A model generated the notes under the pieces. That model made no database searches. It was not told the DNA's origin and saw nothing but the letters and a program-made list of their open reading frames with translations. Both the position numbers and the translations under genes were made by a program. Below are positions 1 through 64,000 of a stretch of DNA of 64,000 bases, piece after piece (the stretch's first letter is position 1; every line of letters starts with the position of its first letter). Where the stretch lies: contig CALUSL010000005.1 in NCBI GenBank assembly GCA_944323425.1, positions 1-64,000 on the forward strand. The letters are read 5' to 3'. The DNA comes from Candidatus Gastranaerophilales bacterium. GTDB lineage: Bacteria; Cyanobacteriota; Vampirovibrionia; Gastranaerophilales; Gastranaerophilaceae.

Positions 1-80
1 CGTGTTGGATAGAGCTGCCGCTAAGAATCTAAACTCGCAAGCTTCGCTCGCTCCGGCTACCGAGGCAAATTCTATATTTA
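1..80. other. GC-rich left-edge segment without a gene
   Basis: No coding frame is supported here. The DNA is richer in GC than its surroundings and contains CTCG...CGAG inverted repeats and TTCGCT/CTCGCT words (about 33-64), resembling the GC-rich spacer at 2320-2484. Bases 4-15 match a tRNA D-arm (TTGGATAGAGC), but no anticodon or T arm follows. It may be the edge of an interspersed repeat or of a decayed gene. Confidence 0.25.
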
Positions 81-205
81 TTATACCACAAAAACCGACT
101 TGACATGTATGTCAAAATATTTTAAAAATAATATATAAAGGTTTTGGGTAATTTGGCCGCAAAACATTTGCTGTCCGAACATCGTACACAACAAAGGAGA
201 ATAAA

Positions 206-589
206 ATGTTAGTACCCGAGGGTATTTTATGCACAAAAAATCATGAATACTTGCTGGAAGACGGAACCGGATACAAAATCGGTTTGACAGATTACGGTCT
301 TGAGCAGCTCGGTGATATAGTTTTTGTTGAACTGCCCGAGGTTGGTACCGAATTTGTAAAAGGCGAAGTCTTTGCAACTATCGAATCTGTCCGTGCTGCT
401 ACAGAACTGTATATTCCGGCATCCGGAAAAATTGCAGAGGTCAATGAGAAATTGATAGAAAGCCCTGAACTCATAAATGAAAGTCCCTACGAGGACGGCT
501 GGCTTGTGAAAATTTCTTCTGATACTGTAGAGGAAGAATCCGGTGATTTACTGGAATATATGGATTATCGGGATGATTTTGAGATGTAA
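206..589 (+). CDS. Glycine cleavage H-like protein lacking the lipoyl lysine
   Basis: This 127-residue protein has the length and sandwiched-barrel sequence of GcvH, which normally carries a lipoyl-lysine arm between the P, T and L proteins of the glycine cleavage system. The modification motif reads ESVRAATELY (residues 60-69): arginine (R63, codon CGT at 392-394) stands where the lipoylated lysine belongs (ESVKAA in the family). The rest of the fold is conserved, including GLTDYGLEQLGD (26-37), and the C-terminus adds an acidic tail. An AAGGAG Shine-Dalgarno lies just before the ATG and a hairpin terminator follows, so it looks like an intact, expressed gene. No gcvP, gcvT or lipoate gene is nearby. 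It may be a non-catalytic H-like protein or a diverged copy beside a normal GcvH elsewhere. The family call is firm; the function is not. Confidence 0.85.
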   Translation: MLVPEGILCTKNHEYLLEDGTGYKIGLTDYGLEQLGDIVFVELPEVGTEFVKGEVFATIESVRAATELYIPASGKIAEVNEKLIESPELINESPYEDGWLVKISSDTVEEESGDLLEYMDYRDDFEM

Positions 590-600
590 ATTCTGTAATA

Positions 601-631
601 AAAAAGACGCTTATATAAGCGTCTTTTTTAT
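601..631. terminator. Bidirectional hairpin terminator
   Basis: The perfect palindrome GACGCTTATATAAGCGTC (607-624) is flanked by A6 and T-rich tracts. It sits between the convergent H-like gene and the exbD gene and can end transcription from both sides. Confidence 0.9.
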
Positions 632-661
632 AATTCTATGAAAAACTACTACTTGTGTTGT

Positions 662-1048
662 CTAACTTTCTGTAATTGAAACATTTGTAACTCCTGCGTT
701 TCTTGCGGAATCCATAACTTTTACTACAGCGCCGTGAGTAGATTCTGGTTGTGCAAGTATCATTACACCGTCAGGAAAATCTTTGGAGCTGTCTCTTATT
801 AGAGCCTCGAGTTTTTCCGGACGGATTTCATTATCTCCGAGGAAAAATCTGTCATCGTTTGTGACTGTGATGTTCAGAAGTTTGTTGTCCTTAATCTCTG
901 TGACCTCAACATTATTCGGCACTGAAAGATTTAGTCCCTGCTGGTCAAGAAGAGGTGCAATCACCATCATAATAATCAAAAGTACCAGAAATATATCCGT
1001 AAGCGGGGTTATGTTGATTTCATTAAAAGTATTTCGTTCTCTTGACAT
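662..1048 (-). CDS. exbD: ExbD/TolR-family proton-channel subunit (second copy)
   Basis: This 128-residue protein is an ExbD/TolR: a short cytoplasmic tail, the motif NITPLTDIFLVLLIIMMV around one transmembrane helix (residues 12-33) with the conserved aspartate (D18) used for proton flow, and a periplasmic domain ending near the C-terminus. With ExbB it should convert proton-motive force into movement of TonB. It starts 3 bases after the upstream exbD, last gene of the tonB-exbB-exbD-exbD cluster, and ends at the terminator at 601-631. The DNA for its membrane helix is almost identical to that of the neighbouring exbD (954-1021 versus 1422-1489). Confidence 0.92.
   Translation of the reverse strand: MSRERNTFNEINITPLTDIFLVLLIIMMVIAPLLDQQGLNLSVPNNVEVTEIKDNKLLNITVTNDDRFFLGDNEIRPEKLEALIRDSSKDFPDGVMILAQPESTHGAVVKVMDSARNAGVTNVSITES
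954..1021 (-). repeat. 68-bp block shared by the two exbD genes (copy 1)
   Basis: This stretch encodes the membrane helix of the second exbD and matches 1422-1489 at 67 of 68 positions; the only difference is T983 versus C1451. The rest of the two genes has diverged strongly, which suggests gene conversion or strong constraint on the helix. Confidence 0.95.
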
Positions 1049-1051
1049 AAG

Positions 1052-1531
1052 TTATTCCTCAGACGGGATTTCACCCGTATTTCTTCTAGTAGAGTCTTTC
1101 TCAAGCTTTTTCTGCTCTTTTTTGGAAAGCGGTTCACCTGCAACAATGAGCTTTTCAAATTCCGCAGACTGTGCAGCCTGCATTATTTTCATAATCTCTT
1201 TACTTTTTGCGCTCTCATCAGCTTTTACCACAACCTCTTTTTTCTCGAGAGTCGGTTTCAAAGCCAGAAGTTCGGGCACAAGCTGCTCTTCTGTTATTTT
1301 CTTTCCGTTGACAAACATTGAGCCGTCTTTCGTAACAGCAACTACAGCATCTTTTGCTTCGACAGAAAGACCGCTGTTTATTTCCGGCACTTTGATATTG
1401 TTGTCCACTGACTGGAATGTCGGTGCAATCACCATCATAATAATCAAAAGCACCAGAAATATATCCGTAAGCGGGGTTATGTTGATTTCTGTGAACAGTG
1501 CTTCTTTTCCTTTTGAAGTTTTAAAAGCCAT
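1052..1531 (-). CDS. exbD: ExbD/TolR-family proton-channel subunit (first copy)
   Basis: A 159-residue ExbD/TolR with the same NITPLTDIFLVLLIIMMV helix (from residue 17) and conserved aspartate as its neighbour, then a periplasmic domain and an extra basic, polar C-terminal tail (about 25 residues) missing from the other copy. Two different ExbD proteins in one operon suggest a mixed channel or one specialised for a second partner, as in systems with ExbD1/ExbD2. It lies between exbB and the second exbD on the same strand with short gaps, so co-transcription is likely. Confidence 0.92.
   Translation of the reverse strand: MAFKTSKGKEALFTEINITPLTDIFLVLLIIMMVIAPTFQSVDNNIKVPEINSGLSVEAKDAVVAVTKDGSMFVNGKKITEEQLVPELLALKPTLEKKEVVVKADESAKSKEIMKIMQAAQSAEFEKLIVAGEPLSKKEQKKLEKDSTRRNTGEIPSEE
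1422..1489 (-). repeat. 68-bp block shared by the two exbD genes (copy 2)
   Basis: Partner of 954-1021, identical except for one base (C1451). It encodes the transmembrane helix with the proton-carrying aspartate. Confidence 0.95.
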
Positions 1532-1606
1532 TTTAGTTTCCTTGTTTTGTTTTTTACGATGGTATCAGAGCACGGAATGAACCGTTTCAGCTGAAAAAAT
1601 TGCGGA

Positions 1607-2254
1607 TTAAAGAGCAATATTTGTCTGCTGCTGGAGTGTTACGTCGTCTTCGCTGTCTACAAAGCTGAGGAAGAGAAGTTTTATAAGCTGGAAGTCGTCC
1701 TCAAATCTTTTAACTGTTGACTGGAAGTAGTTGTAGAAAATTACAGCTACGATAGCTACACCAAGACCGAGTGCTGTAGCGATAAGAGCGGACGCAATAC
1801 CTGATGCTACTGCTGCAGACTGGTTGCCCTGAACTGCTAAATCCTGGAATGTGTAAAGGATTCTGACAACTGTTCCGAACAAACCTAAGAACGGGCACAC
1901 ACCGCCTATTGTACCGAGAATGGTAAGGTGGCTTTCAAGTTTTCTTGTTGCAAGGCTTGCTGCAATATCGAAAGAACGTGAAAATCCGTTTTTCTGTTCG
2001 GAGAAGATTCTGACAGCTTCTTCTGTTACTTCGCCGATGATTCCGCCCAGCTGAACGCTGAGATTCTGTGCACCTTCAAGGTTGTTTCTTGCAAGTTCTT
2101 TCTGGATTTTTGGTATAAACAGTACAACATCTCTTTTGTTTCTGTTGTAATAATTGAACCTGTTGATAGCTACACCGATTGTCAGAAATGAGCAAATGAG
2201 TATCGGCGCTACAATCCAGATATCCTCAATCATTGCGTTCAGTAGTAATTCCAT
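1607..2254 (-). CDS. exbB: ExbB/TolQ/MotA-family proton channel
   Basis: This 215-residue protein has the ExbB/TolQ layout: an N-terminal membrane helix (about 13-30), a cytoplasmic helical region, then two helices (about 113-135 and 150-175) with the family signature around GTVVRILYTF and ASGIASALIATALGLGVAI. It should form the inner-membrane proton channel together with the two ExbD proteins and drive the TonB-like protein encoded just upstream. A GAGG-type ribosome site precedes the ATG. The 230-base gap to tonB is unusual for this kind of operon and holds a GC-rich hairpin array. Confidence 0.92.
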   Translation of the reverse strand: MELLLNAMIEDIWIVAPILICSFLTIGVAINRFNYYNRNKRDVVLFIPKIQKELARNNLEGAQNLSVQLGGIIGEVTEEAVRIFSEQKNGFSRSFDIAASLATRKLESHLTILGTIGGVCPFLGLFGTVVRILYTFQDLAVQGNQSAAVASGIASALIATALGLGVAIVAVIFYNYFQSTVKRFEDDFQLIKLLFLSFVDSEDDVTLQQQTNIAL

Positions 2255-2319
2255 AGTTTTTCCTCTTTTCTTTATTGTTTGCCTGTTATTGGTTTTTTGT
2301 AGTTGTTCTTATGGATTGC

Positions 2320-2484
2320 CGCGCCCTCTTCGAGTTTCGCTCCCCGGACTAGCTCCTTTCAGTCGCGTCGTCCGTATGGAAATCCGCGTCTTGGATTTCC
2401 TTATCGCTCGTTGCTGTCGTGGACTTCGCTACGCTGCCGTCCACTTCGCACTCGCTCTCCGGGTTTCACCCGTCCGGAAATCCG
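2320..2484 (-). repeat. GC-rich hairpin array between tonB and exbB
   Basis: No gene on the transcribed strand fills this gap. It holds stacked inverted repeats: GGAAATCC/GGATTTCC (2378-2385/2393-2400), GTGGAC/GTCCAC (2419-2424/2439-2444) and CGGGT/ACCCG (2460-2464/2468-2472), plus repeated TTCGCT words and a second GGAAATCCGC at 2475-2485. Its composition differs sharply from the flanks, and it directly abuts the tonB stop codon. It may be an interspersed repeat or an mRNA-processing/stabilising element between the two genes. Confidence 0.6.
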
Positions 2485-3738
2485 CTAATACATTGAGGCG
2501 CCGAATACGTTGTAGTCAAATGTGAACTGGATGTCTACGCTGTCGCCTTTGTATTCAGGCGGTAACGGTTTGAAAGGTGCCGTAAGTTCGACCGCATGTT
2601 TTGCCGCACTGTCCGCTGCAGGAAGACCGGAGGATTTTAACACTCTGTTGGACAAAAGTCTTCCGTCTCTGCCAATCCTGAACATTAGCACTACGCGTTT
2701 GCTTTCGTTACCTTTCGGCGGATCCCAGTTCATTTTTATGCGTCTTTGCAGCTCGCGCATGTAAGGACCGAAATCCGGTTCTTTCAATGCGTCGATACCC
2801 GGGGCTCCTTTCGGATTTCCGGGACCGGGGTTGCCGATGCTTCCGCCGGAACCGCCTCTTCCCGTGCCCGAACGTTTTGCACTGGAGGCTCCGCCTGAAC
2901 CTGCCGGTGAAAAGCTCGGTGAAGGTGCAAATCTGCCGCCGCCCGATTTTCCGGAACCTGTACTTCCTCCGCCCGGTGAACCCGTTACCGGTCCGCCCGT
3001 AGGTCCTGCAACTTTGGGTGCAGTCGTTTTAGGTACAGGCATGTTGAACGAGCCTTTCGGTTTTTGTACAGTTCTCGGTGCAGTAGGTTTCAATGCCGGT
3101 CTAGGTGCAGGTGTCTGAACTTTCTCCTGAGTGGTTCCCTGCGGTTTTTGCGGCTCTGCCGGTTTTTGTACCGGTTTTGGAGCCGGTGGGGTATCCCACG
3201 GCATTGTCATAGCCTTTTTTGTGGGCGTAGGTGCCTTCTGTACCGGTTTTTTAGGCTGCGGCTGTCTCTGTTTTTGAACAGGCTGCTGTCTTGCCGGCTG
3301 TTTTTGCACGCTCTGCTGTCTCTGAGGCTGAGCAGGTGCGCTCGATGACTTCGGAGATGATGAGGGTGCTGCAGACGGCAAAGATACTGCGCGTTTCGGG
3401 TCGTGGATTCCTCCCGCACGCGAGTTTCTGTCTGCTCTGTATTTTGTATTTTTGTTTATTGGTTCGGCTTCTTTTTGTACCAGCACGAACTCAATATCTT
3501 TCGGTTTTGGTTCTGGTTTGTTGAAAATTGCAAAATTTACACCCATTATTGCGAGAATAAAAATAGTCAGCCATATCAAACCAATCGTGACAGGATGAAG
3601 CAGAGCCGCAATAAAAACGCAGGTTTTTAACGGAATTTCTTCCGGTTCTCTTTTATATAAAGCGTGGGTGTATGCGCTCTCTCTGTCTTCTGTTTGCGGT
3701 TCTTCCGTTACGAATGGATTGTTTCCTAATATTGTCAT
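2485..3738 (-). CDS. tonB: TonB-like energy transducer
   Basis: This roughly 417-residue protein has a cytoplasmic N-terminus, one transmembrane helix (about residues 45-68), a long Pro/Gln/Lys-rich stretch, a Gly/Ser-rich stretch, and a C-terminal TonB/TolA-type domain (about the last 90 residues, LQRRIKMNWDPP to FTFDYNVF). It should span the periplasm and pass ExbBD energy to outer-membrane receptors. I chose the ATG at 3738 because a GGGG box lies 5 bases before it; an ATG 27 bases upstream has no such site. The Gly-rich half of the linker is unusual beside the common Pro-Lys/Pro-Glu linker. No TonB-dependent receptor is seen in the window. Confidence 0.85.
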   Translation of the reverse strand: MTILGNNPFVTEEPQTEDRESAYTHALYKREPEEIPLKTCVFIAALLHPVTIGLIWLTIFILAIMGVNFAIFNKPEPKPKDIEFVLVQKEAEPINKNTKYRADRNSRAGGIHDPKRAVSLPSAAPSSSPKSSSAPAQPQRQQSVQKQPARQQPVQKQRQPQPKKPVQKAPTPTKKAMTMPWDTPPAPKPVQKPAEPQKPQGTTQEKVQTPAPRPALKPTAPRTVQKPKGSFNMPVPKTTAPKVAGPTGGPVTGSPGGGSTGSGKSGGGRFAPSPSFSPAGSGGASSAKRSGTGRGGSGGSIGNPGPGNPKGAPGIDALKEPDFGPYMRELQRRIKMNWDPPKGNESKRVVLMFRIGRDGRLLSNRVLKSSGLPAADSAAKHAVELTAPFKPLPPEYKGDSVDIQFTFDYNVFGASMY

Positions 3739-3822
3739 TTTTTCCCCAAGTTTTATTTTGGTCATAGTCTAGCAGAAAGCAGACCTTAAAACAAATTAGC
3801 TGATTGGCTTATTGTTAGTTAT

Positions 3823-3901
3823 AACCGGCGTTAGTCCGGTTGTCCGGTAAAAGACAACCGGTGCCGGGACCTAATGAAAAAGGAGTTTAGGCTTTTTCAT
3901 T
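3823..3901 (-). terminator. Inverted-repeat cluster between glycine-zipper gene and tonB
   Basis: Two stems follow the leftward gene ending at 3906: AATGAAAAAG/CTTTTTCATT (3873-3882/3892-3901) and CCGGTTGTC/GACAACCGG (3836-3844/3853-3861). An alternative AACCGG/CCGGTT pairing (3823-3841) overlaps the second. The set could terminate the upstream gene and structure the tonB leader. There is no clean U tract after the stems, so the terminator call is tentative. Confidence 0.45.
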
Positions 3902-3905
3902 ATCT

Positions 3906-4598
3906 TTAGTAACTGTATTGCGGTTGAGGATTAACCGTTGCCGGCTGGTCAATGATGATGTTCATCTGAGTTCCCGGATCGATTTCAACATCTATTCCTT
4001 TATCCCAGAGTGATTTTCCGAGTCCGGCAACAGCGCCTACAGCAGTACCCATTGCAGCGCCCTTTCCGACTTTGCCGCCGGAAAGCGGACCCATAATCGT
4101 ACCGCCTACCGCACCTACAGCTGTGCCAACCGCAATGTCTTTTGCATAAGCTTTTGCGGTGTCACCTTTTGTGCCGCCGACAAGAAGTCCTGTTCCATCT
4201 TCTGTCTGGATTTTACCGGAGATGGGAATCATCTGTCCGAACGGCGTTAAAATGTTTGTGAATTTAAGCATTAGCTGACCGTTTATTCCGGCTCTGCCTG
4301 CCTTTTTAACCTGAATTACTGTCCCGTTTACAGTACTGCCCGAGGGCGCAATCAGGGTATTATTATAATAAAAATTCTGCGGAATTGAGAACGATACTCC
4401 CTGTCCGAGCGAAAGCTGGGATGAAGAGAGCTGGATGGTCGTCATTGCCGGAATAGAAGTTCCGGACGGAACCATAACGACTTTGCCCTGAAGCGGTTGA
4501 ACAGTAGTTGCAGCTGACACCGGGTTTTCTGCCATGCCTGCACCGAACGCAATCAATGACAGCCCTAAAACTGCTGATAACACTAGCTTTTTCGTCAA
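3906..4598 (-). CDS. Secreted glycine-zipper envelope protein, unknown function
   Basis: I do not recognise a named family. The protein has an N-terminal signal peptide, a beta-rich domain with an SGSTVNGTVIQV-type segment (loosely like the VirB10/TrbI beta domain), and a glycine-zipper helix region (GTAVGAVGGTIMGPLSGGKVG...) that usually inserts in or packs against membranes. It shares this order with the protein at 9696-10817, including KGxDVxIxPGxx after the zipper (KGIDVEIDPGTQ here, KGKDVLISPGDE there). The start is read as TTG at 4598: GGAGGT (4606-4611) lies 7 bases upstream. The ATG at 4613 overlaps that Shine-Dalgarno and is probably not used. Confidence 0.7.
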   Translation of the reverse strand: MTKKLVLSAVLGLSLIAFGAGMAENPVSAATTVQPLQGKVVMVPSGTSIPAMTTIQLSSSQLSLGQGVSFSIPQNFYYNNTLIAPSGSTVNGTVIQVKKAGRAGINGQLMLKFTNILTPFGQMIPISGKIQTEDGTGLLVGGTKGDTAKAYAKDIAVGTAVGAVGGTIMGPLSGGKVGKGAAMGTAVGAVAGLGKSLWDKGIDVEIDPGTQMNIIIDQPATVNPQPQYSY

Positions 4599-4803
4599 TT
4601 CTCTTACCTCCATAAATTATCCTTACATGTATTATAACGTAATAAAAAAATTTTTGTTCATTTTTTTATTTTTGTAAATATTTCAGCATAGCCGCTTCAG
4701 AGGCATTTTTAGATGTTTATTTTATTATTTAAGTTTTGTTTCAATTTGCCTGCAACGTGTATTTTGTCTGGCAATTTTTTTGTTGTTTTGTTTTCATACG
4801 GGT

Positions 4804-5805
4804 ATGAATTTTTCTCAGCGAATATCGTTTTCACAGTCGCAGCCGCAGAATCTGCTTGCGGCTTTGAAAATGAGTCAGGATAATAAATTAAAACTACAGG
4901 CAGATGAGGCCTCGAAAGGGGGCTACTTTGAGCGTGCAATTGAACTTTACGAAAAAGCGCTTGAAATTAACCCGAACAACTCGTCTGTTTTTGTCCCGCT
5001 CGCGAAAACATATAAATTCAATAACGATTTTAAAAATGCAATAAAATATTTTGAAAAAGCGCTTGCGATAGAGCCTGATGATGTTGAAAACAGAACGCTT
5101 CTCGGTGAGTGTTACAAGAATAACGGTCAGTATTCAAAGGCAAAACTTCAATTTGAGCAGGTTCTCGGGCAGCGCCCGAATTATGATTTTGCAAGAAGAA
5201 ATTTGCTGGAAACGGAGAATTACCTGCTTGCGCTTGTTGATCCGGTTAGAGCACACGCGGAAAAACAGGCGGCTGCACAGTCAAATTTGAATCAGGCAGT
5301 AAAACTTGCATGCAGCTTTTTTCCGAAAAAGTACTTTAAGAATATGCAGGACATTGTTGTATCTTTTAACAAAACCGCAAGCATGGGCGGACGTGCAAAT
5401 ATAGCCCAGTACGAGCACAATAAACGTGAAATTACAGTAATGGAAGATTATGTTTATGCAAATCCGACACTGGTTGCGAGCTATATTGTTCATGAAAATA
5501 TTCATGCAAAAGACAATGATCCCTACACCTCAATCCGTGAAGAGCAAGACGCATACCGCAAGCAGTGTGAATTTTGGTTAAAACACGGACAGGGGATAGA
5601 AGATCCTGAGATGGATTTTGTTGTCGGGTTATATAAAAAATCGGCTGAAGACCTTGACAGGAGGGTTGCTGAGGTGTACAGACTCAGAGACAAAAATATT
5701 CCCGAAACATCATACAATCATCCGCCTGAAAATCAAAAAATCTCGGCTACTGTGTCTCTGGGCGGCGGCGCAAAACCGATTAAAGCGTATGACATAATCG
5801 CATAA
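4804..5805 (+). CDS. TPR protein with HExxH metallopeptidase-like domain
   Basis: The N-terminal half contains at least three TPR repeats (about residues 35-140, for example AIELYEKALEINPNN and AIKYFEKALAIEPDD). The C-terminal half carries HENIH (H230-E231-H234) followed 12-13 residues later by E246/E247, the pattern of a zinc metallopeptidase of the HExxH...E type. No signal peptide is evident. The start is uncertain: ATG 4804 is chosen, TTG 4780 is possible, and ATG 4870 would also keep the TPRs. Peptidase activity is inferred from the motif alone. Confidence 0.7.
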   Translation: MNFSQRISFSQSQPQNLLAALKMSQDNKLKLQADEASKGGYFERAIELYEKALEINPNNSSVFVPLAKTYKFNNDFKNAIKYFEKALAIEPDDVENRTLLGECYKNNGQYSKAKLQFEQVLGQRPNYDFARRNLLETENYLLALVDPVRAHAEKQAAAQSNLNQAVKLACSFFPKKYFKNMQDIVVSFNKTASMGGRANIAQYEHNKREITVMEDYVYANPTLVASYIVHENIHAKDNDPYTSIREEQDAYRKQCEFWLKHGQGIEDPEMDFVVGLYKKSAEDLDRRVAEVYRLRDKNIPETSYNHPPENQKISATVSLGGGAKPIKAYDIIA

Positions 5806-5808
5806 TTA

Positions 5809-5817
5809 TGGTATAAT
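5809..5817 (+). promoter_or_regulatory. Extended -10 promoter of leuD
   Basis: TGGTATAAT (5809-5817) is an extended -10 element. Transcription would start near 5824, just before the GAGGGGAG ribosome site of leuD. Confidence 0.6.
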
Positions 5818-5844
5818 ACCCCTGAAAAAAGAGGGGAGAAAAAA

Positions 5845-6345
5845 ATGTCATACAGAGGAAAAGCATTTAAATTCGGAGATAACATAAGCACAGACCACAT
5901 TGCGCCCGGCAGACTGTTTCACCTCCGTTCAAATCTTGAAGAGTTTGCGAAGCATGTTCTTGAGGATGCGGATGAAACATTTGCGTCCAGAATGGAAAAG
6001 GGTGATTTCGTTGTTGCGGGCAATAATTTCGGACTCGGCTCTTCCAGAGAGCATGCCCCTCAGATTATAAAAATTGCAGGAGTAAGAGCAGTCCTTGCAA
6101 AATCTTTTGCCCGAATCTTCTACAGAAACGCGATTAATATCGGTCTGTTACTTATAGAGTGCGATACTGACGGAATTAATGCAGGAGACGAGCTGGATGT
6201 CGACATAAAAGCCGGACTTGTGAAAAATCTGACACAGGGCACAGAAATAAAGATTACTCCGCTTCCTGATGTTATGATAAAGCTGCTTGATGACGGCGGA
6301 TTGATTGAACATATAAAGAAAAACGGCGATTTTAAGCTGGTTTGA
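5845..6345 (+). CDS. leuD: 3-isopropylmalate dehydratase small subunit
   Basis: This 166-residue protein is the swivelling small subunit of isopropylmalate isomerase (leucine synthesis), in the short form related to archaeal LeuD and homoaconitase. Seen motifs are DNISTDHIAPGR (about 12-23) and the substrate-loop signature NNFGLGSSREHAP. It pairs with LeuC, encoded 26 kb away at 32097 rather than next door, so the two subunits must be coordinated from separate promoters. A strong GAGGGGAG site precedes the ATG and a hairpin terminator follows. Confidence 0.92.
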   Translation: MSYRGKAFKFGDNISTDHIAPGRLFHLRSNLEEFAKHVLEDADETFASRMEKGDFVVAGNNFGLGSSREHAPQIIKIAGVRAVLAKSFARIFYRNAINIGLLLIECDTDGINAGDELDVDIKAGLVKNLTQGTEIKITPLPDVMIKLLDDGGLIEHIKKNGDFKLV

Positions 6346-6410
6346 TAGAAAGCTTTGTATTGGCTTTTTCTTAATACTCAGTTCTGATGCATGTTTTGTT
6401 TTTAATTATA

Positions 6411-6443
6411 AAAGAGCGGATAAATAATTTATCCGCTCTTTTT
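6411..6443. terminator. Bidirectional hairpin terminator
   Basis: Stem GAGCGGATAA/TTATCCGCTC (6414-6423/6429-6438) with flanking A and T tracts lies between the convergent leuD and the DprA-like gene. Confidence 0.9.
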
Positions 6444-6462
6444 ATTAAATTTTTTTTACTAA

Positions 6463-7032
6463 CTAATCAAGATAAAAAGCTGTAATGACTTTGTGAGATT
6501 CCTCAGCGTACTCAATAGCTTTGTGAAGAGTGTTTGAGGTATGCGAAAGGAAGCATATAAGCTGCTGGCATTCGTCAATAATTTCTCTGTTGCATATACG
6601 GCTGGCGTCAGCAAGTGTCATCATAGCGCGATCAGCGTGCTCAATTATATTAGGAACACCGATTAGCTGATCCTGAACATCAGAAGGCTGCTGACCGATA
6701 GTCTGAGGAAGAATAACTTTCAGGTTATTCGGCTCAGTTTTCATTGCGCCGCGTATTGCCGCTGCGTTAGTACCGCTGGAGCCACCGCTTGTAATAATGG
6801 TGTTGCCGAGACCGACCAGTGCTGATGAAAGTGTTTCAATGATTTGCTGGTGCGTAATTGGAAGATTTCGGCTTCCTATTATAGCTATGCGTTTTGCTGT
6901 CTGCTGTATAGTAGCAAGCTCCATTGCAAGCTGGTCCACTGTATTCACTTTGTCTTCGGGAATTGTATCCAAATCGTCTGTCGGTACCATAATGGTGGGT
7001 TGCTGCTGATTTTCTTTATTATCTTCTGACAT
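6463..7032 (-). CDS. DprA-like Rossmann-fold protein
   Basis: This 189-residue protein resembles the Rossmann core of the DNA-processing protein DprA/Smf: RIAIIGSRNLP (about 48-58), then GNTIITSGGSSGTNAAAIRGAM (about 76-97). Short stand-alone relatives are annotated in cyanobacteria as DNA recombination-mediator protein A, which fits the suspected lineage. It lacks the winged-helix and SAM-like ends of full DprA, so a role in loading RecA is possible but unproven; a nucleotide-binding function is an alternative. It is a single gene with its own terminator. Confidence 0.7.
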   Translation of the reverse strand: MSEDNKENQQQPTIMVPTDDLDTIPEDKVNTVDQLAMELATIQQTAKRIAIIGSRNLPITHQQIIETLSSALVGLGNTIITSGGSSGTNAAAIRGAMKTEPNNLKVILPQTIGQQPSDVQDQLIGVPNIIEHADRAMMTLADASRICNREIIDECQQLICFLSHTSNTLHKAIEYAEESHKVITAFYLD

Positions 7033-7151
7033 TCATCTACCCTATTATCTAATAACTTAACTTTTCTTTATTTTACTAAAAAAAATGTTTCGTTTATTAT
7101 AATAGCATAAATTATTAAATTTTCAAATTTTTGTAATAAATAAAGGCTGAA

Positions 7152-9578
7152 ATGAAAAATATACTAGAGGGTTTAAACGAAAAACAGCGGGAAGCTGTTG
7201 AGGAGAAAGAGGGTACACTTCTTGTGCTTGCGGGCGCAGGCAGCGGAAAAACAAAGGTTCTGACCAGCAGAATTGTTAATCTTGTACAGTCAGGAATTTC
7301 ACCGTACAAAATTCTTGCCGTAACATTTACTAATAAGGCTGCAAAGGAGATGAAAGAGCGTTTAGCGAAAATGCTCGGTGAGGACGTCGTAAAAAAGATG
7401 TGGGTAGGTACTTTCCACAATATCTGCGGTCGTATTCTCAGATTTGACCTCGAAAATTACAAGTCTGAGGATGGCAAAGTATGGAACAACAACTATGTTA
7501 TCTACGATGAAACTGACTCGATGGCTTTAATCAAGGGGGCAATCAAAAAGCTTAACCTCGATGAAAAAATGTATCAGCCCAAACTTGTAAAAGCAGCGAT
7601 ATGTAATGCAAAGAGCAAAATGCAGGATGCATATGCGTTTTCGACAAAAGCGCGCGATTATCGTACACAAAAAATTGCTGAGATATACGAGGACTATGAA
7701 AAGCAGCTTTATGCAAACAATGCTATTGATTTTGATGATATGCTGCTGTTGACCGTAAATCTTCTCAACACAAACGAAGAAGTCAGAAAAAAATATTTTG
7801 AGCGGTTTACTCATATACTTGTCGATGAGTTTCAAGATACGAACATAAGCCAGTATCAGCTTATCAGAAATATTTATACCAACAATCTCACAGAGGGTGA
7901 GCTGGAGCACAGAAGTTTGTGTGTTGTGGGCGATGTTGACCAGTCTATTTACAGTTGGAGGGGTGCGGATTACAAAATTATTCTGAATTTTCAGGTTGAT
8001 TTTAAAAACGCAAAACTTATTAAACTGGAACAAAATTACCGTTCTGTCGAGACTATTCTCAATGCTGCGAACGCAATCATTGTTAACAACACTGAGCGTG
8101 TCAGCAAAAACCTATACTCTACAAAGGGCGCCGGAGACAAAATCGAAATATACGAAGCGACTGACGAGGGCAATGAGGCAAACTACATAGCTTCAAAAAT
8201 AAAATACGGACTTTCGAAACTCAATGATTATGCGGTGTTGTACAGAACGAACTCCCAGTCCAGAGCTATTGAAGAAGCACTGATTTCTCAGGGAATTCAA
8301 TACAGAATGGTCGGGGGACTGAAATTCTATGACAGGAAAGAGATTAAAGACCTTATAGCATATCTTAAACTGCTCTACAATCCCCATGACTCGCAGAGCC
8401 TCAGACGTATTATAAATGTGCCGAAGCGTTCTATCGGCGACACGACAATGGGCAAGGTTCAGGAGCTTGCAAATTCTCTTGACTGTTCATTGTTCCAGAT
8501 AATCTCTAATATCTCTGAATATGATGAGTTTTCACCAAAGATTAAAGCTAAATTCAATGAATTTTTAGAATTGTTTGCTAAGCTTACGCAGAGAAAAAAT
8601 GTACTGCCTTTGCCGGAGTTTATTGCTGAATTGCTCGAAGAATCCGGATATTTAAGAGAATTGCAGGAAGAGGACACGGATGAATCACGGGCGCGTATAG
8701 ATAACCTGCAGGAATTGATTAATGTTGCACGCGAGTTTGAGCCGACAGAGGAGGACAATGTTCTCGGTGAATTCCTCGCTCAGGTTGCACTGGTCAGCGA
8801 TCTCGATGAAACTGCTGATGAGGACAATGCTGTTACCCTTATGACATTGCATGCGGCAAAAGGTCTTGAGTTCAAGAATGTGTTCCTTGCCGGACTTGAA
8901 GAGGGTATATTCCCTCACAGCCGTTCTCTTAACAGCAATACTGAAATGGAAGAAGAAAGAAGGCTTATGTATGTCGGTGTTACAAGAGCTGAGGAAAAAC
9001 TCTGTATTTCTTATGCTAAGCGCCGTCAGATGTGGGGTGAAACAAGGTATTATAATCCAAGCCGTTTTCTTTCTGAAATTCCTGATAACCTTACTGTTAA
9101 AAAATCATCATCAGGCGAATACAAAAGCGGTGCTACGTTCAAAAGTGCTGTTGAAAAGCTCAAAACTGACCGCTCAGGCTATGTACAAAAAACTAATTCC
9201 TTCGGCTCAGGCTTTGTTGCTCCTTCATCAAACGGCACAACGAAAGTTGTTAAAAAGCAGCCGACCCATGTGCGGCGCGATCCGATAATAGTAAAAAGCG
9301 CTCAGAATAAAGCAAATGACGAAGAGCGGGTGAAGAGTATTCTTGAGGATAATCCTATAAAAAGAAAACTCGAAGAAAAACGCAGAAAAGAAGCCGCAAT
9401 GCAGGGGGCTTCATCTTCTCAATTTTCAGTAGGGGACAGGGTTTTTCATGAAAAATTCGGAATCGGTAATATTGAAGAAATAAAGCAAATCGGCTCTTCG
9501 TCCATGTATGTTATAGACTTTGGAAAATACGGAAAAAAAGCGGTTGATTCGCTGTATGTGAATTTGAAAAAGTTTTAA
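7152..9578 (+). CDS. pcrA: UvrD/PcrA-type 3'-5' DNA helicase
   Basis: A complete 808-residue SF1A helicase: Walker A AGAGSGKT (27-34, K33), motif II VDEFQD, motif III GDVDQSIYSWRGA, NYRS, TLHAAKGLEF and the arginine-finger motif VGVTRAEEK are all present. After a basic linker, the end (SVGDRVFHEKFGIG to the C-terminus) forms the small Tudor-like domain by which PcrA/UvrD contact RNA polymerase. Its expected role is nucleotide-excision repair and clearing of replication/transcription blocks. It starts at ATG 7152 after AAAGG and stands alone. Confidence 0.93.
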   Translation: MKNILEGLNEKQREAVEEKEGTLLVLAGAGSGKTKVLTSRIVNLVQSGISPYKILAVTFTNKAAKEMKERLAKMLGEDVVKKMWVGTFHNICGRILRFDLENYKSEDGKVWNNNYVIYDETDSMALIKGAIKKLNLDEKMYQPKLVKAAICNAKSKMQDAYAFSTKARDYRTQKIAEIYEDYEKQLYANNAIDFDDMLLLTVNLLNTNEEVRKKYFERFTHILVDEFQDTNISQYQLIRNIYTNNLTEGELEHRSLCVVGDVDQSIYSWRGADYKIILNFQVDFKNAKLIKLEQNYRSVETILNAANAIIVNNTERVSKNLYSTKGAGDKIEIYEATDEGNEANYIASKIKYGLSKLNDYAVLYRTNSQSRAIEEALISQGIQYRMVGGLKFYDRKEIKDLIAYLKLLYNPHDSQSLRRIINVPKRSIGDTTMGKVQELANSLDCSLFQIISNISEYDEFSPKIKAKFNEFLELFAKLTQRKNVLPLPEFIAELLEESGYLRELQEEDTDESRARIDNLQELINVAREFEPTEEDNVLGEFLAQVALVSDLDETADEDNAVTLMTLHAAKGLEFKNVFLAGLEEGIFPHSRSLNSNTEMEEERRLMYVGVTRAEEKLCISYAKRRQMWGETRYYNPSRFLSEIPDNLTVKKSSSGEYKSGATFKSAVEKLKTDRSGYVQKTNSFGSGFVAPSSNGTTKVVKKQPTHVRRDPIIVKSAQNKANDEERVKSILEDNPIKRKLEEKRRKEAAMQGASSSQFSVGDRVFHEKFGIGNIEEIKQIGSSSMYVIDFGKYGKKAVDSLYVNLKKF

Positions 9579-9695
9579 AAATTCAGCCGCTCTGTTTACA
9601 GTCCAAAGTGTATTTTTAGTATGTTCCGTTCTTGTTCGGGACAGATATGTTTTTTACTGAAATTGCGGGTATGGCATATTCTATCCTGTTTGTAA

Positions 9696-10817
9696 TCAAG
9701 ATTCTTCTTTGTCGCGTCTTTTCTTTTTCTTCTTTTTATTTGCAATATCCCGTTTTGCGTTATCAATAGAAAGTTTCGCAACCGGCTTTCTTTCCATCCT
9801 GTCGCTGAAAACCAGCCAGTGTTTTCTTTTTACATTGTCCACTGCAAAAGATATTTTTCCTGTTACCCTGTCTCCGGGTTTTATTTTTGAGAACATAAGA
9901 CCTGTGTCGCCAAATACAGATGGATAAAACACAGCATTCATATCATTCATCAGAGCGATGTCAAAGCCGGTAAAATATTTGTCTGTCAGGTTTGTGATGA
10001 CAAGGGAAATTGTAATCGTGTTTTCTACTCCGAACGGATCCTTTTCTGTTTCAACATTAGTGATTTTTACATTAAGCCCGTCGTATTTGATTTCTTCCTG
10101 TCTTAGTGCTTCTTCTGTGAATACAGGAAGCTTGACTGAGCTGGTCACCTTCACTCTGATTTCGTCACCGGGTGAAATTAAAACGTCTTTCCCTTTTCGA
10201 TAAAGAGCCATGCCCAGCCCTACTACACCGCCGACGGCAGCACCGCCTGCAAGAGTTGTTCCGTTGCTGGATATTGCTGCGGGCAGACCGAACAGGTTGA
10301 GCGCAACAAGTCCTCCGACAACACCTCCTGCCGCTGTGTATCCGATATTTTGGGCTACTACCTTGCCTGTTCCGAGTACGGGGTTCATTTTTGTGGACAT
10401 TTTTCCTTCAATAGGAATTTCTCTTCCGTCCGGTGTGACAAGGTAGTCAAAACTTACCTCAATCCATCCGTCTCTTCCGAGCCTTTTTGAAGCCTCAATT
10501 TCACGTACTTTTCCGTGTGCAATTGTGCCGGCAGGGAGGATTACTCCTTTTTCGCCGGAAACTTCGTTTGAAATTTCAGCAAAAAATTCGTCGCCTTCTT
10601 CCGTATATCCTGAACTCAGTACCTGAGAAACCGTCATTTTTATGACATCTTTTGAGTCAAGAGAATCAACTTCGCCAGTGAAGAGGTTTCCGTTTTCTTT
10701 ATGAAGTTTGTCCGTATATTCGGCATGACCCTGAAAGGTCTCCTCCGCCAGTGCCGCTACCGGTATATTCACAAAGCTGAATACCAGAAGCAGGAAATAA
10801 ATCAATATCTTTTTCAT
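9696..10817 (-). CDS. Secreted glycine-zipper envelope protein with extra C-terminal domain
   Basis: A larger relative of the protein at 3906-4598. It has an N-terminal signal peptide, a beta-rich domain (PAGTIAHGKVREIEASKRLG), a glycine-zipper region (YTAAGGVVGGLVALNL and GGAAVGGVVGLGMAL) and the shared KGKDVLISPGDE motif. It then adds a roughly 120-residue beta-sandwich-like domain (VKITNVETEKDPFG onward) and a Lys/Arg-rich tail. The shared order suggests an envelope or cell-surface function, but I know no assigned role. The start is ATG 10817; one three codons upstream (10826) is also possible. Confidence 0.65.
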   Translation of the reverse strand: MKKILIYFLLLVFSFVNIPVAALAEETFQGHAEYTDKLHKENGNLFTGEVDSLDSKDVIKMTVSQVLSSGYTEEGDEFFAEISNEVSGEKGVILPAGTIAHGKVREIEASKRLGRDGWIEVSFDYLVTPDGREIPIEGKMSTKMNPVLGTGKVVAQNIGYTAAGGVVGGLVALNLFGLPAAISSNGTTLAGGAAVGGVVGLGMALYRKGKDVLISPGDEIRVKVTSSVKLPVFTEEALRQEEIKYDGLNVKITNVETEKDPFGVENTITISLVITNLTDKYFTGFDIALMNDMNAVFYPSVFGDTGLMFSKIKPGDRVTGKISFAVDNVKRKHWLVFSDRMERKPVAKLSIDNAKRDIANKKKKKKRRDKEES

Positions 10818-11017
10818 ATATATCATTTTACATCATAATCTGTTTTATATCAAAACTTTACCTGCCTGTCGCGTTTAGATACATAGATTTTCACTCTTTA
10901 TATATCTATTTATAAAAAATTGTAACAATGTTTTTATATTTCTTCTTACCGGTAGCAAGTTTTTTTATTTTTCTATTTACTATTATTGTATGTACAGTGT
11001 GTAAAAAAAGGATAGTT

Positions 11018-14000
11018 ATGCTGAAGATTACCGGGGAATACTCAATTAACAGATCTGCGCGCAGGCAAAAAAATATGTCAAAACCCAGTTTCGGGCACCA
11101 TGTTTTGACGACGAACAATAAGGGAGAAAAAGTTTACACAATAAATCTGCCGAATGCGCCCAGAGGTGCAGAGATAGAGTTGATGCCATTTTATTACGGA
11201 GAGGACGGCTCAATAAAAAAAGTTATGGACAATCCCATAAAAAAATCCATGCCGGAAGGGTTTTCTTCGATAACAGTGTCAGAGTCAGACCTTCCTCTCA
11301 CAAAAGAAAATCTTCTCGGATACAGGTTCAGAATAAACGGAAAAATTTATCATGATTACACACTTTTAGACGGAGTGAATATAGGAAATCTGAATGATCA
11401 GTATAATATTGCTACCCCGATAAATCATTCCGGACATCTGCTGCCACGCCAGATGATACATATATTCCCTGATTCTTTCAATGTAAAATTTAATGAATTT
11501 CTCGCTGCTGATGACCAGAAGAAAAAACCGGGCGAGATGCATATAACAAGCAGAAACGAAAGTTTGAGAAGAACTCCGTTCAATCATCTGGGCGGAACTA
11601 TTCAGGGAATTAGAGAAAAATTGCCGAAACTTAAAGAATTCGGTGCGAATGCTGTAATATCCTGCCCTATTACCGGCGGAAGCAATGTTTCCAGCCACGG
11701 CTACTGGACAGAAAATCCTTATCAGGTTACGGACAACCTCGGTAATCTTAGAGATTTCAAAGAATTGATGCTTGATGTCTATAAAATGGGCATGCACTGG
11801 GTAAATGACGGTGCTTATGTAAACGAGGGACTGCAGGGAATTCATATTGCTGATATTGTAAACTGGAGAAACGAATCGCCTTTTGTTTACCAGTTTGAGA
11901 CAAAAAATCTGGAAAATGAAAAATTGGCTATGGGTATACGCCCGCGTTCCAATGAACTTGACAGAAATGTAAAAATTGCGGTTCTTAACGGACCTTATAA
12001 AGTTGAGTTTAAAGAAAAAGAAGATGGCGGTTTTGATGATATCGGCATGGTTAAAAATGAAAAATTTGACCCGACAAAACCTACCTATGTTCAGATATTT
12101 AACGATGAAATGGTCACAGAGCACCAGCTTTTGTCCGAAAAACCTTTTAATGTCTATGCGAAAAAACTTGCTGACAATAAACGAAAATACTACGAAAAGA
12201 AAGATACGACACCGGCTATGTATTTCAGGGTTTCTCCGACAGAAGTCGAAAGAAATTACAAAAAGTACAAACACTTAAAAACAGTATCACCTAAAGACTG
12301 TTTGACTTCATGGAAAAACTATGAAATTGTTCCGGCGAATAAAGACGGCGGGGTTTCTCTGTGGGTAGGAAATACTGATATTGCAAAAAGAAGATTTATG
12401 TTTCCGGAGTCTGCTCTGACTACCGATGAAATAGCGGGAAATCCGGAAAAAATCAAAAAAATGATAGCATCCCAGTATCAGACACAGGATGACGTTATTC
12501 AGGTTGCAAAATATTTGACAAATGAGGTGCAGAGAACACTCGTAGAGTATACGGCGAATGCCGTTGCTCAAAAAGTATCAGGTGTGAAAACTCAAAAAGA
12601 TGCACTGATAACTCTTATCTGGGACAAAAAAATAAGTGCTGATACGGAAAATAGCTTGAAATCACTGGCTTTTGAAAATGCTGTTAAAGAAATGGCTGAT
12701 GAAGACCGTCTCAATATGGACTTTTTAACACCGCTTATAAAAGAAAAAACTGATGGCGGAAGAGACTATAAAACAGCAATTGAAGAGCTTATCTGGGAAG
12801 AAAAAATATCTAAAAGCCAGGCAGATGCACTGTATGAAAAAATTACGGACGGTGATGCTTTTGCAAATGCAGTGAATACTTTTGTTAAAGAAAACAAATT
12901 TTCTAAAGAGCAGTTGAAAGAAATAGAAGATTTGACAGGCACTCCTGTTTCTTATGAAGATGCTTTGAAAGAACTTATCTGGGAAAATAAAATACCACAG
13001 GCAGCTTCTGCAGCTTTTGAAAAGAACGGGGACGGGGTTTCCGCGCTTGAAAATGTTCTGGAATTCGGAAATGACGGTGAACGCAAATACAAACTTTCAT
13101 CTGCCAGAATGCCTGAAAATATTACCGACGGTGTTATGTCGATGCCGCTTGAGTCTATTGAATTTACACCTGATTTGACTACAGTGCTTGCATATCCTTA
13201 CATAAAAAATCTTGCTGTTAGCGATGAATATGTCGGCAAATCCAGATATGAAATGTATAAAGACGGCGACAAATATTATTCAAAAATGCCGGAGGATTAT
13301 CGTGAGGTTTACAAAAAGGCTGATAAAATATTTGCAGGAACTATGACTTCAAAAGCAAAAGAAATTTTGCAGCTGCTGGATGATGAGGACAAATTTGACG
13401 GTATTCTTCTTGATGAAAATGGAGAGTTGACTCAGGACGGACGTGAAATATATGCAATTATTGCTCCTGATATTGTAAAATATCTGGTCGTTTCCGCACT
13501 TGCTCCGGAAATGATTTTTGATTCAAATGACAAATATTTTGGTTACCCGACAGACAAACTAAGAGAAGTTTCTCTGGAATCCTTAAATCTCCAGTTTGAA
13601 CGTTCACCGCGCGCGACAGCTGAAAAACTGCTGGATATGCTGGATAAAGGTATGCATAATATTTCTGAAAAGAAACGTGCGTACTTTGTTGAGCATCTTT
13701 ATAACAGACTCAAAAATATTGATTCTGATGCACTAAATGTGGCAAAACTTGTTATAGAAAAAACAGAGTCAGGTCTTGACTGGAGAATAGATGCATCGAA
13801 AGATGTCGGAGATTGGGATGCTGTTGAAAGAAATCTTATGTCTCCAAATGAATGTATGGAAAAAGTAATTAAGTTCTGGGGAAGGTTCAATGACGGAATT
13901 GCACAGTACAATCCTAAAAAATACAGCATTGGCGAATTGACAAGAGATATTCCGTCTAACTGGAACTGGGGTACAAAAGAGGCTGAATTTGTCGGAAAAG

Positions 14001-15301
14001 GCGGATTCACAACCCAATCAAACTACAGCCATCTCTATTCAAATCCTTACAGGGCTTATACGATGGTTTCAGAACCCGGCGGCGAGTTCGGACAGAGAAA
14101 CGATAACATGGACGATCTGGTTAAGCAGATACTGTACAATAAAAATGGTGAAGTTCCGTTTCTGTTTTCCGGATTTCTGGACAATGTCAACTTCTCTCAT
14201 CTTTTTGTCGGAAACCATGACAAACCCAGAATCCTTCACATGCTCGCCGTAGATGATGTCTACAAATTCAATGATTCAAAATCTGAAGTCATGAAAAATA
14301 CTCTGCTGAATGAAGGTCACCTGCAGGATTATGCTGATATTCCGAACAAGTGCCGTGCTGCTATTCGTGATGCCGTAATAAGACTTGCTTCAGGTATTGC
14401 AACGGATAAGAACGGCAAAAAAGTCTATTATGATGCTGAAAACTTTGGTACAACTCCGTTTGATATAAATCTTGATGATGTTCTGGAAGAAGCTAAACAT
14501 TCCAGCCATGCATTCAGAACTTATATTGAAAAACACCCTGAAATGGAAAAGAAAATCAAAGTATCTGCATTCAAAGATATTATTATACCTGCAATTGATG
14601 TGTACAAGGCAATGCTGTTTATGCACACTGCTATGCCCGGAACCCCCACAAACTATATCGGTGATGAAATGGGAGAAACCGGCTGGGAAACTAAAGCAAA
14701 AAATGAGAAACAGCAGAACAGAAACCGTATACACTGGGAATGGCTGACAGACAAAGATTATGATTGGCTGAAAGCAAAACGAAGAGAATGTGCTGATATC
14801 TTTAATATAAGAAATCAGGTTGCTGCATCTCCGCTTGTTAACGGTTCTACAGTACCGCTTGCTCCGCTTACACACAATGCTGGAGGAGACAATAAAGCTG
14901 CAGCCTTCTACAGATATAACGATAAATCCGACGCAATCTGTGTTTTACACAATTCAGGATACGGCGCTCAACCGAGCAGAACTGATAAAACCAGATATGT
15001 TGATTGTATTAGCCTTGAGCAGCACCAGAATGCACAGTACGGACTCCCTTCAGGACTGCCTAAGGGTACGGAATACTACAACGCTCTTAATCCTTCTGAA
15101 AGGTATGTCGTTACTGACAGCGGAAGAGAAATCGTTAAAAAGGGCGGTGGCAATATTTGTATAGGTGCCTACGGCTTGATTCTTTTGAGAGTCAATGACT
15201 TTAACGGCAACAATCAGCTTGAAAAGAGAAAAGATGTTTCGTTCAAGGGTTTAAATCCTCACGTCGCACTTGCGAACCTTAAATTCAATATTCCTCGCTA
15301 A
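11018..15301 (+). CDS. Giant GH13-like alpha-amylase-family protein with split barrel
   Basis: This 1427-residue protein begins with a CBM48-like beta domain and then a GH13 barrel. Visible are a region-I counterpart VNDGAYVNEG (D264), region II WRIDASKDV (nucleophile D925), region III YSIGELTRD (acid/base E973) and region IV VGNHDKPR (D1068), followed by YIGDEMGE. All three catalytic acids are therefore present. In ordinary GH13 enzymes regions I and II are under about 120 residues apart; here the gap is about 660 and includes three repeats of about 60 residues. No signal peptide is seen, so it probably acts on intracellular glucan; the substrate is unknown. ATG 11018 has AAGGA 5 bases upstream; an ATG at 10928 would add a hydrophobic stretch but has no ribosome site. 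The C-terminus carries VSFKGLNPH. Confidence 0.75.
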   Translation: MLKITGEYSINRSARRQKNMSKPSFGHHVLTTNNKGEKVYTINLPNAPRGAEIELMPFYYGEDGSIKKVMDNPIKKSMPEGFSSITVSESDLPLTKENLLGYRFRINGKIYHDYTLLDGVNIGNLNDQYNIATPINHSGHLLPRQMIHIFPDSFNVKFNEFLAADDQKKKPGEMHITSRNESLRRTPFNHLGGTIQGIREKLPKLKEFGANAVISCPITGGSNVSSHGYWTENPYQVTDNLGNLRDFKELMLDVYKMGMHWVNDGAYVNEGLQGIHIADIVNWRNESPFVYQFETKNLENEKLAMGIRPRSNELDRNVKIAVLNGPYKVEFKEKEDGGFDDIGMVKNEKFDPTKPTYVQIFNDEMVTEHQLLSEKPFNVYAKKLADNKRKYYEKKDTTPAMYFRVSPTEVERNYKKYKHLKTVSPKDCLTSWKNYEIVPANKDGGVSLWVGNTDIAKRRFMFPESALTTDEIAGNPEKIKKMIASQYQTQDDVIQVAKYLTNEVQRTLVEYTANAVAQKVSGVKTQKDALITLIWDKKISADTENSLKSLAFENAVKEMADEDRLNMDFLTPLIKEKTDGGRDYKTAIEELIWEEKISKSQADALYEKITDGDAFANAVNTFVKENKFSKEQLKEIEDLTGTPVSYEDALKELIWENKIPQAASAAFEKNGDGVSALENVLEFGNDGERKYKLSSARMPENITDGVMSMPLESIEFTPDLTTVLAYPYIKNLAVSDEYVGKSRYEMYKDGDKYYSKMPEDYREVYKKADKIFAGTMTSKAKEILQLLDDEDKFDGILLDENGELTQDGREIYAIIAPDIVKYLVVSALAPEMIFDSNDKYFGYPTDKLREVSLESLNLQFERSPRATAEKLLDMLDKGMHNISEKKRAYFVEHLYNRLKNIDSDALNVAKLVIEKTESGLDWRIDASKDVGDWDAVERNLMSPNECMEKVIKFWGRFNDGIAQYNPKKYSIGELTRDIPSNWNWGTKEAEFVGKGGFTTQSNYSHLYSNPYRAYTMVSEPGGEFGQRNDNMDDLVKQILYNKNGEVPFLFSGFLDNVNFSHLFVGNHDKPRILHMLAVDDVYKFNDSKSEVMKNTLLNEGHLQDYADIPNKCRAAIRDAVIRLASGIATDKNGKKVYYDAENFGTTPFDINLDDVLEEAKHSSHAFRTYIEKHPEMEKKIKVSAFKDIIIPAIDVYKAMLFMHTAMPGTPTNYIGDEMGETGWETKAKNEKQQNRNRIHWEWLTDKDYDWLKAKRRECADIFNIRNQVAASPLVNGSTVPLAPLTHNAGGDNKAAAFYRYNDKSDAICVLHNSGYGAQPSRTDKTRYVDCISLEQHQNAQYGLPSGLPKGTEYYNALNPSERYVVTDSGREIVKKGGGNICIGAYGLILLRVNDFNGNNQLEKRKDVSFKGLNPHVALANLKFNIPR
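12599..13024 (+). repeat. Three about 60-residue repeats inside the GH13 insertion
   Basis: The insertion contains three units marked by A-L/I-x-x-LIW-x-x-K-I: ALITLIWDKKIS, AIEELIWEEKIS and ALKELIWENKIP. The shared DNA word CTTATCTGGG begins at 12614, 12788 and 12974, giving spacings of 174 and 186 bases. They look like tandem helical modules. Confidence 0.8.
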
Positions 15302-15390
15302 ATCTCGTTTGCATATTTTACGCGTTGAATCCTTGTTGTGCTTTTCGGGCTTGGTATTGTGCTGTGATTTTGGAGTGCAAAAGAATTGTA

Positions 15391-17079
15391 CTATGCGAGA
15401 TTCAATTTCACGACGACGCTGAATTCTCCGGATGGAAGTGAAATAAGCTCAATATTTCCCCCCATTGCCAGCACAAGCCCTTTTACTATAAACAATCCGA
15501 GTCCTGTGCCTCGTGTTGTCCTTGTCGTTTTGTCATCAACTCTTATAAATTTTCCGAATAGTTTGTTTAGAACATCCGGCGGTATGTATTCTGATTGGTT
15601 CGTGACCTTAATCACGGCTCTGGAGCCTTCTGTAACAGCTGTTACGCTTATAGGCGTATCATCTTCGGAGTATTTGATTGCATTGTCAATCAGGTTGATT
15701 AGAATCTGCTCAAGTCTGTCGTTGTCCGCCAGAATAAGCGGAAAATCATGCGGAATGTCGATAATAAGCTCGCGAGTTTCATGATTTTTTACAGAAAGAA
15801 GCGAATCATTCAGCGATTCCGGCAGATTTACCGGCTCAATGTTGAGTTTAAGTCTTGCACCTTCGATATCCGGTATTACCAGCAAATCTTCTACCATTCT
15901 GCTTAAACGTTCAGATTGATTTTTTATAATTTTTAAGGATTTCTGCTTTGTCTCTTCATCAAGTTTTATGTCCTGTCTTAATAGCCTTGAGGTGTAGCCT
16001 TTTATACTTGTTAGCGGAGTTCTGAATTCATGGCTTACCGCATCTACAAGATTTGCTCTGAACTCATCAAGTTTTTTGAGTTCTTTGTTTTTGTGTTTTA
16101 ACTCGCGGTAGGACATGTTGATTTCATCTATCATCTTGTTGAATTCGTCTGCCAGAAATATAATTTCATACGGCGTAAAAACGCTGGTCAGAAGTCTTAT
16201 TTTTCTGTTGTAGTTACCCATAGAAAGCGCCATTATTGCTTTGAAAAGCTGGCGGATATTTATGTAAAGGTAGTAGGTGTAAAGTCCGACCACAGATATG
16301 ATAAACAAAGCCGACAGAAAGAGTGCGGCCAGAATTTTGAACCTTGCCGTATTTATGGTCGTTTTGGTAATTTGATGGGTTGTGTTAACAATAATTATTA
16401 TTTTGGGATTTATCATTTTAAAATAAGCCAGAGGCTGATTCTTTACTTTACCGAAAATAACGGAATCGTCGGTTTTTAAATCTTTTGGCAGCGCATAAGT
16501 AACTCTCTGAAAATCTTTTTCATCGTAATTGTGTGCTGCAATCAGCCTTTTGCTTTTATTCAGAATATAAATCTGTCTGTCATCTTCCTTAAATATATTA
16601 AAGACCTTGTTTTTAAATTGATTCAAATCTATATTCGCATCGAGGTATATTTTGTCGTTGATTTTTTTGAGCATTTTCATTGAACGTCCATGCTCATCAA
16701 GATATACAATTTCATCGGTTTTTCCGAATTCGATATCTCCATCCTTCATTTCTTTTACATCAATTGATTCAAAAATATTCGAATGCAGCAACAAATCCTT
16801 CAGATACACGTCTTTTGCGTAATCTGTTTTTATATACTTCAGCGCAAGCACGATTTCATCAATTTCATCGCTGCCGGAGGCAAGAAATGTTTTTATGTTG
16901 GACGCAATTGATTCTGAGATTGTCAGAGCGGAGTACTGAAGCTCATTTCTTACAGCGTGCTGGTTAACGTTGTTGATGATAATTGCACTCACAATCATCG
17001 GCGCAAGAACCGCAAGCAGAATTACGACAATCATCTGCTCTACTATTTTAAATCTTTTAATTGCTCTGACTTTTTTCAT
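15391..17079 (-). CDS. Membrane sensor histidine kinase
   Basis: This 562-residue kinase has a transmembrane helix near residues 14-34, an extracytoplasmic sensor region of roughly 200 residues, a second helix (about 225-255), a HAMP-like linker, the phospho-acceptor box VSHEFRTPLTSIKGY (H350), and an ATPase domain (NDRLEQILINLIDNAIKYS, then GTGLGLFIVKGL). It follows the response-regulator gene by 43 bases on the same strand and should be its partner. The signal is unknown; the periplasmic part looks like a Cache-type fold but I cannot prove that. Confidence 0.9.
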   Translation of the reverse strand: MKKVRAIKRFKIVEQMIVVILLAVLAPMIVSAIIINNVNQHAVRNELQYSALTISESIASNIKTFLASGSDEIDEIVLALKYIKTDYAKDVYLKDLLLHSNIFESIDVKEMKDGDIEFGKTDEIVYLDEHGRSMKMLKKINDKIYLDANIDLNQFKNKVFNIFKEDDRQIYILNKSKRLIAAHNYDEKDFQRVTYALPKDLKTDDSVIFGKVKNQPLAYFKMINPKIIIIVNTTHQITKTTINTARFKILAALFLSALFIISVVGLYTYYLYINIRQLFKAIMALSMGNYNRKIRLLTSVFTPYEIIFLADEFNKMIDEINMSYRELKHKNKELKKLDEFRANLVDAVSHEFRTPLTSIKGYTSRLLRQDIKLDEETKQKSLKIIKNQSERLSRMVEDLLVIPDIEGARLKLNIEPVNLPESLNDSLLSVKNHETRELIIDIPHDFPLILADNDRLEQILINLIDNAIKYSEDDTPISVTAVTEGSRAVIKVTNQSEYIPPDVLNKLFGKFIRVDDKTTRTTRGTGLGLFIVKGLVLAMGGNIELISLPSGEFSVVVKLNLA

Positions 17080-17122
17080 TAGACCTCTTTACACTTGTGT
17101 CAGACTATACCGGGGGCAATTT

Positions 17123-17836
17123 CTATTCAACCTCTTCGCTAAAAGGAGTGAGTTTATATCCCACATTAGTAACAGTGTGAAGGTATTTTGGATTTTTTGT
17201 ATCCTCTTCTATTTTTTGTCTGAGTCCGCCGACATGAACCCTTACCATTCTGACATCTTCATCTGAATCATATCCCCAGACTTCATCGAGCAGTGTGGCA
17301 AGAGAGACAGGGTTGTTGAAATGCTGCATAAGACAGTATAAAATCTCAAATTCAGTAGGCGTGAGCTTTATTTTTTTGTCTACAACAAGTGTTTCCAGCG
17401 AGTCAGGAAACAGTTCTATGTCACCAACTTTGAGTATTTCGTTTTTGAGCAGCTGTTCTTTGTTTGCATCAGAGTTTCTTCTCAAGAGAGCGCGAACTCT
17501 TAATAGCACTTCCTGTATGTCAAAAGGTTTTACCAGATAGTCATCAGCGCCGCAGTCAAAGCCCTGTGTTTTGTCGTCAATAGTACCTTTTGCGGTGAGA
17601 AGCAGCACGGGTAAATCCGGCTTTGTTTTTCTTATATTTTTACATACGTCGTACCCGTTCATTTTGGGCATCATAACATCAAGAAGCACTATGTCGTAGT
17701 AGTTGTTTAATGCTTTATTTAAACCGTCAAGACCGTTAGAAGCGGTGTCTACAATATATCCGCTTTGTGCAAGGTCAAACTCGAGCAGCTCGCGTATTTC
17801 ATTATCATCGTCTACAATAAGAATTTTTCTCTGCAT
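17123..17836 (-). CDS. OmpR/PhoB-family response regulator
   Basis: This 237-residue protein has an N-terminal receiver (acidic pocket DDD at 9-11, phospho-acceptor D53 in LLDVMMPKMNG, TAK and KPF motifs) and a C-terminal winged helix (TPTEFEILYCL, VRMVRVHVGGLRQKI). It is the first gene of a two-gene operon with the kinase at 15391-17079 and should be its DNA-binding output. Its targets are unknown. Confidence 0.93.
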   Translation of the reverse strand: MQRKILIVDDDNEIRELLEFDLAQSGYIVDTASNGLDGLNKALNNYYDIVLLDVMMPKMNGYDVCKNIRKTKPDLPVLLLTAKGTIDDKTQGFDCGADDYLVKPFDIQEVLLRVRALLRRNSDANKEQLLKNEILKVGDIELFPDSLETLVVDKKIKLTPTEFEILYCLMQHFNNPVSLATLLDEVWGYDSDEDVRMVRVHVGGLRQKIEEDTKNPKYLHTVTNVGYKLTPFSEEVE

Positions 17837-17869
17837 TTATTACCGCCCCCCGTGGTCTTTTTATAAATA

Positions 17870-17895
17870 CCCCCTGCCAAAATTAGAGCAGGGGG
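17870..17895 (-). terminator. Hairpin after the TPR/NHL gene
   Basis: CCCCCTGC/GCAGGGGG (17870-17877/17888-17895) forms an 8-bp stem with a 10-base loop just past the stop of the leftward gene at 17905. An A/T-rich but interrupted tract follows it. It also lies upstream of the response-regulator gene. Confidence 0.6.
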
Positions 17896-17904
17896 CAAAA
17901 GTTT

Positions 17905-18741
17905 TTAGTACAAACGATATTTGATAACAGTGTTGTTACCCTGTTCCGAGATGTACATATTGTTGCCTTTGATGAGCAGATAGTATGGATTTGTTATTCT
18001 GTTCATAAAGATAACAATCTGTCCTGATTTGTTTATTTTGAGAATGTTATTTTTGTTATAGTTAGCGACATACAGGTTGTCTTGAGAGTCTACGGCAAGA
18101 CCTATCGGACCGTTAATCATCGGACTTTTTGAATAAAGCTGAGTCTGACCGTTCGGAGCAACTTTATAGATGCTGTTGTCAGAGTAGCTCGCAACATAGA
18201 GGTTGCCCTTTGAATCCATTGCAACACCTGTAGGACCTGCAAACCTGTTTATAACGGTTTTGTTAGCTTCTTTAGCCGTTGATGTAGCTGAGGCAATCTT
18301 TTTTGCTTCAGCTTTTTCTGCGCTTGCCTGAATTATTGTTTTCAGTTGTGACGCGCGCTGTGCAAATTCACTGTCTGCCGGAATTTTGCCCGCATAAAAC
18401 ATAGCCTTTTCATAGCTGCCTGTTCTGTTATAAAGTTCTGCAAGCTTCAAAACAGTTTCCATGTCGTTAGGGTCAAGCTGTGTTACTTTGGTGTAATAGA
18501 TGATAGCTGTTTGATAGCTTTTTAAATACTCGAACAAAGAGCCAAGGTTGTAATACCCGTCAACAAGTGTAGGGTCTTTTGCCACCGCTTCTTTAAATGA
18601 CTCGATTGCTTTTGTGTACTCGCCTTTAGCGTAGTAATCAAGACCGTCATTGTAATACATTCCGCCCTCGGATGGTCCTGCAAATGCAGCTCCGCCCGAG
18701 ATACATAATAACATTCCGCATAAAACTAAAAATTTCTTCAC
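17905..18741 (-). CDS. Exported TPR protein with NHL-type repeats
   Basis: This 278-residue protein has a signal peptide (about 1-22), three TPR-like units (about 28-140, for example AIESFKEAVAKDPTL) and about three NHL/SMP-30-type blades (GPTGVAMDSKGNLYVASYSD, GPIGLAVDSQDNLYVANYNK, and a third weaker one). Three blades are too few to close a propeller alone, so it may dimerise or be a shortened form. It probably acts as a scaffold at the cell surface or in the periplasm. A signalling link with the adjacent two-component genes is only suggested by position. Confidence 0.7.
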   Translation of the reverse strand: MKKFLVLCGMLLCISGGAAFAGPSEGGMYYNDGLDYYAKGEYTKAIESFKEAVAKDPTLVDGYYNLGSLFEYLKSYQTAIIYYTKVTQLDPNDMETVLKLAELYNRTGSYEKAMFYAGKIPADSEFAQRASQLKTIIQASAEKAEAKKIASATSTAKEANKTVINRFAGPTGVAMDSKGNLYVASYSDNSIYKVAPNGQTQLYSKSPMINGPIGLAVDSQDNLYVANYNKNNILKINKSGQIVIFMNRITNPYYLLIKGNNMYISEQGNNTVIKYRLY

Positions 18742-18756
18742 TTTTTCTCTCCTAAG

Positions 18757-20229
18757 TTATGCTAAACATACCTTTTTATTGTGATATTCTGTTGCTGTTT
18801 CGAATTTGTAAGCTGCATTAAGCAGTCTTTCTTCTGCCAGTGCCGGTGCCAGAATCTGCAAGCCTACAGGCATGCCGTCAGAGTCAAATCCGCAGGGCAG
18901 GCTGAGACCGGGAATACCTGCGAGGTTTGCACTGATAGTACCGATATCAGTGAGGTACATGCTCAATGGATCTTCAATTTTTGAGCCGATGTCGAATGCC
19001 GTGTTCGGGCATGTCGGTGAAACCAGTATATCAGCTTTCTCAAACGCTCTGTCAAAATCCTGTTTTATTAGCTGCCTGATTTGCTGTGCCTTTTTGTAAT
19101 AAGCGTCATAGTATCCGGAGCTGAGAGCATATGTACCGAGCATGATACGTCTTTTGACTTCATCGCCGAAACCTTCTGCTCTTGTTTTTGTATACATTTC
19201 CAGAAGATTTTTTGCATTTTCCGTTCTGTGTCCGTATTTTACACCGTCAAATCTGGCAAGGTTAGAGCTGGCTTCTGCTGTAGCAATGATGTAATAAACA
19301 CCGATGGAGTGTTTCAGAAGCGGCAGAGAAATTTCGACAATCTCTGCACCGAGGTCTTTATAGGTTTGTAGCGCTGCTTCTGCTGCCTTTTTCACGTCAG
19401 GGTCAACCCCTTCACCGAAAAGCTCTTTTATGTATCCGACTTTTAGTCCCTTTATATCTTTGTCCAGACCTTTGCTGTATTCCGGAACAGGAAGATTCAA
19501 AGATGTTGAATCCCATCTGTCATATCCGCTTATTGCTTCGAGCAGCATTGCAGTGTCTTCGACAGAACGTCCGAACGGTCCAATCTGGTCAAGTGATGAT
19601 GCAAAAGCAATAAGACCGTATCTCGAAACTCTTCCGTAAGTAGGCTTCAAACCGACAATTCCGCAGAAACTTGCGGGCAGCCTGATACTTCCGCCCGTAT
19701 CAGAACCAAGAGCCAGTGCTGCTTCGTAGCTTGCCACTGCCGCAGCAGAACCGCCTGAACTTCCGCCGGGGACTTTATTCAGATTCCACGGATTTCTGAC
19801 TATTTTAAAAGCAGAGTTTTCGTTTGAAGAGCCCATTGCGAACTCGTCAAGGTTGGCTTTTCCTATAATCGGAATCATGTTTGCTTTAAGTTTTTCAGTA
19901 ACCGTTGCATCGTAGGGTGATACGAAATTTTCGAGAATTTTACTGGATGCGGTGGTTTTATAGCCTTTGTAATTTATATTGTCTTTCAGCGCAAGAGGAA
20001 TGCCCGCAAGTTTCGGCAATTCTTCTTTTTTTGCAATTTTTTCATCAACAGCTTTTGCTGTTTCAAGCGCTTTCTCTTTGCAGAGTGAATTGTAGGCGCC
20101 TATTGTATCATCGTGTTTTTCAATATTTTCATATGTCGCATTAACGAGTTCCACGGCTGAAACATCTCTGTTCAACAGTGCATCTCTCTGTTCTTTTGCC
20201 GTTTTTTTCAGCAGGTCAGTAATATTCAT
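18757..20229 (-). CDS. gatA: Glutamyl/aspartyl-tRNA amidotransferase subunit A
   Basis: This 490-residue amidase is GatA of the GatCAB complex, which releases ammonia from glutamine to convert Glu-tRNA-Gln and/or Asp-tRNA-Asn. The Ser-cisSer-Lys triad is visible: K82 in LALKDN, S157 in PGGSSGGS and S181 in GSDTGGS. The start at 20229 has a GGAGAGG site 5-6 bases upstream; a longer frame would add 24 unlikely residues. gatB and gatC are not in the window. It fits with the AspRS at 28034, which may be non-discriminating. Confidence 0.95.
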   Translation of the reverse strand: MNITDLLKKTAKEQRDALLNRDVSAVELVNATYENIEKHDDTIGAYNSLCKEKALETAKAVDEKIAKKEELPKLAGIPLALKDNINYKGYKTTASSKILENFVSPYDATVTEKLKANMIPIIGKANLDEFAMGSSNENSAFKIVRNPWNLNKVPGGSSGGSAAAVASYEAALALGSDTGGSIRLPASFCGIVGLKPTYGRVSRYGLIAFASSLDQIGPFGRSVEDTAMLLEAISGYDRWDSTSLNLPVPEYSKGLDKDIKGLKVGYIKELFGEGVDPDVKKAAEAALQTYKDLGAEIVEISLPLLKHSIGVYYIIATAEASSNLARFDGVKYGHRTENAKNLLEMYTKTRAEGFGDEVKRRIMLGTYALSSGYYDAYYKKAQQIRQLIKQDFDRAFEKADILVSPTCPNTAFDIGSKIEDPLSMYLTDIGTISANLAGIPGLSLPCGFDSDGMPVGLQILAPALAEERLLNAAYKFETATEYHNKKVCLA

Positions 20230-20400
20230 TTTTGCCTCTCCGTAGACTATTTTAATATCGTAATTATACATTAAAAACAGGGAAGTATTTAAAACTCTCA
20301 TTCAAATTATGTAAACATTTGTAAAATTTGCATTAAATATATTAAAGAAATCCCCGTGAACGTCCGATATATAAAACAAGATAAGGAGTATCACCGAAAT

Positions 20401-21081
20401 ATGGGACTGTCAGCGTCACAAGCAAGATATTTACAACTAACTGCCAGAAAGAGCAATGTAGAGTTTGAGGCTCAGCAGACGACTCAGGCAAAAATGATGC
20501 TTGCCAATGAAGTTGAAAATGAGGCAAAACTCTGGAATGAAAAGATGAATACAAAGCATCTTTACTACGCAAAAGACGGTATTGCAGGAAACACTGATAA
20601 TTTGCCACGTTTGACTTATCAGGCAGTTACATCCCAGCCCGCTGACGGCGGACTCGGTATGAGAGTTGTAGATGCGTCAGGCAGAATGGTTGTGGCTTCG
20701 TTACCGAACCCGCTTCCTGAAGGAAAAACGGAAAGTGATTATGTCATAGACCCTAAATGTACACAGGCGGACTATTTTGAAGAACAGTTGTTCAACTGCA
20801 ACTGGAGAATGCAGGAAGCAAACCTTTTTGCAAACGGTGAGTGGACAGATGTTTCTGTTGACGGCAGTGCATACATTTATCAGGGCATTGACGATGAAGA
20901 AATGGCTGCAGGACTTGCTGATTATGAAGCAAAAGTTGAACGTCTTCAGAATCAGGACAAACAGTTTGATATGCGACTTGACCAGTTGAAAAACGAACAG
21001 AAGGCAATTGAAACAGAAATGGATTCTGTTAAAAAAGTTATTGACAAAAATATTGAAGAAACCTTCAAAACCTTTGCTTAG
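20401..21081 (+). CDS. Hypothetical protein with N-terminal SASQAR module
   Basis: I cannot name a function. The N-terminus (GLSASQARYLQLTARKSN) matches, from memory, a module that recurs at the start of hypothetical proteins in the suspected lineage. A central region of about 130 residues follows, and the last 60 residues are predicted coiled coil (heptad-rich, LKNEQKAIETEMDS). No signal peptide or membrane helix is seen. AAGGAG lies 12 bases before ATG 20401, slightly far; GTG 20356 upstream is an alternative. It is convergent with the asparaginase gene with only 3 bases between them. Confidence 0.65.
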   Translation: MGLSASQARYLQLTARKSNVEFEAQQTTQAKMMLANEVENEAKLWNEKMNTKHLYYAKDGIAGNTDNLPRLTYQAVTSQPADGGLGMRVVDASGRMVVASLPNPLPEGKTESDYVIDPKCTQADYFEEQLFNCNWRMQEANLFANGEWTDVSVDGSAYIYQGIDDEEMAAGLADYEAKVERLQNQDKQFDMRLDQLKNEQKAIETEMDSVKKVIDKNIEETFKTFA

Positions 21082-21084
21082 CGG

Positions 21085-22056
21085 CTACAATGAAAATTGC
21101 GGCACAAATTCACCCACATATTCGCCGTTTTCGGTCAGTACATTTTTCGGATAAATATTAAGGAGATGTTTTATGGAATTATTATCAGCCCAGTTAAGTT
21201 GTTTAAGCAGTTCAACGGCTATGATGATTCTCGCTTTCATATCGGCGTCAATCACCTTTATCATCAAGGATTCATGCTTTTCCGTATTCACAATGCAAAG
21301 CAACCCGCCTGCTCCTGCTTTCGCTGCTATTCCATCCGTATAGGTAATAATATCCGTATCCTGTCTGTCATAACCGCCTATCATATAGGGATTTTCAAGA
21401 AAAGCTTTTTTAATCTCCGCATATTTGTTTTCACAAAAAAGATTCAAAAAACCGATTGCCTGCTCTTCCAGCGGCAAAGCCCAGTTCGGGGCTCCGCAGC
21501 CGTCTTTTGTTGCAGGAAGTTCTGACTCTGTCTCGCACAATTCCTGTATTCTTTTGTATATATGTTTTTGCAGCGGGTGTTCAAAATCAAGATATGTTTC
21601 AATATCCCAGCCGTTTTGTCTGCATAATAGAAGCATAAGCGTATGTTTGCCGGAACAGTTGTTGTGTAACGGCGAATACTCACTGAATTTTTTCTGTTCT
21701 TCTTTATTTAGCGGGGGAACCGCCGGACATTTCAGATTTTTTTCAGAAAGACCTGCTCTTTTCAAAAGCCCTCTCAATATTTCAAGATGAACAGGCTCTC
21801 CCGTATGGGAACCGCAGCAAAGCGCAATTTCTTCATATGTCAGTGAATAATAATTTTTTGTATCAAAATTAGTTATCAAAGACGCCTGCATCGGTTTTGC
21901 GCAGGAACGCTGAAAAAACGGATATCTGTTCGGATTTCCTATTGTTTTGATATTTTTTGAACTGTCGCAAAGTACTACAAAACCTGAATATTCTAGTTCT
22001 GTCAGTCCGTTTCTCGTTTGCGACAATAGTACTTCCGGATAAAAATTTATTTGCAT
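21085..22056 (-). CDS. L-asparaginase, Rhizobium etli (AnsA/ReAV-like) type
   Basis: This 323-residue protein belongs to the asparaginase II family typified by the Rhizobium etli enzyme, unrelated to the E. coli AnsA/AnsB fold. Its S51-C-A-K54 and C134-S-G-K137 tetrads match the spacing of the catalytic Ser-Lys tandems and the zinc-linked cysteine of that family. It should hydrolyse asparagine to aspartate and ammonia in the cytoplasm. Its ATG overlaps the stop codon of the upstream gene (TAATG at 22058-22054), which implies translational coupling. Confidence 0.85.
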   Translation of the reverse strand: MQINFYPEVLLSQTRNGLTELEYSGFVVLCDSSKNIKTIGNPNRYPFFQRSCAKPMQASLITNFDTKNYYSLTYEEIALCCGSHTGEPVHLEILRGLLKRAGLSEKNLKCPAVPPLNKEEQKKFSEYSPLHNNCSGKHTLMLLLCRQNGWDIETYLDFEHPLQKHIYKRIQELCETESELPATKDGCGAPNWALPLEEQAIGFLNLFCENKYAEIKKAFLENPYMIGGYDRQDTDIITYTDGIAAKAGAGGLLCIVNTEKHESLMIKVIDADMKARIIIAVELLKQLNWADNNSIKHLLNIYPKNVLTENGEYVGEFVPQFSL

Positions 22057-22820
22057 TATTTGTTCTTGTTTTGCAGATTAAAGACCGCTCTCAGTTTTTC
22101 TTTCAAAATCTGGTTTTCCTGAGCATATCTCTGGAGCTGCATTTTCATCTGCTGCATTTCTATATTCATTCTGCTTTGAGCAACATCATCGGATTGCTGT
22201 GCAGGTGCGGATGCCCCGCCGCCAAAAACGAATCTTCTCTTGCTGTCATCTTTTATAAGAATGATTTTAGCAATAGCTTCTTTTGTTAAAAATCCAAGCT
22301 CAATCAGTACTTCTCCAATCGGAGTGACTTTGCCTGTAGCCATGTTGAGCTCTTTTTGACGGCGCATTGCGCTGTCAAGCTGGACAACATCAATAAGTTT
22401 TGCCCTTTTTGCATATTCTCCGAGTCTAATTTCTCCGCTCATGTAATAAATAGACGCACTTACTACTTCGTTTACCGGAGGTTTTATATATTCTTGTTTT
22501 ATGCACTCGCTGAGAAGCTTTGAAGTATCCTCAAGAGACATAAAATTGTCTATAGTTATATCTACAACACGTTTTTTCAACAATATGGACTGCAAAATTT
22601 TGTAAAGATTTGGATCATGTCCGTGTTCATGTGAATCAAACTCCTTTTTCCCTTTGAACGTAAGTTCAGGCACATAAAGCACATAAATGTCTTCTGTTTT
22701 TACATCTGCTTTAAAGCCGAGTTTTTCTTCAAATGAACCCAATACATCCATAAACAAAGCTTCTTGAACCCAGAATGGTGCTCCGAGTATTGTACTTACT
22801 AAATTTCCGTAACTGCCCAC
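22056..22820 (-). CDS. Protein with GspE/MshE N-terminal-like domain
   Basis: This 254-residue protein contains, at about 130-190, a segment like the N-terminal domain of type II secretion/pilus ATPases (GEYAKRAKLIDVVQLDSAMRRQ, TPIGEVLIELGFLTKEAIAKI). It lacks any ATPase domain. In related proteins this domain binds cyclic di-GMP or a partner; that role is only a possibility here. The C-terminus is Gln-rich coiled coil. It is translationally coupled to the asparaginase gene and divergent from the gene at 22907. Confidence 0.6.
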   Translation of the reverse strand: MGSYGNLVSTILGAPFWVQEALFMDVLGSFEEKLGFKADVKTEDIYVLYVPELTFKGKKEFDSHEHGHDPNLYKILQSILLKKRVVDITIDNFMSLEDTSKLLSECIKQEYIKPPVNEVVSASIYYMSGEIRLGEYAKRAKLIDVVQLDSAMRRQKELNMATGKVTPIGEVLIELGFLTKEAIAKIILIKDDSKRRFVFGGGASAPAQQSDDVAQSRMNIEMQQMKMQLQRYAQENQILKEKLRAVFNLQNKNK

Positions 22821-22906
22821 TATTCTATACCTTAAATTACTATCAACATGTGTTATAATATCATAAAGGTCAAACCGTTATAAATAGTATAAAGGGATGA
22901 AAAAAT

Positions 22907-23356
22907 ATGGGTATAGACGGATTTTCAATGTCAAATTTAACCGGTGTAAACAGAAACCTTAGCTCCCAGCAGCTGGCAAATGAAGCAGAAGCCACTGCTC
23001 GTCAGGCAATGGATAACGAAATAGCCGACGTTGACGGTATATCAAAAAAACAAAAGGCTGGAAGAAAAGACCCTGATGCTGCTTTTAACGGCAGAATGGT
23101 TCTTATAAAAGATGAAGAGCAGGACAAAGAACAAGAGCAGCAGGAAGAACAAGAACCACAGAAACAACAGCAGAAGCAAAAAAAAGAACCGACTGATGAA
23201 GATATTGCAAAATACCATTTTCGTTTTAACAGAGAAGGAATGATTGATATTTGTGAAGGTGATGAAATTGTGAGCACGATTTCGCCGGAGGATGCAGCGC
23301 GCGTACTCGCTAATATGAACGATTTTTCCGGCGCGCTTGTGAACAAGAACGTGTAA
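22907..23356 (+). CDS. Small hypothetical protein with Gln/Glu/Lys-rich centre
   Basis: This 149-residue protein has a polar N-terminus (GIDGFSMSNLTGVNR), a low-complexity stretch of about 35 residues made almost only of Q, E, K and D (about 70-100), and a compact C-terminal segment (IAKYHFRFNREGMIDICEGDEIVSTISPED). No signal peptide. AAAGGGATG precedes the ATG, so expression is likely. The function is unknown. Confidence 0.6.
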   Translation: MGIDGFSMSNLTGVNRNLSSQQLANEAEATARQAMDNEIADVDGISKKQKAGRKDPDAAFNGRMVLIKDEEQDKEQEQQEEQEPQKQQQKQKKEPTDEDIAKYHFRFNREGMIDICEGDEIVSTISPEDAARVLANMNDFSGALVNKNV

Positions 23357-23396
23357 TCAATCATAAAATTTTTTGTCGTTTTGAGTAAACCATCCG

Positions 23397-23405
23397 TGAT
23401 ACAAT
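23397..23405 (+). promoter_or_regulatory. Extended -10 box giving a leaderless helicase mRNA
   Basis: TGATACAAT ends 6 bases before the ATG at 23412, so transcription should begin at or next to the start codon. No Shine-Dalgarno sequence is present. Confidence 0.55.
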
Positions 23406-23411
23406 AATTAC

Positions 23412-26400
23412 ATGTTATTAACAGGGTCATCAAGAACAAAAAGGTCTGAAATTCTGGCTGAAAAATATATTGAGCTGGTTCAAAACGGTATTCCCGCACC
23501 GCAGATTCTTGTTCTTGTCGCAAACAGACATAAAAAACAACTTTTTACCGAAAGAATTAAGCAAGCGCTTCCGGTGCTGGAAAATCCGAAAATCTATACA
23601 TTTTTCGGACTTGTTTATAATACTATTAAACTTGACTGGCCTGATATAGAAAACAGGATTACATCGGGGAATGCTTGTATTATCCCGAATCTTACGGGGC
23701 TTGAGATTTCTCAGTTTTTATTTAAAAAGTGTATGAAAAATGCAGGATTTCTCGACTACAACTCGAAAATTAATCTTCTGCATCAGCTTTTCAGACGCTA
23801 TTCGCTTATTGTCCAGAACAATCTTTCTGATGAGGATGTTAAAGAGCGTTCAATGCTTCTAAAAGAAAGTTTTGCAGAGGATGCGAAAAATGCAATTGAT
23901 TCTTTTAAACGCCTGACTCTAAAGTATCGTGCATTTGATTATATCAGACAGTGTGCGATATTCGGTAGTATCAAGGAAAAGTCATCGTTTTTGAAAAATA
24001 TAAAATATCTTATAGTAGACGATGCTGATGAGATTACGAATGCAGAGTTCAATTTTCTGAAATTCTTAAAACCGTCACTGGATGGCTGGTGCGTCGGTAT
24101 GGATGAATATGGCGTGTCCAGAGCGGGATTTCTATGCGGTGATTTTTCCATGCCGGACAGAGTAAAAGAGCTTTTCTGCGATGAAATAATAAAACTGGAT
24201 GATATGCCGGTTTCGTCCGTAAAAGTTTCTCATATTGCCTACTCAAAATATATTGAGATGATAAAAAGTGCGTTTGAGCAGGCAGCTGATTTAGTAAACA
24301 AAAACGGACTTCACGCGCAGGATATTTCAATAGCCGTTCCTGAAACAAACAGCGCCGTAAAATTTTTCGCATCTGAAATTTTTAATTCAAAAAAAATTAA
24401 GTACCAAATATTCTCTGGAAGTGAAAAACTTGCGCAAAACAGAATTGTCAAAAATATTCTTACAGTTTTGAAACTTGCGCATCCTGATTTCTGCGACAAG
24501 ATTTCACCTCTGGAATTGAGGGGAGTTTTGCATTCAATTCTCGGTGTTCCGCTAAAAGATACGATGCCTGTGCTCTCAGCTTTTAGAACCTGTGGGATAC
24601 TGAAACCTGTATTTGAAAACGAAGTCTACAATACTTCTCTTGAAGCTTTATGTGCTGTTATAAAAAAGCTGCAAGAAGAAAATATGCCGCTATCAGTGCA
24701 GGCTGAGACTATATTTGATGAACTGGTGAATACTGAAGATACCGTCATTGTAAACAAAGTGAACTTTTTGATAAAACAGATTCGCGATTTTGAAACTGTT
24801 TTTGAAGAAGACGCACTCGATGTAAACTTTCAGCGCGATATTATAATACAGTTGGAAAATACGATTGTGTCAGAAAATCCGTCTGATTCACCTGTTGTTG
24901 AGCCTGATTCGCTTTGTATTGCAACTGCACAGAAATTGATTGATTTGAACATAAAATCCAGATATCAATTCTGGATTGATATTTCCGGCGAGGGCTGGAC
25001 ACGGGAGGATACCGGCACAATTTACAACTCCTGGGTCTTTCAGCCGTTCTGGAAAAAAGATTCATTTACTTTTGAGGATAATTTTGAACTATCACACGAA
25101 AAAACAAAACGTGTCCTTCGCAAGCTTTCTCTTCTTTCTGATGAAAAGATTTATGCATATTCCTCGCTGTTTGATATAAACGGGCTTGAAAATACAGGCG
25201 GAATTCTTGATTTTCTGGATTTTGAACGTGAGGAAAAAACGGAGCGCGCTTCTTTTAACTTTGTTCCAAGAGATGACCAGAAACCTGTGCTGGCTTATAA
25301 CGGAGGAAAGCTGGCTGTTTCTGCCGTCCCCGGGGCCGGCAAGACGACTATTCTTCTTGCGCTGGTTATAAAGCTCATCAGACAAGGGGTAAATCCTGAA
25401 AACATTTTTGTGCTGACTTATATGGATTCTGCTGCCAGAAATTTCAAAGAACGAATAAAAGATGTTTGTCCTGACAGTGATTCGCTTCCGAATATTTCAA
25501 CAATCCACGGGCTTGCACTTCGAATTTTAAAAGAAAATTCAAATTTTACGAAAATCGGACTCAGCTCTGATTTTGATGTTTGCGACGACAATGAACGGCA
25601 ACGGATATTAAGAGAGGCTATAACTTTTCTTGGCTTAAATCATGACGATTATGACCGTTTTGAAAAAGCAATTTCTGCACTGAAACTCTCCGGCGCAAAA
25701 AAACTTATTCAACCGAAATTTAAGGAAATAAAAGACTTTTTGTCTCTTTTTAAAATTTATAATGCTTCACTAAAAGCCCGCAATATGATTGACTATGATG
25801 ATATGCTGAGACTTGCGGTTGTGCTTCTTGAAAAAAATTCTGATATAAGAGCGCATTATCAAAAGATTTGCCGCTATATTATAGAAGATGAGGCGCAGGA
25901 TTCTTCAAAGGTGCAGCAAAATCTTTTGAATATACTCTCCGGTGTGCACGGAAATCTCATACGCTGCGGGGATATAAATCAGTCTATTACTACGACTTTT
26001 ACTAATGCTGACATGCAGGGGTTCCGTGATTTTGTGGAAAAAAATCCGTGCGTAAAAATGGAATGTTCGCAGCGATGTGCAAAGGACATATATGCTCTTG
26101 CGAACAGGCTTGTTACGGAGACGCAAAACTTTTCTGATGTAGCCGGTGCTTTTTATCAAACCCTTATGAAGCCTGTTGAAGGAAAAAATCCGGTTTCTGT
26201 AAATGCTGTAGAAACAGAGATTTTTGACGACTTTAATGATGAGCGTGCATACATAATATCTAAAATCAGAGAAATTTATAAGAAGGACAAAAATGCGGAT
26301 GTCGCAATTCTTTTAAGAAGCAATTTTCAGATAGAAGAGTATTCACGCTTTCTTGCAAATTCAGGTTTTGATGTGGTTACCCGTTCTGACAGTCTTGACA

Positions 26401-27212
26401 GACAGCCTGCGTTTCGGCTTATTCTGGGACTTTTAAAATTTGTACATTCGCCCTGGGACAATTCCAATGTCCTTAATATTATAGATATACTCATAGAACA
26501 GCGGCTTTTACGGCTTGGGCGCAATGACAGATGTTTTGTTGAAACATTGAAAAAGCCTTTTATTTCATCAGACTCTGATTCTTTTGAGTCAGAGGCACTT
26601 ACACAGCTCCACTGGGATTTGAACTACTGGCTGGAGTCATCGGAGCTTAGTGCGGACGAGTTTGCAATAAAGGCGGGCATGTATTATTACAACTCTGATA
26701 TTGAAATTTCAAACGTTTATATGATTTCAATTTTTATTAAAAAATTGTCTAATCAGTATAAGCATGAACTTGTTGAGAAGCTTGAAGAACTCTCGAAAAG
26801 AGCTGCATCCGGCAGGTTTAAATTTTTCGGAAATGAAAACGAAAAATCTTATGATGAGAGAGGCAAAATTATGCTTATGACCTATCATAAATCTAAAGGT
26901 GACGAATTCGATTACGTATTTATCCCGCAGCTAACAGAGGACGTTTTACCTATGAGGGCGGAAAATGTTAAGGTCAAGGCACAGGAAAGATTTATGGAAA
27001 GCATAAAAGCGCTGAATTCGGAGTATACTAAAAAAAACGAACAAGAACTAAAAAAGAACATACTCGAAGAAAACATGAGACTGCTTTATGTCGCAATTAC
27101 GAGAGCAAAACGCGGCCTTTATATAACCTGTGCCGGCAAGTATAAAAAATTCTCAAAAATTAAAGAAACGAAACCGTCTGCTTTTTTTGATATTACACCG
27201 GTGTTGAGATAA
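23412..27212 (+). CDS. AddB/AddA-like fused double SF1 helicase
   Basis: This 1266-residue protein holds two UvrD-like modules. The first (about 1-580) begins LLTGSSRTKR where a Walker A would be, with LIVDDADE instead of DExQD: an inactive helicase as in AddB. The second (about 615-1266) has every motif: SAVPGAGKTT (K644), TYMDSAARNFKERI, STIHGLAL, EDEAQD (825-830), CGDINQSI, TYHKSKGDEFDYVF and LLYVAITRAK (1224-1233). It therefore looks like AddB and AddA cores fused in one chain without their nuclease domains. The nuclease follows 12 bases downstream as a separate gene. Likely role: double-strand-break end processing for RecA. Translation probably starts leaderless at 23412. Confidence 0.8.
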   Translation: MLLTGSSRTKRSEILAEKYIELVQNGIPAPQILVLVANRHKKQLFTERIKQALPVLENPKIYTFFGLVYNTIKLDWPDIENRITSGNACIIPNLTGLEISQFLFKKCMKNAGFLDYNSKINLLHQLFRRYSLIVQNNLSDEDVKERSMLLKESFAEDAKNAIDSFKRLTLKYRAFDYIRQCAIFGSIKEKSSFLKNIKYLIVDDADEITNAEFNFLKFLKPSLDGWCVGMDEYGVSRAGFLCGDFSMPDRVKELFCDEIIKLDDMPVSSVKVSHIAYSKYIEMIKSAFEQAADLVNKNGLHAQDISIAVPETNSAVKFFASEIFNSKKIKYQIFSGSEKLAQNRIVKNILTVLKLAHPDFCDKISPLELRGVLHSILGVPLKDTMPVLSAFRTCGILKPVFENEVYNTSLEALCAVIKKLQEENMPLSVQAETIFDELVNTEDTVIVNKVNFLIKQIRDFETVFEEDALDVNFQRDIIIQLENTIVSENPSDSPVVEPDSLCIATAQKLIDLNIKSRYQFWIDISGEGWTREDTGTIYNSWVFQPFWKKDSFTFEDNFELSHEKTKRVLRKLSLLSDEKIYAYSSLFDINGLENTGGILDFLDFEREEKTERASFNFVPRDDQKPVLAYNGGKLAVSAVPGAGKTTILLALVIKLIRQGVNPENIFVLTYMDSAARNFKERIKDVCPDSDSLPNISTIHGLALRILKENSNFTKIGLSSDFDVCDDNERQRILREAITFLGLNHDDYDRFEKAISALKLSGAKKLIQPKFKEIKDFLSLFKIYNASLKARNMIDYDDMLRLAVVLLEKNSDIRAHYQKICRYIIEDEAQDSSKVQQNLLNILSGVHGNLIRCGDINQSITTTFTNADMQGFRDFVEKNPCVKMECSQRCAKDIYALANRLVTETQNFSDVAGAFYQTLMKPVEGKNPVSVNAVETEIFDDFNDERAYIISKIREIYKKDKNADVAILLRSNFQIEEYSRFLANSGFDVVTRSDSLDRQPAFRLILGLLKFVHSPWDNSNVLNIIDILIEQRLLRLGRNDRCFVETLKKPFISSDSDSFESEALTQLHWDLNYWLESSELSADEFAIKAGMYYYNSDIEISNVYMISIFIKKLSNQYKHELVEKLEELSKRAASGRFKFFGNENEKSYDERGKIMLMTYHKSKGDEFDYVFIPQLTEDVLPMRAENVKVKAQERFMESIKALNSEYTKKNEQELKKNILEENMRLLYVAITRAKRGLYITCAGKYKKFSKIKETKPSAFFDITPVLR

Positions 27213-27224
27213 AAGGAGAAGTTT

Positions 27225-27884
27225 GTGGAAAAGACATACACTATAAATATGCTGAAAACTTTTGAGGATTGCCCTCAAAGATACAAATTTATGTATGTGG
27301 ATAATTTGAGATTTCCGGAGCAAAAATCTTCGAAAACAGACACCGGCGTGAAAATACACTCTCTGATTAATTACTATCTCAACGGAAAAGATGTATCGAA
27401 AATGGTTGTACAGCTTGATAAAAGCGACAAGCTCCTTTGGCACAATTTTTTGAATTCTCCTGTTTTAAAATATCATTTTCTGGAGAGCGAATATGCTTTT
27501 GACGTAAAATTCGGTGCCAGCAGGCTTACAGGCAGAATAGATGCGCTTTTTGAGTCAGAGGGTGAATATATTATTGTGGACTGGAAAACCGGTGAAATTT
27601 CCGATGAAAATGAACGTTTTCAAACAATGTTCTACCTCTGTTCGCTTTATGAGGTATACAAACAGAAACATGTGCCCGTGACTTATGATTCTTTTTCTCT
27701 CAGATATGTGCTTTTAAACACAGGGACGAACATACGCATAGCTTTTAGCGAAGAACTTTTTATGCAATATAGAAATAAAATTCTCGGACTTATTGACAAA
27801 ATAGAAAACGGCGAAAACTATTTTTGCTACAAGAGTGCAAAATGTAAGAATTGCAAATATTTGAAACTGTGTCCGTATTTGTAA
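27225..27884 (+). CDS. RecB/Cas4/AddB-like PD-(D/E)XK nuclease with Fe-S cysteines
   Basis: This 219-residue nuclease has H45, GRID (D106), VDWK (D119, K121) and Q133-x3-Y, the PD-(D/E)XK order of RecB-family nucleases. Cysteine C16 and C207-x2-C210-x5-C216 match the four cysteines of the 4Fe-4S cluster in AddB and Cas4. It starts at GTG 27225, 8 bases after AAGGAG, directly behind the fused helicase. The pair reads as a split AddAB-like end-resection complex. With no cas genes in sight, a Cas4 role is unlikely. Confidence 0.85.
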   Translation: MEKTYTINMLKTFEDCPQRYKFMYVDNLRFPEQKSSKTDTGVKIHSLINYYLNGKDVSKMVVQLDKSDKLLWHNFLNSPVLKYHFLESEYAFDVKFGASRLTGRIDALFESEGEYIIVDWKTGEISDENERFQTMFYLCSLYEVYKQKHVPVTYDSFSLRYVLLNTGTNIRIAFSEELFMQYRNKILGLIDKIENGENYFCYKSAKCKNCKYLKLCPYL

Positions 27885-28033
27885 AAATTGTTTTTCCATG
27901 CTTTTTGCTTTTTTCGTCTGAATAGCGCACCGGACTTGATATTTGATTATAAAAATTGTTTGTACTAAAATTAATACCACACAGATAGCTTTAGACAAAC
28001 ATTAGTACGAAAATATCAGGGGAAAGAGCGGAT

Positions 28034-29821
28034 ATGAAGATGCAAACATCAATGAAAACACATTATAACGAAGAATTGACAATAAAAGATATTGACAAAA
28101 CGGTTACTCTTGCCGGTTGGGTTTCTGCGGTAAGAGACCTCGGCGGAATTATTTTTGTTGAATTACGTGACCGTACGGGGCTTTTTCAGGTTGTAGCAGA
28201 CCCGCAGATTAATCCTGACGTTCATGCTGTTTTTTCAAAATTGAAAGATGAATATGTAATCCAAATTACGGGCAAAATTACTAAAAGACCGCCAGAAACT
28301 TACAACCCTGCGCTTGCAACCGGCGAGATTGAAATTTATCCGTCGGATGTCCACGTAATTTCAGAGGCTAAACTTCTGCCTTTTGAACTCGCAAGCGACG
28401 ATACGAAAGAAGAATTGAGACTGAAATACAGATATCTGGATATCAGACGTCCGCAGATGCTCAACAATCTCAAATTGCGCCACAATATCGTGACTGCAAT
28501 CAGAAATTATCTGAACGGGCTTGATTTTACGGAAGTCGAAACACCTATTCTCATCAACACTACACCGGAAGGTGCAAGAGATTTTCTGGTACCGAGCCGT
28601 GTTCAGGAGGGTAAATTCTTTGCGCTTCCGCAGTCTCCGCAAATTTTTAAACAGCTTTTAATGGTCGGCGGACTCGAAAAGTATTATCAGATTGCGAAAT
28701 GCTTCCGTGATGAGGACCTTCGTGCGGATAGACAACCTGAATTTACACAGGTTGATATTGAAATGTCTTTTGTAAATCAGGAAGATATCATAAACCTTAC
28801 GGAAGGATTGATTGTTGAAGCATTTAAACAGGCAGGCGTCGAAGTCAAACCTCCGTTCAAAAGAATCAGCTGGCAGGAAGCAATGGACAGATTCGGCTCT
28901 GACAAACCTGATGCACGTTTCGGGCTTGAACTGTTCGACATTGGCGATATAATGATGGAATCTACATTTGAGCCGATTAAAGAAACTCTTAAAAACGGCG
29001 GTATTGCTAAAGCCATAAAAATTCCTGGTATTGCCGGATATTCAAGAAAAGAAATGGATGATATAAGAAGTCTTGCCATTTCTTACGGTGCAAAAGGTAT
29101 TGCCTGGCTGACATTTATGGAAGACGGCACTGTAAAATCACCTGTGCTCAAATTCTTGACAGAAGAACAGATAAAGCAGCTTCAGGACAGGGCTGATGCA
29201 AAACCCGGTGATGTTGTATTCTTTGTTGCTGATAATCCGAAAACAACATACGATGTTATGGGCAGATTCAGACTTTTCTTCGGCAACAAACTCAATCTTA
29301 TCGACGAAAACAGCCACGCACTTCTCTGGGTTGTTGATTTCCCGATGTTTGAGTACAGTCAGGAGTTTGATAGAATTATGGCAATGCACCATCCGTTCAC
29401 TTCTCCGAACCTTGAGGATGTAGATAAGATGAAAACGGATCCGCTCAAAGTCCGCTCTGTCGCATATGATATTGTATACAACGGAACAGAACTGGGCGGC
29501 GGCAGCGTCAGAATCCACTCAACAGAAGTTCAGAAAAAAGTTTTTGAAGCTCTCGGACTTAGCGAAGAAGAAACTCAGACAAAATTCGGCTTTATGCTGC
29601 AGGCATTCCAGTATGGAACTCCTCCGCATGCCGGACTTGCTATCGGTTTGGACAGACTTGTTGCTCTGCTTGCAAAACAGACTTCTATCAGAGAAGTTAT
29701 TGCATTCCCGAAAAACTCTGCTGCTAAATGCCTCATGACGAATGCACCGACTTATGCTTCAGAAGAGCAGCTTATGGAACTTCATTTAAAATCAACGGTA
29801 AAACATGAAGTTAAACACTAA
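28034..29821 (+). CDS. aspS: Aspartyl-tRNA synthetase
   Basis: This 595-residue class II synthetase has the bacterial layout: N-terminal anticodon-binding OB fold (TLAGWVSAVRDLGG), motif 2 (CFRDEDLRADRQPEFTQ), the bacterial GAD insertion (about 280-420) and motif 3 (GLAIGLDRLVALL). With gatA in the window it may also charge tRNA-Asn for amidation; that is inferred. Its end overlaps the Nudix gene. Confidence 0.95.
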   Translation: MKMQTSMKTHYNEELTIKDIDKTVTLAGWVSAVRDLGGIIFVELRDRTGLFQVVADPQINPDVHAVFSKLKDEYVIQITGKITKRPPETYNPALATGEIEIYPSDVHVISEAKLLPFELASDDTKEELRLKYRYLDIRRPQMLNNLKLRHNIVTAIRNYLNGLDFTEVETPILINTTPEGARDFLVPSRVQEGKFFALPQSPQIFKQLLMVGGLEKYYQIAKCFRDEDLRADRQPEFTQVDIEMSFVNQEDIINLTEGLIVEAFKQAGVEVKPPFKRISWQEAMDRFGSDKPDARFGLELFDIGDIMMESTFEPIKETLKNGGIAKAIKIPGIAGYSRKEMDDIRSLAISYGAKGIAWLTFMEDGTVKSPVLKFLTEEQIKQLQDRADAKPGDVVFFVADNPKTTYDVMGRFRLFFGNKLNLIDENSHALLWVVDFPMFEYSQEFDRIMAMHHPFTSPNLEDVDKMKTDPLKVRSVAYDIVYNGTELGGGSVRIHSTEVQKKVFEALGLSEEETQTKFGFMLQAFQYGTPPHAGLAIGLDRLVALLAKQTSIREVIAFPKNSAAKCLMTNAPTYASEEQLMELHLKSTVKHEVKH

Positions 29822-30347
29822 TATGGATAAATATACGGAAAAAACACTTTCATCCCAGCAGGTTTATCACGGCAGAATATTTGACGTGCTGAAAGACGAG
29901 GTTATGCTCTCTGACGGTCTGAAACGTCCTAGAGATGTAATTGTTCATCCGGGTGGGGTTGTTATTGCAGCGCTTGACGGTGAGGACATACTGCTCGTGC
30001 GTCAGTACAGATATCCGGTGAAACAGGCTGAACTCGAACTTCCGGCGGGCAGGCTGGAACTCGGCGAGGATCCTTTTGCAGCTGCGAAGAGAGAACTGCT
30101 TGAAGAAACAGGTTATGAAGCAGAAGAGTGGAAATCTCTTGGTTTTGTTTTTACGACTCCGGGTATATGCACTGAAAAACTTTATCTTTTCAGGGCTCAG
30201 AAACTCAGCTTTGTTAAACAACAGCCTGATGAAGGGGAAATTATAGACTATATGAAATACAAAATTTCTGATGTTATAAGAATGATTAAAGAAGGCGAAA
30301 TTAACGACGCAAAAACAATCTGCGCTTTGATGAGAGTTTTGCACTAA
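29805..30347 (+). CDS. Nudix hydrolase, ADP-ribose pyrophosphatase type
   Basis: This 180-residue protein has a full Nudix box, GRLELGEDPFAAAKRELLEE (about 85-104), behind the ELPAG segment typical of ADP-ribose pyrophosphatases. It should hydrolyse ADP-ribose or a similar nucleoside diphosphate derivative. The ATG at 29805 overlaps the last 17 bases of aspS; ATG 29823, just past the aspS stop, is equally possible. Neither has a strong ribosome site, which suggests coupled translation. Confidence 0.85.
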   Translation: MKLNTNMDKYTEKTLSSQQVYHGRIFDVLKDEVMLSDGLKRPRDVIVHPGGVVIAALDGEDILLVRQYRYPVKQAELELPAGRLELGEDPFAAAKRELLEETGYEAEEWKSLGFVFTTPGICTEKLYLFRAQKLSFVKQQPDEGEIIDYMKYKISDVIRMIKEGEINDAKTICALMRVLH

Positions 30348-30489
30348 CTATAGAACTCATGAAAAGCTGGCTCTGCTTCTGTTTTATTTGCTATATTAAG
30401 TTTTGTAACACGCATTGCTCAAAATAGTCAATTATTTTCTATGTATATACTTTATATATGTAAGAGGACTAAAAATAAGAGATGAGATT

Positions 30490-31053
30490 ATGGGTAAAGC
30501 AGGATTACAACAATTTCAACAAACACAGCAGCAATATAGTCTCGCAAATCTGAGAAATCCTGGCTGGGGCAGCCACGTGACGGTTCCAGGTCAGTCTTTC
30601 TGTCAGACAACACCGCAAAATTCTATGTACGGTAATATCTGGAACCAGATGCCGTATTATAATCAATCACCTCTATACTGCAATGTTAATTATGCAGCAC
30701 TTGGCGGTTACAGCAATGGATGTAATAATATTTTCGGTATAAACTACGGATACAATATGTACGGAATGAATCAAAACACCTGGAATAGCTACAATAATGC
30801 AATGTCCAGCGGTTATAATCTTAATACCGCTCAAAATAAAATTGGAACAGCCATGACCTGGGTAAACGGCATCGGCTGTATTGCTGAAGGTATAACAAAT
30901 ACAATGGGTTCAGTCGCAAATCTGTTCTCAAATCTTGGCGGATTTACATCGGTAACAACAGAAACTCCGTTCAATGTTGTCGGTGGTGCAACTGAAGGTG
31001 TAACCAACGGCGTAAAAAAATTAGGTAATTTCTTTAGCGGACTATTTAGCTAA
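30490..31053 (+). CDS. Asn/Tyr/Gly/Gln-rich low-complexity protein
   Basis: This 187-residue protein of unknown function has a Gln-rich start (QQFQQTQQQY), a long central part dominated by N, Y, G and M (about 45-115), and a C-terminal part with small hydrophobic repeats (GITNTMGSVANLFSN). Composition is prion- or adhesin-like, but there is no clear signal peptide. ATG 30490 has a GAGAT site; an upstream TTG would add an implausible AT-rich segment. Its stop codon directly abuts the stop of the opposite gene at 31054. Confidence 0.6.
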   Translation: MGKAGLQQFQQTQQQYSLANLRNPGWGSHVTVPGQSFCQTTPQNSMYGNIWNQMPYYNQSPLYCNVNYAALGGYSNGCNNIFGINYGYNMYGMNQNTWNSYNNAMSSGYNLNTAQNKIGTAMTWVNGIGCIAEGITNTMGSVANLFSNLGGFTSVTTETPFNVVGGATEGVTNGVKKLGNFFSGLFS

Positions 31054-31953
31054 TTATTGCATAACAGGTAAATTTTCAATAAGCTGAATATCGGCAGATG
31101 TATCGCCGATATTTTGCTGTGTTATAGGAATGTTTATCTCTGAGTTATTAAAGTTCTCTTGTGCCGAGCTGGTTCTTTGCTTTTTACCTTCCAGTCCCAT
31201 AGCTGCAAGTGATGCACTTGCCATCCTAACATATCCTTCATTGCCCTGTGCCTGTGCTTCATTAAGCAAATCTGCATAAGCTGTGGTTACAAGAGAAGAG
31301 TATTTTTTGTACTCAATTGTTTCCGGATGACGTCCATAGTCCCTTATATAGTTGTTATAAGCTTGCTGAAAAATAGCTGCTCGTTTGTCAAGTATTTTTA
31401 AATCACTCTTATCGCAGTTATACGCATTGTTTATGTATATTTGGGCTTTTTGGAGATAATAATCCTCCTGAAGTTTCTCTGCATTTAAAGCTCGTGCATA
31501 CCAGTAGCTTTTTTCGTTTATATAAGAATAATGGACAGATTCATAGCTTTTTTCTGCTTTTTCAAATTCACCCATTTTTGTCTGGCAGAGCGCAATATAG
31601 TACATATCTATTGGTTGATTTGGCTTGATTTTTAGGGCTTCTTGAAACATTGCAACAGCTTTATCGTAAGCACGGTTGTTATAGTAATTTATTGCGTACT
31701 GATGAATCTGTGCGTATGAAGTTCCTGTCTGTACTGACGGAATATTTTGTGCAGCCGGCTGACTTGTGGTTGCAGCATTTGTTGCTGTATTTTCTGTATA
31801 TTCTTGCTGGACTGCAGGATGCTCTTTTAGAACATCATTCGGATTATGATATTTTTCTGGATTTTCAATTATAAAAAAAGGCATGCTCAGCAAAAAAAGT
31901 AGAACAAAGCCCACAATAATTGAAGCTTTAATAATTTTGTCTTTATTATACAT
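31054..31953 (-). CDS. Membrane-anchored TPR protein
   Basis: This 299-residue protein has a transmembrane helix at about 9-28, a Thr/Ala/Gln-rich linker, and TPR units (AINYYNNRAYDKAVAMFQEALKI at about 87-110, then YYIALCQTKMGEFEKAEKSY). It is probably inner-membrane anchored with the repeats in the periplasm. No partner is evident. It ends back-to-back with the gene at 30490 (TAA-TTA at 31051-31056, no terminator). Confidence 0.7.
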   Translation of the reverse strand: MYNKDKIIKASIIVGFVLLFLLSMPFFIIENPEKYHNPNDVLKEHPAVQQEYTENTATNAATTSQPAAQNIPSVQTGTSYAQIHQYAINYYNNRAYDKAVAMFQEALKIKPNQPIDMYYIALCQTKMGEFEKAEKSYESVHYSYINEKSYWYARALNAEKLQEDYYLQKAQIYINNAYNCDKSDLKILDKRAAIFQQAYNNYIRDYGRHPETIEYKKYSSLVTTAYADLLNEAQAQGNEGYVRMASASLAAMGLEGKKQRTSSAQENFNNSEINIPITQQNIGDTSADIQLIENLPVMQ

Positions 31954-32021
31954 AATTTCTCCTCACTCAATGCACAATATTATAATATAAAATTAAGAAC
32001 TCGACCATATTCTTTCTTCTG

Positions 32022-32042
32022 TACAAAAATCATATTTTTGTA
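32022..32042 (+). promoter_or_regulatory. Palindromic operator over the leuC promoter
   Basis: TACAAAAAT (32022-32030) and ATTTTTGTA (32034-32042) form a perfect inverted repeat with a 3-base spacer. Its right edge runs into a TATAAA -10 box (32041-32046). A near-identical 21-base palindrome, also ending in the -10 box, lies at 52579-52599. Confidence 0.6.
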
Positions 32043-32096
32043 TAAAATTAAACAATACAATACCGGAATGTACCGGAAAACAGGGAGGAAAAGAAT

Positions 32097-33362
32097 ATGC
32101 CACGACCGATGACAATTACGGAAAAAATATTTGCGGCACATGCGGGACTCGATGAGGTTAAGGCCGGCGACCTTATTACAGCAAAGGTCGATGTTACTCT
32201 GGCTAACGATATAACAGGACCGGTCGCTATCAAAGAATTTAGAAAAATCGGCGTGGATAAAGTTTTTGATAAAGAGCGTGTAATGTTCGTTCCTGATCAT
32301 TTTGTTCCCAATAAAGATATTAAATCCGCTGAACAGGTTAAAATGATTAGAGAATTTGCGCGAGAACAGGGGCTCACGAATTTTTTTGAAGTAGGAAGAA
32401 TGGGGATTGAGCATGCTCTTTTGCCGGAAAAGGGGCTTGTCACTGCAGGCGACCTCGTGATAGGTGCTGACTCCCATACCTGTACATACGGTGCACTCGG
32501 CGCTTTTTCTACCGGTGTGGGTTCAACTGACCTCGCCTGTGCAATGGCTTCCGGTGAAACATGGTTTAAGGTTCCGTCTGCAATAAAAGTTGAATACTCG
32601 GGAAAATTAAATAAATGGGTCAGCGCAAAAGATCTGGTTCTGCATTTGATAGGTGACATAGGCGTTGACGGTGCGCTTTATAAAACGATTGAAGTGGGCG
32701 GCAACGTAATCGAAGAAATGGATATGGACGGCAGGTTTACCTTCTGCAACATGGCTATCGAGGCAGGCGGAAAAAACGGAATTATTGTTCCTGATAAAAT
32801 TACCGAAGAATATCTGAAAAACCGTTCTGTAAGAACGCCGAAGTTCTATACATCAGACGCTGATGCAAGCTATGAACGTGTTATAAAATATGATGTTTCT
32901 GAAATAGAACTGACTGTTGCATTCCCTCATCTTCCGGAAAATACAAAACCGATTTCTCAGGTTGGTGATATAAAAATTGATCAGTCTGTTATAGGCAGCT
33001 GTACAAACGGAAGACTTTCGGACTTGAAAATAACAGCTGAAATACTTAAGGGCAGAAAGGTTCATCCTGACGTTAGACTGATTGTTTTCCCCGGAACACA
33101 GAAAATATATCTCGACGCAATAGAAAAAGGCTATGTCCAGACAATAGTAGAAGCCGGCGGTGCTGTATCCACTCCGACTTGCGGTCCATGTCTCGGCGGT
33201 CATGCAGGAATTCTCGCTGCAGGAGAGAGGGCAATTTCTACAACTAACAGAAATTTTGTCGGTCGAATGGGACACGTTGACAGCGAAGTGTATCTTGCTT
33301 CTCCTGCTGTTGCTGCAGCAAGTGCAGTGACCGGAAAAATTTCTTCTCCGGAAGAATTATAA
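32097..33362 (+). CDS. leuC: 3-isopropylmalate dehydratase large subunit
   Basis: This 421-residue aconitase-family protein carries the Fe-S cluster ligands in IGSCTNGR and CGPCLGG and belongs to the short LeuC/homoaconitase group that pairs with small LeuD proteins like that at 5845. A strong AGGGAGG site precedes the ATG. It should isomerise 2- to 3-isopropylmalate; a related substrate cannot be excluded. It is followed by asd, but a TATAAT near 33415 suggests asd has its own promoter. Confidence 0.92.
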
Positions 33363-33458
33363 ATACGCCTAATATTTTGATTCTTTAATCTTACGCTCTG
33401 ACATTTTTTTGTATTATAATTAACTATGTTAAATATAAATTGAATTGAGGAACGGAAG

Positions 33459-34475
33459 ATGAGAAAACCGAATATTGCAGTTCTTGGTGCAACAGGGGTA
33501 GTTGGCAGAGAAATTTTGAAAATCCTTTCAGAGGATAAAGTGCCTTATAATGAAATAAAATTTCTTGCGAGTTCAAAAAGTGCCGGTAAAAAAACAAAAT
33601 TTGACGGCAAAGACTACACAATCATCGAGGCAACACCCGAAGCTTTTGAGGGTGTCAATATTGTACTTGCGTCAGCAGGCGGTTCAACATCACTAAAATT
33701 AGCGCCGGAAGCGGTAAAACGCGGCGCTGTCTATATAGACAACTCCAGTGCCTTCCGTATGGATAAGGACGTACCGCTTGTAATAGCAGGTGTAAACGAT
33801 GATGATTTGAAAAAACACCATGGTATTATTGCGAATCCGAACTGTTCAACATCTCAGCTTATGCTGGTTTTGAAACCGCTTCATGACTATGCAAAAATTA
33901 AAAGAATGGTAGTAAGTACTTATCAGGCTGTTTCAGGTGCAGGTCTTGCTGCTATAAATGAACTTAGACAAAATACAATTGCGGAAAATGAAGGAAAAAG
34001 TTTTGAGAACGTTAAGTTTAAAAAGCCAATTGCGTACAATGTTATTCCGCAGATTGATGTATTTTGTGATAACGGATATACAAAAGAAGAAATGAAAGTC
34101 ACAAATGAAACGAAAAAAATTCTTCATCTTGATGACGATACAAGAATTGCCTGCACAGCAGTTCGTGTTCCTGTATTCCACGGGCACTCTGAAGCTGTGA
34201 ACATAGAATTCGAAAAAGAAATTACACCTGAAAAAGCTAGAGAAATTCTTGAGAACGCATGGGGTGTAGAAGTTGTTGATGATATAGAAAATTATGTCTA
34301 TCCGACACCGAGAGATGCTGCAGGAAAAAATCCTGTGTATGTTGGAAGAATCAGAAAGGATCTGGTGTTCGACAACGGTATTGCACTCTGGTGCGTCGCT
34401 GACAATATCAGAATAGGTGCAGCCCTCAACACTGTAAGACTTGCTGAAAAAGTTATAGAAATGCAATTGTTTTAA
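33459..34475 (+). CDS. asd: Aspartate-semialdehyde dehydrogenase
   Basis: This 338-residue protein has the NADP fold (AVLGATGVVGREIL, 7-20), the catalytic cysteine C129 in NPNCSTSQL and the substrate segment RVPVFHGHSE. It makes aspartate semialdehyde for lysine/diaminopimelate, threonine and methionine. GAGGAA precedes the ATG. queA follows 27 bases downstream, so a two-gene transcript is likely. Confidence 0.95.
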   Translation: MRKPNIAVLGATGVVGREILKILSEDKVPYNEIKFLASSKSAGKKTKFDGKDYTIIEATPEAFEGVNIVLASAGGSTSLKLAPEAVKRGAVYIDNSSAFRMDKDVPLVIAGVNDDDLKKHHGIIANPNCSTSQLMLVLKPLHDYAKIKRMVVSTYQAVSGAGLAAINELRQNTIAENEGKSFENVKFKKPIAYNVIPQIDVFCDNGYTKEEMKVTNETKKILHLDDDTRIACTAVRVPVFHGHSEAVNIEFEKEITPEKAREILENAWGVEVVDDIENYVYPTPRDAAGKNPVYVGRIRKDLVFDNGIALWCVADNIRIGAALNTVRLAEKVIEMQLF

Positions 34476-34502
34476 TGCGGTAGTTGCCGCCGGAGTCCGA
34501 AA

Positions 34503-35564
34503 ATGAAAGAAACAAAAGAATTTATACCTGTATCGGAATTTGACTACGAGCTTCCTCAGGAGCTGATAGCACAGACACCGTCAGAAAAAAGAGAAAACGC
34601 CAGAATGATGGTGCTTGACAGGCGGGATGAGACCGTAGAACACAAGCATTTCTATGATATTGTTGATTACTTTGATGAAAATGATGTCATTGTACTCAAT
34701 AATACCAGAGTTATTCCTGCAAGACTTTACGGACACAAAGAAACAGGAGCGCTGCTTGAGGTATTTTTGTTAAAACAAATAGCAGGCAAAACCTGGCAGG
34801 TTCTGCTCAATCCCTCAAAACGGGTTAAAGAGGATATGATAATAAAAATATCCGATGAGCTTTCATTAAAAGTCCTAACCCGCGAGGATCAGGGAAAATG
34901 GCTTGTCGAAATGTTTTATGACGGAAATTTCTATGAAATTCTTGACAGAGTCGGAAAAATTCCGCTTCCGCCTTATATAGAAAGAAGTATGACTGATGAC
35001 CAGCTCAGAAGTCTTGATTATGAACGTTATCAGACAGTTTATGCACAAAGACGAGGATCAGTAGCTGCTCCGACAGCAGGTTTGCACTTTACTCAGGACA
35101 TACTCGAAAAGCTAAAAGCAAAAGGTACACAGATATGCTATGTAACGCTGAATGTCGGGCTGGGCACTTTTAGACCTGTGAAATCTGAAAATATTCTTGA
35201 GCACAAAATGGACTCTGAAGAGTACGAGATTTCTAAAGAGACGGCTGAGATTATTATGAACGCGAGAGCTGCTGGGAAAAAGATTACGGCTGTAGGAACT
35301 ACAACAGTTCGTACGCTCGAAACATGTATGCAAAAATTCGATGAGATTCTGGAAGTTATTGATGATTCGAACCTCTTTATATATCCCGGATTCAAATTTC
35401 GCATAGTGGACAGACTTTTGACCAACTTTCATCTGCCTAAATCTACCTTGATAATGCTTGTATCTGCATTTGCGGGAAAAGATTTTACTTTCCGTGCTTA
35501 CGAGGAAGCAATAAGAGAAAAATACCATTTCTACAGCTATGGCGACTGCATGCTAATAAATTAA
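34503..35564 (+). CDS. queA: S-adenosylmethionine:tRNA ribosyltransferase-isomerase
   Basis: This 353-residue protein is a full QueA, with LPQELIAQTP near the start, VLNNTRVIPARL, AAPTAGLHFT and VGTTTVRTLE. It transfers the ribosyl part of SAM to preQ1 in tRNA in queuosine synthesis. GGAG lies 7 bases before the ATG. It ends 155 bases before the terminator at 35719-35755; two MarR-type boxes lie in between. Confidence 0.95.
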   Translation: MKETKEFIPVSEFDYELPQELIAQTPSEKRENARMMVLDRRDETVEHKHFYDIVDYFDENDVIVLNNTRVIPARLYGHKETGALLEVFLLKQIAGKTWQVLLNPSKRVKEDMIIKISDELSLKVLTREDQGKWLVEMFYDGNFYEILDRVGKIPLPPYIERSMTDDQLRSLDYERYQTVYAQRRGSVAAPTAGLHFTQDILEKLKAKGTQICYVTLNVGLGTFRPVKSENILEHKMDSEEYEISKETAEIIMNARAAGKKITAVGTTTVRTLETCMQKFDEILEVIDDSNLFIYPGFKFRIVDRLLTNFHLPKSTLIMLVSAFAGKDFTFRAYEEAIREKYHFYSYGDCMLIN

Positions 35565-35635
35565 CTGTTTGAGTGTTTTCCGGCATGTTTGTTGTTTGAG
35601 AGTTTTTCTGGATAAAAATATGCTTGCATAAAAAA

Positions 35636-35670
35636 ATGTTATTATGATAACATATCGTTATTATGATAAC
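35636..35670. promoter_or_regulatory. Two tandem MarR-type operator boxes
   Basis: The 14-mer GTTATTATGATAAC occurs at 35638-35651 and 35657-35670, the same core as in the efflux promoter at 39010-39023. The first box extends to ATGTTAT/ATAACAT. The box centres are 19 bases apart. They lie in a convergent gap (queA right, transporter left), so they do not precede any protein gene; they overlap a putative promoter (TTGCAT 35624-35629, TAACAT 35648-35653) that points at the small-RNA candidate. Confidence 0.7.
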
Positions 35671-35755
35671 AATTTAATTGTTTTTCCAGATCACTCTCAA
35701 TATCATATCACAATCCCTAACGGCGACTGCATATATAATGCAGCCGTTTTTTTAT
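35660..35755 (+). ncRNA. Candidate MarR-controlled small RNA
   Basis: From a promoter overlapped by the two boxes, a transcript starting near 35660 would end at the strong terminator 35719-35755, giving a 80-95-base RNA. Its 5' part (about 35671-35718) is pyrimidine- and A-rich with little self-pairing, as expected for a base-pairing small RNA. No ORF with a ribosome site is present. The rival view, that the terminator merely serves queA, does not explain the operators. Confidence 0.4.
35719..35755 (+). terminator. Rho-independent terminator
   Basis: CTGCAT/ATGCAG (35727-35732/35738-35743) with loop ATATA is extended by AACGG/CCGTT across a CGA bulge and followed by seven T. It is oriented rightward. 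Confidence 0.85.
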
Positions 35756-35783
35756 TATGATTATGACGGGCTTTAAGCAATTA

Positions 35784-37328
35784 CTATTTCCCTTTTTTTA
35801 TTTTCAGGAAGAAAGCCCATGGAATCAGGAAGAAAGCAATTAACGCAAATATTTCAAACACATCTACGTATGCCATCAGTCTTGACTGCTCCTGCAGACT
35901 CAAATACATCATCGCCTGAGCCTTGTGGTTTGCAAACACCGAATAACCTGACATGAATTTGTGAGCCATTGCCGAGACTCTTTGCTGGAATATAGGATTG
36001 AACGGCGAGACGTTTTCAACAAGATATGTCTGATGAACCTGTGAAAGTCTTGCAACGAGGGTTGACGAAAGTGAAACAACAAAAGCTGTTGTAACACATT
36101 TTGCCAGACTGTGAAGCCCTGCACCGTTGGACAGCTCTGATTTCGGGAGTGTTGCCAGTACAAGTCCGGATATGGGAATGAATGTCATAATTACCCCTAT
36201 ACCCATTAGAATATTTGGCAAAACAACATAGCCGAAGGATATTGAGAGATTAAGGTTTGCGTACATAATAGTTGATATCGCAAGGAACAAGAACCCTGTT
36301 GATACCAGAATCCTGTTGTCTATTTTTTCAACCATAGGTCCGATGAGTACCAGCATTACGATACAGGAGAGAACCCTCGGAGCAAGCGACATACCGCCAA
36401 GCGTGGCTGTATAACCCATCATTCGCTGCAAGAATTGCGGAAGAAGGACGATTGTTACATAAATAATCATGTTGACTGATGAACCGAGTACAGTGCCTAT
36501 GAAAAAGTTTTTATCTTTGAATACTCTAAGATTTACTACAGCCATCTCGCTGTCGCATTCAAGTTCCCAGACAATAAAGAATATAAATGAGAATACTGAA
36601 ATCGCCGTCAATATGCATATCCACGGTGTGCCAAACCAATCATACTGCTGACCTTTATCAAGAACGACCTGCATTGTCAAAAGCCAGATAGTCAAGGAAA
36701 CCAGCCCGATTATATCGACTTTTTTCGGTATAACTCTGTTTTCCTGATCTTTAACATTGCAATGTACAAGAATAATTGAAAAAATTCCGACAGGAATGTT
36801 GACAAGATAAATCCATTGCCATGAGAGGTTGTCGACAATGTACCCGCCAAAAGTCGGACCCATAATCGAAAATACCATTACAGCAAAGGCAAAAAGCGCC
36901 ATTGCCTGCCCCCTCTTTTCAAAAGGAAACGCAGCAATAAGTATTGCCTGAGAAATAGGCATCATCGGACCGCCGCCAATACCCTGAATCAATCTCCCCA
37001 GAACCATCATATTCAGACTGTGCGCAAAAGCGCAGATGATTGAGCCAAAAGTGAAAAGAGCTATAAAGAGCTTCAAAAATTTGTTACGTCCGAGAAGGTT
37101 TTCCAGCCAGCCTGTGAGCGGGATGAGAATTGCGTTTGCAATCATGTAACTGGTGATAACCCAGTTTGCTTCATCAAGTGTTGAACCGAAAAAGCCTGCG
37201 ATATGAGGGATAGCAACGTTTGTTGCCGAAGTCGCAAGCATTGCAAACGACGTCGGCAGGAGTATTGTGAACGCAATAAGCCAGAGAGGTGTTTCTTTTT
37301 GTTTTACTGTAACGGAATTGACAGCCAT
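35784..37328 (-). CDS. DHA2-family drug efflux MFS transporter (EmrB-like)
   Basis: This 514-residue inner-membrane protein shows the 14-helix DHA2 pattern, with WVITSYMIANAILIPLTGWL and LGRLIQGIGGGPMMP motifs of EmrB. It should couple proton entry to drug export through the adjacent membrane-fusion protein and the outer-membrane factor encoded at 39127. It follows that gene by 12 bases with an AAGGGG site. Its substrates are unknown. Confidence 0.9.
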   Translation of the reverse strand: MAVNSVTVKQKETPLWLIAFTILLPTSFAMLATSATNVAIPHIAGFFGSTLDEANWVITSYMIANAILIPLTGWLENLLGRNKFLKLFIALFTFGSIICAFAHSLNMMVLGRLIQGIGGGPMMPISQAILIAAFPFEKRGQAMALFAFAVMVFSIMGPTFGGYIVDNLSWQWIYLVNIPVGIFSIILVHCNVKDQENRVIPKKVDIIGLVSLTIWLLTMQVVLDKGQQYDWFGTPWICILTAISVFSFIFFIVWELECDSEMAVVNLRVFKDKNFFIGTVLGSSVNMIIYVTIVLLPQFLQRMMGYTATLGGMSLAPRVLSCIVMLVLIGPMVEKIDNRILVSTGFLFLAISTIMYANLNLSISFGYVVLPNILMGIGVIMTFIPISGLVLATLPKSELSNGAGLHSLAKCVTTAFVVSLSSTLVARLSQVHQTYLVENVSPFNPIFQQRVSAMAHKFMSGYSVFANHKAQAMMYLSLQEQSRLMAYVDVFEIFALIAFFLIPWAFFLKIKKGK

Positions 37329-37340
37329 GCCCGACGCCCC

Positions 37341-38429
37341 TTATTTTACCTTGACTTCCGGAACGACTGACATGCCGGGAACTATATTGTATTTAGAAAT
37401 ATCTTCTTTAAATATAATTTTTACCGGAACACGCTGTACAATTTTTACATAACTGCCGACCGCGTTTTCAGGCGGGAAAAGACTCGATTTTGCACCGGTG
37501 GCTCTCTGAATACTGTCTACTTCACCTTTGAATTTTTTGCCTCTGTAAGTGTCGACTTTTATTGTTACGGGCTGACCTTTTTTCATATTTGCAAGCTGTG
37601 TTTCTTTAAAATTGGCTACAACCCATATATTTTCCGGAACAATAGCGAACATTGGCTGCGCAACCTGTACGTAATTTCCCTGTTCTACAGTTCTGGAGGT
37701 AATATTTCCGTCTTCGGGCGCATAAATTTTTGTGTAAGAGAGGTTGAGTTTTGCTTCTTCAACTTCGGCTTCGAGTCTTTTTATTTCAGCTGTAGTAGCG
37801 TCTTTTTTCGCTTTTGCGGACTGGAGTGCTGAATGAGCTGCGCTTTCTCTGTCCATTGCCGCTTTGTGAGCGGATTTTGCGACGGTCAGGGCTGTTTTAC
37901 TCGAGTCATATTCCTGTTTTGAGGAAATACCTTCTTTGTACATGTCATTGTATCTTTTGTAATCCTTCTGAGCAAAATCGAGTTTTGAGCGTGTTGCGTG
38001 AATGTCCTGAGAAGATTGGCTCAGATTTGATTCTGCCTGATTAATCTGTTTTTCTGAAATATTCAAAGACGCCTTTGCTTCTTCCAGCCTTGCTTCTTTT
38101 TGTTTCAGAACAGCTTCATAGTCATTCGGATCAATCACCAGCAGCAAATCACCTTTTTTAACCGGCTGGTTATCAGTGACAAGAAGCTCTTTTACCTGTC
38201 CAGAAACCCTCGGGGCAATTGAAATAATATGTCCTTCAACAAATGCGTCATCCGTTGACTGAAAATGTATCGAATGGATTGCAAAATAAATTCCGAGTAT
38301 CACAAACAGAACTGCGGCAACAGAGGGAACTATAACCCTCTTTTTCATGTAGCTCGGTCTTGTGTCCTCTTCGTCTTTTGTTATTGTTTTCATTTCTTCT
38401 GTATTTTTTTCTGTTTCGTTAGTGCTCAT
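37341..38429 (-). CDS. HlyD/EmrA-type membrane-fusion protein
   Basis: This 362-residue protein has a short cytoplasmic N-terminus, one membrane helix (about 30-50), a biotinyl-lipoyl-like half motif (APRVSGQVKELLVTDNQPVKKGD), a long coiled-coil hairpin (about 115-215) and a beta barrel end. It bridges the MFS pump and the TolC-like channel. It lies between marR-type and MFS genes with gaps of 14 and 12 bases, so one leftward operon is likely. Confidence 0.92.
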   Translation of the reverse strand: MSTNETEKNTEEMKTITKDEEDTRPSYMKKRVIVPSVAAVLFVILGIYFAIHSIHFQSTDDAFVEGHIISIAPRVSGQVKELLVTDNQPVKKGDLLLVIDPNDYEAVLKQKEARLEEAKASLNISEKQINQAESNLSQSSQDIHATRSKLDFAQKDYKRYNDMYKEGISSKQEYDSSKTALTVAKSAHKAAMDRESAAHSALQSAKAKKDATTAEIKRLEAEVEEAKLNLSYTKIYAPEDGNITSRTVEQGNYVQVAQPMFAIVPENIWVVANFKETQLANMKKGQPVTIKVDTYRGKKFKGEVDSIQRATGAKSSLFPPENAVGSYVKIVQRVPVKIIFKEDISKYNIVPGMSVVPEVKVK

Positions 38430-38443
38430 ATTTTTCTCCCGTA

Positions 38444-38899
38444 CTAGATTTGTAGTTTCGCATGTATTTCGAGATTATCTCTCATCTGGTCAAGAACTCT
38501 TATACAGTTTTCTATATCGTGTATTGAGATATTTTTTACGGCTTCGTCTCTGAGAGATATCATGTGGGGCTTAATATTGTAGTAGACTCTTTGACCTTCT
38601 TCAGTGACGTGTATTTTGTAGACTTTGCGCTTGTTTATATCCGAAACGCGTTTTACGAGTCCCTGTTTTTCAAGTATATTTATCAATCTTGTCATGTTGG
38701 GGCGGTCTTTATAACTCTGCTCGCAAATCTGGCGCTGATACAGCGGACCTGACGCAATCAGAAGCGACAATATATAATACTGCTCCGGTGTAATTTCGAA
38801 TTTTTCCCTTGCAAAGACCCTGAGTGTCGCAACTTTTGATAAAAGTCCGACTACCATAAGATTAAATAAGACTCTTTTGTTTAAAAAACTGTTCGGCAT
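38444..38899 (-). CDS. MarR-family repressor
   Basis: This 151-residue winged-helix protein has the MarR order: ITPEQYYILSLLIASG, recognition region YKDRPNMTRLINILEKQGLV, wing VSDINKRKVYKIHVTEEG. It is the first gene of the leftward efflux operon and should bind the GTTATTATGATAAC boxes, controlling itself, the divergent outer-membrane factor and possibly the RNA at 35660. No Shine-Dalgarno is clear before ATG 38899. The inducer is unknown. Confidence 0.88.
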   Translation of the reverse strand: MPNSFLNKRVLFNLMVVGLLSKVATLRVFAREKFEITPEQYYILSLLIASGPLYQRQICEQSYKDRPNMTRLINILEKQGLVKRVSDINKRKVYKIHVTEEGQRVYYNIKPHMISLRDEAVKNISIHDIENCIRVLDQMRDNLEIHAKLQI

Positions 38900-38989
38900 A
38901 AATTTTAATTAGCAGGCTGAAAATCTTATAAATACAAGGTTTTTAGCTTCTGCCCCTCCAACCTTTGTGAATGATTTTTAAAGATTATC

Positions 38990-39026
38990 TTGTGTAAAAA
39001 TCTTTTTGTGTTATTATGATAACACA
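38990..39026 (+). promoter_or_regulatory. Promoter and MarR box of the divergent efflux genes
   Basis: A perfect palindrome TGTGTTAT-TATG-ATAACACA (39007-39026) contains the 14-mer found twice near 35650. It overlaps a -10 (TATTAT, 39012-39017) placed 16 bases after TTGTGT (38990-38995). The site can block the rightward outer-membrane factor and, by position, the leftward operon. Confidence 0.7.
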
Positions 39027-39126
39027 AAAACATAAAAGACAAGAAAAAATTTTTTACGAAAAAAATCCGCAAAAAATTGCGGTGTTAGATTGTGAAAAAC
39101 TAGATTTTACATTGGGACGAAACATT

Positions 39127-40500
39127 ATGAAAAAGATTATTATTGCAATGCTTATCACAGTGATGCTTACACCGGCTGCTTTTGCGAAAAAGAAAGAAAA
39201 ACAGCCGGAGCAGGGTATACAGTATATGAACATCAGCTGGTGGGAAAAATACAATGACCCGATTCTGACAGAGTATCAAAACAGAATTTATGAAAAAAAT
39301 CCGGATTTGAAAATAGCTTCTTTAAAAGTAAAAGAGAGCGAAAAGATTGTGAAAATTTCGTTTGCAAATGAGCTGCCGCAGTTGAGTTTTGACGGTCAGC
39401 TGAACAGAAATTTCAAATCCAGCGATCTCTATTTCGGACAGATGACAATTCCGAGTTTCAAACAAAGCGAACTCCAGCTTCCGCTTACAATGAGTTATGA
39501 AATAGATATCTGGGGCACTAACAGATTCAGAACAAAAAGTATTGAAAAACGGCTTGAAATGGTGAAGCAGGATGAGCGAGCAAGCTATATTATGCTCACA
39601 TCGGCTTTTGCGGCTGATTATTTCAATCTAATAAGAATTGACAAACTTCTTGAACTTCAGAAGCAGATAGTTGATATTCAGGAAGAAATTGTCAAAAAAA
39701 CAGAAATAAAATTTAAAAACGGTCTGTGCTCAAAAACTGATCTTTTAAATGAGCAAAAAGCACTCACCTATCTAAAAGAAGAGTATAATAACCTCGAGGA
39801 CAGACAGACCCTTCTTACAAACCAGCTCAGAGCGTACCTTGCAGCCGGTGCGGATGAACAGATAAAACGTTCGGACTATGATTCTGTTTCTATTCCGCAG
39901 GGGTTGCCTGAAAGTTTTGATTCAAATGTAATCGAAAACAGACCTGACTATCAAAGAGCAGAATCAAATATTAAACGCGCCGGATATAATGTAAAAGTGG
40001 CACGACGCGATTTTCTGCCGAAATTCGTTATTTTTGGACAGCTTGGATTCAATGCCTATCAGTTTGCAAATCTGTTTAATTCACCTGCACAGATGGCGTC
40101 CGCCGGTATATTGCCGCAATTTGATTTGTTTACGGGCGGCAGAAAGTTCGCTGTTTTGAAATTAAGAAAGCTCGAATATGACGAGGCTATGCAGGTTTAT
40201 CAAAAAGCAATTCTGACGGCATTTCAGGAGGTTAATGACAGTCTGAGCATGGCGCATGCAGCAGAAAAGACTTATGCGGAAGATGTGGACAGGCTGAAAT
40301 ATCAAGACGAAATGTTTGACCTTCTGACGAAAAAATCAAAAATAGGTGCGGCTTCAAATCTCGAAGTTTTATACGGAACACAGGCAAAGCTGCTCACGGA
40401 AAAAGAAACTGTCAGCGGGAAAATTAACCTGCTTATATCATCAATAAATATTTATAAAGCAGTGGGCGGCAAAGATTTGTACGAAATCAGCGATTTGTAG
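39127..40500 (+). CDS. TolC-like outer-membrane efflux factor
   Basis: This 457-residue protein has a signal peptide (to about residue 20) and the OMF repeat pattern: SYEIDIWGTNRFRTKSIEKR, KFKNGLCSKTDLLNEQKAL, ENRPDYQRAESNIKRAGYNVKVARRDFLPK and a second coiled half near the end. It completes the tripartite pump with the EmrA- and EmrB-like proteins. The start at 39127 follows GGGA and gives the signal peptide; a longer frame from 39016 would begin inside the operator. The leader is about 100 bases. Confidence 0.88.
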   Translation: MKKIIIAMLITVMLTPAAFAKKKEKQPEQGIQYMNISWWEKYNDPILTEYQNRIYEKNPDLKIASLKVKESEKIVKISFANELPQLSFDGQLNRNFKSSDLYFGQMTIPSFKQSELQLPLTMSYEIDIWGTNRFRTKSIEKRLEMVKQDERASYIMLTSAFAADYFNLIRIDKLLELQKQIVDIQEEIVKKTEIKFKNGLCSKTDLLNEQKALTYLKEEYNNLEDRQTLLTNQLRAYLAAGADEQIKRSDYDSVSIPQGLPESFDSNVIENRPDYQRAESNIKRAGYNVKVARRDFLPKFVIFGQLGFNAYQFANLFNSPAQMASAGILPQFDLFTGGRKFAVLKLRKLEYDEAMQVYQKAILTAFQEVNDSLSMAHAAEKTYAEDVDRLKYQDEMFDLLTKKSKIGAASNLEVLYGTQAKLLTEKETVSGKINLLISSINIYKAVGGKDLYEISDL

Positions 40501-40570
40501 TCCAAAATAGACTGACGTCAGGTTTGCGAACCAAACACGGTAATCAGCAGAATTCTAAAAAGAATGATTT

Positions 40571-40597
40571 TAAAAATAAAAAGCCCCGTTCGGGGCT
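40571..40597 (-). terminator. Hairpin terminator of the leftward glycine-zipper gene
   Basis: AGCCCCG-TT-CGGGGCT (40582-40597) is followed on the minus strand by TTTTATTTTTA, the arrangement of a leftward terminator. Confidence 0.85.
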
Positions 40598-40666
40598 AAT
40601 TAGGAATTGTTAGATATATATTATTTTTATATTATTGAAAGGAATGACAATTACTTTTTGTTATGA

Positions 40667-41569
40667 TTAGCAAAGAGCGCTCCATATTCCGACACCGAGT
40701 CCGACAAGAGCACCGACACCGGCACCGATAGGACCTCCGATTGCACCGATTGCGGCGCCTGCACCCAGATAAGTAGTGACACTTGCTGCTTTTCCGAGAG
40801 CTTTTGCTGTAGGTACATCGTTCGGCGTTTCGTAACCGTGAAGTCTTGCGATAAGATCTTCTCTTGAGAACTTCTGAGCACCGCCGAATGACATTCCGTT
40901 TTTGAATGAGTTTGTGAATGCTCCGCTGCAGTGTTCGTGAATCATCTGATCAAGATCCTGACCGGTAGCAGCTTTGAACTGTTCGTAAGCACAGTTTCTA
41001 AGAGCTCTGTCAAGTGCACGTTCTGTGTGATAGCCCTGTGCCCTCAATTCATCATAGAGCGGTGTTGCTCTAAGCATTGAAACTACTGTTTCAAATTGTT
41101 TGGCAATCTGATCGGTTTCACCTTCCATAACTACAGCCTGTAAAGACCTGCAGGAATCCATTATTGCACCGACCTGACCGTCTTCGAGTACGGCGAACCG
41201 TTTTCTTGTCCTGTTTGATTCAAACTGATTTTGCATTGCAGTGTGTTCCAACTCGTGCATATATGCCAGTCTGTCTTTGTAATCCATATTTATATAATTA
41301 AGATAGGCCTGTGACATTCCGCGTCCCGGATAAAGCCCGAGTCCGAGTCCCATTCCTCCGGGGTACATCATGTTCGAACCAGCAACGCCTGCTGCTCCCA
41401 TATACGGAGAGCCGTAACCCATTGTGTAATCCATTGGCAGGGTGTAGACAGGAGCAGTCTGAAGACCGAAATCTTTTGCAAATTCGCTATTCAGATATTG
41501 CTGTGCTGCGCCCGCATTTCCCGGTGTTACCGAGAAGTAACTTGGATATGCAGCTGATACTGGATTCAT
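40667..41569 (-). CDS. Hypothetical protein with HELEH motif and C-terminal glycine zipper
   Basis: This 300-residue protein is not from a family I can name. It starts with a Tyr/Met/Gly-rich segment (about 40-90), contains HELEH (H105-E106-H109) that fits the bare HExxH zinc-peptidase pattern, then a helical region, and ends in a glycine-zipper helix (about 272-298, GAGAAIGAIGGPIGAGVGAL). No signal peptide is seen. The HELEH could be chance; no third ligand is obvious. Confidence 0.6.
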   Translation of the reverse strand: MNPVSAAYPSYFSVTPGNAGAAQQYLNSEFAKDFGLQTAPVYTLPMDYTMGYGSPYMGAAGVAGSNMMYPGGMGLGLGLYPGRGMSQAYLNYINMDYKDRLAYMHELEHTAMQNQFESNRTRKRFAVLEDGQVGAIMDSCRSLQAVVMEGETDQIAKQFETVVSMLRATPLYDELRAQGYHTERALDRALRNCAYEQFKAATGQDLDQMIHEHCSGAFTNSFKNGMSFGGAQKFSREDLIARLHGYETPNDVPTAKALGKAASVTTYLGAGAAIGAIGGPIGAGVGALVGLGVGIWSALC

Positions 41570-41690
41570 AACCTACCTCCAAATGAACCATTTTCTAACC
41601 TTACTTATATAAAAACAATCGCTTCTTCTGAATTGCCTCTGAAATATAATTTTTGTAATATTTGTTAACATTTATTTAATGCAAAAACAA

Positions 41691-41725
41691 AAAAACCGTG
41701 TCTGTTAAGAATTGACACGGTTTTT
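41691..41725. terminator. Bidirectional terminator after alaS
   Basis: AAAAACCGTGTC/GACACGGTTTTT (41691-41702/41714-41725) is a long perfect stem with T tracts on both strands, just past the alaS stop. Confidence 0.92.
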
Positions 41726-41747
41726 CAGTTTTAATTAATATAATAAT

Positions 41748-44420
41748 TTAGTTCAATTGAGTTTTGACATCAGATTCAATCTTCGCAAGAACTTCATCAA
41801 TTTTTGATGTATCTTTTGCTGCACCCTGTGCAAAGTTCGGTCTGCCGCCGCCTTTACCACCGCATGCAGAGGTAATCTCTGATACGATTTTTCCTGCGTT
41901 TATACCCTTTTGAACAAAGTTTTCTGATACTTTTACCATTACGAAAAGTCCGTCTTTTTTTACTGAAACAAGAACTATTATGCATTCTTTGAGACTTTCA
42001 GAAAGCATATCGACCGCTGTTTTTATCATAGCAGGCTCAAAATCTTCTATTTTTGAAATAACAAATTTTCCGCCGTTTACGACTTGAGATTTGCTGGCAA
42101 AAGTAGAATATTTTGCTTTTGCGGCAAGCTGCTGGAGTTCTTCAATTTTTTTGTTCAGCGATTTATTTTCTTCAACGAGTTTTTCAACACGTTCTTCCAC
42201 TTCTGACGGTTTGGATTTGAATCTGTGAGCAAGTCTGTCGATTTCATCTGCTTTGTCATTTAGATATTTGAATGCAGCATTCGAGCACACAGCTTCTATT
42301 CTTCGTGAACCGGCTGAAATAGCTGATTCTGAAACAATTTTTGCAAGTCTTATTTCAGACGTATTGTCTACGTGTGTACCGCCGCAGAGTTCTTGTGAAA
42401 CATCACCGACACACACAACTCGCACTTTGTCTCCGTATTTTTCGCCGAAAAGTGCCATAGCTCCTGTTTTTTGAGCTTCTTCAATATCCATAACTTTTGT
42501 TTCTCTTTTTATACCCTGAGATATCCAGTTATTCATGATTTCTTCAACCTGTTCTATCTCTGATTTTGTCATAGCTCGGTTGAAGGAGAAGTCAAAACGT
42601 GTTTTGTCGGGCTCGACCTGTGAACCTGCCTGTTTTACCTCATTGCCGAGCACTTTAATAAGCGCTGCTTGAAGAAGGTGAGCGTTTGTGTGATGGGCAG
42701 TTATCTGTTTTCTTCTTTCCGTATCTATCTGTGCTTTTACACAGTCTCCGGTTTTTACGCTGCCCTCAAGAATTTTTGCTCTGTGTGCCCAGAGTTTGTC
42801 TACCTTGAATGTATTCAGCACTTCTGCTTTGAAGTTTTCACCCTGAATTACACCTGTATCGCCGACCTGACCGCCTGATTCCGCATAGAATGGTGTTCTG
42901 TTCAGCACAATATCTACTGTCTCACCCTCTTCAGCCGAATCAATGATTTTTGTATCAGCAACCATTGCTACGATTTTTGATTCTGACGAGTTGTCTGTAT
43001 AGCCAGTGAAATCAGTTTCTCCATATTGTTTTTCAATGTCGATATAGACAAGGTCATCAGTCAGAATTATTTTTTGTGCGGCAGCTTTTGCGCGTTCTTT
43101 CTGCTCTTTCATCTGTTCGACAAAACCGTCTTTGTCAACGGTAATACCGTTTTCCTCTGCAATTTCAACAGTAAGTTCAAGCGGAAATCCGTATGTGTCA
43201 TAGAGCTTAAAGGCATCTTCTCCGGATATCGTTTTTGTGCCGGATTTTGCGGTATTTATAACATCATCAAGGAGTTTTTGACCTCTGTCTAAGGTCTGTT
43301 TAAATTTTTCTTCTTCTTTTTTAATGATATCTTTAATTTTTGCACGATTTGTTTCGAGTTCCGGATATGCTTCTTTATAATTATCAACTACTACATCAAC
43401 AAGCCTGTGAAGGAAGGGAAGCTCCAGACCCAGCATTTTTCCGTGTCTGAGTGCACGGCGGAGAATCATTCTGAGCACATAATTTCTTCCTTCATTGCCC
43501 GGAACTATTCCGTCTGAAATCATAAATGTTACACAACGGGCATGGTCTGTAATAATTCTGAGTGAAACATCTGTTTTTTCGTTGTCTTTATATTTTTTGC
43601 CTGACATTTCACAAACCTGATTAAGAATCGGCATGAGAAGATCTGTTTCGAATGTGGAGGTTTTTCCCTGAACAACCATTGTTATACGTTCAAGTCCCAT
43701 GCCTGTATCAACATTTTTCTTCTCAAGCGGTGTGTAATTACCGTCTTTGTCTTTGAAAAGTTCCGTAAATACAAGGTTCCATATTTCAACCCATCTGTCG
43801 CATTCACAAGTAGCAACAGAGCAGTTGTCGCAGCATTTCAGCTCTTCGCCGAGATCATAGTGAATTTCGGAACATGGACCGCAGGAGCCGACATCGGAGA
43901 CAGGACCCCAGAAATTGTCCTTTTTGCCCTTTCTGAAAATTCTTTCAGCCGGCACGCCAACATCCTTTGTCCATATATCAAAAGCCTCGTCGTCTGTCTC
44001 GTATATAGTTACATAAAGTCTGTTTTTATCAAGTTTCAGGTAATTTGTGACAAAATCCCACGCCCAGGGGATTACATCTTTTTTGTAGTAATCTCCGAAA
44101 CTAAAATTTCCAAGCATTTCAAAAAAAGTGTGGTGGCGGGGTGTTCTGCCAACGTTTTCGATATCAGAGTCCTTTCCGCCGGCTCTCGCGCATTTCTGGC
44201 AGGTTGTAATTCTTTTCGGGTCATACGGACATTCCTCGTAACCAAGAAAATATGGAACAAACTGCAGCATGCCCGCTGTAGTCAGGAGCACCGTCTGGTT
44301 ATCCGGCACAAGGCTCGAGCTTGCAACTCTGGTTGACTGGTGTTTTTCTTCAAAAAATTTCAAAAAAGCTTCTCTTATTTGAGCGCCTGTAAGTACGTTT
44401 TCTTTCGTTATTTCAGACAT
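41748..44420 (-). CDS. alaS: Alanyl-tRNA synthetase
   Basis: This 890-residue class II enzyme is full length: catalytic core (TRVASSSLVPDNQTVLLTTAGM, then RTPRHHTFFEMLGNFSFGDY), editing domain with zinc ligands (HHTNAHLLQAAL and CGGTHVDNT), and the C-terminal Ala domain (GGKGGGRPNFAQGAAKD). It charges tRNA-Ala and clears mischarged tRNA. AGAGGAAA precedes the ATG. Confidence 0.96.
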   Translation of the reverse strand: MSEITKENVLTGAQIREAFLKFFEEKHQSTRVASSSLVPDNQTVLLTTAGMLQFVPYFLGYEECPYDPKRITTCQKCARAGGKDSDIENVGRTPRHHTFFEMLGNFSFGDYYKKDVIPWAWDFVTNYLKLDKNRLYVTIYETDDEAFDIWTKDVGVPAERIFRKGKKDNFWGPVSDVGSCGPCSEIHYDLGEELKCCDNCSVATCECDRWVEIWNLVFTELFKDKDGNYTPLEKKNVDTGMGLERITMVVQGKTSTFETDLLMPILNQVCEMSGKKYKDNEKTDVSLRIITDHARCVTFMISDGIVPGNEGRNYVLRMILRRALRHGKMLGLELPFLHRLVDVVVDNYKEAYPELETNRAKIKDIIKKEEEKFKQTLDRGQKLLDDVINTAKSGTKTISGEDAFKLYDTYGFPLELTVEIAEENGITVDKDGFVEQMKEQKERAKAAAQKIILTDDLVYIDIEKQYGETDFTGYTDNSSESKIVAMVADTKIIDSAEEGETVDIVLNRTPFYAESGGQVGDTGVIQGENFKAEVLNTFKVDKLWAHRAKILEGSVKTGDCVKAQIDTERRKQITAHHTNAHLLQAALIKVLGNEVKQAGSQVEPDKTRFDFSFNRAMTKSEIEQVEEIMNNWISQGIKRETKVMDIEEAQKTGAMALFGEKYGDKVRVVCVGDVSQELCGGTHVDNTSEIRLAKIVSESAISAGSRRIEAVCSNAAFKYLNDKADEIDRLAHRFKSKPSEVEERVEKLVEENKSLNKKIEELQQLAAKAKYSTFASKSQVVNGGKFVISKIEDFEPAMIKTAVDMLSESLKECIIVLVSVKKDGLFVMVKVSENFVQKGINAGKIVSEITSACGGKGGGRPNFAQGAAKDTSKIDEVLAKIESDVKTQLN

Positions 44421-44510
44421 AATAATTTCCTCTAAGACTGTTTATAATAAAATTTTACTACAAAAAAACAGCCGGATTAATTTTTTTTGTTTAAGTGCGT
44501 GTTTACATAT

Positions 44511-44537
44511 AAAAAAGACCGCATCCGCGGTCTTTTT
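44511..44537 (-). terminator. Terminator of the lytic transglycosylase gene
   Basis: GACCGC-ATCC-GCGGTC with flanking A6 and T5 tracts (44511-44537) sits just past the stop of the leftward transglycosylase gene. Confidence 0.88.
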
Positions 44538-44555
44538 GTTTTTTAGAAATAGTCC

Positions 44556-45161
44556 TTAAATCGATTCTGTCAAACTTACAAACGGCAAATCCGTAATGAA
44601 ATACTCATTGTTGACCTGTTTGAGGACATTTGCCGAACGGTCAATCATAAGAGATGATTTGTTGCTCTGATATTTAGCGATTGCCGGATCGGGATTTGCT
44701 TTTTGCTGCTGGTATTCATTCATAATACCTCTGACGAACCTTTTTGTTTCAGCGAACGGCGGAACACCTTTGTACTTACTAACGTTGCCGGGTCCTGCAT
44801 TGTAAGCTGCGAGAGCAAGCTCCATAGAACCGAACATTTCATACATCATCTTGTAGTAAGCGAGACCGCCCTGAATATTGCCTGAAAGTGAATAGGGATT
44901 GTATCCTATTCTCTTTGCTGTAGAAGGCAAAAGCTGAAAAACGCCTACAGCACCGTAGGGACTTCTTTTTTCGTGGACAAAACCTGACTCCATTTTCGCT
45001 ATGCTCAAGCCCAAAGCGGGATCAATGCCCATTTCAATCGAATGTTTAACAATGTATTCTTTCACTGTTACTTTCGATGTCGGTGCTGAGTTTGCTTTTT
45101 GTGGACTTGCAATAATGCATAACATGAGTAGTAAGGTTAGTGTCAGTAACTTTCTAATCAA
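44556..45161 (-). CDS. SLT-type lytic transglycosylase
   Basis: This 201-residue protein has a signal peptide (about 1-26) and a Slt70-like lysozyme fold: catalytic glutamate E58 in AKMESGF, then GAVGVFQLLPSTA and LALAAYNAGPGNV. It should cut peptidoglycan glycan strands in the periplasm, forming anhydro-muropeptides. The frame opens with TTG at 45161, seven bases after AGAGGA. The 300-base upstream leader is strongly structured (45209-45295), which suggests RNA-level control. Confidence 0.9.
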   Translation of the reverse strand: MIRKLLTLTLLLMLCIIASPQKANSAPTSKVTVKEYIVKHSIEMGIDPALGLSIAKMESGFVHEKRSPYGAVGVFQLLPSTAKRIGYNPYSLSGNIQGGLAYYKMMYEMFGSMELALAAYNAGPGNVSKYKGVPPFAETKRFVRGIMNEYQQQKANPDPAIAKYQSNKSSLMIDRSANVLKQVNNEYFITDLPFVSLTESI

Positions 45162-45208
45162 ATGAAAATCCTCTGTTGTTGTAACTTATACGGGGTTAGA
45201 AAATAACA

Positions 45209-45295
45209 CCCGGGGAAACTCCCCGCGAGCATTCTCCGTTTTCAATTGTTTTGACATTCAATTTAGTCCGGAGAGCGAGATGAATCTCAATGCTC
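45209..45295 (-). promoter_or_regulatory. Structured leader RNA (candidate riboswitch) of the transglycosylase gene
   Basis: Read on the minus strand, GAGCATT (45295-45289) pairs with AATGCTC (45233-45227) to close a junction. Inside are hairpins GAGAT/ATCTC and CTCCG/CGGAG, the latter with an inner AATTG/CAATT helix. A GGGGA-GTT-TCCCC hairpin follows (45223-45211), and its CCCCG arm competes with a second CCCCG (45192-45196). This nested layout is much like an aptamer plus switching stem. No poly-U terminator follows, so control would be on translation or stability. Its class is unknown; cyclic-di-AMP riboswitches often precede such hydrolases but I could not match their consensus. Confidence 0.45.
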
Positions 45296-45476
45296 TTAAA
45301 CATAATATTACAAAAAAAACAAAAATCAAGTCCTGAGACTATTTTCGGGTTTTTTGCCGTTACTACTGGATTTTTTAGCGATTATTTCTAACAATTTTAT
45401 TTTGAATGTTAAACAATTTTTTTTAACTGGCTAATAGTATATTGTTTATGATAATATAGAATTGAGGAATAGAAGA

Positions 45477-46397
45477 ATGCCAAGAAAAAAAGTTATAGAA
45501 ATAGTTCTGGACGTTGAAACAACAGGTCTGGACTATACAAAAGAGAGAATGATTGAGTTCGCGGCTGTGAGGCTGGAGAACGGAAAAATTAAAGACAAAT
45601 ACGAAACTCTGATAAATCCCAAACAGCATATTAGAAAATCAAGTATGGCGGTACACGGTATTACTCAGGAAATGGTTGCCGATGCTCCTGCTGAAGAAGA
45701 AGTAATGCCGAAAATACTTGAATTTATCGGAGATTATCCCATTGTTGCGCACAATGCGATTTTTGATTACAACTTCATAAATGAGGCATCAAAACGCCTT
45801 TACAATAAACCCATTGAAAATGCCAGAATTGATTCTCAGATGCTTTTTAAAGAGGTCTATCCGGATCTTGAATCTCACGGGCTGGAGAATCTTATGAATA
45901 AGTTCGATGTAAAATTCGATACCCGCCACCGTGCTATGGCGGACACAATCGGACTTGCTCAGGCATATCCTAAACTGAAAAAACTTTACGACAAAAAATA
46001 TGACTGGCAGCTTAAACAGGTAGAAAATATTGAATATCTTTTTGAACGTTACATTCGTATCCAACAGGCTGTTCAAACAATGCAATCAGAATTGCAGGAT
46101 TTGCGCTCAATTTTCAAAATCTATTTTGAAGAGGGTGGAGAGCCCGTCACGGCTGTAACTGGTGAAACTCTCATATATCAATCAAAACAAAGTTTTGGCT
46201 ATGATTTTGTAAAAATTAAAGACATACTTGATGAAATAGGCGCTCTTCCTAAGGCTGTAAAACTGAATAACGGGTTTGTGGACAGGCTGGCAAATAGTCA
46301 GAGTCTTGACGAAGAAACCAGAGAAAAACTTAAAGAAGCGCGCTGTGAGTTTTCTGAAACCAGAAATATTCAGATACAAAAACCTGACAGACACTAG
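45477..46397 (+). CDS. DnaQ-family 3'-5' exonuclease
   Basis: The N-terminal 180 residues form a DEDD exonuclease: D12 and E14 in LDVETTGLD, HNAIFDYNF, and HRAMADT. It is like the epsilon proofreading subunit or the DnaQ part of PolC. The remaining 130 residues, with a predicted coiled region, match nothing I recognise; this half is probably for partner binding. ATG 45477 has GAGG nine bases upstream. Proofreading or RNA/DNA trimming are both possible. Confidence 0.8.
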   Translation: MPRKKVIEIVLDVETTGLDYTKERMIEFAAVRLENGKIKDKYETLINPKQHIRKSSMAVHGITQEMVADAPAEEEVMPKILEFIGDYPIVAHNAIFDYNFINEASKRLYNKPIENARIDSQMLFKEVYPDLESHGLENLMNKFDVKFDTRHRAMADTIGLAQAYPKLKKLYDKKYDWQLKQVENIEYLFERYIRIQQAVQTMQSELQDLRSIFKIYFEEGGEPVTAVTGETLIYQSKQSFGYDFVKIKDILDEIGALPKAVKLNNGFVDRLANSQSLDEETREKLKEARCEFSETRNIQIQKPDRH

Positions 46398-46449
46398 TCT
46401 TTGAAAACCGGATATTATTTTACGGTTAGCTGACCATTTAATTTCCCGA

Positions 46450-47652
46450 TTATTTGTTCTGAATTTTTAGAAAAAATGTGATTCCCAAAAACAGGGCAAT
46501 AAGCGCAAATGCAAACAATGATACCCCGAGGAATACTGCTACGGGATTCAAAAAACCGATTGCGCCGGAAACAATCATTGTGCCGACAATAAAGCTTAGT
46601 GTGCACAGTGATAACGATAATCCGAAAATGATTCCTCTTATTTCAGAAGGTGTTATATTTTGCATAATCGTATCGAGTATTGTAAAAACAGCGGCTGAAA
46701 ATACACCGGTTAAAAATACCCATACACAGGCAATCCACGTATTCTGACACACAAAAGACGTCAGATAAACACCACTGAGCAAAATCAGAAAAACAAAAAG
46801 CAGCTTTCTTGTTCTGAAAAACTTTTCAGATATAAGCAGAATCAGCGCTCCGATAATGAGCCCCAGTCCTAGAACTGTTCTCAGAATTGTTAAGTCCAAA
46901 AATGCAAGTCCGTAAAAATCTGTAATCATTGCATTAAACGCATTAATTACAATAGCTGAGACAAACTGCAAATATAAAGCAGCAGAAACAATAAAACATG
47001 TCTTTTTGTGCGTTATAAAGTACCCAGCAAATTTTAGGTCCGAATTTTTATTCCTGGTTCCAAAATTAGAGAAAACACAAATCAAACCTGAAATTAAATA
47101 CATTGTGCAAACGAGGGTGAATGCTGATTTTTGCCCCCCGAGTGCCAGTGTGTTTGCACCGAATGTGCCGAGTAAAAGTGCTGTCATTGCTGTTGTTGAG
47201 AAAAAGACATTTGCATATTTTAAATCGGATTTCTTTATAAAATCGGGAAGGACAGACATTTTTACGGGGTTGAAAAATGCTGCACCCGTGCCTGTTAATG
47301 CAGCTACCACATACACCCCTGCATGAGTCATATTTTTTATGCAAAGTACAACAACAAGTAATACTAAAAATCTAAAAAAACAACTCAGTGCAAGCAGCCA
47401 TTTTTTTGAAAATTTCGTGCCTGTAACTCCTGAAACAGGACCAAATAAAAACTGTGGAATTAAAAACGCCAGAAATGCTATGGCAATAGATTTGCCGACA
47501 CTTTCAGACAGAGTAACAAGCAAAGCTCCGAGTAAAAACATTGCAATTGCATCCGCAAAATGGGACAGCAGCTGTGCTATATACAATGTATAAAAGCCGC
47601 TGCTTAAGAGTACATTTTTGCGTACATTTTTTTGTACTGATTTTTCATCCAT
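46450..47652 (-). CDS. MFS transporter (LplT/EntS-like group)
   Basis: This roughly 400-residue protein has about 12 hydrophobic helices and the motif AAFFNPVKMSVLPD seen in the LplT/MFS_3 group. It is therefore a possible lysophospholipid or small-molecule exporter; substrate assignment is weak. An upstream ATG four codons earlier overlaps the AGGG site, so ATG 47652 is preferred. ribH is encoded just upstream on the same strand, 42 bases away, but no functional tie is clear. Confidence 0.75.
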   Translation of the reverse strand: MDEKSVQKNVRKNVLLSSGFYTLYIAQLLSHFADAIAMFLLGALLVTLSESVGKSIAIAFLAFLIPQFLFGPVSGVTGTKFSKKWLLALSCFFRFLVLLVVVLCIKNMTHAGVYVVAALTGTGAAFFNPVKMSVLPDFIKKSDLKYANVFFSTTAMTALLLGTFGANTLALGGQKSAFTLVCTMYLISGLICVFSNFGTRNKNSDLKFAGYFITHKKTCFIVSAALYLQFVSAIVINAFNAMITDFYGLAFLDLTILRTVLGLGLIIGALILLISEKFFRTRKLLFVFLILLSGVYLTSFVCQNTWIACVWVFLTGVFSAAVFTILDTIMQNITPSEIRGIIFGLSLSLCTLSFIVGTMIVSGAIGFLNPVAVFLGVSLFAFALIALFLGITFFLKIQNK

Positions 47653-47694
47653 TGTTATATCCATCCCTATATCAGGTTTTAAGGCTTTTTTATT

Positions 47695-48159
47695 TTAAAA
47701 TTGTTTAGAAAGGTTTGCCATTTCTATTGCAGCTTTTGCCGCGTCTGCTCCCTTGTTGCCTGCTTTTGTTCCAGCACGTTCTATTGCCTGTTCAATATTT
47801 TCCGTAGTGAGAACTCCGAACAAAACTGGAACACCGGTTGAAAGCGACACATTCGCTATTCCCTTGGACAGCTCTGCAGCAACAAAGTCGTAGTGGCTTG
47901 TTGCTCCGCGGATTATTGCACCAAGAGTAATAATTGCGTCATATTTTTTTGTCTCAGCCGCCTTTTTGGCAATCAACGGAATTTCAAATGCGCCTGGCGT
48001 CCAGATTACATCTATATCTGTCTCTTTAACGCCGTGGCGGACAAGCTCATCAATTGCACCTGACAAAAGTTTCGAGCCAATAAATTCATTAAATCTCGAT
48101 ATAACAATACAAAATTTTTCACCCTGTGTAACCAGTTGTCCCTGTATTATATTTGCCAT
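47695..48159 (-). CDS. ribH: 6,7-dimethyl-8-ribityllumazine synthase
   Basis: This 154-residue protein is lumazine synthase: [31 protein letters not shown] and [11 protein letters not shown]. It joins the ribBA butanone phosphate with the pyrimidine intermediate in riboflavin synthesis. It is encoded 12 kb from ribE and ribBA (59918-61808) in a separate transcription unit. ATG 48159 follows GAGG by six bases; an ATG four codons upstream overlaps that site. Confidence 0.95.
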
Positions 48160-48278
48160 AATTTTCCTCATCTTTCTCTGTTTGTTTAGATTTTACAATA
48201 CATGAAATAAAAATAAAAGCGACAATTTTTATATTTAACCGACAGTGAAACTCTGAATTTATCTATGCCCAAAATTTA

Positions 48279-49610
48279 TTAGATATTGACTTTTAGCGGT
48301 AATTTTTCAACATAAAGTTTTCTTACCGCTTCTGCACCCAAATCATCGAATGCAATGACCTGTGAGGATTTTACGCATTGCGCCAGAACGCAAGATATAC
48401 CTCCTATTGCGGTAAAATACTTTCCTTTGTATTTTTTTATTGCAGATACTGCCTCTTCAGAGCGTTCTCCTTTACCAATTGTTGCAATTACGCCGGTCCG
48501 GTAAAACGCATCACAGTATTTGTCCATTCTATAGGCTGTGGTTGGTCCTGTAGGACCGGAGATTTCTCCATCTTTTGCCGGACAGGGACCCGCATAGAAA
48601 ATAATCTTGTTCTTTAATTCAAACGGCAGCGCTTCTTTGCTGCACATTAACTGATAAAGTCTCTTATGCGCTGCATCGCGTGCTATCAGAATTTCACCGG
48701 TAAGCAAAATTTCATCACCTGCACGCAGATTTTTTAGCGTTTCTATATCATCTGTAAAAATTTCTTTTGCAAAATTTTTGCTATCTGCTTTACGAAATTC
48801 AGGTACATTGTTGTTAAAGAAAATATTGTTGTTTTTAATAACGCAGGAGGCATGTCTTGTACAGTGACAGTTTATACTCACTGCAACAGGCAGCGACGCA
48901 ATATGTGACGCAGCCGAGCAAACTTTTATATCGAGAATATTTTCATTTTTAGCGTACTCAAGAAATTCCCCGCAAAAAACTGGTTCATTAGCTTCAAAAA
49001 ATGATTTTTTTGAAAGCAGCGCAGCTCCGTCCATTGTGCCGCCTATACCTACTCCGACGACTACGGGCGGGCAGGCTTTTTCTCCGGCTTTGGTAACAAC
49101 TTCGTTAATGAATTTAAAAATATCTGTTTTTTCTGCTGAGGGCGGAAACATTTTCAGCGCACTCATGTTTTCTGAACCGGCTCCCTTTATCAGTACATCA
49201 ATTTTAATTTCATCAGAATCTTCAAATTCTATGTATACTTCTGCGGGTGCATTTGTTGTAGTATTTGTGCGGTCAGAGAGCGCATTTTTTACTATGGATT
49301 TTCTGAAAAAATTTTCTTCATAAGCTTCTTTAACTGCTTCATCTGCAATTTTGTTGAAATTTATACCTGCAGCAGGTGCATTTACGCCTATTTTGAAAAA
49401 TACAATGACGACACCTGTGTCCTGGCACAAAGGTCTGTTTATTTTATATGCCAGATTAATATTTTTTAAAATATAAGAAAGTTTGTTTTTTAAATCTGAA
49501 TTATCAGTCGTCGAGTACAGGCGAAAAAGCTTGTCGTACAGGTCTTTGTCATAAGCAATATTTGCCTGCACACAGAGTTTTTTTAGTGCGGATTTGATTA
49601 ATTTTTTCAT
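48279..49610 (-). CDS. Class I Fe-S fumarate hydratase, fused alpha-beta
   Basis: This 443-residue protein joins the alpha part (C62 in LCQDTGV, then GEKACPPVVVGVGIGG and INCHCTRHASC) and the shorter beta part (PGEISGPTGPTTAYRMD-like segment, GKG, GGISCVLAQ). Cysteines fit the class I 4Fe-4S fumarase family. It is about 100 residues shorter than E. coli FumA but has all parts. L-tartrate dehydratase is a close relative and cannot be excluded. It ends about 120 bases upstream of the ribH start. Confidence 0.85.
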   Translation of the reverse strand: MKKLIKSALKKLCVQANIAYDKDLYDKLFRLYSTTDNSDLKNKLSYILKNINLAYKINRPLCQDTGVVIVFFKIGVNAPAAGINFNKIADEAVKEAYEENFFRKSIVKNALSDRTNTTTNAPAEVYIEFEDSDEIKIDVLIKGAGSENMSALKMFPPSAEKTDIFKFINEVVTKAGEKACPPVVVGVGIGGTMDGAALLSKKSFFEANEPVFCGEFLEYAKNENILDIKVCSAASHIASLPVAVSINCHCTRHASCVIKNNNIFFNNNVPEFRKADSKNFAKEIFTDDIETLKNLRAGDEILLTGEILIARDAAHKRLYQLMCSKEALPFELKNKIIFYAGPCPAKDGEISGPTGPTTAYRMDKYCDAFYRTGVIATIGKGERSEEAVSAIKKYKGKYFTAIGGISCVLAQCVKSSQVIAFDDLGAEAVRKLYVEKLPLKVNI

Positions 49611-49715
49611 ATAAAAATCTTATCATACACAAGATTGTTGTGTTATTGCCGAAAAAATAGTAAAATTAACTTACTTGTCTGAAAATAATATATAAGTTAG
49701 AAAAGGATAGAAATC

Positions 49716-51065
49716 ATGAAGCTACATATGCAGATACTGATAGCCCTCGGACTGGGGATTAAAAGAAACGGACATATTTTCTTCGGTTTAATCGCCGGCG
49801 TAATTATAGGTATTTTAATGCACACCCAGCATGCCGGAACTCCGGAGGGAAGTATGGCATATAATATGCTTTACAGCACACTTAACTTTATCGGACAGGC
49901 TTTTATCAGACTGATACAGATGATTATTATTCCGTTAATCTTTTCTGCAATAGTAATCGGTATCTCCAGCATTGGCGACAATAAGCAGCTCGCATCGTTC
50001 GGTAAAAAAATGATTTTCTATTACACGCTGATATCACTTTCCGCTGTTATAATAGGCGGGGTGCTGGCTCTGGCTGTAAAACCCGGCGTCGGGGTTCAGT
50101 CATTCATTAGCGAGCAGGCTGCTATTTCGTCTCAGGCGACTGTTGAGGCAGCTATTCAAGAGCAAAAAGATCATCTTGCAAATATTTTCTTAAATGTCAT
50201 ACCTGCTAACCCGATTGAAGCATTTTCAACCGGCGATATGATACCCATAGTCGTATTCGTTATGATATTTGCAATAGCGCTTTCAAAGGTCGGAGAAATT
50301 AACCGTCCGGTAGTTTCTTTCTTTGAATCAATATTTGCAGCAACAATGAAAGTCACGGACGGAATCATGTATCTGGCAGCACCGGGTATTTTTGCTCTCA
50401 CTGCCACTGCAATTTCGTCTTTCGGTATTTCTATATTTTCAAGTATTACCAAATACTTTTTTGTAATTCTTGTCGGATTTGCAATTCAGCTGTTTATTGT
50501 TTATCCGGTTATAATGAAAATATTCAGCAAAGTTCCTGTTCGTCTCTTCTTTGCTTCAATTGCGGAAGCAATGATGGTCGGTTTTGGAACGGCAAGCAGC
50601 TCGGCAACTTTGCCTTTGATTATTGCATGTTGTGAAAAACGCGGCGTTTCGCATAAGGTTTGCAGCTTTGTATTGCCTCTTGGCGCTACTCTGAACTTTG
50701 ATGCAACAGCACTGTTTCAGGTAGTAGCAGTTCTATTCCTGACTCAAGCGTACGGTATACATCTGGAACCGTTGATGTATGTTGTAATTGCAGGACTTGC
50801 AATTGTTGCTTCCAGCACATGTGCTGGTATCCCGGGCGGCGGAATTATCACGATAGCTCTTGTGCTCAACGGAATGGGATTGACAACATCTCAGATGGTC
50901 GAAGGATTTGCATTCCTTTTCGCTGTAGACAGAATTGTTGACATGTTCAGAACAATGCTGAATGTCACGAGCGATGCTGTTGTTGCTACCGTTATTGCTG
51001 ACAATGAAAATGAGCTCAATTATGATATGCTCACAAGCGAAGAATCATACAAAGACATAATTTAA
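49716..51065 (+). CDS. Dicarboxylate/amino acid:cation symporter (DAACS)
   Basis: This 449-residue membrane protein has the GltP/GltPh pattern: several N-terminal helices, a serine-rich hairpin GTASSSATLPLI (about 290-301), LGATLNFDATALFQ and SSTCAGIPGGG. It probably imports glutamate, aspartate or C4-dicarboxylates with H+ or Na+. AAAAGGA precedes the ATG. Its stop overlaps the aroA ATG (TAATG), so the two are co-translated. Confidence 0.92.
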   Translation: MKLHMQILIALGLGIKRNGHIFFGLIAGVIIGILMHTQHAGTPEGSMAYNMLYSTLNFIGQAFIRLIQMIIIPLIFSAIVIGISSIGDNKQLASFGKKMIFYYTLISLSAVIIGGVLALAVKPGVGVQSFISEQAAISSQATVEAAIQEQKDHLANIFLNVIPANPIEAFSTGDMIPIVVFVMIFAIALSKVGEINRPVVSFFESIFAATMKVTDGIMYLAAPGIFALTATAISSFGISIFSSITKYFFVILVGFAIQLFIVYPVIMKIFSKVPVRLFFASIAEAMMVGFGTASSSATLPLIIACCEKRGVSHKVCSFVLPLGATLNFDATALFQVVAVLFLTQAYGIHLEPLMYVVIAGLAIVASSTCAGIPGGGIITIALVLNGMGLTTSQMVEGFAFLFAVDRIVDMFRTMLNVTSDAVVATVIADNENELNYDMLTSEESYKDII

Positions 51066-52351
51066 TGGATATAATCTCTAAATACACAAAACCTCTCAGG
51101 GGAATTATAACAATTCCGTCTGACAAATCTATAAGCCATCGCGCCGCAATGTTCGCTTCTCTAACGGGCGGAAGGGTTGAAATTACCAATTTTTCAAACG
51201 GTGCTGACTGCCACAGCACTCTGAATATTATCAGAGAAATGGGCTGCGAAATAGATATTCCATCTGAACAGCATATTGTTATAAATGCAAAAAATGCATT
51301 CAAAGACAAACTTGACAACTACATTCTGGATTGCGGAAATTCAGGCACAACAATGCGTCTGTTTTCCGGAATACTTGCTGCTCAGGAGGACATTTCCGCC
51401 ACTCTTGTGGGAGATTTGAGCTTAAGCCGTAGACCTATGAAAAGGATAATACTTCCGTTAGAACTCATGGGTGCAAAAATACAGCACAATGCGTTTAAGG
51501 CGCCGCTGTATATTAAGGGAGTAGAGCTTTTCCCCATAGAATACAACTCTCCTGTTGCTTCAGCACAGGTAAAATCATGTGTACTCCTTGCAGGTTTGAA
51601 TACAACAGGAAAAACAACTGTATCAGAACAGTATGTATCGCGGAATCACACTGAAAGAATGCTGAAATATCTGGATGCTGATATTGAAATAAACGGTAAT
51701 TCCGTATCAATTCAAAAATCACAACTTGAGCCTAAAAATATATCCGTTTGCGGTGATATTTCTTCTGCGGCGTTTTTTATGGCGGCTGCTGCTATGGTGC
51801 CTGACTCTGACATCGTTATAAAAAATGTGGGGCTTAACCCTACAAGAACAGGTATAATAGATGTTATGCAGAAAATGGGTGCTGACATAGAAATTCTTCA
51901 ACAGGAAACTGTCTGCAATGAAGAAGTCGGAGATATCAGAATAAAATATTCAGCGCTCAAAGGTATAACAATAGAAGGAGAGATGATACCCAGACTTATT
52001 GATGAAATACCTGTTATCGCAGTTCTTGCGACTCAGGCAGAGGGTACCACGACCATAAAAGATGCAGGAGATTTGAGAAACAAAGAATCTGACCGAATAA
52101 AATGTCTTGTTAATGAAATGAAAAAAGCAGGCGCTATCATTGAAGAAACGCCTGACGGTATGATTATTGAGGGTAAAATTAGTGTAAGCGGAGGCTGTGA
52201 TGTGGAATGCTACCACGATCACAGGCTGGCGATGAGTCTATATGTATTGGGACTTGCCAGCGAATCCTCCCTTAAAATTAATGAATTTCAGTGGGTTGAT
52301 ATTTCTTTCCCTGAATTTCTCGGACTCATGACAGAGCTTACAGATTATTAG
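51065..52351 (+). CDS. aroA: 3-phosphoshikimate 1-carboxyvinyltransferase (EPSP synthase)
   Basis: This 428-residue protein has SDKSISHRAAMFA near the start, NSGTTMRLFSG, the RNKESDRIK motif and DHRLAMSL. It is the sixth step of the shikimate pathway. The ATG overlaps the stop of the symporter gene. Its last 14 bases overlap the end of the small leftward gene at 52338. Confidence 0.95.
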   Translation: MDIISKYTKPLRGIITIPSDKSISHRAAMFASLTGGRVEITNFSNGADCHSTLNIIREMGCEIDIPSEQHIVINAKNAFKDKLDNYILDCGNSGTTMRLFSGILAAQEDISATLVGDLSLSRRPMKRIILPLELMGAKIQHNAFKAPLYIKGVELFPIEYNSPVASAQVKSCVLLAGLNTTGKTTVSEQYVSRNHTERMLKYLDADIEINGNSVSIQKSQLEPKNISVCGDISSAAFFMAAAAMVPDSDIVIKNVGLNPTRTGIIDVMQKMGADIEILQQETVCNEEVGDIRIKYSALKGITIEGEMIPRLIDEIPVIAVLATQAEGTTTIKDAGDLRNKESDRIKCLVNEMKKAGAIIEETPDGMIIEGKISVSGGCDVECYHDHRLAMSLYVLGLASESSLKINEFQWVDISFPEFLGLMTELTDY

Positions 52352-52505
52352 AGTCTTTTTTCTTCTCAATCCAGGCGTAAGTTCTGGCGAATCTGAAATC
52401 AAAGGGATTCGAGGAATATCTGTTTTCTTTTACCATTTTCTTTGATTTTAAATCTATGTCGTTAATTCTTTTTATAAAATTTTGAATAGCAGAGAATATT
52501 TTCAT
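52338..52505 (-). CDS. Small basic protein of 55 residues, unknown function
   Basis: A short frame with a good ribosome site: AAAGAGG lies 7 bases before the ATG at 52505. The product is basic, rich in F and Y in its C-terminal half (NPFDFRFARTYAWIEKKK), with no membrane helix. A longer reading from 52583 would add 26 residues but has no ribosome site. It is convergent with aroA and overlaps it by 14 bases. No homologue comes to mind. Confidence 0.5.
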   Translation of the reverse strand: MKIFSAIQNFIKRINDIDLKSKKMVKENRYSSNPFDFRFARTYAWIEKKKDSNNL

Positions 52506-52573
52506 ATTGACGCCTCTTTGATATGTTCTCAGATTTTTTTCTGCAATAAATCGCACAAAGGTATAAAAATCTC

Positions 52574-52603
52574 TTGTATACAAAATTACTATTTTTGTAT
52601 AAT
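52574..52603 (+). promoter_or_regulatory. Promoter and operator of the lone receiver gene
   Basis: A -10 TATAAT (52598-52603) lies 18 bases after TTGTAT (52574-52579). A palindrome, TACAAAA...TTTTTGTA (52579-52599), overlaps it and matches the leuC operator (32022-32042) at 18 of 21 positions. The ATG comes 6 bases after the -10, so the mRNA is probably leaderless. Confidence 0.6.
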
Positions 52604-52609
52604 CAAATT

Positions 52610-53008
52610 ATGATTAAAATTTTACTGGCAGAAGACGGAGCTGAGTGGCAAAAGGTCCACAAAACCCTGATGAACGATTATTTTAACGGGGATGACTACA
52701 CATTATGTATTGAATCCTGTGCGCGTGACGCCTGTGAACGACTCAAACAGGAACAGTTTGATGCAGTTATTACCGACCTGCAGATGGAACTTGATTTTGA
52801 ACCGGATTTTGCGGGAGAGTGGCTGGTGAAACAAATAAAACAGATGGAAGAATACAAAAATACACCTGTGTTGATTGTGTCAGCGACTTACAATATCGGA
52901 TTTGTTGCATCAAAGCTTGGTGTCAACTACCTTTCCAAAAGAACGCTGCTTTCAATGCCGGATTCATACAGGTATGCAATGAATGAGCTGCTCGGGCTTA
53001 ACAAATAA
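52610..53008 (+). CDS. Stand-alone receiver-domain protein
   Basis: This 132-residue protein is a single response-regulator receiver: acidic pocket E8/D9, phospho-acceptor D56 in VITDLQM, the TLIVSATY strand and the conserved lysine in LSKRTLL. There is no output domain. Lone receivers act in phosphorelays, motility or protease control; its partner is not visible. The product has an insertion (ELDFEPDFAG) after D56, which is unusual. It probably starts leaderless. Confidence 0.8.
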   Translation: MIKILLAEDGAEWQKVHKTLMNDYFNGDDYTLCIESCARDACERLKQEQFDAVITDLQMELDFEPDFAGEWLVKQIKQMEEYKNTPVLIVSATYNIGFVASKLGVNYLSKRTLLSMPDSYRYAMNELLGLNK

Positions 53009-53027
53009 TGACTGATTTTTCTTAAAC

Positions 53028-53036
53028 TGGTATAAT
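53028..53036 (+). promoter_or_regulatory. Extended -10 box of the MCE gene
   Basis: TGGTATAAT ends 6 bases before the ATG at 53043. No ribosome site lies between, so a leaderless mRNA is expected. Confidence 0.6.
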
Positions 53037-53042
53037 TAAAGA

Positions 53043-53642
53043 ATGAAAAAACATACATTATGGCTAATAGAATTTTTTGTGTGGGTGCTGGTACTCTTTA
53101 CTGCACTCTTTATCGGTGTTTACAGCTATAGTGTATATGTAAAAAAGAATTATACATATTACGCCTTTTTCACTGATGTTGACGGTCTTATAAAAGGATC
53201 GCCGGTGAAAATGCTCGGCTATCAGGTCGGCTATGTGTCCGGAATTTCTCTTATCAATGACGATGATGTTTTTGTCAGTTTTATCATTACGGACAAAGAT
53301 ATTAACATGCCTGACAGCATGGTCGCAACTGTAGAGTTCACGGGCATGGGCGGTTCAAAATCACTTGAGCTTACCCCTGTTGACTCCAAAGACAAAAAAA
53401 ATATAATCAGCGTAACTCAGCCGCGAAGGGTTCAGGATATATATGTAAATCAGACCGTGATAGCGCAGAATCTCGTGCTGATGTCCACCGGATTTATGAA
53501 AATTGCTAATGACAGATCTGTTGCGGCACTGAAGGCGTTTATAAAAAATCCGAAGGAGCTTGGCGAGTTTAGCACATTTATGGACGATGTAAATGCCCAG
53601 CAAAGTACTTTATTGGAGAAGGTTAAAAAGCATGAAAACTAG
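53043..53642 (+). CDS. MlaD-like MCE-domain protein
   Basis: This 199-residue protein has an N-terminal transmembrane helix (about 8-28) and one MCE domain (about 38-115, TDVDGLIKGSPVKMLGYQVGYVSGI). MlaD-type proteins form periplasmic hexamers that carry lipid between the membranes. The mlaE/F partners are not nearby, so they must be elsewhere. Its stop overlaps the upp start by 11 bases. Confidence 0.85.
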   Translation: MKKHTLWLIEFFVWVLVLFTALFIGVYSYSVYVKKNYTYYAFFTDVDGLIKGSPVKMLGYQVGYVSGISLINDDDVFVSFIITDKDINMPDSMVATVEFTGMGGSKSLELTPVDSKDKKNIISVTQPRRVQDIYVNQTVIAQNLVLMSTGFMKIANDRSVAALKAFIKNPKELGEFSTFMDDVNAQQSTLLEKVKKHEN

Positions 53643-54297
53643 TTATGAAAATGTTATCGTAGTTGACCATCCTTTGTGCGAGCACAATATGACGCATATA
53701 AGAGACAAAAACGCATCAGCGGATTCTTTTATCAACTCATTGAAGCGTGTTGCCCAGATTCTTATGTACACAGCAACTAAAGAGCTTCCGCTTGAATGCT
53801 GCCATGTACAAACACCGATTGCAGAGTGCGATTCACTGAAAATAGATGAGTCATACAAGATAGTCTTTGCTCCTATTTTAAGAGCAGGACTTGCCTTGTC
53901 CGAGGTTGCCAAAGAAATTTATCCTGAAGCGAGCATTCAGCATGTTGGAATGTATAGAGATGAAGCTACTCTGGAGCCTGTGTGGTATTATGATAAAACA
54001 CCTGTTTCATATTCAAATCCGGAAAAAATAAAAGTATTTGTCCTTGACCCGATGCTCGCAACCGGAAATTCTTCAAAAGCAGCGGTTTCGCTCTTTTTAA
54101 AAAAAGGTATTTCTATAGAAAATATTGTTTTTGTTTCGGTACTTGCTGCGCCAGAGGGGCTTGATGCCTTGACAAAAGAATTTCCCGGATTAAAAATATA
54201 TACAGCCCACATTGACAAAACACTCAATTCAAAAGCATATATTGTGCCGGGGCTCGGAGATGCAGGAGATAGGTTGTTTAACACGTTTGAGAAGTAA
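53632..54297 (+). CDS. upp: Uracil phosphoribosyltransferase
   Basis: This 221-residue enzyme salvages uracil to UMP. The PRPP loop reads VFVLDPMLATGNSSKAA and the C-terminal uracil-binding segment YIVPGLGDAGDR is present. ATG 53632 has GGAGAAGG upstream and overlaps the MCE stop; its own stop overlaps the next ATG (TAATG). Confidence 0.93.
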   Translation: MKTSYENVIVVDHPLCEHNMTHIRDKNASADSFINSLKRVAQILMYTATKELPLECCHVQTPIAECDSLKIDESYKIVFAPILRAGLALSEVAKEIYPEASIQHVGMYRDEATLEPVWYYDKTPVSYSNPEKIKVFVLDPMLATGNSSKAAVSLFLKKGISIENIVFVSVLAAPEGLDALTKEFPGLKIYTAHIDKTLNSKAYIVPGLGDAGDRLFNTFEK

Positions 54298-55046
54298 TGT
54301 TTGTATTTGATGAAATAAACGGGAAAAAAGTTTTAAAATCCACAATGCTGGAGGGCGTTGAGCACTTTTTTACTACAAGAGAGCTGCCGCTATTTCATGG
54401 TGATATGCCTGAACTGGAGAGCGAATGTGAACAAAACAGGAAGCTGGTGAAAGAATATCTCGGTGCAAAACACCTGATAAAACCGGTGCAAAAGCATACG
54501 GCAAATATTGAAAAAGCGGCTGCAGGCATGGATTTTGACAGCGTGGATGCACTTGTTGTTGATGACAATGAGATTGCGGTTTACCTGAACTTTGCGGACT
54601 GCGTACCTGTAATACTCTGGGATGAGAAATTGAACAGAGGAGCTATTGCGCATGCGGGCTGGCGCGGTACAGAAATGCATATAGTTCCGAAAACAGTAGA
54701 GTTTATGAAAGAACTTTTCGGGTCCAATCCTGCTGATATTATAGCGGCGATAGGTCCGGCTATCTCAATGAAACATTTCGAAGTTGACGAGCCCGTGTTT
54801 CTTCGTCTGATGGGCTGTGTTGACCGGGACGGGTTCTGGGAAGAGGCAGGTCATGATGACAAATATCTGGTTGATTTAAAAAAACTAAATCAGATTCAAC
54901 TCGAAGAAACAGGGGTAAGTCGGATTGACTTATGCGGCTATTGTACTTATGATTGTAATGATATATTCTTTTCATACAGGAAAGAAAGCGGAAACACTGC
55001 GCGTCACAGTGCTGTTTTAAAATTGAAGGAGCGGAAATGTCAGTAA
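54297..55046 (+). CDS. pgeF: Peptidoglycan editing factor / multicopper-like YfiH protein
   Basis: This 249-residue protein carries the YfiH zinc/catalytic motifs [20 protein letters not shown] and [25 protein letters not shown]. In E. coli the family (PgeF) removes mistaken L-Ser from peptidoglycan precursors; in other bacteria it is reported as purine nucleoside phosphorylase/oxidase. Being coupled to upp favours nothing decisive, though a nucleobase-related role fits. Both ends overlap neighbours, as in a tight operon. Confidence 0.85.
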
Positions 55047-56335
55047 TAGAAAAAATAACGGATATAAGCAATACTATTTCTAAAGTTTTTAATTTTGCAC
55101 TGGATAACGAAGAAATCCGGTCTGATTTTGATGAATATTTGAAAACAATAGGTGCTTATAATGCTCCTCAATCGAAAATCCAGGGGATTTTGACAACATA
55201 CGTTTTTGAACGAATTTTGAACAGACAGCATGAAACTGTTTTTTCAAAATATCTCTCGCAGAATGAAAATCTTGACAGCCATGAGCAGAAACTGATTAAC
55301 TCGCTGCAAAATTCAATAAATGCAATTTTTGAGGTAAAAAATGTATTCAAGAACGGATTCGAACTCTACAATCTTGTCGATGAAAAGACATACACAGTAT
55401 TGCCTCTCGTAAAAATGTCTCACCTTAGAGGAATTTACAAGGGGTCATATATTTCAGCAAGAATTTTTGAGTATGAAAATGAATACTATGTTGTTGAAAT
55501 CAGTGATACTGCATCTTCTTTGAACAAAGATATGATGTACAAAAGAGCTGTTGCGAAAATTATAGAAGAACCGGAAGCATTATACAAAAACAATCCGGAC
55601 AAACTCAAAGATATTGAGTCAGAAATTTCTAAATTTTGTGAAAAGTTTAAAGACTGCTTCGGTACTGATGTAGTGATAACGACCAGCGACAATGCTGACA
55701 ACCTGATTGCAGCATTTAACGACTTTTGTTTTGAAGAAAATGCTGACAGAGATGAGATAAAAAGTTTCATAAAAGAACCGGAAACATTCAGATTCTTTAA
55801 AGTCGGAGAATTTGACAGCGCGTATGACAGCTTTCTTGAAAATTCTCTTGGCGGATTTTCTAGCCACCGTGAAAAGTATGATGTAGGCGTTATTTATGAC
55901 AACGAACTCGGACTCTATATAGTGCCATTTTACGGTACTTTGTGCAAAATTTTTGAGTCAGATGATTACAGGTCAATAGAAGGCTATGAAGCTTGCGTAA
56001 AAAACTTTCTGGAAAACGATAAGCTTCCATCGAATCTTGTTGTCCGTCTTTACAACGCATACCCGAATTTTCTAAAGGTTGTAAATGAGATTTACGGAAA
56101 AGAATACACGCTGGAATCACTGCTTGATGAATTTAAGGCACATTTTCTTGCAAACAAAATCATGTCACCGACCAGCGTACTGTATGCCTCAAAAACATTT
56201 TCCGAACTTATGGGATTCATTCCTTCAGAAGAAGATTCAAAACCGGTCATTCCTGAAGGCGCAAAACCCGGAAGAAATGATTTATGCCCCTGCGGCAGCG
56301 GAAAAAAATATAAAAAATGCTGCGGTATGGTATAA
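55037..56335 (+). CDS. Large protein with C-terminal SEC-C zinc motif
   Basis: This 432-residue protein ends in the SEC-C motif [18 protein letters not shown] (about 413-430), the zinc finger found at the end of SecA and many partner-binding proteins. The rest is acidic and helical with no family I can name. It overlaps pgeF by 10 bases. The tail may bind ribosomes or a chaperone such as SecB; that is a guess. Confidence 0.7.
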
Positions 56336-56336
56336 T
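56328..56336 (+). promoter_or_regulatory. Extended -10 within the SEC-C stop
   Basis: TGGTATAAT (56328-56336) overlaps the stop of the SEC-C gene and could drive the UDG gene separately. Confidence 0.5.
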
Positions 56337-56365
56337 AAATTAATAAAGTGTGTGGGGTTGGAACT

Positions 56366-56998
56366 ATGATACTGCATAAATTTGAAAAAATCGGTGATAT
56401 TGACGCCGAAACAACAAAACAGTCTCTAAAAGAAATTCAAAATGTCTGCGAACAGTGCAGGGCATGCGACCTTTTTAAGACCCGCTCACATGTTGTATTT
56501 TCTGATGGCGCTGCGACAGCAGATATTATGCTGATAGGCGAAGCACCGGGTGCTGATGAAGATGCGACAGGCGTACCTTTTGTCGGAAGAGCCGGAAAGC
56601 TGCTTAATGAATTACTGGAAGCTTCCGGACTTTCCAGGGAAAATGATTTTTACATGTGCAATACCATAAAATGCCGCCCTCCTCAGAACAGGCAGCCGTC
56701 CAGAGAGGAGAAAGCCGCATGTGAAATTTATATGAAAGCTCAAATATCTCTTGTAAAACCTAAAATCATATTACTATGTGGCTCTACAGCAGCTTCATCA
56801 TTTATAGACGAAGAATTTAAAATCACACAGATAAGAGGAAAATGGCTGAATATATTTGACGGTATTGAGTCAATGGTCATTCTTCATCCATCATACCTTT
56901 TGCGCAACCATTCTGAAGAGCAGGGCAGCCCGAGATGGTTCACAAAACGCGATTTGGACAATGTTAAGAAAAAGCTGGATTTGTTACGAAATTCGTAA
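56366..56998 (+). CDS. Family 4 uracil-DNA glycosylase
   Basis: This 210-residue protein has GEAPGADEDATGVPFVGRAG, the family-4 catalytic segment, HPSYLLR, and cysteines in CEQCRACDL and CNTIKCRPP that hold the 4Fe-4S cluster. It removes uracil from DNA. ATG 56366 follows GGGG by 8 bases; a GTG six codons earlier is an alternative. Confidence 0.92.
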   Translation: MILHKFEKIGDIDAETTKQSLKEIQNVCEQCRACDLFKTRSHVVFSDGAATADIMLIGEAPGADEDATGVPFVGRAGKLLNELLEASGLSRENDFYMCNTIKCRPPQNRQPSREEKAACEIYMKAQISLVKPKIILLCGSTAASSFIDEEFKITQIRGKWLNIFDGIESMVILHPSYLLRNHSEEQGSPRWFTKRDLDNVKKKLDLLRNS

Positions 56999-57068
56999 TA
57001 AACAGACTGGACAAAATTTTACTTTTGTGCATTAATATAATGTACAATATACACTAAAAGGACAGAAA

Positions 57069-57158
57069 ATGAGAATCAGAAAGTATCAGCGACGCTGCTT
57101 TTATACTAACTCGAAGACTTTACATCAAATGAATGTAACATTTTCTGTTGCACAATAG
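57069..57158 (+). CDS. 29-codon leader-like ORF
   Basis: A short, basic peptide (RIRKYQRRCF start) with AGGA 6 bases before the ATG. A TATAAT-like box (57036-57041) lies upstream and a terminator (57169-57198) lies 11 bases after its stop. That arrangement suits a leader peptide controlling the terminator. It could equally be a small protein or a chance frame. Confidence 0.4.
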   Translation: MRIRKYQRRCFYTNSKTLHQMNVTFSVAQ

Positions 57159-57168
57159 AATTTGGCTA

Positions 57169-57198
57169 AGGTCTTCTAAGGAATTAGAAGGCTTTTTT
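57169..57198 (+). terminator. Internal rightward terminator / possible attenuator
   Basis: GTCTTCTAA/TTAGAAGGC (57171-57179/57184-57192) with loop GGAA is followed by six T. It separates the first short ORF from the membrane-protein gene downstream. Confidence 0.75.
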
Positions 57199-57285
57199 GT
57201 TACAAAATATAAAAAGTAAAAACAAAATTAGCACAAATTTTTTATCACAATCATTAAATAGTTAAATCACAGGAGAAAATTAAAA

Positions 57286-57366
57286 ATGACAAATATACGA
57301 CGAAATACACAAAGAAGGGCAAATGCTCGCATGGTTTTGGTTATGAACTTGGAATGGGGTCTATAA
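57286..57366 (+). CDS. 26-codon small ORF with ribosome site
   Basis: AGGAG lies 10 bases before the ATG. The peptide is Arg-rich in its first half (NIRRNTQRRANAR) and hydrophobic at the end. It ends 27 bases before the ATG at 57394. It may be a leader peptide of that gene or a small protein. Confidence 0.4.
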   Translation: MTNIRRNTQRRANARMVLVMNLEWGL

Positions 57367-57393
57367 TCCCTTAATTGTGTAAAGGAAAGGTCA

Positions 57394-58860
57394 ATGTCAC
57401 TAAAAATTATTTCAACATTTGGAGATCACTCTTCATTATATCCGCTAGCCACCAAGGATATTATTAACAGCATCGGTATGACTGCTTATTCATATGAAGC
57501 AGCAGGAAGCGATAAGAACGCAAAATTAATTGAAGCAAAAGATAGATTTATAGATGAATTCGGTACAGAAGCTATTTGGCTTGGAGGCCTTCCGTTTTTT
57601 AAATGGCTTGCTGACAAAACGATTTACAAAGCAAAGGGTTACAATCCCGATGTTGATGTAAGACTTATTAATGACAAAAATCAGCTTGAAGTCGCAAAAA
57701 AATACGCTGATTCTTTTTCTAAAAAACTTAACATGCCTGAAATTGCAAATGACCTGCTGAAAGCGGAAAAAGGCTCAAAACTCTTTAAAGGTCTTTTTAT
57801 GGGCAAATTCTTTGCCGCTACTGCATTGACACTTGCTTCTTACTTTACGCTGACTGTTTTAAAACAGAAATATACAGACAAGCAGGTTTTAAAAAAAGAA
57901 CTTGAAAAACTCCAGAAACAGGAACAGTACAACAAGAACATAAAGAACAATCCGGCATTCAAAGCATTTACTATCGGCAAACAAAATCAGTCATTTGCCG
58001 GTAAAAACCCATCATTTAAAGGCTTTGGCGGTTTGCTGAATACGTTTATGTTCAACCCTGTACATAATATGTTTATCGTAGACGCAGGCATTACGTCAGA
58101 AAGACTTGCTATGGCAAGAAACAAACACGAATTTATGGAATATGCAATTAAAGAGGGCAGCCTTTTGTTCTTCCTCTATGTTGCCGGTAAATATATACAA
58201 CAGGGCATTGAACATATGAGCGACAAGCTCTTTAATAAACCTATTAAACTGCACGCTGACTTTATGAACTCGGATACTTTGAAAAATGCAATGAAAAATG
58301 ATACGGTTAAATCTCACCTCGATGATTTTAACGCATTGAAAAACGGAAATCCGATGAAAACAGAACAGGATATTGCTAAATATAAAAAGGCTATTTATGA
58401 ATTTATTTATGATGAGAAAAATGCTGACAATCTTGTTGTAAGAGCTGCAAAAAAATCAGGCATAATCAGTGTTATTGATGAAAATCCGAAAAAACTAAAT
58501 GCACTGCAGAAATTCATAAATATCTTTAAAATTTCGGAAAAACCTGAAATCGGAAAAGTAAATCCTCATCAGTATATTGATACTAAAGATATCACAAATC
58601 TTGCTGACCATATTTCTGATTTTGTGAAGAAACAAAAAGCTTCAGGAAAATCTGTTGAAGAATTCCTTAAAACAGCAAAACAGTTCAAGGTCGGCTCCGT
58701 AATAGGAAACATCGGTATTTCATGCCTGTTCCTCGGCTTTATTGTTCCAAAGATGATGAAGGCTTACAAAGACAAATATTACGGAGAAGGCTCTCATATT
58801 CAGCAGGGAATTCAGGAAAAAATTGCAAGAATGAACTTCGGTCAAAATAGAATCGGCTAA
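57394..58860 (+). CDS. Membrane protein of unknown family
   Basis: This 488-residue protein has hydrophobic helices near 136-155 (FFAATALTLASYFTLTVL), about 250-265 (GSLLFFLYVAGKYI) and near the C-terminus (GNIGISCLFLGFIVPKMM), with polar, Lys-rich regions between. The segment FAGKNPSFKGFGGLL recalls SFKG in the GH13-like protein. It has an AAAGGAAAGG site before the ATG. I recognise no family; lineage-restricted function is likely. Confidence 0.6.
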   Translation: MSLKIISTFGDHSSLYPLATKDIINSIGMTAYSYEAAGSDKNAKLIEAKDRFIDEFGTEAIWLGGLPFFKWLADKTIYKAKGYNPDVDVRLINDKNQLEVAKKYADSFSKKLNMPEIANDLLKAEKGSKLFKGLFMGKFFAATALTLASYFTLTVLKQKYTDKQVLKKELEKLQKQEQYNKNIKNNPAFKAFTIGKQNQSFAGKNPSFKGFGGLLNTFMFNPVHNMFIVDAGITSERLAMARNKHEFMEYAIKEGSLLFFLYVAGKYIQQGIEHMSDKLFNKPIKLHADFMNSDTLKNAMKNDTVKSHLDDFNALKNGNPMKTEQDIAKYKKAIYEFIYDEKNADNLVVRAAKKSGIISVIDENPKKLNALQKFINIFKISEKPEIGKVNPHQYIDTKDITNLADHISDFVKKQKASGKSVEEFLKTAKQFKVGSVIGNIGISCLFLGFIVPKMMKAYKDKYYGEGSHIQQGIQEKIARMNFGQNRIG

Positions 58861-58932
58861 GCACCGGGGCTGTATACGTAATGCGATTCACAATCGCTGA
58901 ATATGCACACAGCTTTCTAATACCGGTTGATT

Positions 58933-59916
58933 CTATTTTTCAATCGGTCTGTATGCCTGCGGATAGCAATAATCCTCTTTAAATCCGAGTCTTCTGTACA
59001 TACGAACTGCCGGATAATTATCAGTCTCTGTACTGGCATTAAGCTCGCTCAGTGTGTCAGAATGATTGTCCAGAGCAACTTTTAAAGTGTTATGCAGAAG
59101 TGTTTCTCCGAAACCTTTATATCTGTGCTTATGCAGAATTCCAACAAGCGGGATGTTTCCGATTTTTCCGCCTGTGATATTTGCAAAACAGATACCGACA
59201 GGTTCGTTTTTGTATAACAATACACTTGTGCAATCAGGCAAAAACGTTCCGTAGATTCCGGATACAAGTTTTTCTATTATATCTCTGCAACCCTCTTTTG
59301 TTAGAAATCTTGTGTCAAAAAGCGCGTCTGATGAGTGTTTAAACGCATCATGTATGATATTTATGCTTTTGTTAAAATAAATATCTTTCCACTTTGATAT
59401 TGAATAACCTGATGGGAGCTCTTCTGGCGTATGTGCATTAAAGATGTCCACTGATGATTGATTCGCAAACATAAAACGCACAACAGCAAGTCCAACCAGT
59501 TTAAATCCATAATTTGTAATTTCTTCTACGAATGTTGACTGGCTGCCGAGCATAGGATAAGTAGTTACCTTTTCTTTGAGCATATCTTTGTTCAGTTCAA
59601 GGTAGCGCTCCATCAATAGTTTTCTTTTCAGGTTCACTTCTTCTTCACCAAGACAGTGAATAATATTCAGCTCGAGTGCCTCACTTATCTCTGTTGTATA
59701 AACCATGAAAGCAGTGGGAACTTCATCTTCAAGTAGTATAAGGCATTTAATCAGCCCTTCGTTAACCGCGTTTATAAAGTCCTCGTATTCAAGAGGTTCA
59801 AGCTCAAATTTGTAGTCTGAAAAGGATTTGCTTCTGAAGTCCTCGTATACTCCTCTGAAAACCTTTTTATATTCTTCTGTATATTCACAAACTTTGTATA
59901 ATAAAATATTCGCCAT
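58933..59916 (-). CDS. GNAT acetyltransferase with tandem-like layout
   Basis: This 327-residue protein ends in a GNAT domain with the acetyl-CoA loop RYKGFGE (about 269-275) and the following DNYPAVRMYRRLGF segment. The N-terminal half resembles a degenerate second GNAT, giving a MshD-like double layout. Its substrate is unknown. It starts 1 base after the ribBA stop, so it is the last gene of the riboflavin operon. Confidence 0.75.
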   Translation of the reverse strand: MANILLYKVCEYTEEYKKVFRGVYEDFRSKSFSDYKFELEPLEYEDFINAVNEGLIKCLILLEDEVPTAFMVYTTEISEALELNIIHCLGEEEVNLKRKLLMERYLELNKDMLKEKVTTYPMLGSQSTFVEEITNYGFKLVGLAVVRFMFANQSSVDIFNAHTPEELPSGYSISKWKDIYFNKSINIIHDAFKHSSDALFDTRFLTKEGCRDIIEKLVSGIYGTFLPDCTSVLLYKNEPVGICFANITGGKIGNIPLVGILHKHRYKGFGETLLHNTLKVALDNHSDTLSELNASTETDNYPAVRMYRRLGFKEDYCYPQAYRPIEK

Positions 59917-59917
59917 A

Positions 59918-61165
59918 TTATTGCTCCATGCCGGCTGTGTTTAAAAGATGGTGCATCTTGTTCACTTTAGTACAAAGGTATCTTTTGTTGTACTTTGTGC
60001 ACTCCGATTCAACCTGTATTCTTTCAACAATCTCGAGCCCGTACCCTTCAAGCCCGATTATCTTTTTCGGATTATTTGTTATCAATTTGAATTTTGTAAA
60101 ACCTAAATCGAGCAGTATCTGCGCTCCGTCGCCATAGTCTCTCAGGTCTGAAGCGAATCCGAGAGAAAGATTTGCTTCTACAGTATCTTGCCCTTTATCC
60201 TGCAGAGCATAAGCTTTGATTTTGTTAACTATACCAATTCCTCTGCCTTCGTGATTCATAAGATAAACGACAGCGCCTTTTCCATACTCATTAATCATTT
60301 TCATAGAGTTTTGCAGCTGACTGTTGCAGTCACACCTTAGACTGTGGAAAGTGTCTCCTGTGAGACAGATGCTGTGCATTCTAACGAGCGGAATTTTGTC
60401 CGAGCCATCGTCTTTCACCAGCGCTACATGTTCCTGACCGCTCAATTTGTGCCTGTAACCAACGAGTTTAAAATCCCCGAATACGGTCGGCAAGTCTACT
60501 TCAGCTTCACGCTTCATCAGTCTTTCGTTTTTAAGTCTGTATGCTATCAAATCCGCAACTGTTATGAATTTTATATTGTGCTTGTCAGCAAAAGCTCTTA
60601 AATCATCTCTACGCGCCATAGAACCGTCAGGATTGACTATTTCACAGCAGATACCTATTTCTTTTAGCCCCGCTAATCTGCATAAATCAACAGTTGCCTC
60701 TGTATGCCCGACTCTTTCAAGAACTCCGCCTCTTTTTGCTATCAAAGGAAAAACATGTCCCGGTTGGCGCAGGTCAGAGGGTTTTGCATTATCATCAGCC
60801 ATAATTTGAATTGTTTTTGCTCTATCAAAAGCAGAAACACCGGTTGTTACACCGTATTTCGGATCTGCATCAACGCTCTGGGTAAAAGCTGTTCCTTTAA
60901 CATCAGTGTTGTTTTTGACCATCTGGTCAAGTCCGAGCTGTTTTGCCATATCAGGGGTAAGCGGAACACAGAGAATACCTTTTGCTTCCGAAATCATAAA
61001 GTTTACCATCTCGGGCGTTGCTTTTTGTGCTGCACAGATTAAATCACCCTCATTTTCTCTTGATTCATCGTCAGCAACTATTACCATTCCACCGTTTTTT
61101 ATGGTCTCTATTGCACTTTCTATAGTATCAAATCTGTATTTTTTGTTTACTTCTGTGTTAAGCAT
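59918..61165 (-). CDS. ribBA: Bifunctional DHBP synthase / GTP cyclohydrolase II
   Basis: This 415-residue protein fuses RibB (about 1-205; DDESRENEGDLI, GHTEATVDL) and RibA (about 206-415; VRMHSICLTGDTFHSLRCDC zinc cysteines, GRGIGIVNKI). It supplies both precursors of riboflavin. It starts 1 base after the ribE stop. A flavin riboswitch was not seen upstream of ribE. Confidence 0.95.
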   Translation of the reverse strand: MLNTEVNKKYRFDTIESAIETIKNGGMVIVADDESRENEGDLICAAQKATPEMVNFMISEAKGILCVPLTPDMAKQLGLDQMVKNNTDVKGTAFTQSVDADPKYGVTTGVSAFDRAKTIQIMADDNAKPSDLRQPGHVFPLIAKRGGVLERVGHTEATVDLCRLAGLKEIGICCEIVNPDGSMARRDDLRAFADKHNIKFITVADLIAYRLKNERLMKREAEVDLPTVFGDFKLVGYRHKLSGQEHVALVKDDGSDKIPLVRMHSICLTGDTFHSLRCDCNSQLQNSMKMINEYGKGAVVYLMNHEGRGIGIVNKIKAYALQDKGQDTVEANLSLGFASDLRDYGDGAQILLDLGFTKFKLITNNPKKIIGLEGYGLEIVERIQVESECTKYNKRYLCTKVNKMHHLLNTAGMEQ

Positions 61166-61166
61166 T

Positions 61167-61808
61167 TTATAAAAACCCGTTTTCTTTTAAAAATTCGATA
61201 TCCAGTGTGTTTTTATTATGGTCCGGTGATAAATATTTTTCAACATATTTACTCAGCAAATCCGTCTCCAGATTTACCTTATCACCGATTTTGAGGAACT
61301 TTAGCGTTGTATTTTCAATGGTATGAGGTATTACTGCAACGCTAAAACTATCCTGAAATACTTCTGCAACAGTAAGGCTCACGCCGTCAAGAGTGACAGA
61401 ACCTTTTTTAGCAATCTGGCGCATTTGAGCTTCAGGCGCCTTAAAAACAAACTCGACAGCTTCACCGACACTGTTTTTTGCCTTTAGCACGGCTGCAGCG
61501 TCAACATGACCGCTCACGATATGTCCGCCCAGTCTGTCCGAAAGTCTTAATGCCCGCTCAAGATTAACTACAGAACCTGCATTAAGTGAGCCAAGCGTCG
61601 TTAGTCTGAGCGTTTCATAGGATGAAAATACTTCAAACCAGCCATCGCCCAGTTTTGTAACAGTCTGGCATGCACCGTTTACTGCAATACTGTCACCTGC
61701 CTTTGTACCCTCTAGCACAGTTTTTGCTGCTATTTTAAAGTAAGCAGAATTGTTTTCTTTTTTGACGGCAGTGATAGTACCTGTTTCTTCTATTATTCCA
61801 GTGAACAT
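61167..61808 (-). CDS. ribE: Riboflavin synthase
   Basis: This 213-residue protein has the duplicated riboflavin synthase barrel: MFTGIIEETG at the start, SIAVNGACQTVT, SGHVDAAA and GSVTLDGVSLTV. It dismutates lumazine to riboflavin. It begins 12 bases after the FAD-oxidoreductase gene. Confidence 0.95.
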   Translation of the reverse strand: MFTGIIEETGTITAVKKENNSAYFKIAAKTVLEGTKAGDSIAVNGACQTVTKLGDGWFEVFSSYETLRLTTLGSLNAGSVVNLERALRLSDRLGGHIVSGHVDAAAVLKAKNSVGEAVEFVFKAPEAQMRQIAKKGSVTLDGVSLTVAEVFQDSFSVAVIPHTIENTTLKFLKIGDKVNLETDLLSKYVEKYLSPDHNKNTLDIEFLKENGFL

Positions 61809-61820
61809 AACAATAATGTA

Positions 61821-63083
61821 TCACAAAAATAAACTTGCGACATGTTTAGCAACAGCCTCACCCATAGAAAAACACGATGTCTGTATTCTCAGCGCTGCCT
61901 GCGCCTCAAAATCGGCAGACAGATTTCTGCCTGCAATAAAAAGATTTTTATAATCTGACGCACATAGAGCGCCGATAGGCAGCTGGTAAGGCTGTTTTAC
62001 CTTATTAAGCACCGATGTTTCTTTTTTGTATGAATGTATATCTATCGGATAATCAGCACTTAGCACAGGATTTTCATAGGTTTTTCCAGAGAGAATGTCC
62101 TCTTTTGTGTATATAACATTACCCTGAACACGGCGGGATTCCCGAATACCAAGCATATCAGCGATATTTGAAATATAAGATTTTTCAAACCCCGGAAAGT
62201 ACTTTTTCATAAAATTATACAGTCTCCACACCTGTTTTCGCCCTAATATCAAGGCTTTTGAGGTATCAACAGGGTCTATTGGGTCCAGTTCCCTGTCTGC
62301 AATTATCCTCGGACAGTTCAAAGAGACCGTTCCGGGCATACCAGGTACCGTAAATAGCTGAAAATAGGCTGTATCGGCTTCTTCAAGATCACCTTTGTTT
62401 ACAGCCTCTTCAAAAACCGGCCACAGTGCCCAGTTTCTGCTCTTATCCCAGGTACAAGCCGTAGAAAGATGAATTTCTCCGTTTATACAGCAGGAAGTAG
62501 TTACATCTCGATTTTTGTCCAGATCCATAATCCAGTTTGAAAAAGTTTCTAAATTTATTCCGGAAACATGAAAACGTAACGTCATTGGCTGAAAATTTTT
62601 ATAATTTTCTAAAATTTTATTTTTTGCAAGCAAAGAAAAATTTCCATCGCCTGTCGAGTCTACAAAATATTTCGATTCGATATATAACGATAATATTTTT
62701 GAATTAACTTTAATTGATTTTATTAAATTTTCTTCACAATTCACTTCTACTACGTCTGTACCAAACAAAATACTGCATCCTGCCTCTGTAAGCATTTCAT
62801 CGAGCACTATTTTTGCTATCTCAGGATTAAACCAGCCGTCGTTCCCGTCTGAATAGGTTATTTGCCCGCCATATTCCGACATTTTTTGTACAAAATCATT
62901 ATAAAAATCACAATTTATACCTTTTTTATCGGATTTCATCGCCGGAATTACCAGAGCAGATGTGATTGAACCGCCAAGATGAATGTTTTTTTCTATAACA
63001 AGTGTTTTTAGCCCTGATTTTGCTGCAGTATAGGCGCAGGCAACACCGGCTGTTCCTCCTCCGCATATTACAATATCAAACAT
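61821..63083 (-). CDS. FAD-dependent oxidoreductase (FAD_oxidored family)
   Basis: This 420-residue protein has the FAD Rossmann motif VICGGGTAGVACAY (5-18), YFVDSTGDGNFS, IGRKQ-like helix and the C-terminal FAD loop LFIAGRNLSADFEAQAALRI. It resembles PF12831-type oxidoreductases, not the DAO-type half of MnmC. GGGAGG precedes the ATG. It overlaps the mnmD-like gene by 16 bases and lies in front of riboflavin genes; the substrate is unknown. Confidence 0.8.
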   Translation of the reverse strand: MFDIVICGGGTAGVACAYTAAKSGLKTLVIEKNIHLGGSITSALVIPAMKSDKKGINCDFYNDFVQKMSEYGGQITYSDGNDGWFNPEIAKIVLDEMLTEAGCSILFGTDVVEVNCEENLIKSIKVNSKILSLYIESKYFVDSTGDGNFSLLAKNKILENYKNFQPMTLRFHVSGINLETFSNWIMDLDKNRDVTTSCCINGEIHLSTACTWDKSRNWALWPVFEEAVNKGDLEEADTAYFQLFTVPGMPGTVSLNCPRIIADRELDPIDPVDTSKALILGRKQVWRLYNFMKKYFPGFEKSYISNIADMLGIRESRRVQGNVIYTKEDILSGKTYENPVLSADYPIDIHSYKKETSVLNKVKQPYQLPIGALCASDYKNLFIAGRNLSADFEAQAALRIQTSCFSMGEAVAKHVASLFL

Positions 63084-64000
63084 CTGTCCTCCCTTTGTTT
63101 TTTATATTTTTTTATAAAGCTGCTGGATGATGGAAGATTGAGCGAACGTTTTCGTTCTTCCCATTCTCTTAGAATTTCTTCTGCACTTGAGTCTAAATTT
63201 TTGTCTCTAAAATAAACTCCTGCATTTGTACGCATTAGTCCTCTGTCGTAATCATCAAGTTTATTTTGAATAAGTTCGTCTGACCTGCTGGCGACAGTCC
63301 CGCAGGCTCTACCATGTTTATCAAAAATCTTCCCGACAAAAAATCCAGCCTCTATCATTGCATGTCTGACCGCAGCAGAATTCGAATAAGTGACAAGCAT
63401 GGATTTTTCATTCATTAGCTCATAGAGTCTGGTAAAAAATTCCAGCGACCATAAAGTAGGCAATTTTGCAGGGGTAAATGCGTCTAAAAACACAATGTCA
63501 TATCCGCCTGATAAATCAAGAATACTTTTTCTTGCATCCTCAAAATATGTGCTGATTTTAAAAACGTTGTTTTTAAGGCATTTCAGGTGCTTTTTATTGC
63601 GATTCGATACGTAATGATAATATATATTATGTAAGAAGGCACGTATTGAGTTCAGACCCTTAAAGTTATAGCCTGGTGATAATATTTTTTTGTTAAAACG
63701 CCTTAAATCTGCTCTCAAAAACTTTCTATTTTCAGGCAAATCAATCAGAGAAAACATATCACTGTCGTAGATATCAGAAAGATTCTTAAACAGTATATAT
63801 GAAATGATATCTGTTTTTATGTTGTCTTTTATAAAAGGAGAAATCAAAACCAATCTTTTATCATATTCGAGAATATCTATTTCAATTTTCGAATTTATAT
63901 TTAGCTTTATGACTTCTTCAAGAAACGTTTTTGTGTTATACCCGATTCCATAACAAATATCGAGCACTTTTAAAAATTTTTTTTGTGCAAAATTTTTTCT
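63068..64000 (-). CDS. mnmD: MnmD-like tRNA methyltransferase, cut by the window edge
   Basis: The product has the SAM-binding segment VLDICYGIGYNTKTF and the MnmD signature IVFLDAFTPAKLPTLWSLEFF with TYSNSAAVRHAMIEAGFFVGK. It should methylate the nm5U34 group of tRNA to mnm5(s2)U34. The frame stays open to the right edge, so the start lies outside; GTG 63967 is not the true start. The stop overlaps the FAD gene by 16 bases. Confidence 0.8.
   Translation of the reverse strand, partial: RKNFAQKKFLKVLDICYGIGYNTKTFLEEVIKLNINSKIEIDILEYDKRLVLISPFIKDNIKTDIISYILFKNLSDIYDSDMFSLIDLPENRKFLRADLRRFNKKILSPGYNFKGLNSIRAFLHNIYYHYVSNRNKKHLKCLKNNVFKISTYFEDARKSILDLSGGYDIVFLDAFTPAKLPTLWSLEFFTRLYELMNEKSMLVTYSNSAAVRHAMIEAGFFVGKIFDKHGRACGTVASRSDELIQNKLDDYDRGLMRTNAGVYFRDKNLDSSAEEILREWEERKRSLNLPSSSSFIKKYKKQREDRCLIL

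Follow-up and report, generated by a model that had tools for sequence, protein, structure and literature searches.

Results and discussion

A fused helicase gene and its companion nuclease gene

The window (the whole stretch of DNA that was analysed, 64,000 nucleotides) carries on its forward strand a gene for a protein with two helicase-like halves and, immediately downstream, a small gene for a stand-alone nuclease. The features of the locus are listed below.

23412-27212, forward strand: fused helicase gene (1266 aa), N-terminal degenerate SF1A helicase plus C-terminal active UvrD-type helicase
23412-25247, forward strand: N-half, aa 1-612, AddB-like SF1A helicase fold with degenerate ATPase motifs (AF2, Foldseek, profile A2)
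23424-23447, forward strand: degenerate Walker A of the N-half, aa 5-12, GSSRTKRS (motif alignment with relatives)
24018-24032, forward strand: remnant motif II of the N-half, aa 203-207, DDADE
25248-27209, forward strand: C-half, aa 613-1266, UvrD/Rep/AddA-type helicase with intact motifs and without nuclease domain
25323-25349, forward strand: intact Walker A of the C-half, aa 638-646, AVPGAGKTT
25884-25901, forward strand: intact motif II of the C-half, aa 825-830, EDEAQD
27099-27110, forward strand: motif VI of the C-half with its arginine, aa 1230-1233, TRAK
27213-27218, forward strand: Shine-Dalgarno-like AAGGAG immediately 3' of the helicase stop codon (putative coupling signal)
27225-27884, forward strand: stand-alone PD-(D/E)XK nuclease (RecB/Cas4/AddB-type), GTG start, 219 aa
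27270-27272, forward strand: Cys16 of the nuclease, first predicted Fe-S ligand
27843-27872, forward strand: Cys207, Cys210 and Cys216 of the nuclease, the other predicted Fe-S ligands

The TAA of the helicase gene and the GTG of the nuclease gene are separated by exactly 12 bases (AAGGAGAAGTTT), which include the AAGGAG. Since this ribosome-binding-site-like stretch lies right behind the helicase stop codon, the two proteins are probably translated from a single message, and the nuclease appears to be translationally coupled to the fused helicase. The flanking genes, as read from the sequence within the window, are of housekeeping type (gatA-like, asparaginase-like, aspS, NUDIX and leuC). No conserved gene neighbourhood was found when the loci of relatives were searched; the helicase-nuclease pair alone is kept, and its conservation side by side in most of the order excludes a chance pairing. 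An earlier sequence-only reading had described one chain with two helicase halves and no nuclease domains, followed 12 bases later by a 219-residue nuclease with C16, C207, C210 and C216; the open reading frame and the Pfam analysis agree with the former, and every element of the latter is present.

The C-half is an intact UvrD-type helicase

Pfam analysis assigned aa 622-1241 to the UvrD helicase domain PF00580 (4e-49), and the motifs of the C-half are all intact (638-AVPGAGKTT, 825-EDEAQD, 1156-MTYHKSKGDEFD and 1226-YVAITRAK). In the NCBIfam scan the PcrA and Rep models gave the best scores, about 192 bits and well short of their curated cut-offs, and the curated AddA models reached 110.7 bits against a cut-off of 707.65. 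Pfam and NCBIfam scans of the 1266-aa protein detected no fused nuclease domain in either half, and the chain stops just past motif VI, which argues for the same conclusion. In a maximum-likelihood tree, 22 helicases taken from all forms of the system described below grouped together with 100/100 support, to the exclusion of PcrA, Rep, the contig-1 AddA-like protein and the UvrD-nuclease fusions; PcrA and Rep are both encoded elsewhere in the window genome. A phage origin was also considered, as PHROG 1967 was the best-scoring family for the helicase half, and was rejected: the phage matches were restricted to the helicase half, at about 25% identity, and the N-half family had no match among the phage records searched.

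The N-half is a decayed SF1A helicase

Residues 1-612 of the window protein had no Pfam match. The N-half of one relative (L057), however, scored against PF00580 at 8.5e-8 over residues 2-248, and eight of 62 same-order rows retain an intact Walker A in the N-half (e.g. IEGPLKSGKTS) in place of the GSSRTKRS of the window protein. Foldseek matched an AF2 model of this N-half of the window protein (pLDDT 70.5, pTM 0.70) to UvrD at E 7.5e-14 and also to AddB, AdnB and RecC; the highest TM-scores were those to AddB (4cei_B) and AdnB (9np6_B), both 0.58, and that to RecC was 0.52. Searching the N-half profile against PDB sequences gave nothing significant, so that fold comparison alone yielded matches. 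Taken together, the Walker A of relatives, the PF00580 match of L057 and the AF2/Foldseek fold identify the N-half as a decayed helicase, that is, an SF1A helicase fold which has lost its ATPase motifs. The structure prediction which the sequence-only reading had proposed as a check thus settled the fold class of the N-half, whereas the AF2 model of aa 1-1200 (pTM 0.37) leaves the packing of the two halves unreliable.

That reading had also called the N-half AddB-like. The curated AddB models of NCBIfam did not match it, and in profile-profile comparison the N-half profile resembled the AddB-like protein encoded in the genome no more than it resembled SF1A helicases generally; the term therefore holds for fold and layout but not for family membership. 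The strongest profile match of the N-half was to the C-half family, which hints at an origin by duplication of that family, a conclusion that we do not draw because the compared alignments are unequal in depth.

The fused helicase of three relatives (L063:4962-9701, L064:3585-8039 and L065:4739-9181) contains an in-frame insertion of about 190-320 aa at an identical site, corresponding to window aa ~260-275, and split matches resembling it were seen in five further genomes (G259, G206, G271, G122 and G194). By reading, the insertion resembles a DUF559/Vsr-type endonuclease domain and is flanked by repeated palindrome-like coding peptides (LTPPPSPLPQGAGECAR and PPIACGDFPLKGGRN); it appears to be an in-frame mobile cassette that has landed in one site of a core gene.

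The stand-alone nuclease

The 219-aa protein matched PDDEXK_1 in Pfam at 9e-23 and the NCBIfam Cas4 model TIGR00372 at 56.3 bits, under the curated cas4 cut-off of 65. Nine residues (G41, H45, E89, R104, D106, D119, K121, Q133 and Y137) are invariant in 23 nuclease relatives, most of which also share C16, C207, C210 and C216. One subclade (L061, L062 and L077) has lost the four Fe-S-type cysteines together with the C-terminal segment and keeps the catalytic residues. The nuclease has a gene of its own in the window, as it does in the other forms that were examined, and in many genera it was the only PDDEXK_1 protein found. At E 1e-12, nine genomes of family f1 have the fused helicase without the nuclease, eight of them in genus g44; in these g44 genomes, G226 (L076) among them, the fused helicase is kept with no adjacent or detectable nuclease, which has either diverged or been lost.

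Gene arrangements within and beyond the order

Four profiles were used: A2, the N-half alignment including three deep-phylum proteins; A3, the helicase; A4, the nuclease; and A5, a divergent N-half-family alignment. The fused protein is full-length or nearly so in almost all Gastranaerophilales relatives, and the nuclease adjoins it in most loci examined. Four deep-phylum loci (L067, L133, L134 and L135) hold an operon of helicase-like gene, helicase gene and nuclease gene in this same order. The large-genome members examined (3-6 Mb), which would be oxygenic cyanobacteria, have three unlinked genes encoding proteins of about 700, 770-870 and 262-301 aa. Outside the phylum, plasmid pSR56 of Salinibacter ruber carries in a row SRM_RS00110 (hypothetical), SRM_RS00115 (helicase), SRM_RS00120 (nuclease) and recJ, the first three matching profiles A5, A3 and A4 at 307, 374 and 106 bits, respectively, and a homologue of the N-half stands alone in Ilyobacter (A2, 223 bits). 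The parts are thus separate genes elsewhere, and fusion is not the essence of the system. We consider it likely that a three-part machine is widespread in Cyanobacteriota and that the window pair is its Gastranaerophilales form.

The state of the N-half differs among these forms. Both the Walker A and the motif VI arginine are gone from the N-half in the window's family. The homologue in the unlinked form keeps the Walker A GK[ST] and, in most rows, the motif VI arginine (e.g. LLSRVSEKVYL), and with both retained it may function as another motor in the putatively oxygenic members. A fusion with an intact N-terminal Walker A occurs in another order of the class (L136).

Phyletic pattern and RecC

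Profile A2 matched in 317 of the 386 genomes of the phylum. With A2 taken at E ~1e-11 or better and the A4 nuclease at 1e-12, the helicase-like part and the nuclease occur together in 297 of the 386 genomes, the former alone in 14, the latter alone in 3, and neither in 72; Fisher p values for the phyletic contrasts serve description only, as they ignore shared ancestry. RecC (PF04257) was detected in 62 of the 386 genomes, of which 57 belong to one family without either part and five hold both parts. The genomes of the RecC-carrying family measure 1.6-3.7 Mb, and its size and gene content fit marine Prochlorococcus/Synechococcus, which have been reported to carry recBCD, Synechocystis 6803 and Nostoc 7120 being without recB and recC (PMC5101192). 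Most of this anti-correlation with RecC comes from a single clade and thus reflects few independent events. The window genome itself had no PF04257 match.

Other helicase-nuclease genes

The sequence-only reading had suggested searching the genome for a separate AddAB. A second AddAB-like pair does exist on contig 1 of the window genome (L010:5521-10921, at about 155520-160920), but it is patchy, with homologues in only 13 of 59 relatives. It comprises a 956-aa AddB-like helicase with a C-terminal Fe-S-type PDDEXK nuclease and an overlapping gene for an 849-aa AddA-like helicase; Walker A is intact in both subunits, and the AddA-like subunit is without the nuclease domain that its homologues in some genera keep. 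In some relatives the homologous pair is complete, with two nucleases and subunits of about 1000 and 1150 aa.

Three genomes of the same order (G011, G313 and G145) are without the fused protein and carry a UvrD-nuclease fusion of 1019-1032 aa. These UvrD-PDDEXK fusions (L198:5423-8512, L199:5288-8383 and L200:5186-8242) have a C-terminal cysteine cluster, and it is possible that they replace the fused helicase; other genomes of the order carry both. At the end of contig 26 (L007:158-3552) an OLD-like gene (ATPase plus TOPRIM, by reading) lies beside a gene for a 649-aa UvrD helicase, a pair resembling the GajA/GajB defence pair of Gabija.

A candidate DNA-end resection machine

Most bacteria process broken DNA ends via RecBCD, AddAB or AdnAB. 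The reading that we favour, and hold to be probable, is that the pair forms an AddAB-like machine for DNA-end resection whose nuclease is detachable, both the complex and its activity being deduced from the comparisons above; the resection role is supported by the distribution and by the recJ-linked operon in another phylum (Salinibacter). The pair probably trims broken or foreign DNA ends in bacteria that are mostly without RecBCD. In the proposed mechanism, the helicase and nuclease proteins would assemble on a DNA double-strand end, and the C-half motor would move 3'-5' along one strand, unwinding the duplex. The nuclease is of AddB/Cas4 type, and Fe-S nucleases of this type are expected to act on the 5' strand, so that the 5'-ended strand is its predicted target; it would dock in trans and cut that strand as it emerges. 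The N-half would serve as a non-motor scaffold with a single-strand channel and might also cause pausing or sense sequence, by analogy with AddB and RecC, whose inactivated helicase domains provide the channel for the strand and scan for Chi (PMC4824097). The remaining 3' tail would be passed to RecA, perhaps with the help of RecJ, a plausible helper since its gene adjoins the Salinibacter operon and given the RecJcy phenotype described in Synechococcus elongatus (PMC10653904). Linear or foreign DNA entering the cell would be degraded by this activity as well.

Such degradation could also be the whole function, in which case the pair would be not a repair enzyme but a defence helicase-nuclease, comparable to UvrD-Cas4 fusions and Gabija-type systems and directed at the DNA of phages or plasmids. 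The nuclease is Cas4-like (TIGR00372, 56 bits), one three-gene form is plasmid-borne (pSR56), UvrD-Cas4 fusions are located in defence loci (PMC5704561), and S. elongatus without its Cas4-like nuclease or UvrD maintains RSF1010 better (PMC10653904). We nevertheless regard a pure defence role as unlikely: the pair is near-universal in a whole order rather than patchy, its immediate neighbours are of housekeeping type in a neighbourhood that is not conserved, its parts lie at separate loci in those large-genome members that were examined, the N-half family is on none of the phage records searched, the PADLOC matches are generic UvrD and Cas4 cross-matches, and RecBCD and AddAB degrade foreign DNA too. 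Somewhat less likely again is a Rep- or Dna2-like enzyme of replication forks and gaps, which would remodel forks and trim flaps and for which double-strand ends would not be the main substrate. The C-half does score best against the PcrA and Rep models (192 bits) and the nuclease shares its broad class with those of Dna2 and Cas4, but the helicase clade is distinct from PcrA and Rep, which the genome also encodes, end-processing complexes typically include a partner whose ATPase motifs have decayed (AddB, RecC), and the distribution mirrors the absence of RecBCD.

Nor do we give much weight to the idea that the window pair is a redundant backup to the 956 + 849 aa pair of contig 1 as the main double-strand-break enzyme, the least probable of these alternatives. 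The intact Walker A of both contig-1 subunits, their fused Fe-S-type nuclease and the full two-nuclease version in some relatives would suit a main enzyme; against this, homologues of the contig-1 pair are present in 13 of 59 relatives and those of the window pair in nearly all, and many genera have the window-type nuclease alone.

Returning to the resection machine, its wider reach can be stated more tentatively. The odds appear nearly even that it is an overlooked phylum-wide double-strand-end resection enzyme, modular in build (AddB-like fold, UvrD-type motor and detachable Fe-S nuclease), with parts that are unlinked, operonic (with recJ in Salinibacter) or fused, with a partner that, according to the lineage, is either motor-dead or probably a second motor, and with RecBCD having replaced the machine in the picocyanobacterial lineage. 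Plausibly, then, the three-part machine is the overlooked RecBCD/AddAB counterpart of Cyanobacteriota. Model cyanobacteria have been reported to be without recBCD (PMC5101192), and "still-unknown presynaptic mechanisms" were predicted for bacteria without such genes (PMC1193525); there is a real chance that the three-part system is the missing cyanobacterial end-processing enzyme. If so, that enzyme has been present in genomes as three separate annotations ('hypothetical', 'UvrD/ATP-dependent helicase' and 'Cas4-like/PD-(D/E)XK nuclease'), and it would be relevant to cyanobacterial DNA repair, natural transformation and genome engineering. The occurrence of intact and decayed ATPase motifs in close relatives also bears on the evolution of motor-dead helicase partners.

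Comparison with known systems

The sequence-only reading had spoken of an undescribed resection complex and had allowed for membership in a known plasmid or defence family. No AddAB, AdnAB, RecBCD, phage or defence family fits; the fusion stressed in that reading is not essential, the parts being separate elsewhere. AddAB (RexAB) of Firmicutes and Proteobacteria is similar in combining an active SF1A helicase, a decayed helicase-fold partner and an Fe-S-type PD-(D/E)XK nuclease, and probably also in resecting DNA ends. It differs in that here both helicase halves form one chain, neither has a nuclease, a single small nuclease is separate, and curated AddA and AddB models give no above-cut-off match. 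The C-half is, like AddA, an active SF1A helicase with all motifs, but is without the fused C-terminal nuclease; the N-half has, like AddB, an N-terminal helicase fold without most ATPase motifs, but AddB models do not recognise it, it resembles AddB no more closely than it does SF1A helicases of other kinds, and no C-terminal Fe-S nuclease is fused to it. By analogy the system probably works like AddAB, of which it is not a member by defining features.

Mycobacterial AdnAB likewise has two helicase-fold units (N-half TM 0.58 to AdnB), and the putatively oxygenic separate form may resemble it in having two motors; AdnA and AdnB, however, each have a fused nuclease, whereas here there is one stand-alone nuclease, no pair of helicase-nuclease subunits and, in the window, one motor. 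RecBCD shares the combination of an active helicase and an inactive helicase fold (N-half model TM 0.52 to RecC), but the window genome has no RecC homologue and its nuclease is unfused; in Cyanobacteriota, RecBCD and the three-part system are largely exclusive.

Among defence-related systems, the helicase falls outside the clade of the UvrD-PDDEXK fusions of the same order (100/100) and the nuclease below the curated cut-off for CRISPR Cas4. PADLOC gave no GajA match in the neighbouring nuclease, which is PDDEXK_1, and its GajB matches for the helicase were rejected as generic UvrD matches. The UvrD plus Cas4-like operons of Clostridiales and the UvrD-Cas4 fusions also place a UvrD-family helicase beside a pfam12705 nuclease (PMC5704561), whereas here a third, helicase-like component is conserved; for the unfused Clostridiales operon the authors suggested a role in repair (PMC5704561).

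Genes of S. elongatus offer a further comparison. Its Cas4-like nuclease and UvrD are probable orthologues of two of the parts, and the passages of PMC10653904 on the Cas4-like nuclease, UvrD and RecJcy make no mention of an AddB-like third part. Both RSF1010 maintenance and natural transformation increase when the Cas4-like nuclease, the non-PcrA UvrD or RecJcy is lost (PMC10653904; also PMC7125226, which names Cas4 and Argonaute, for Cas4), and this common mutant phenotype, orthology being presumed, is as expected of one DNA-end-degrading pathway.
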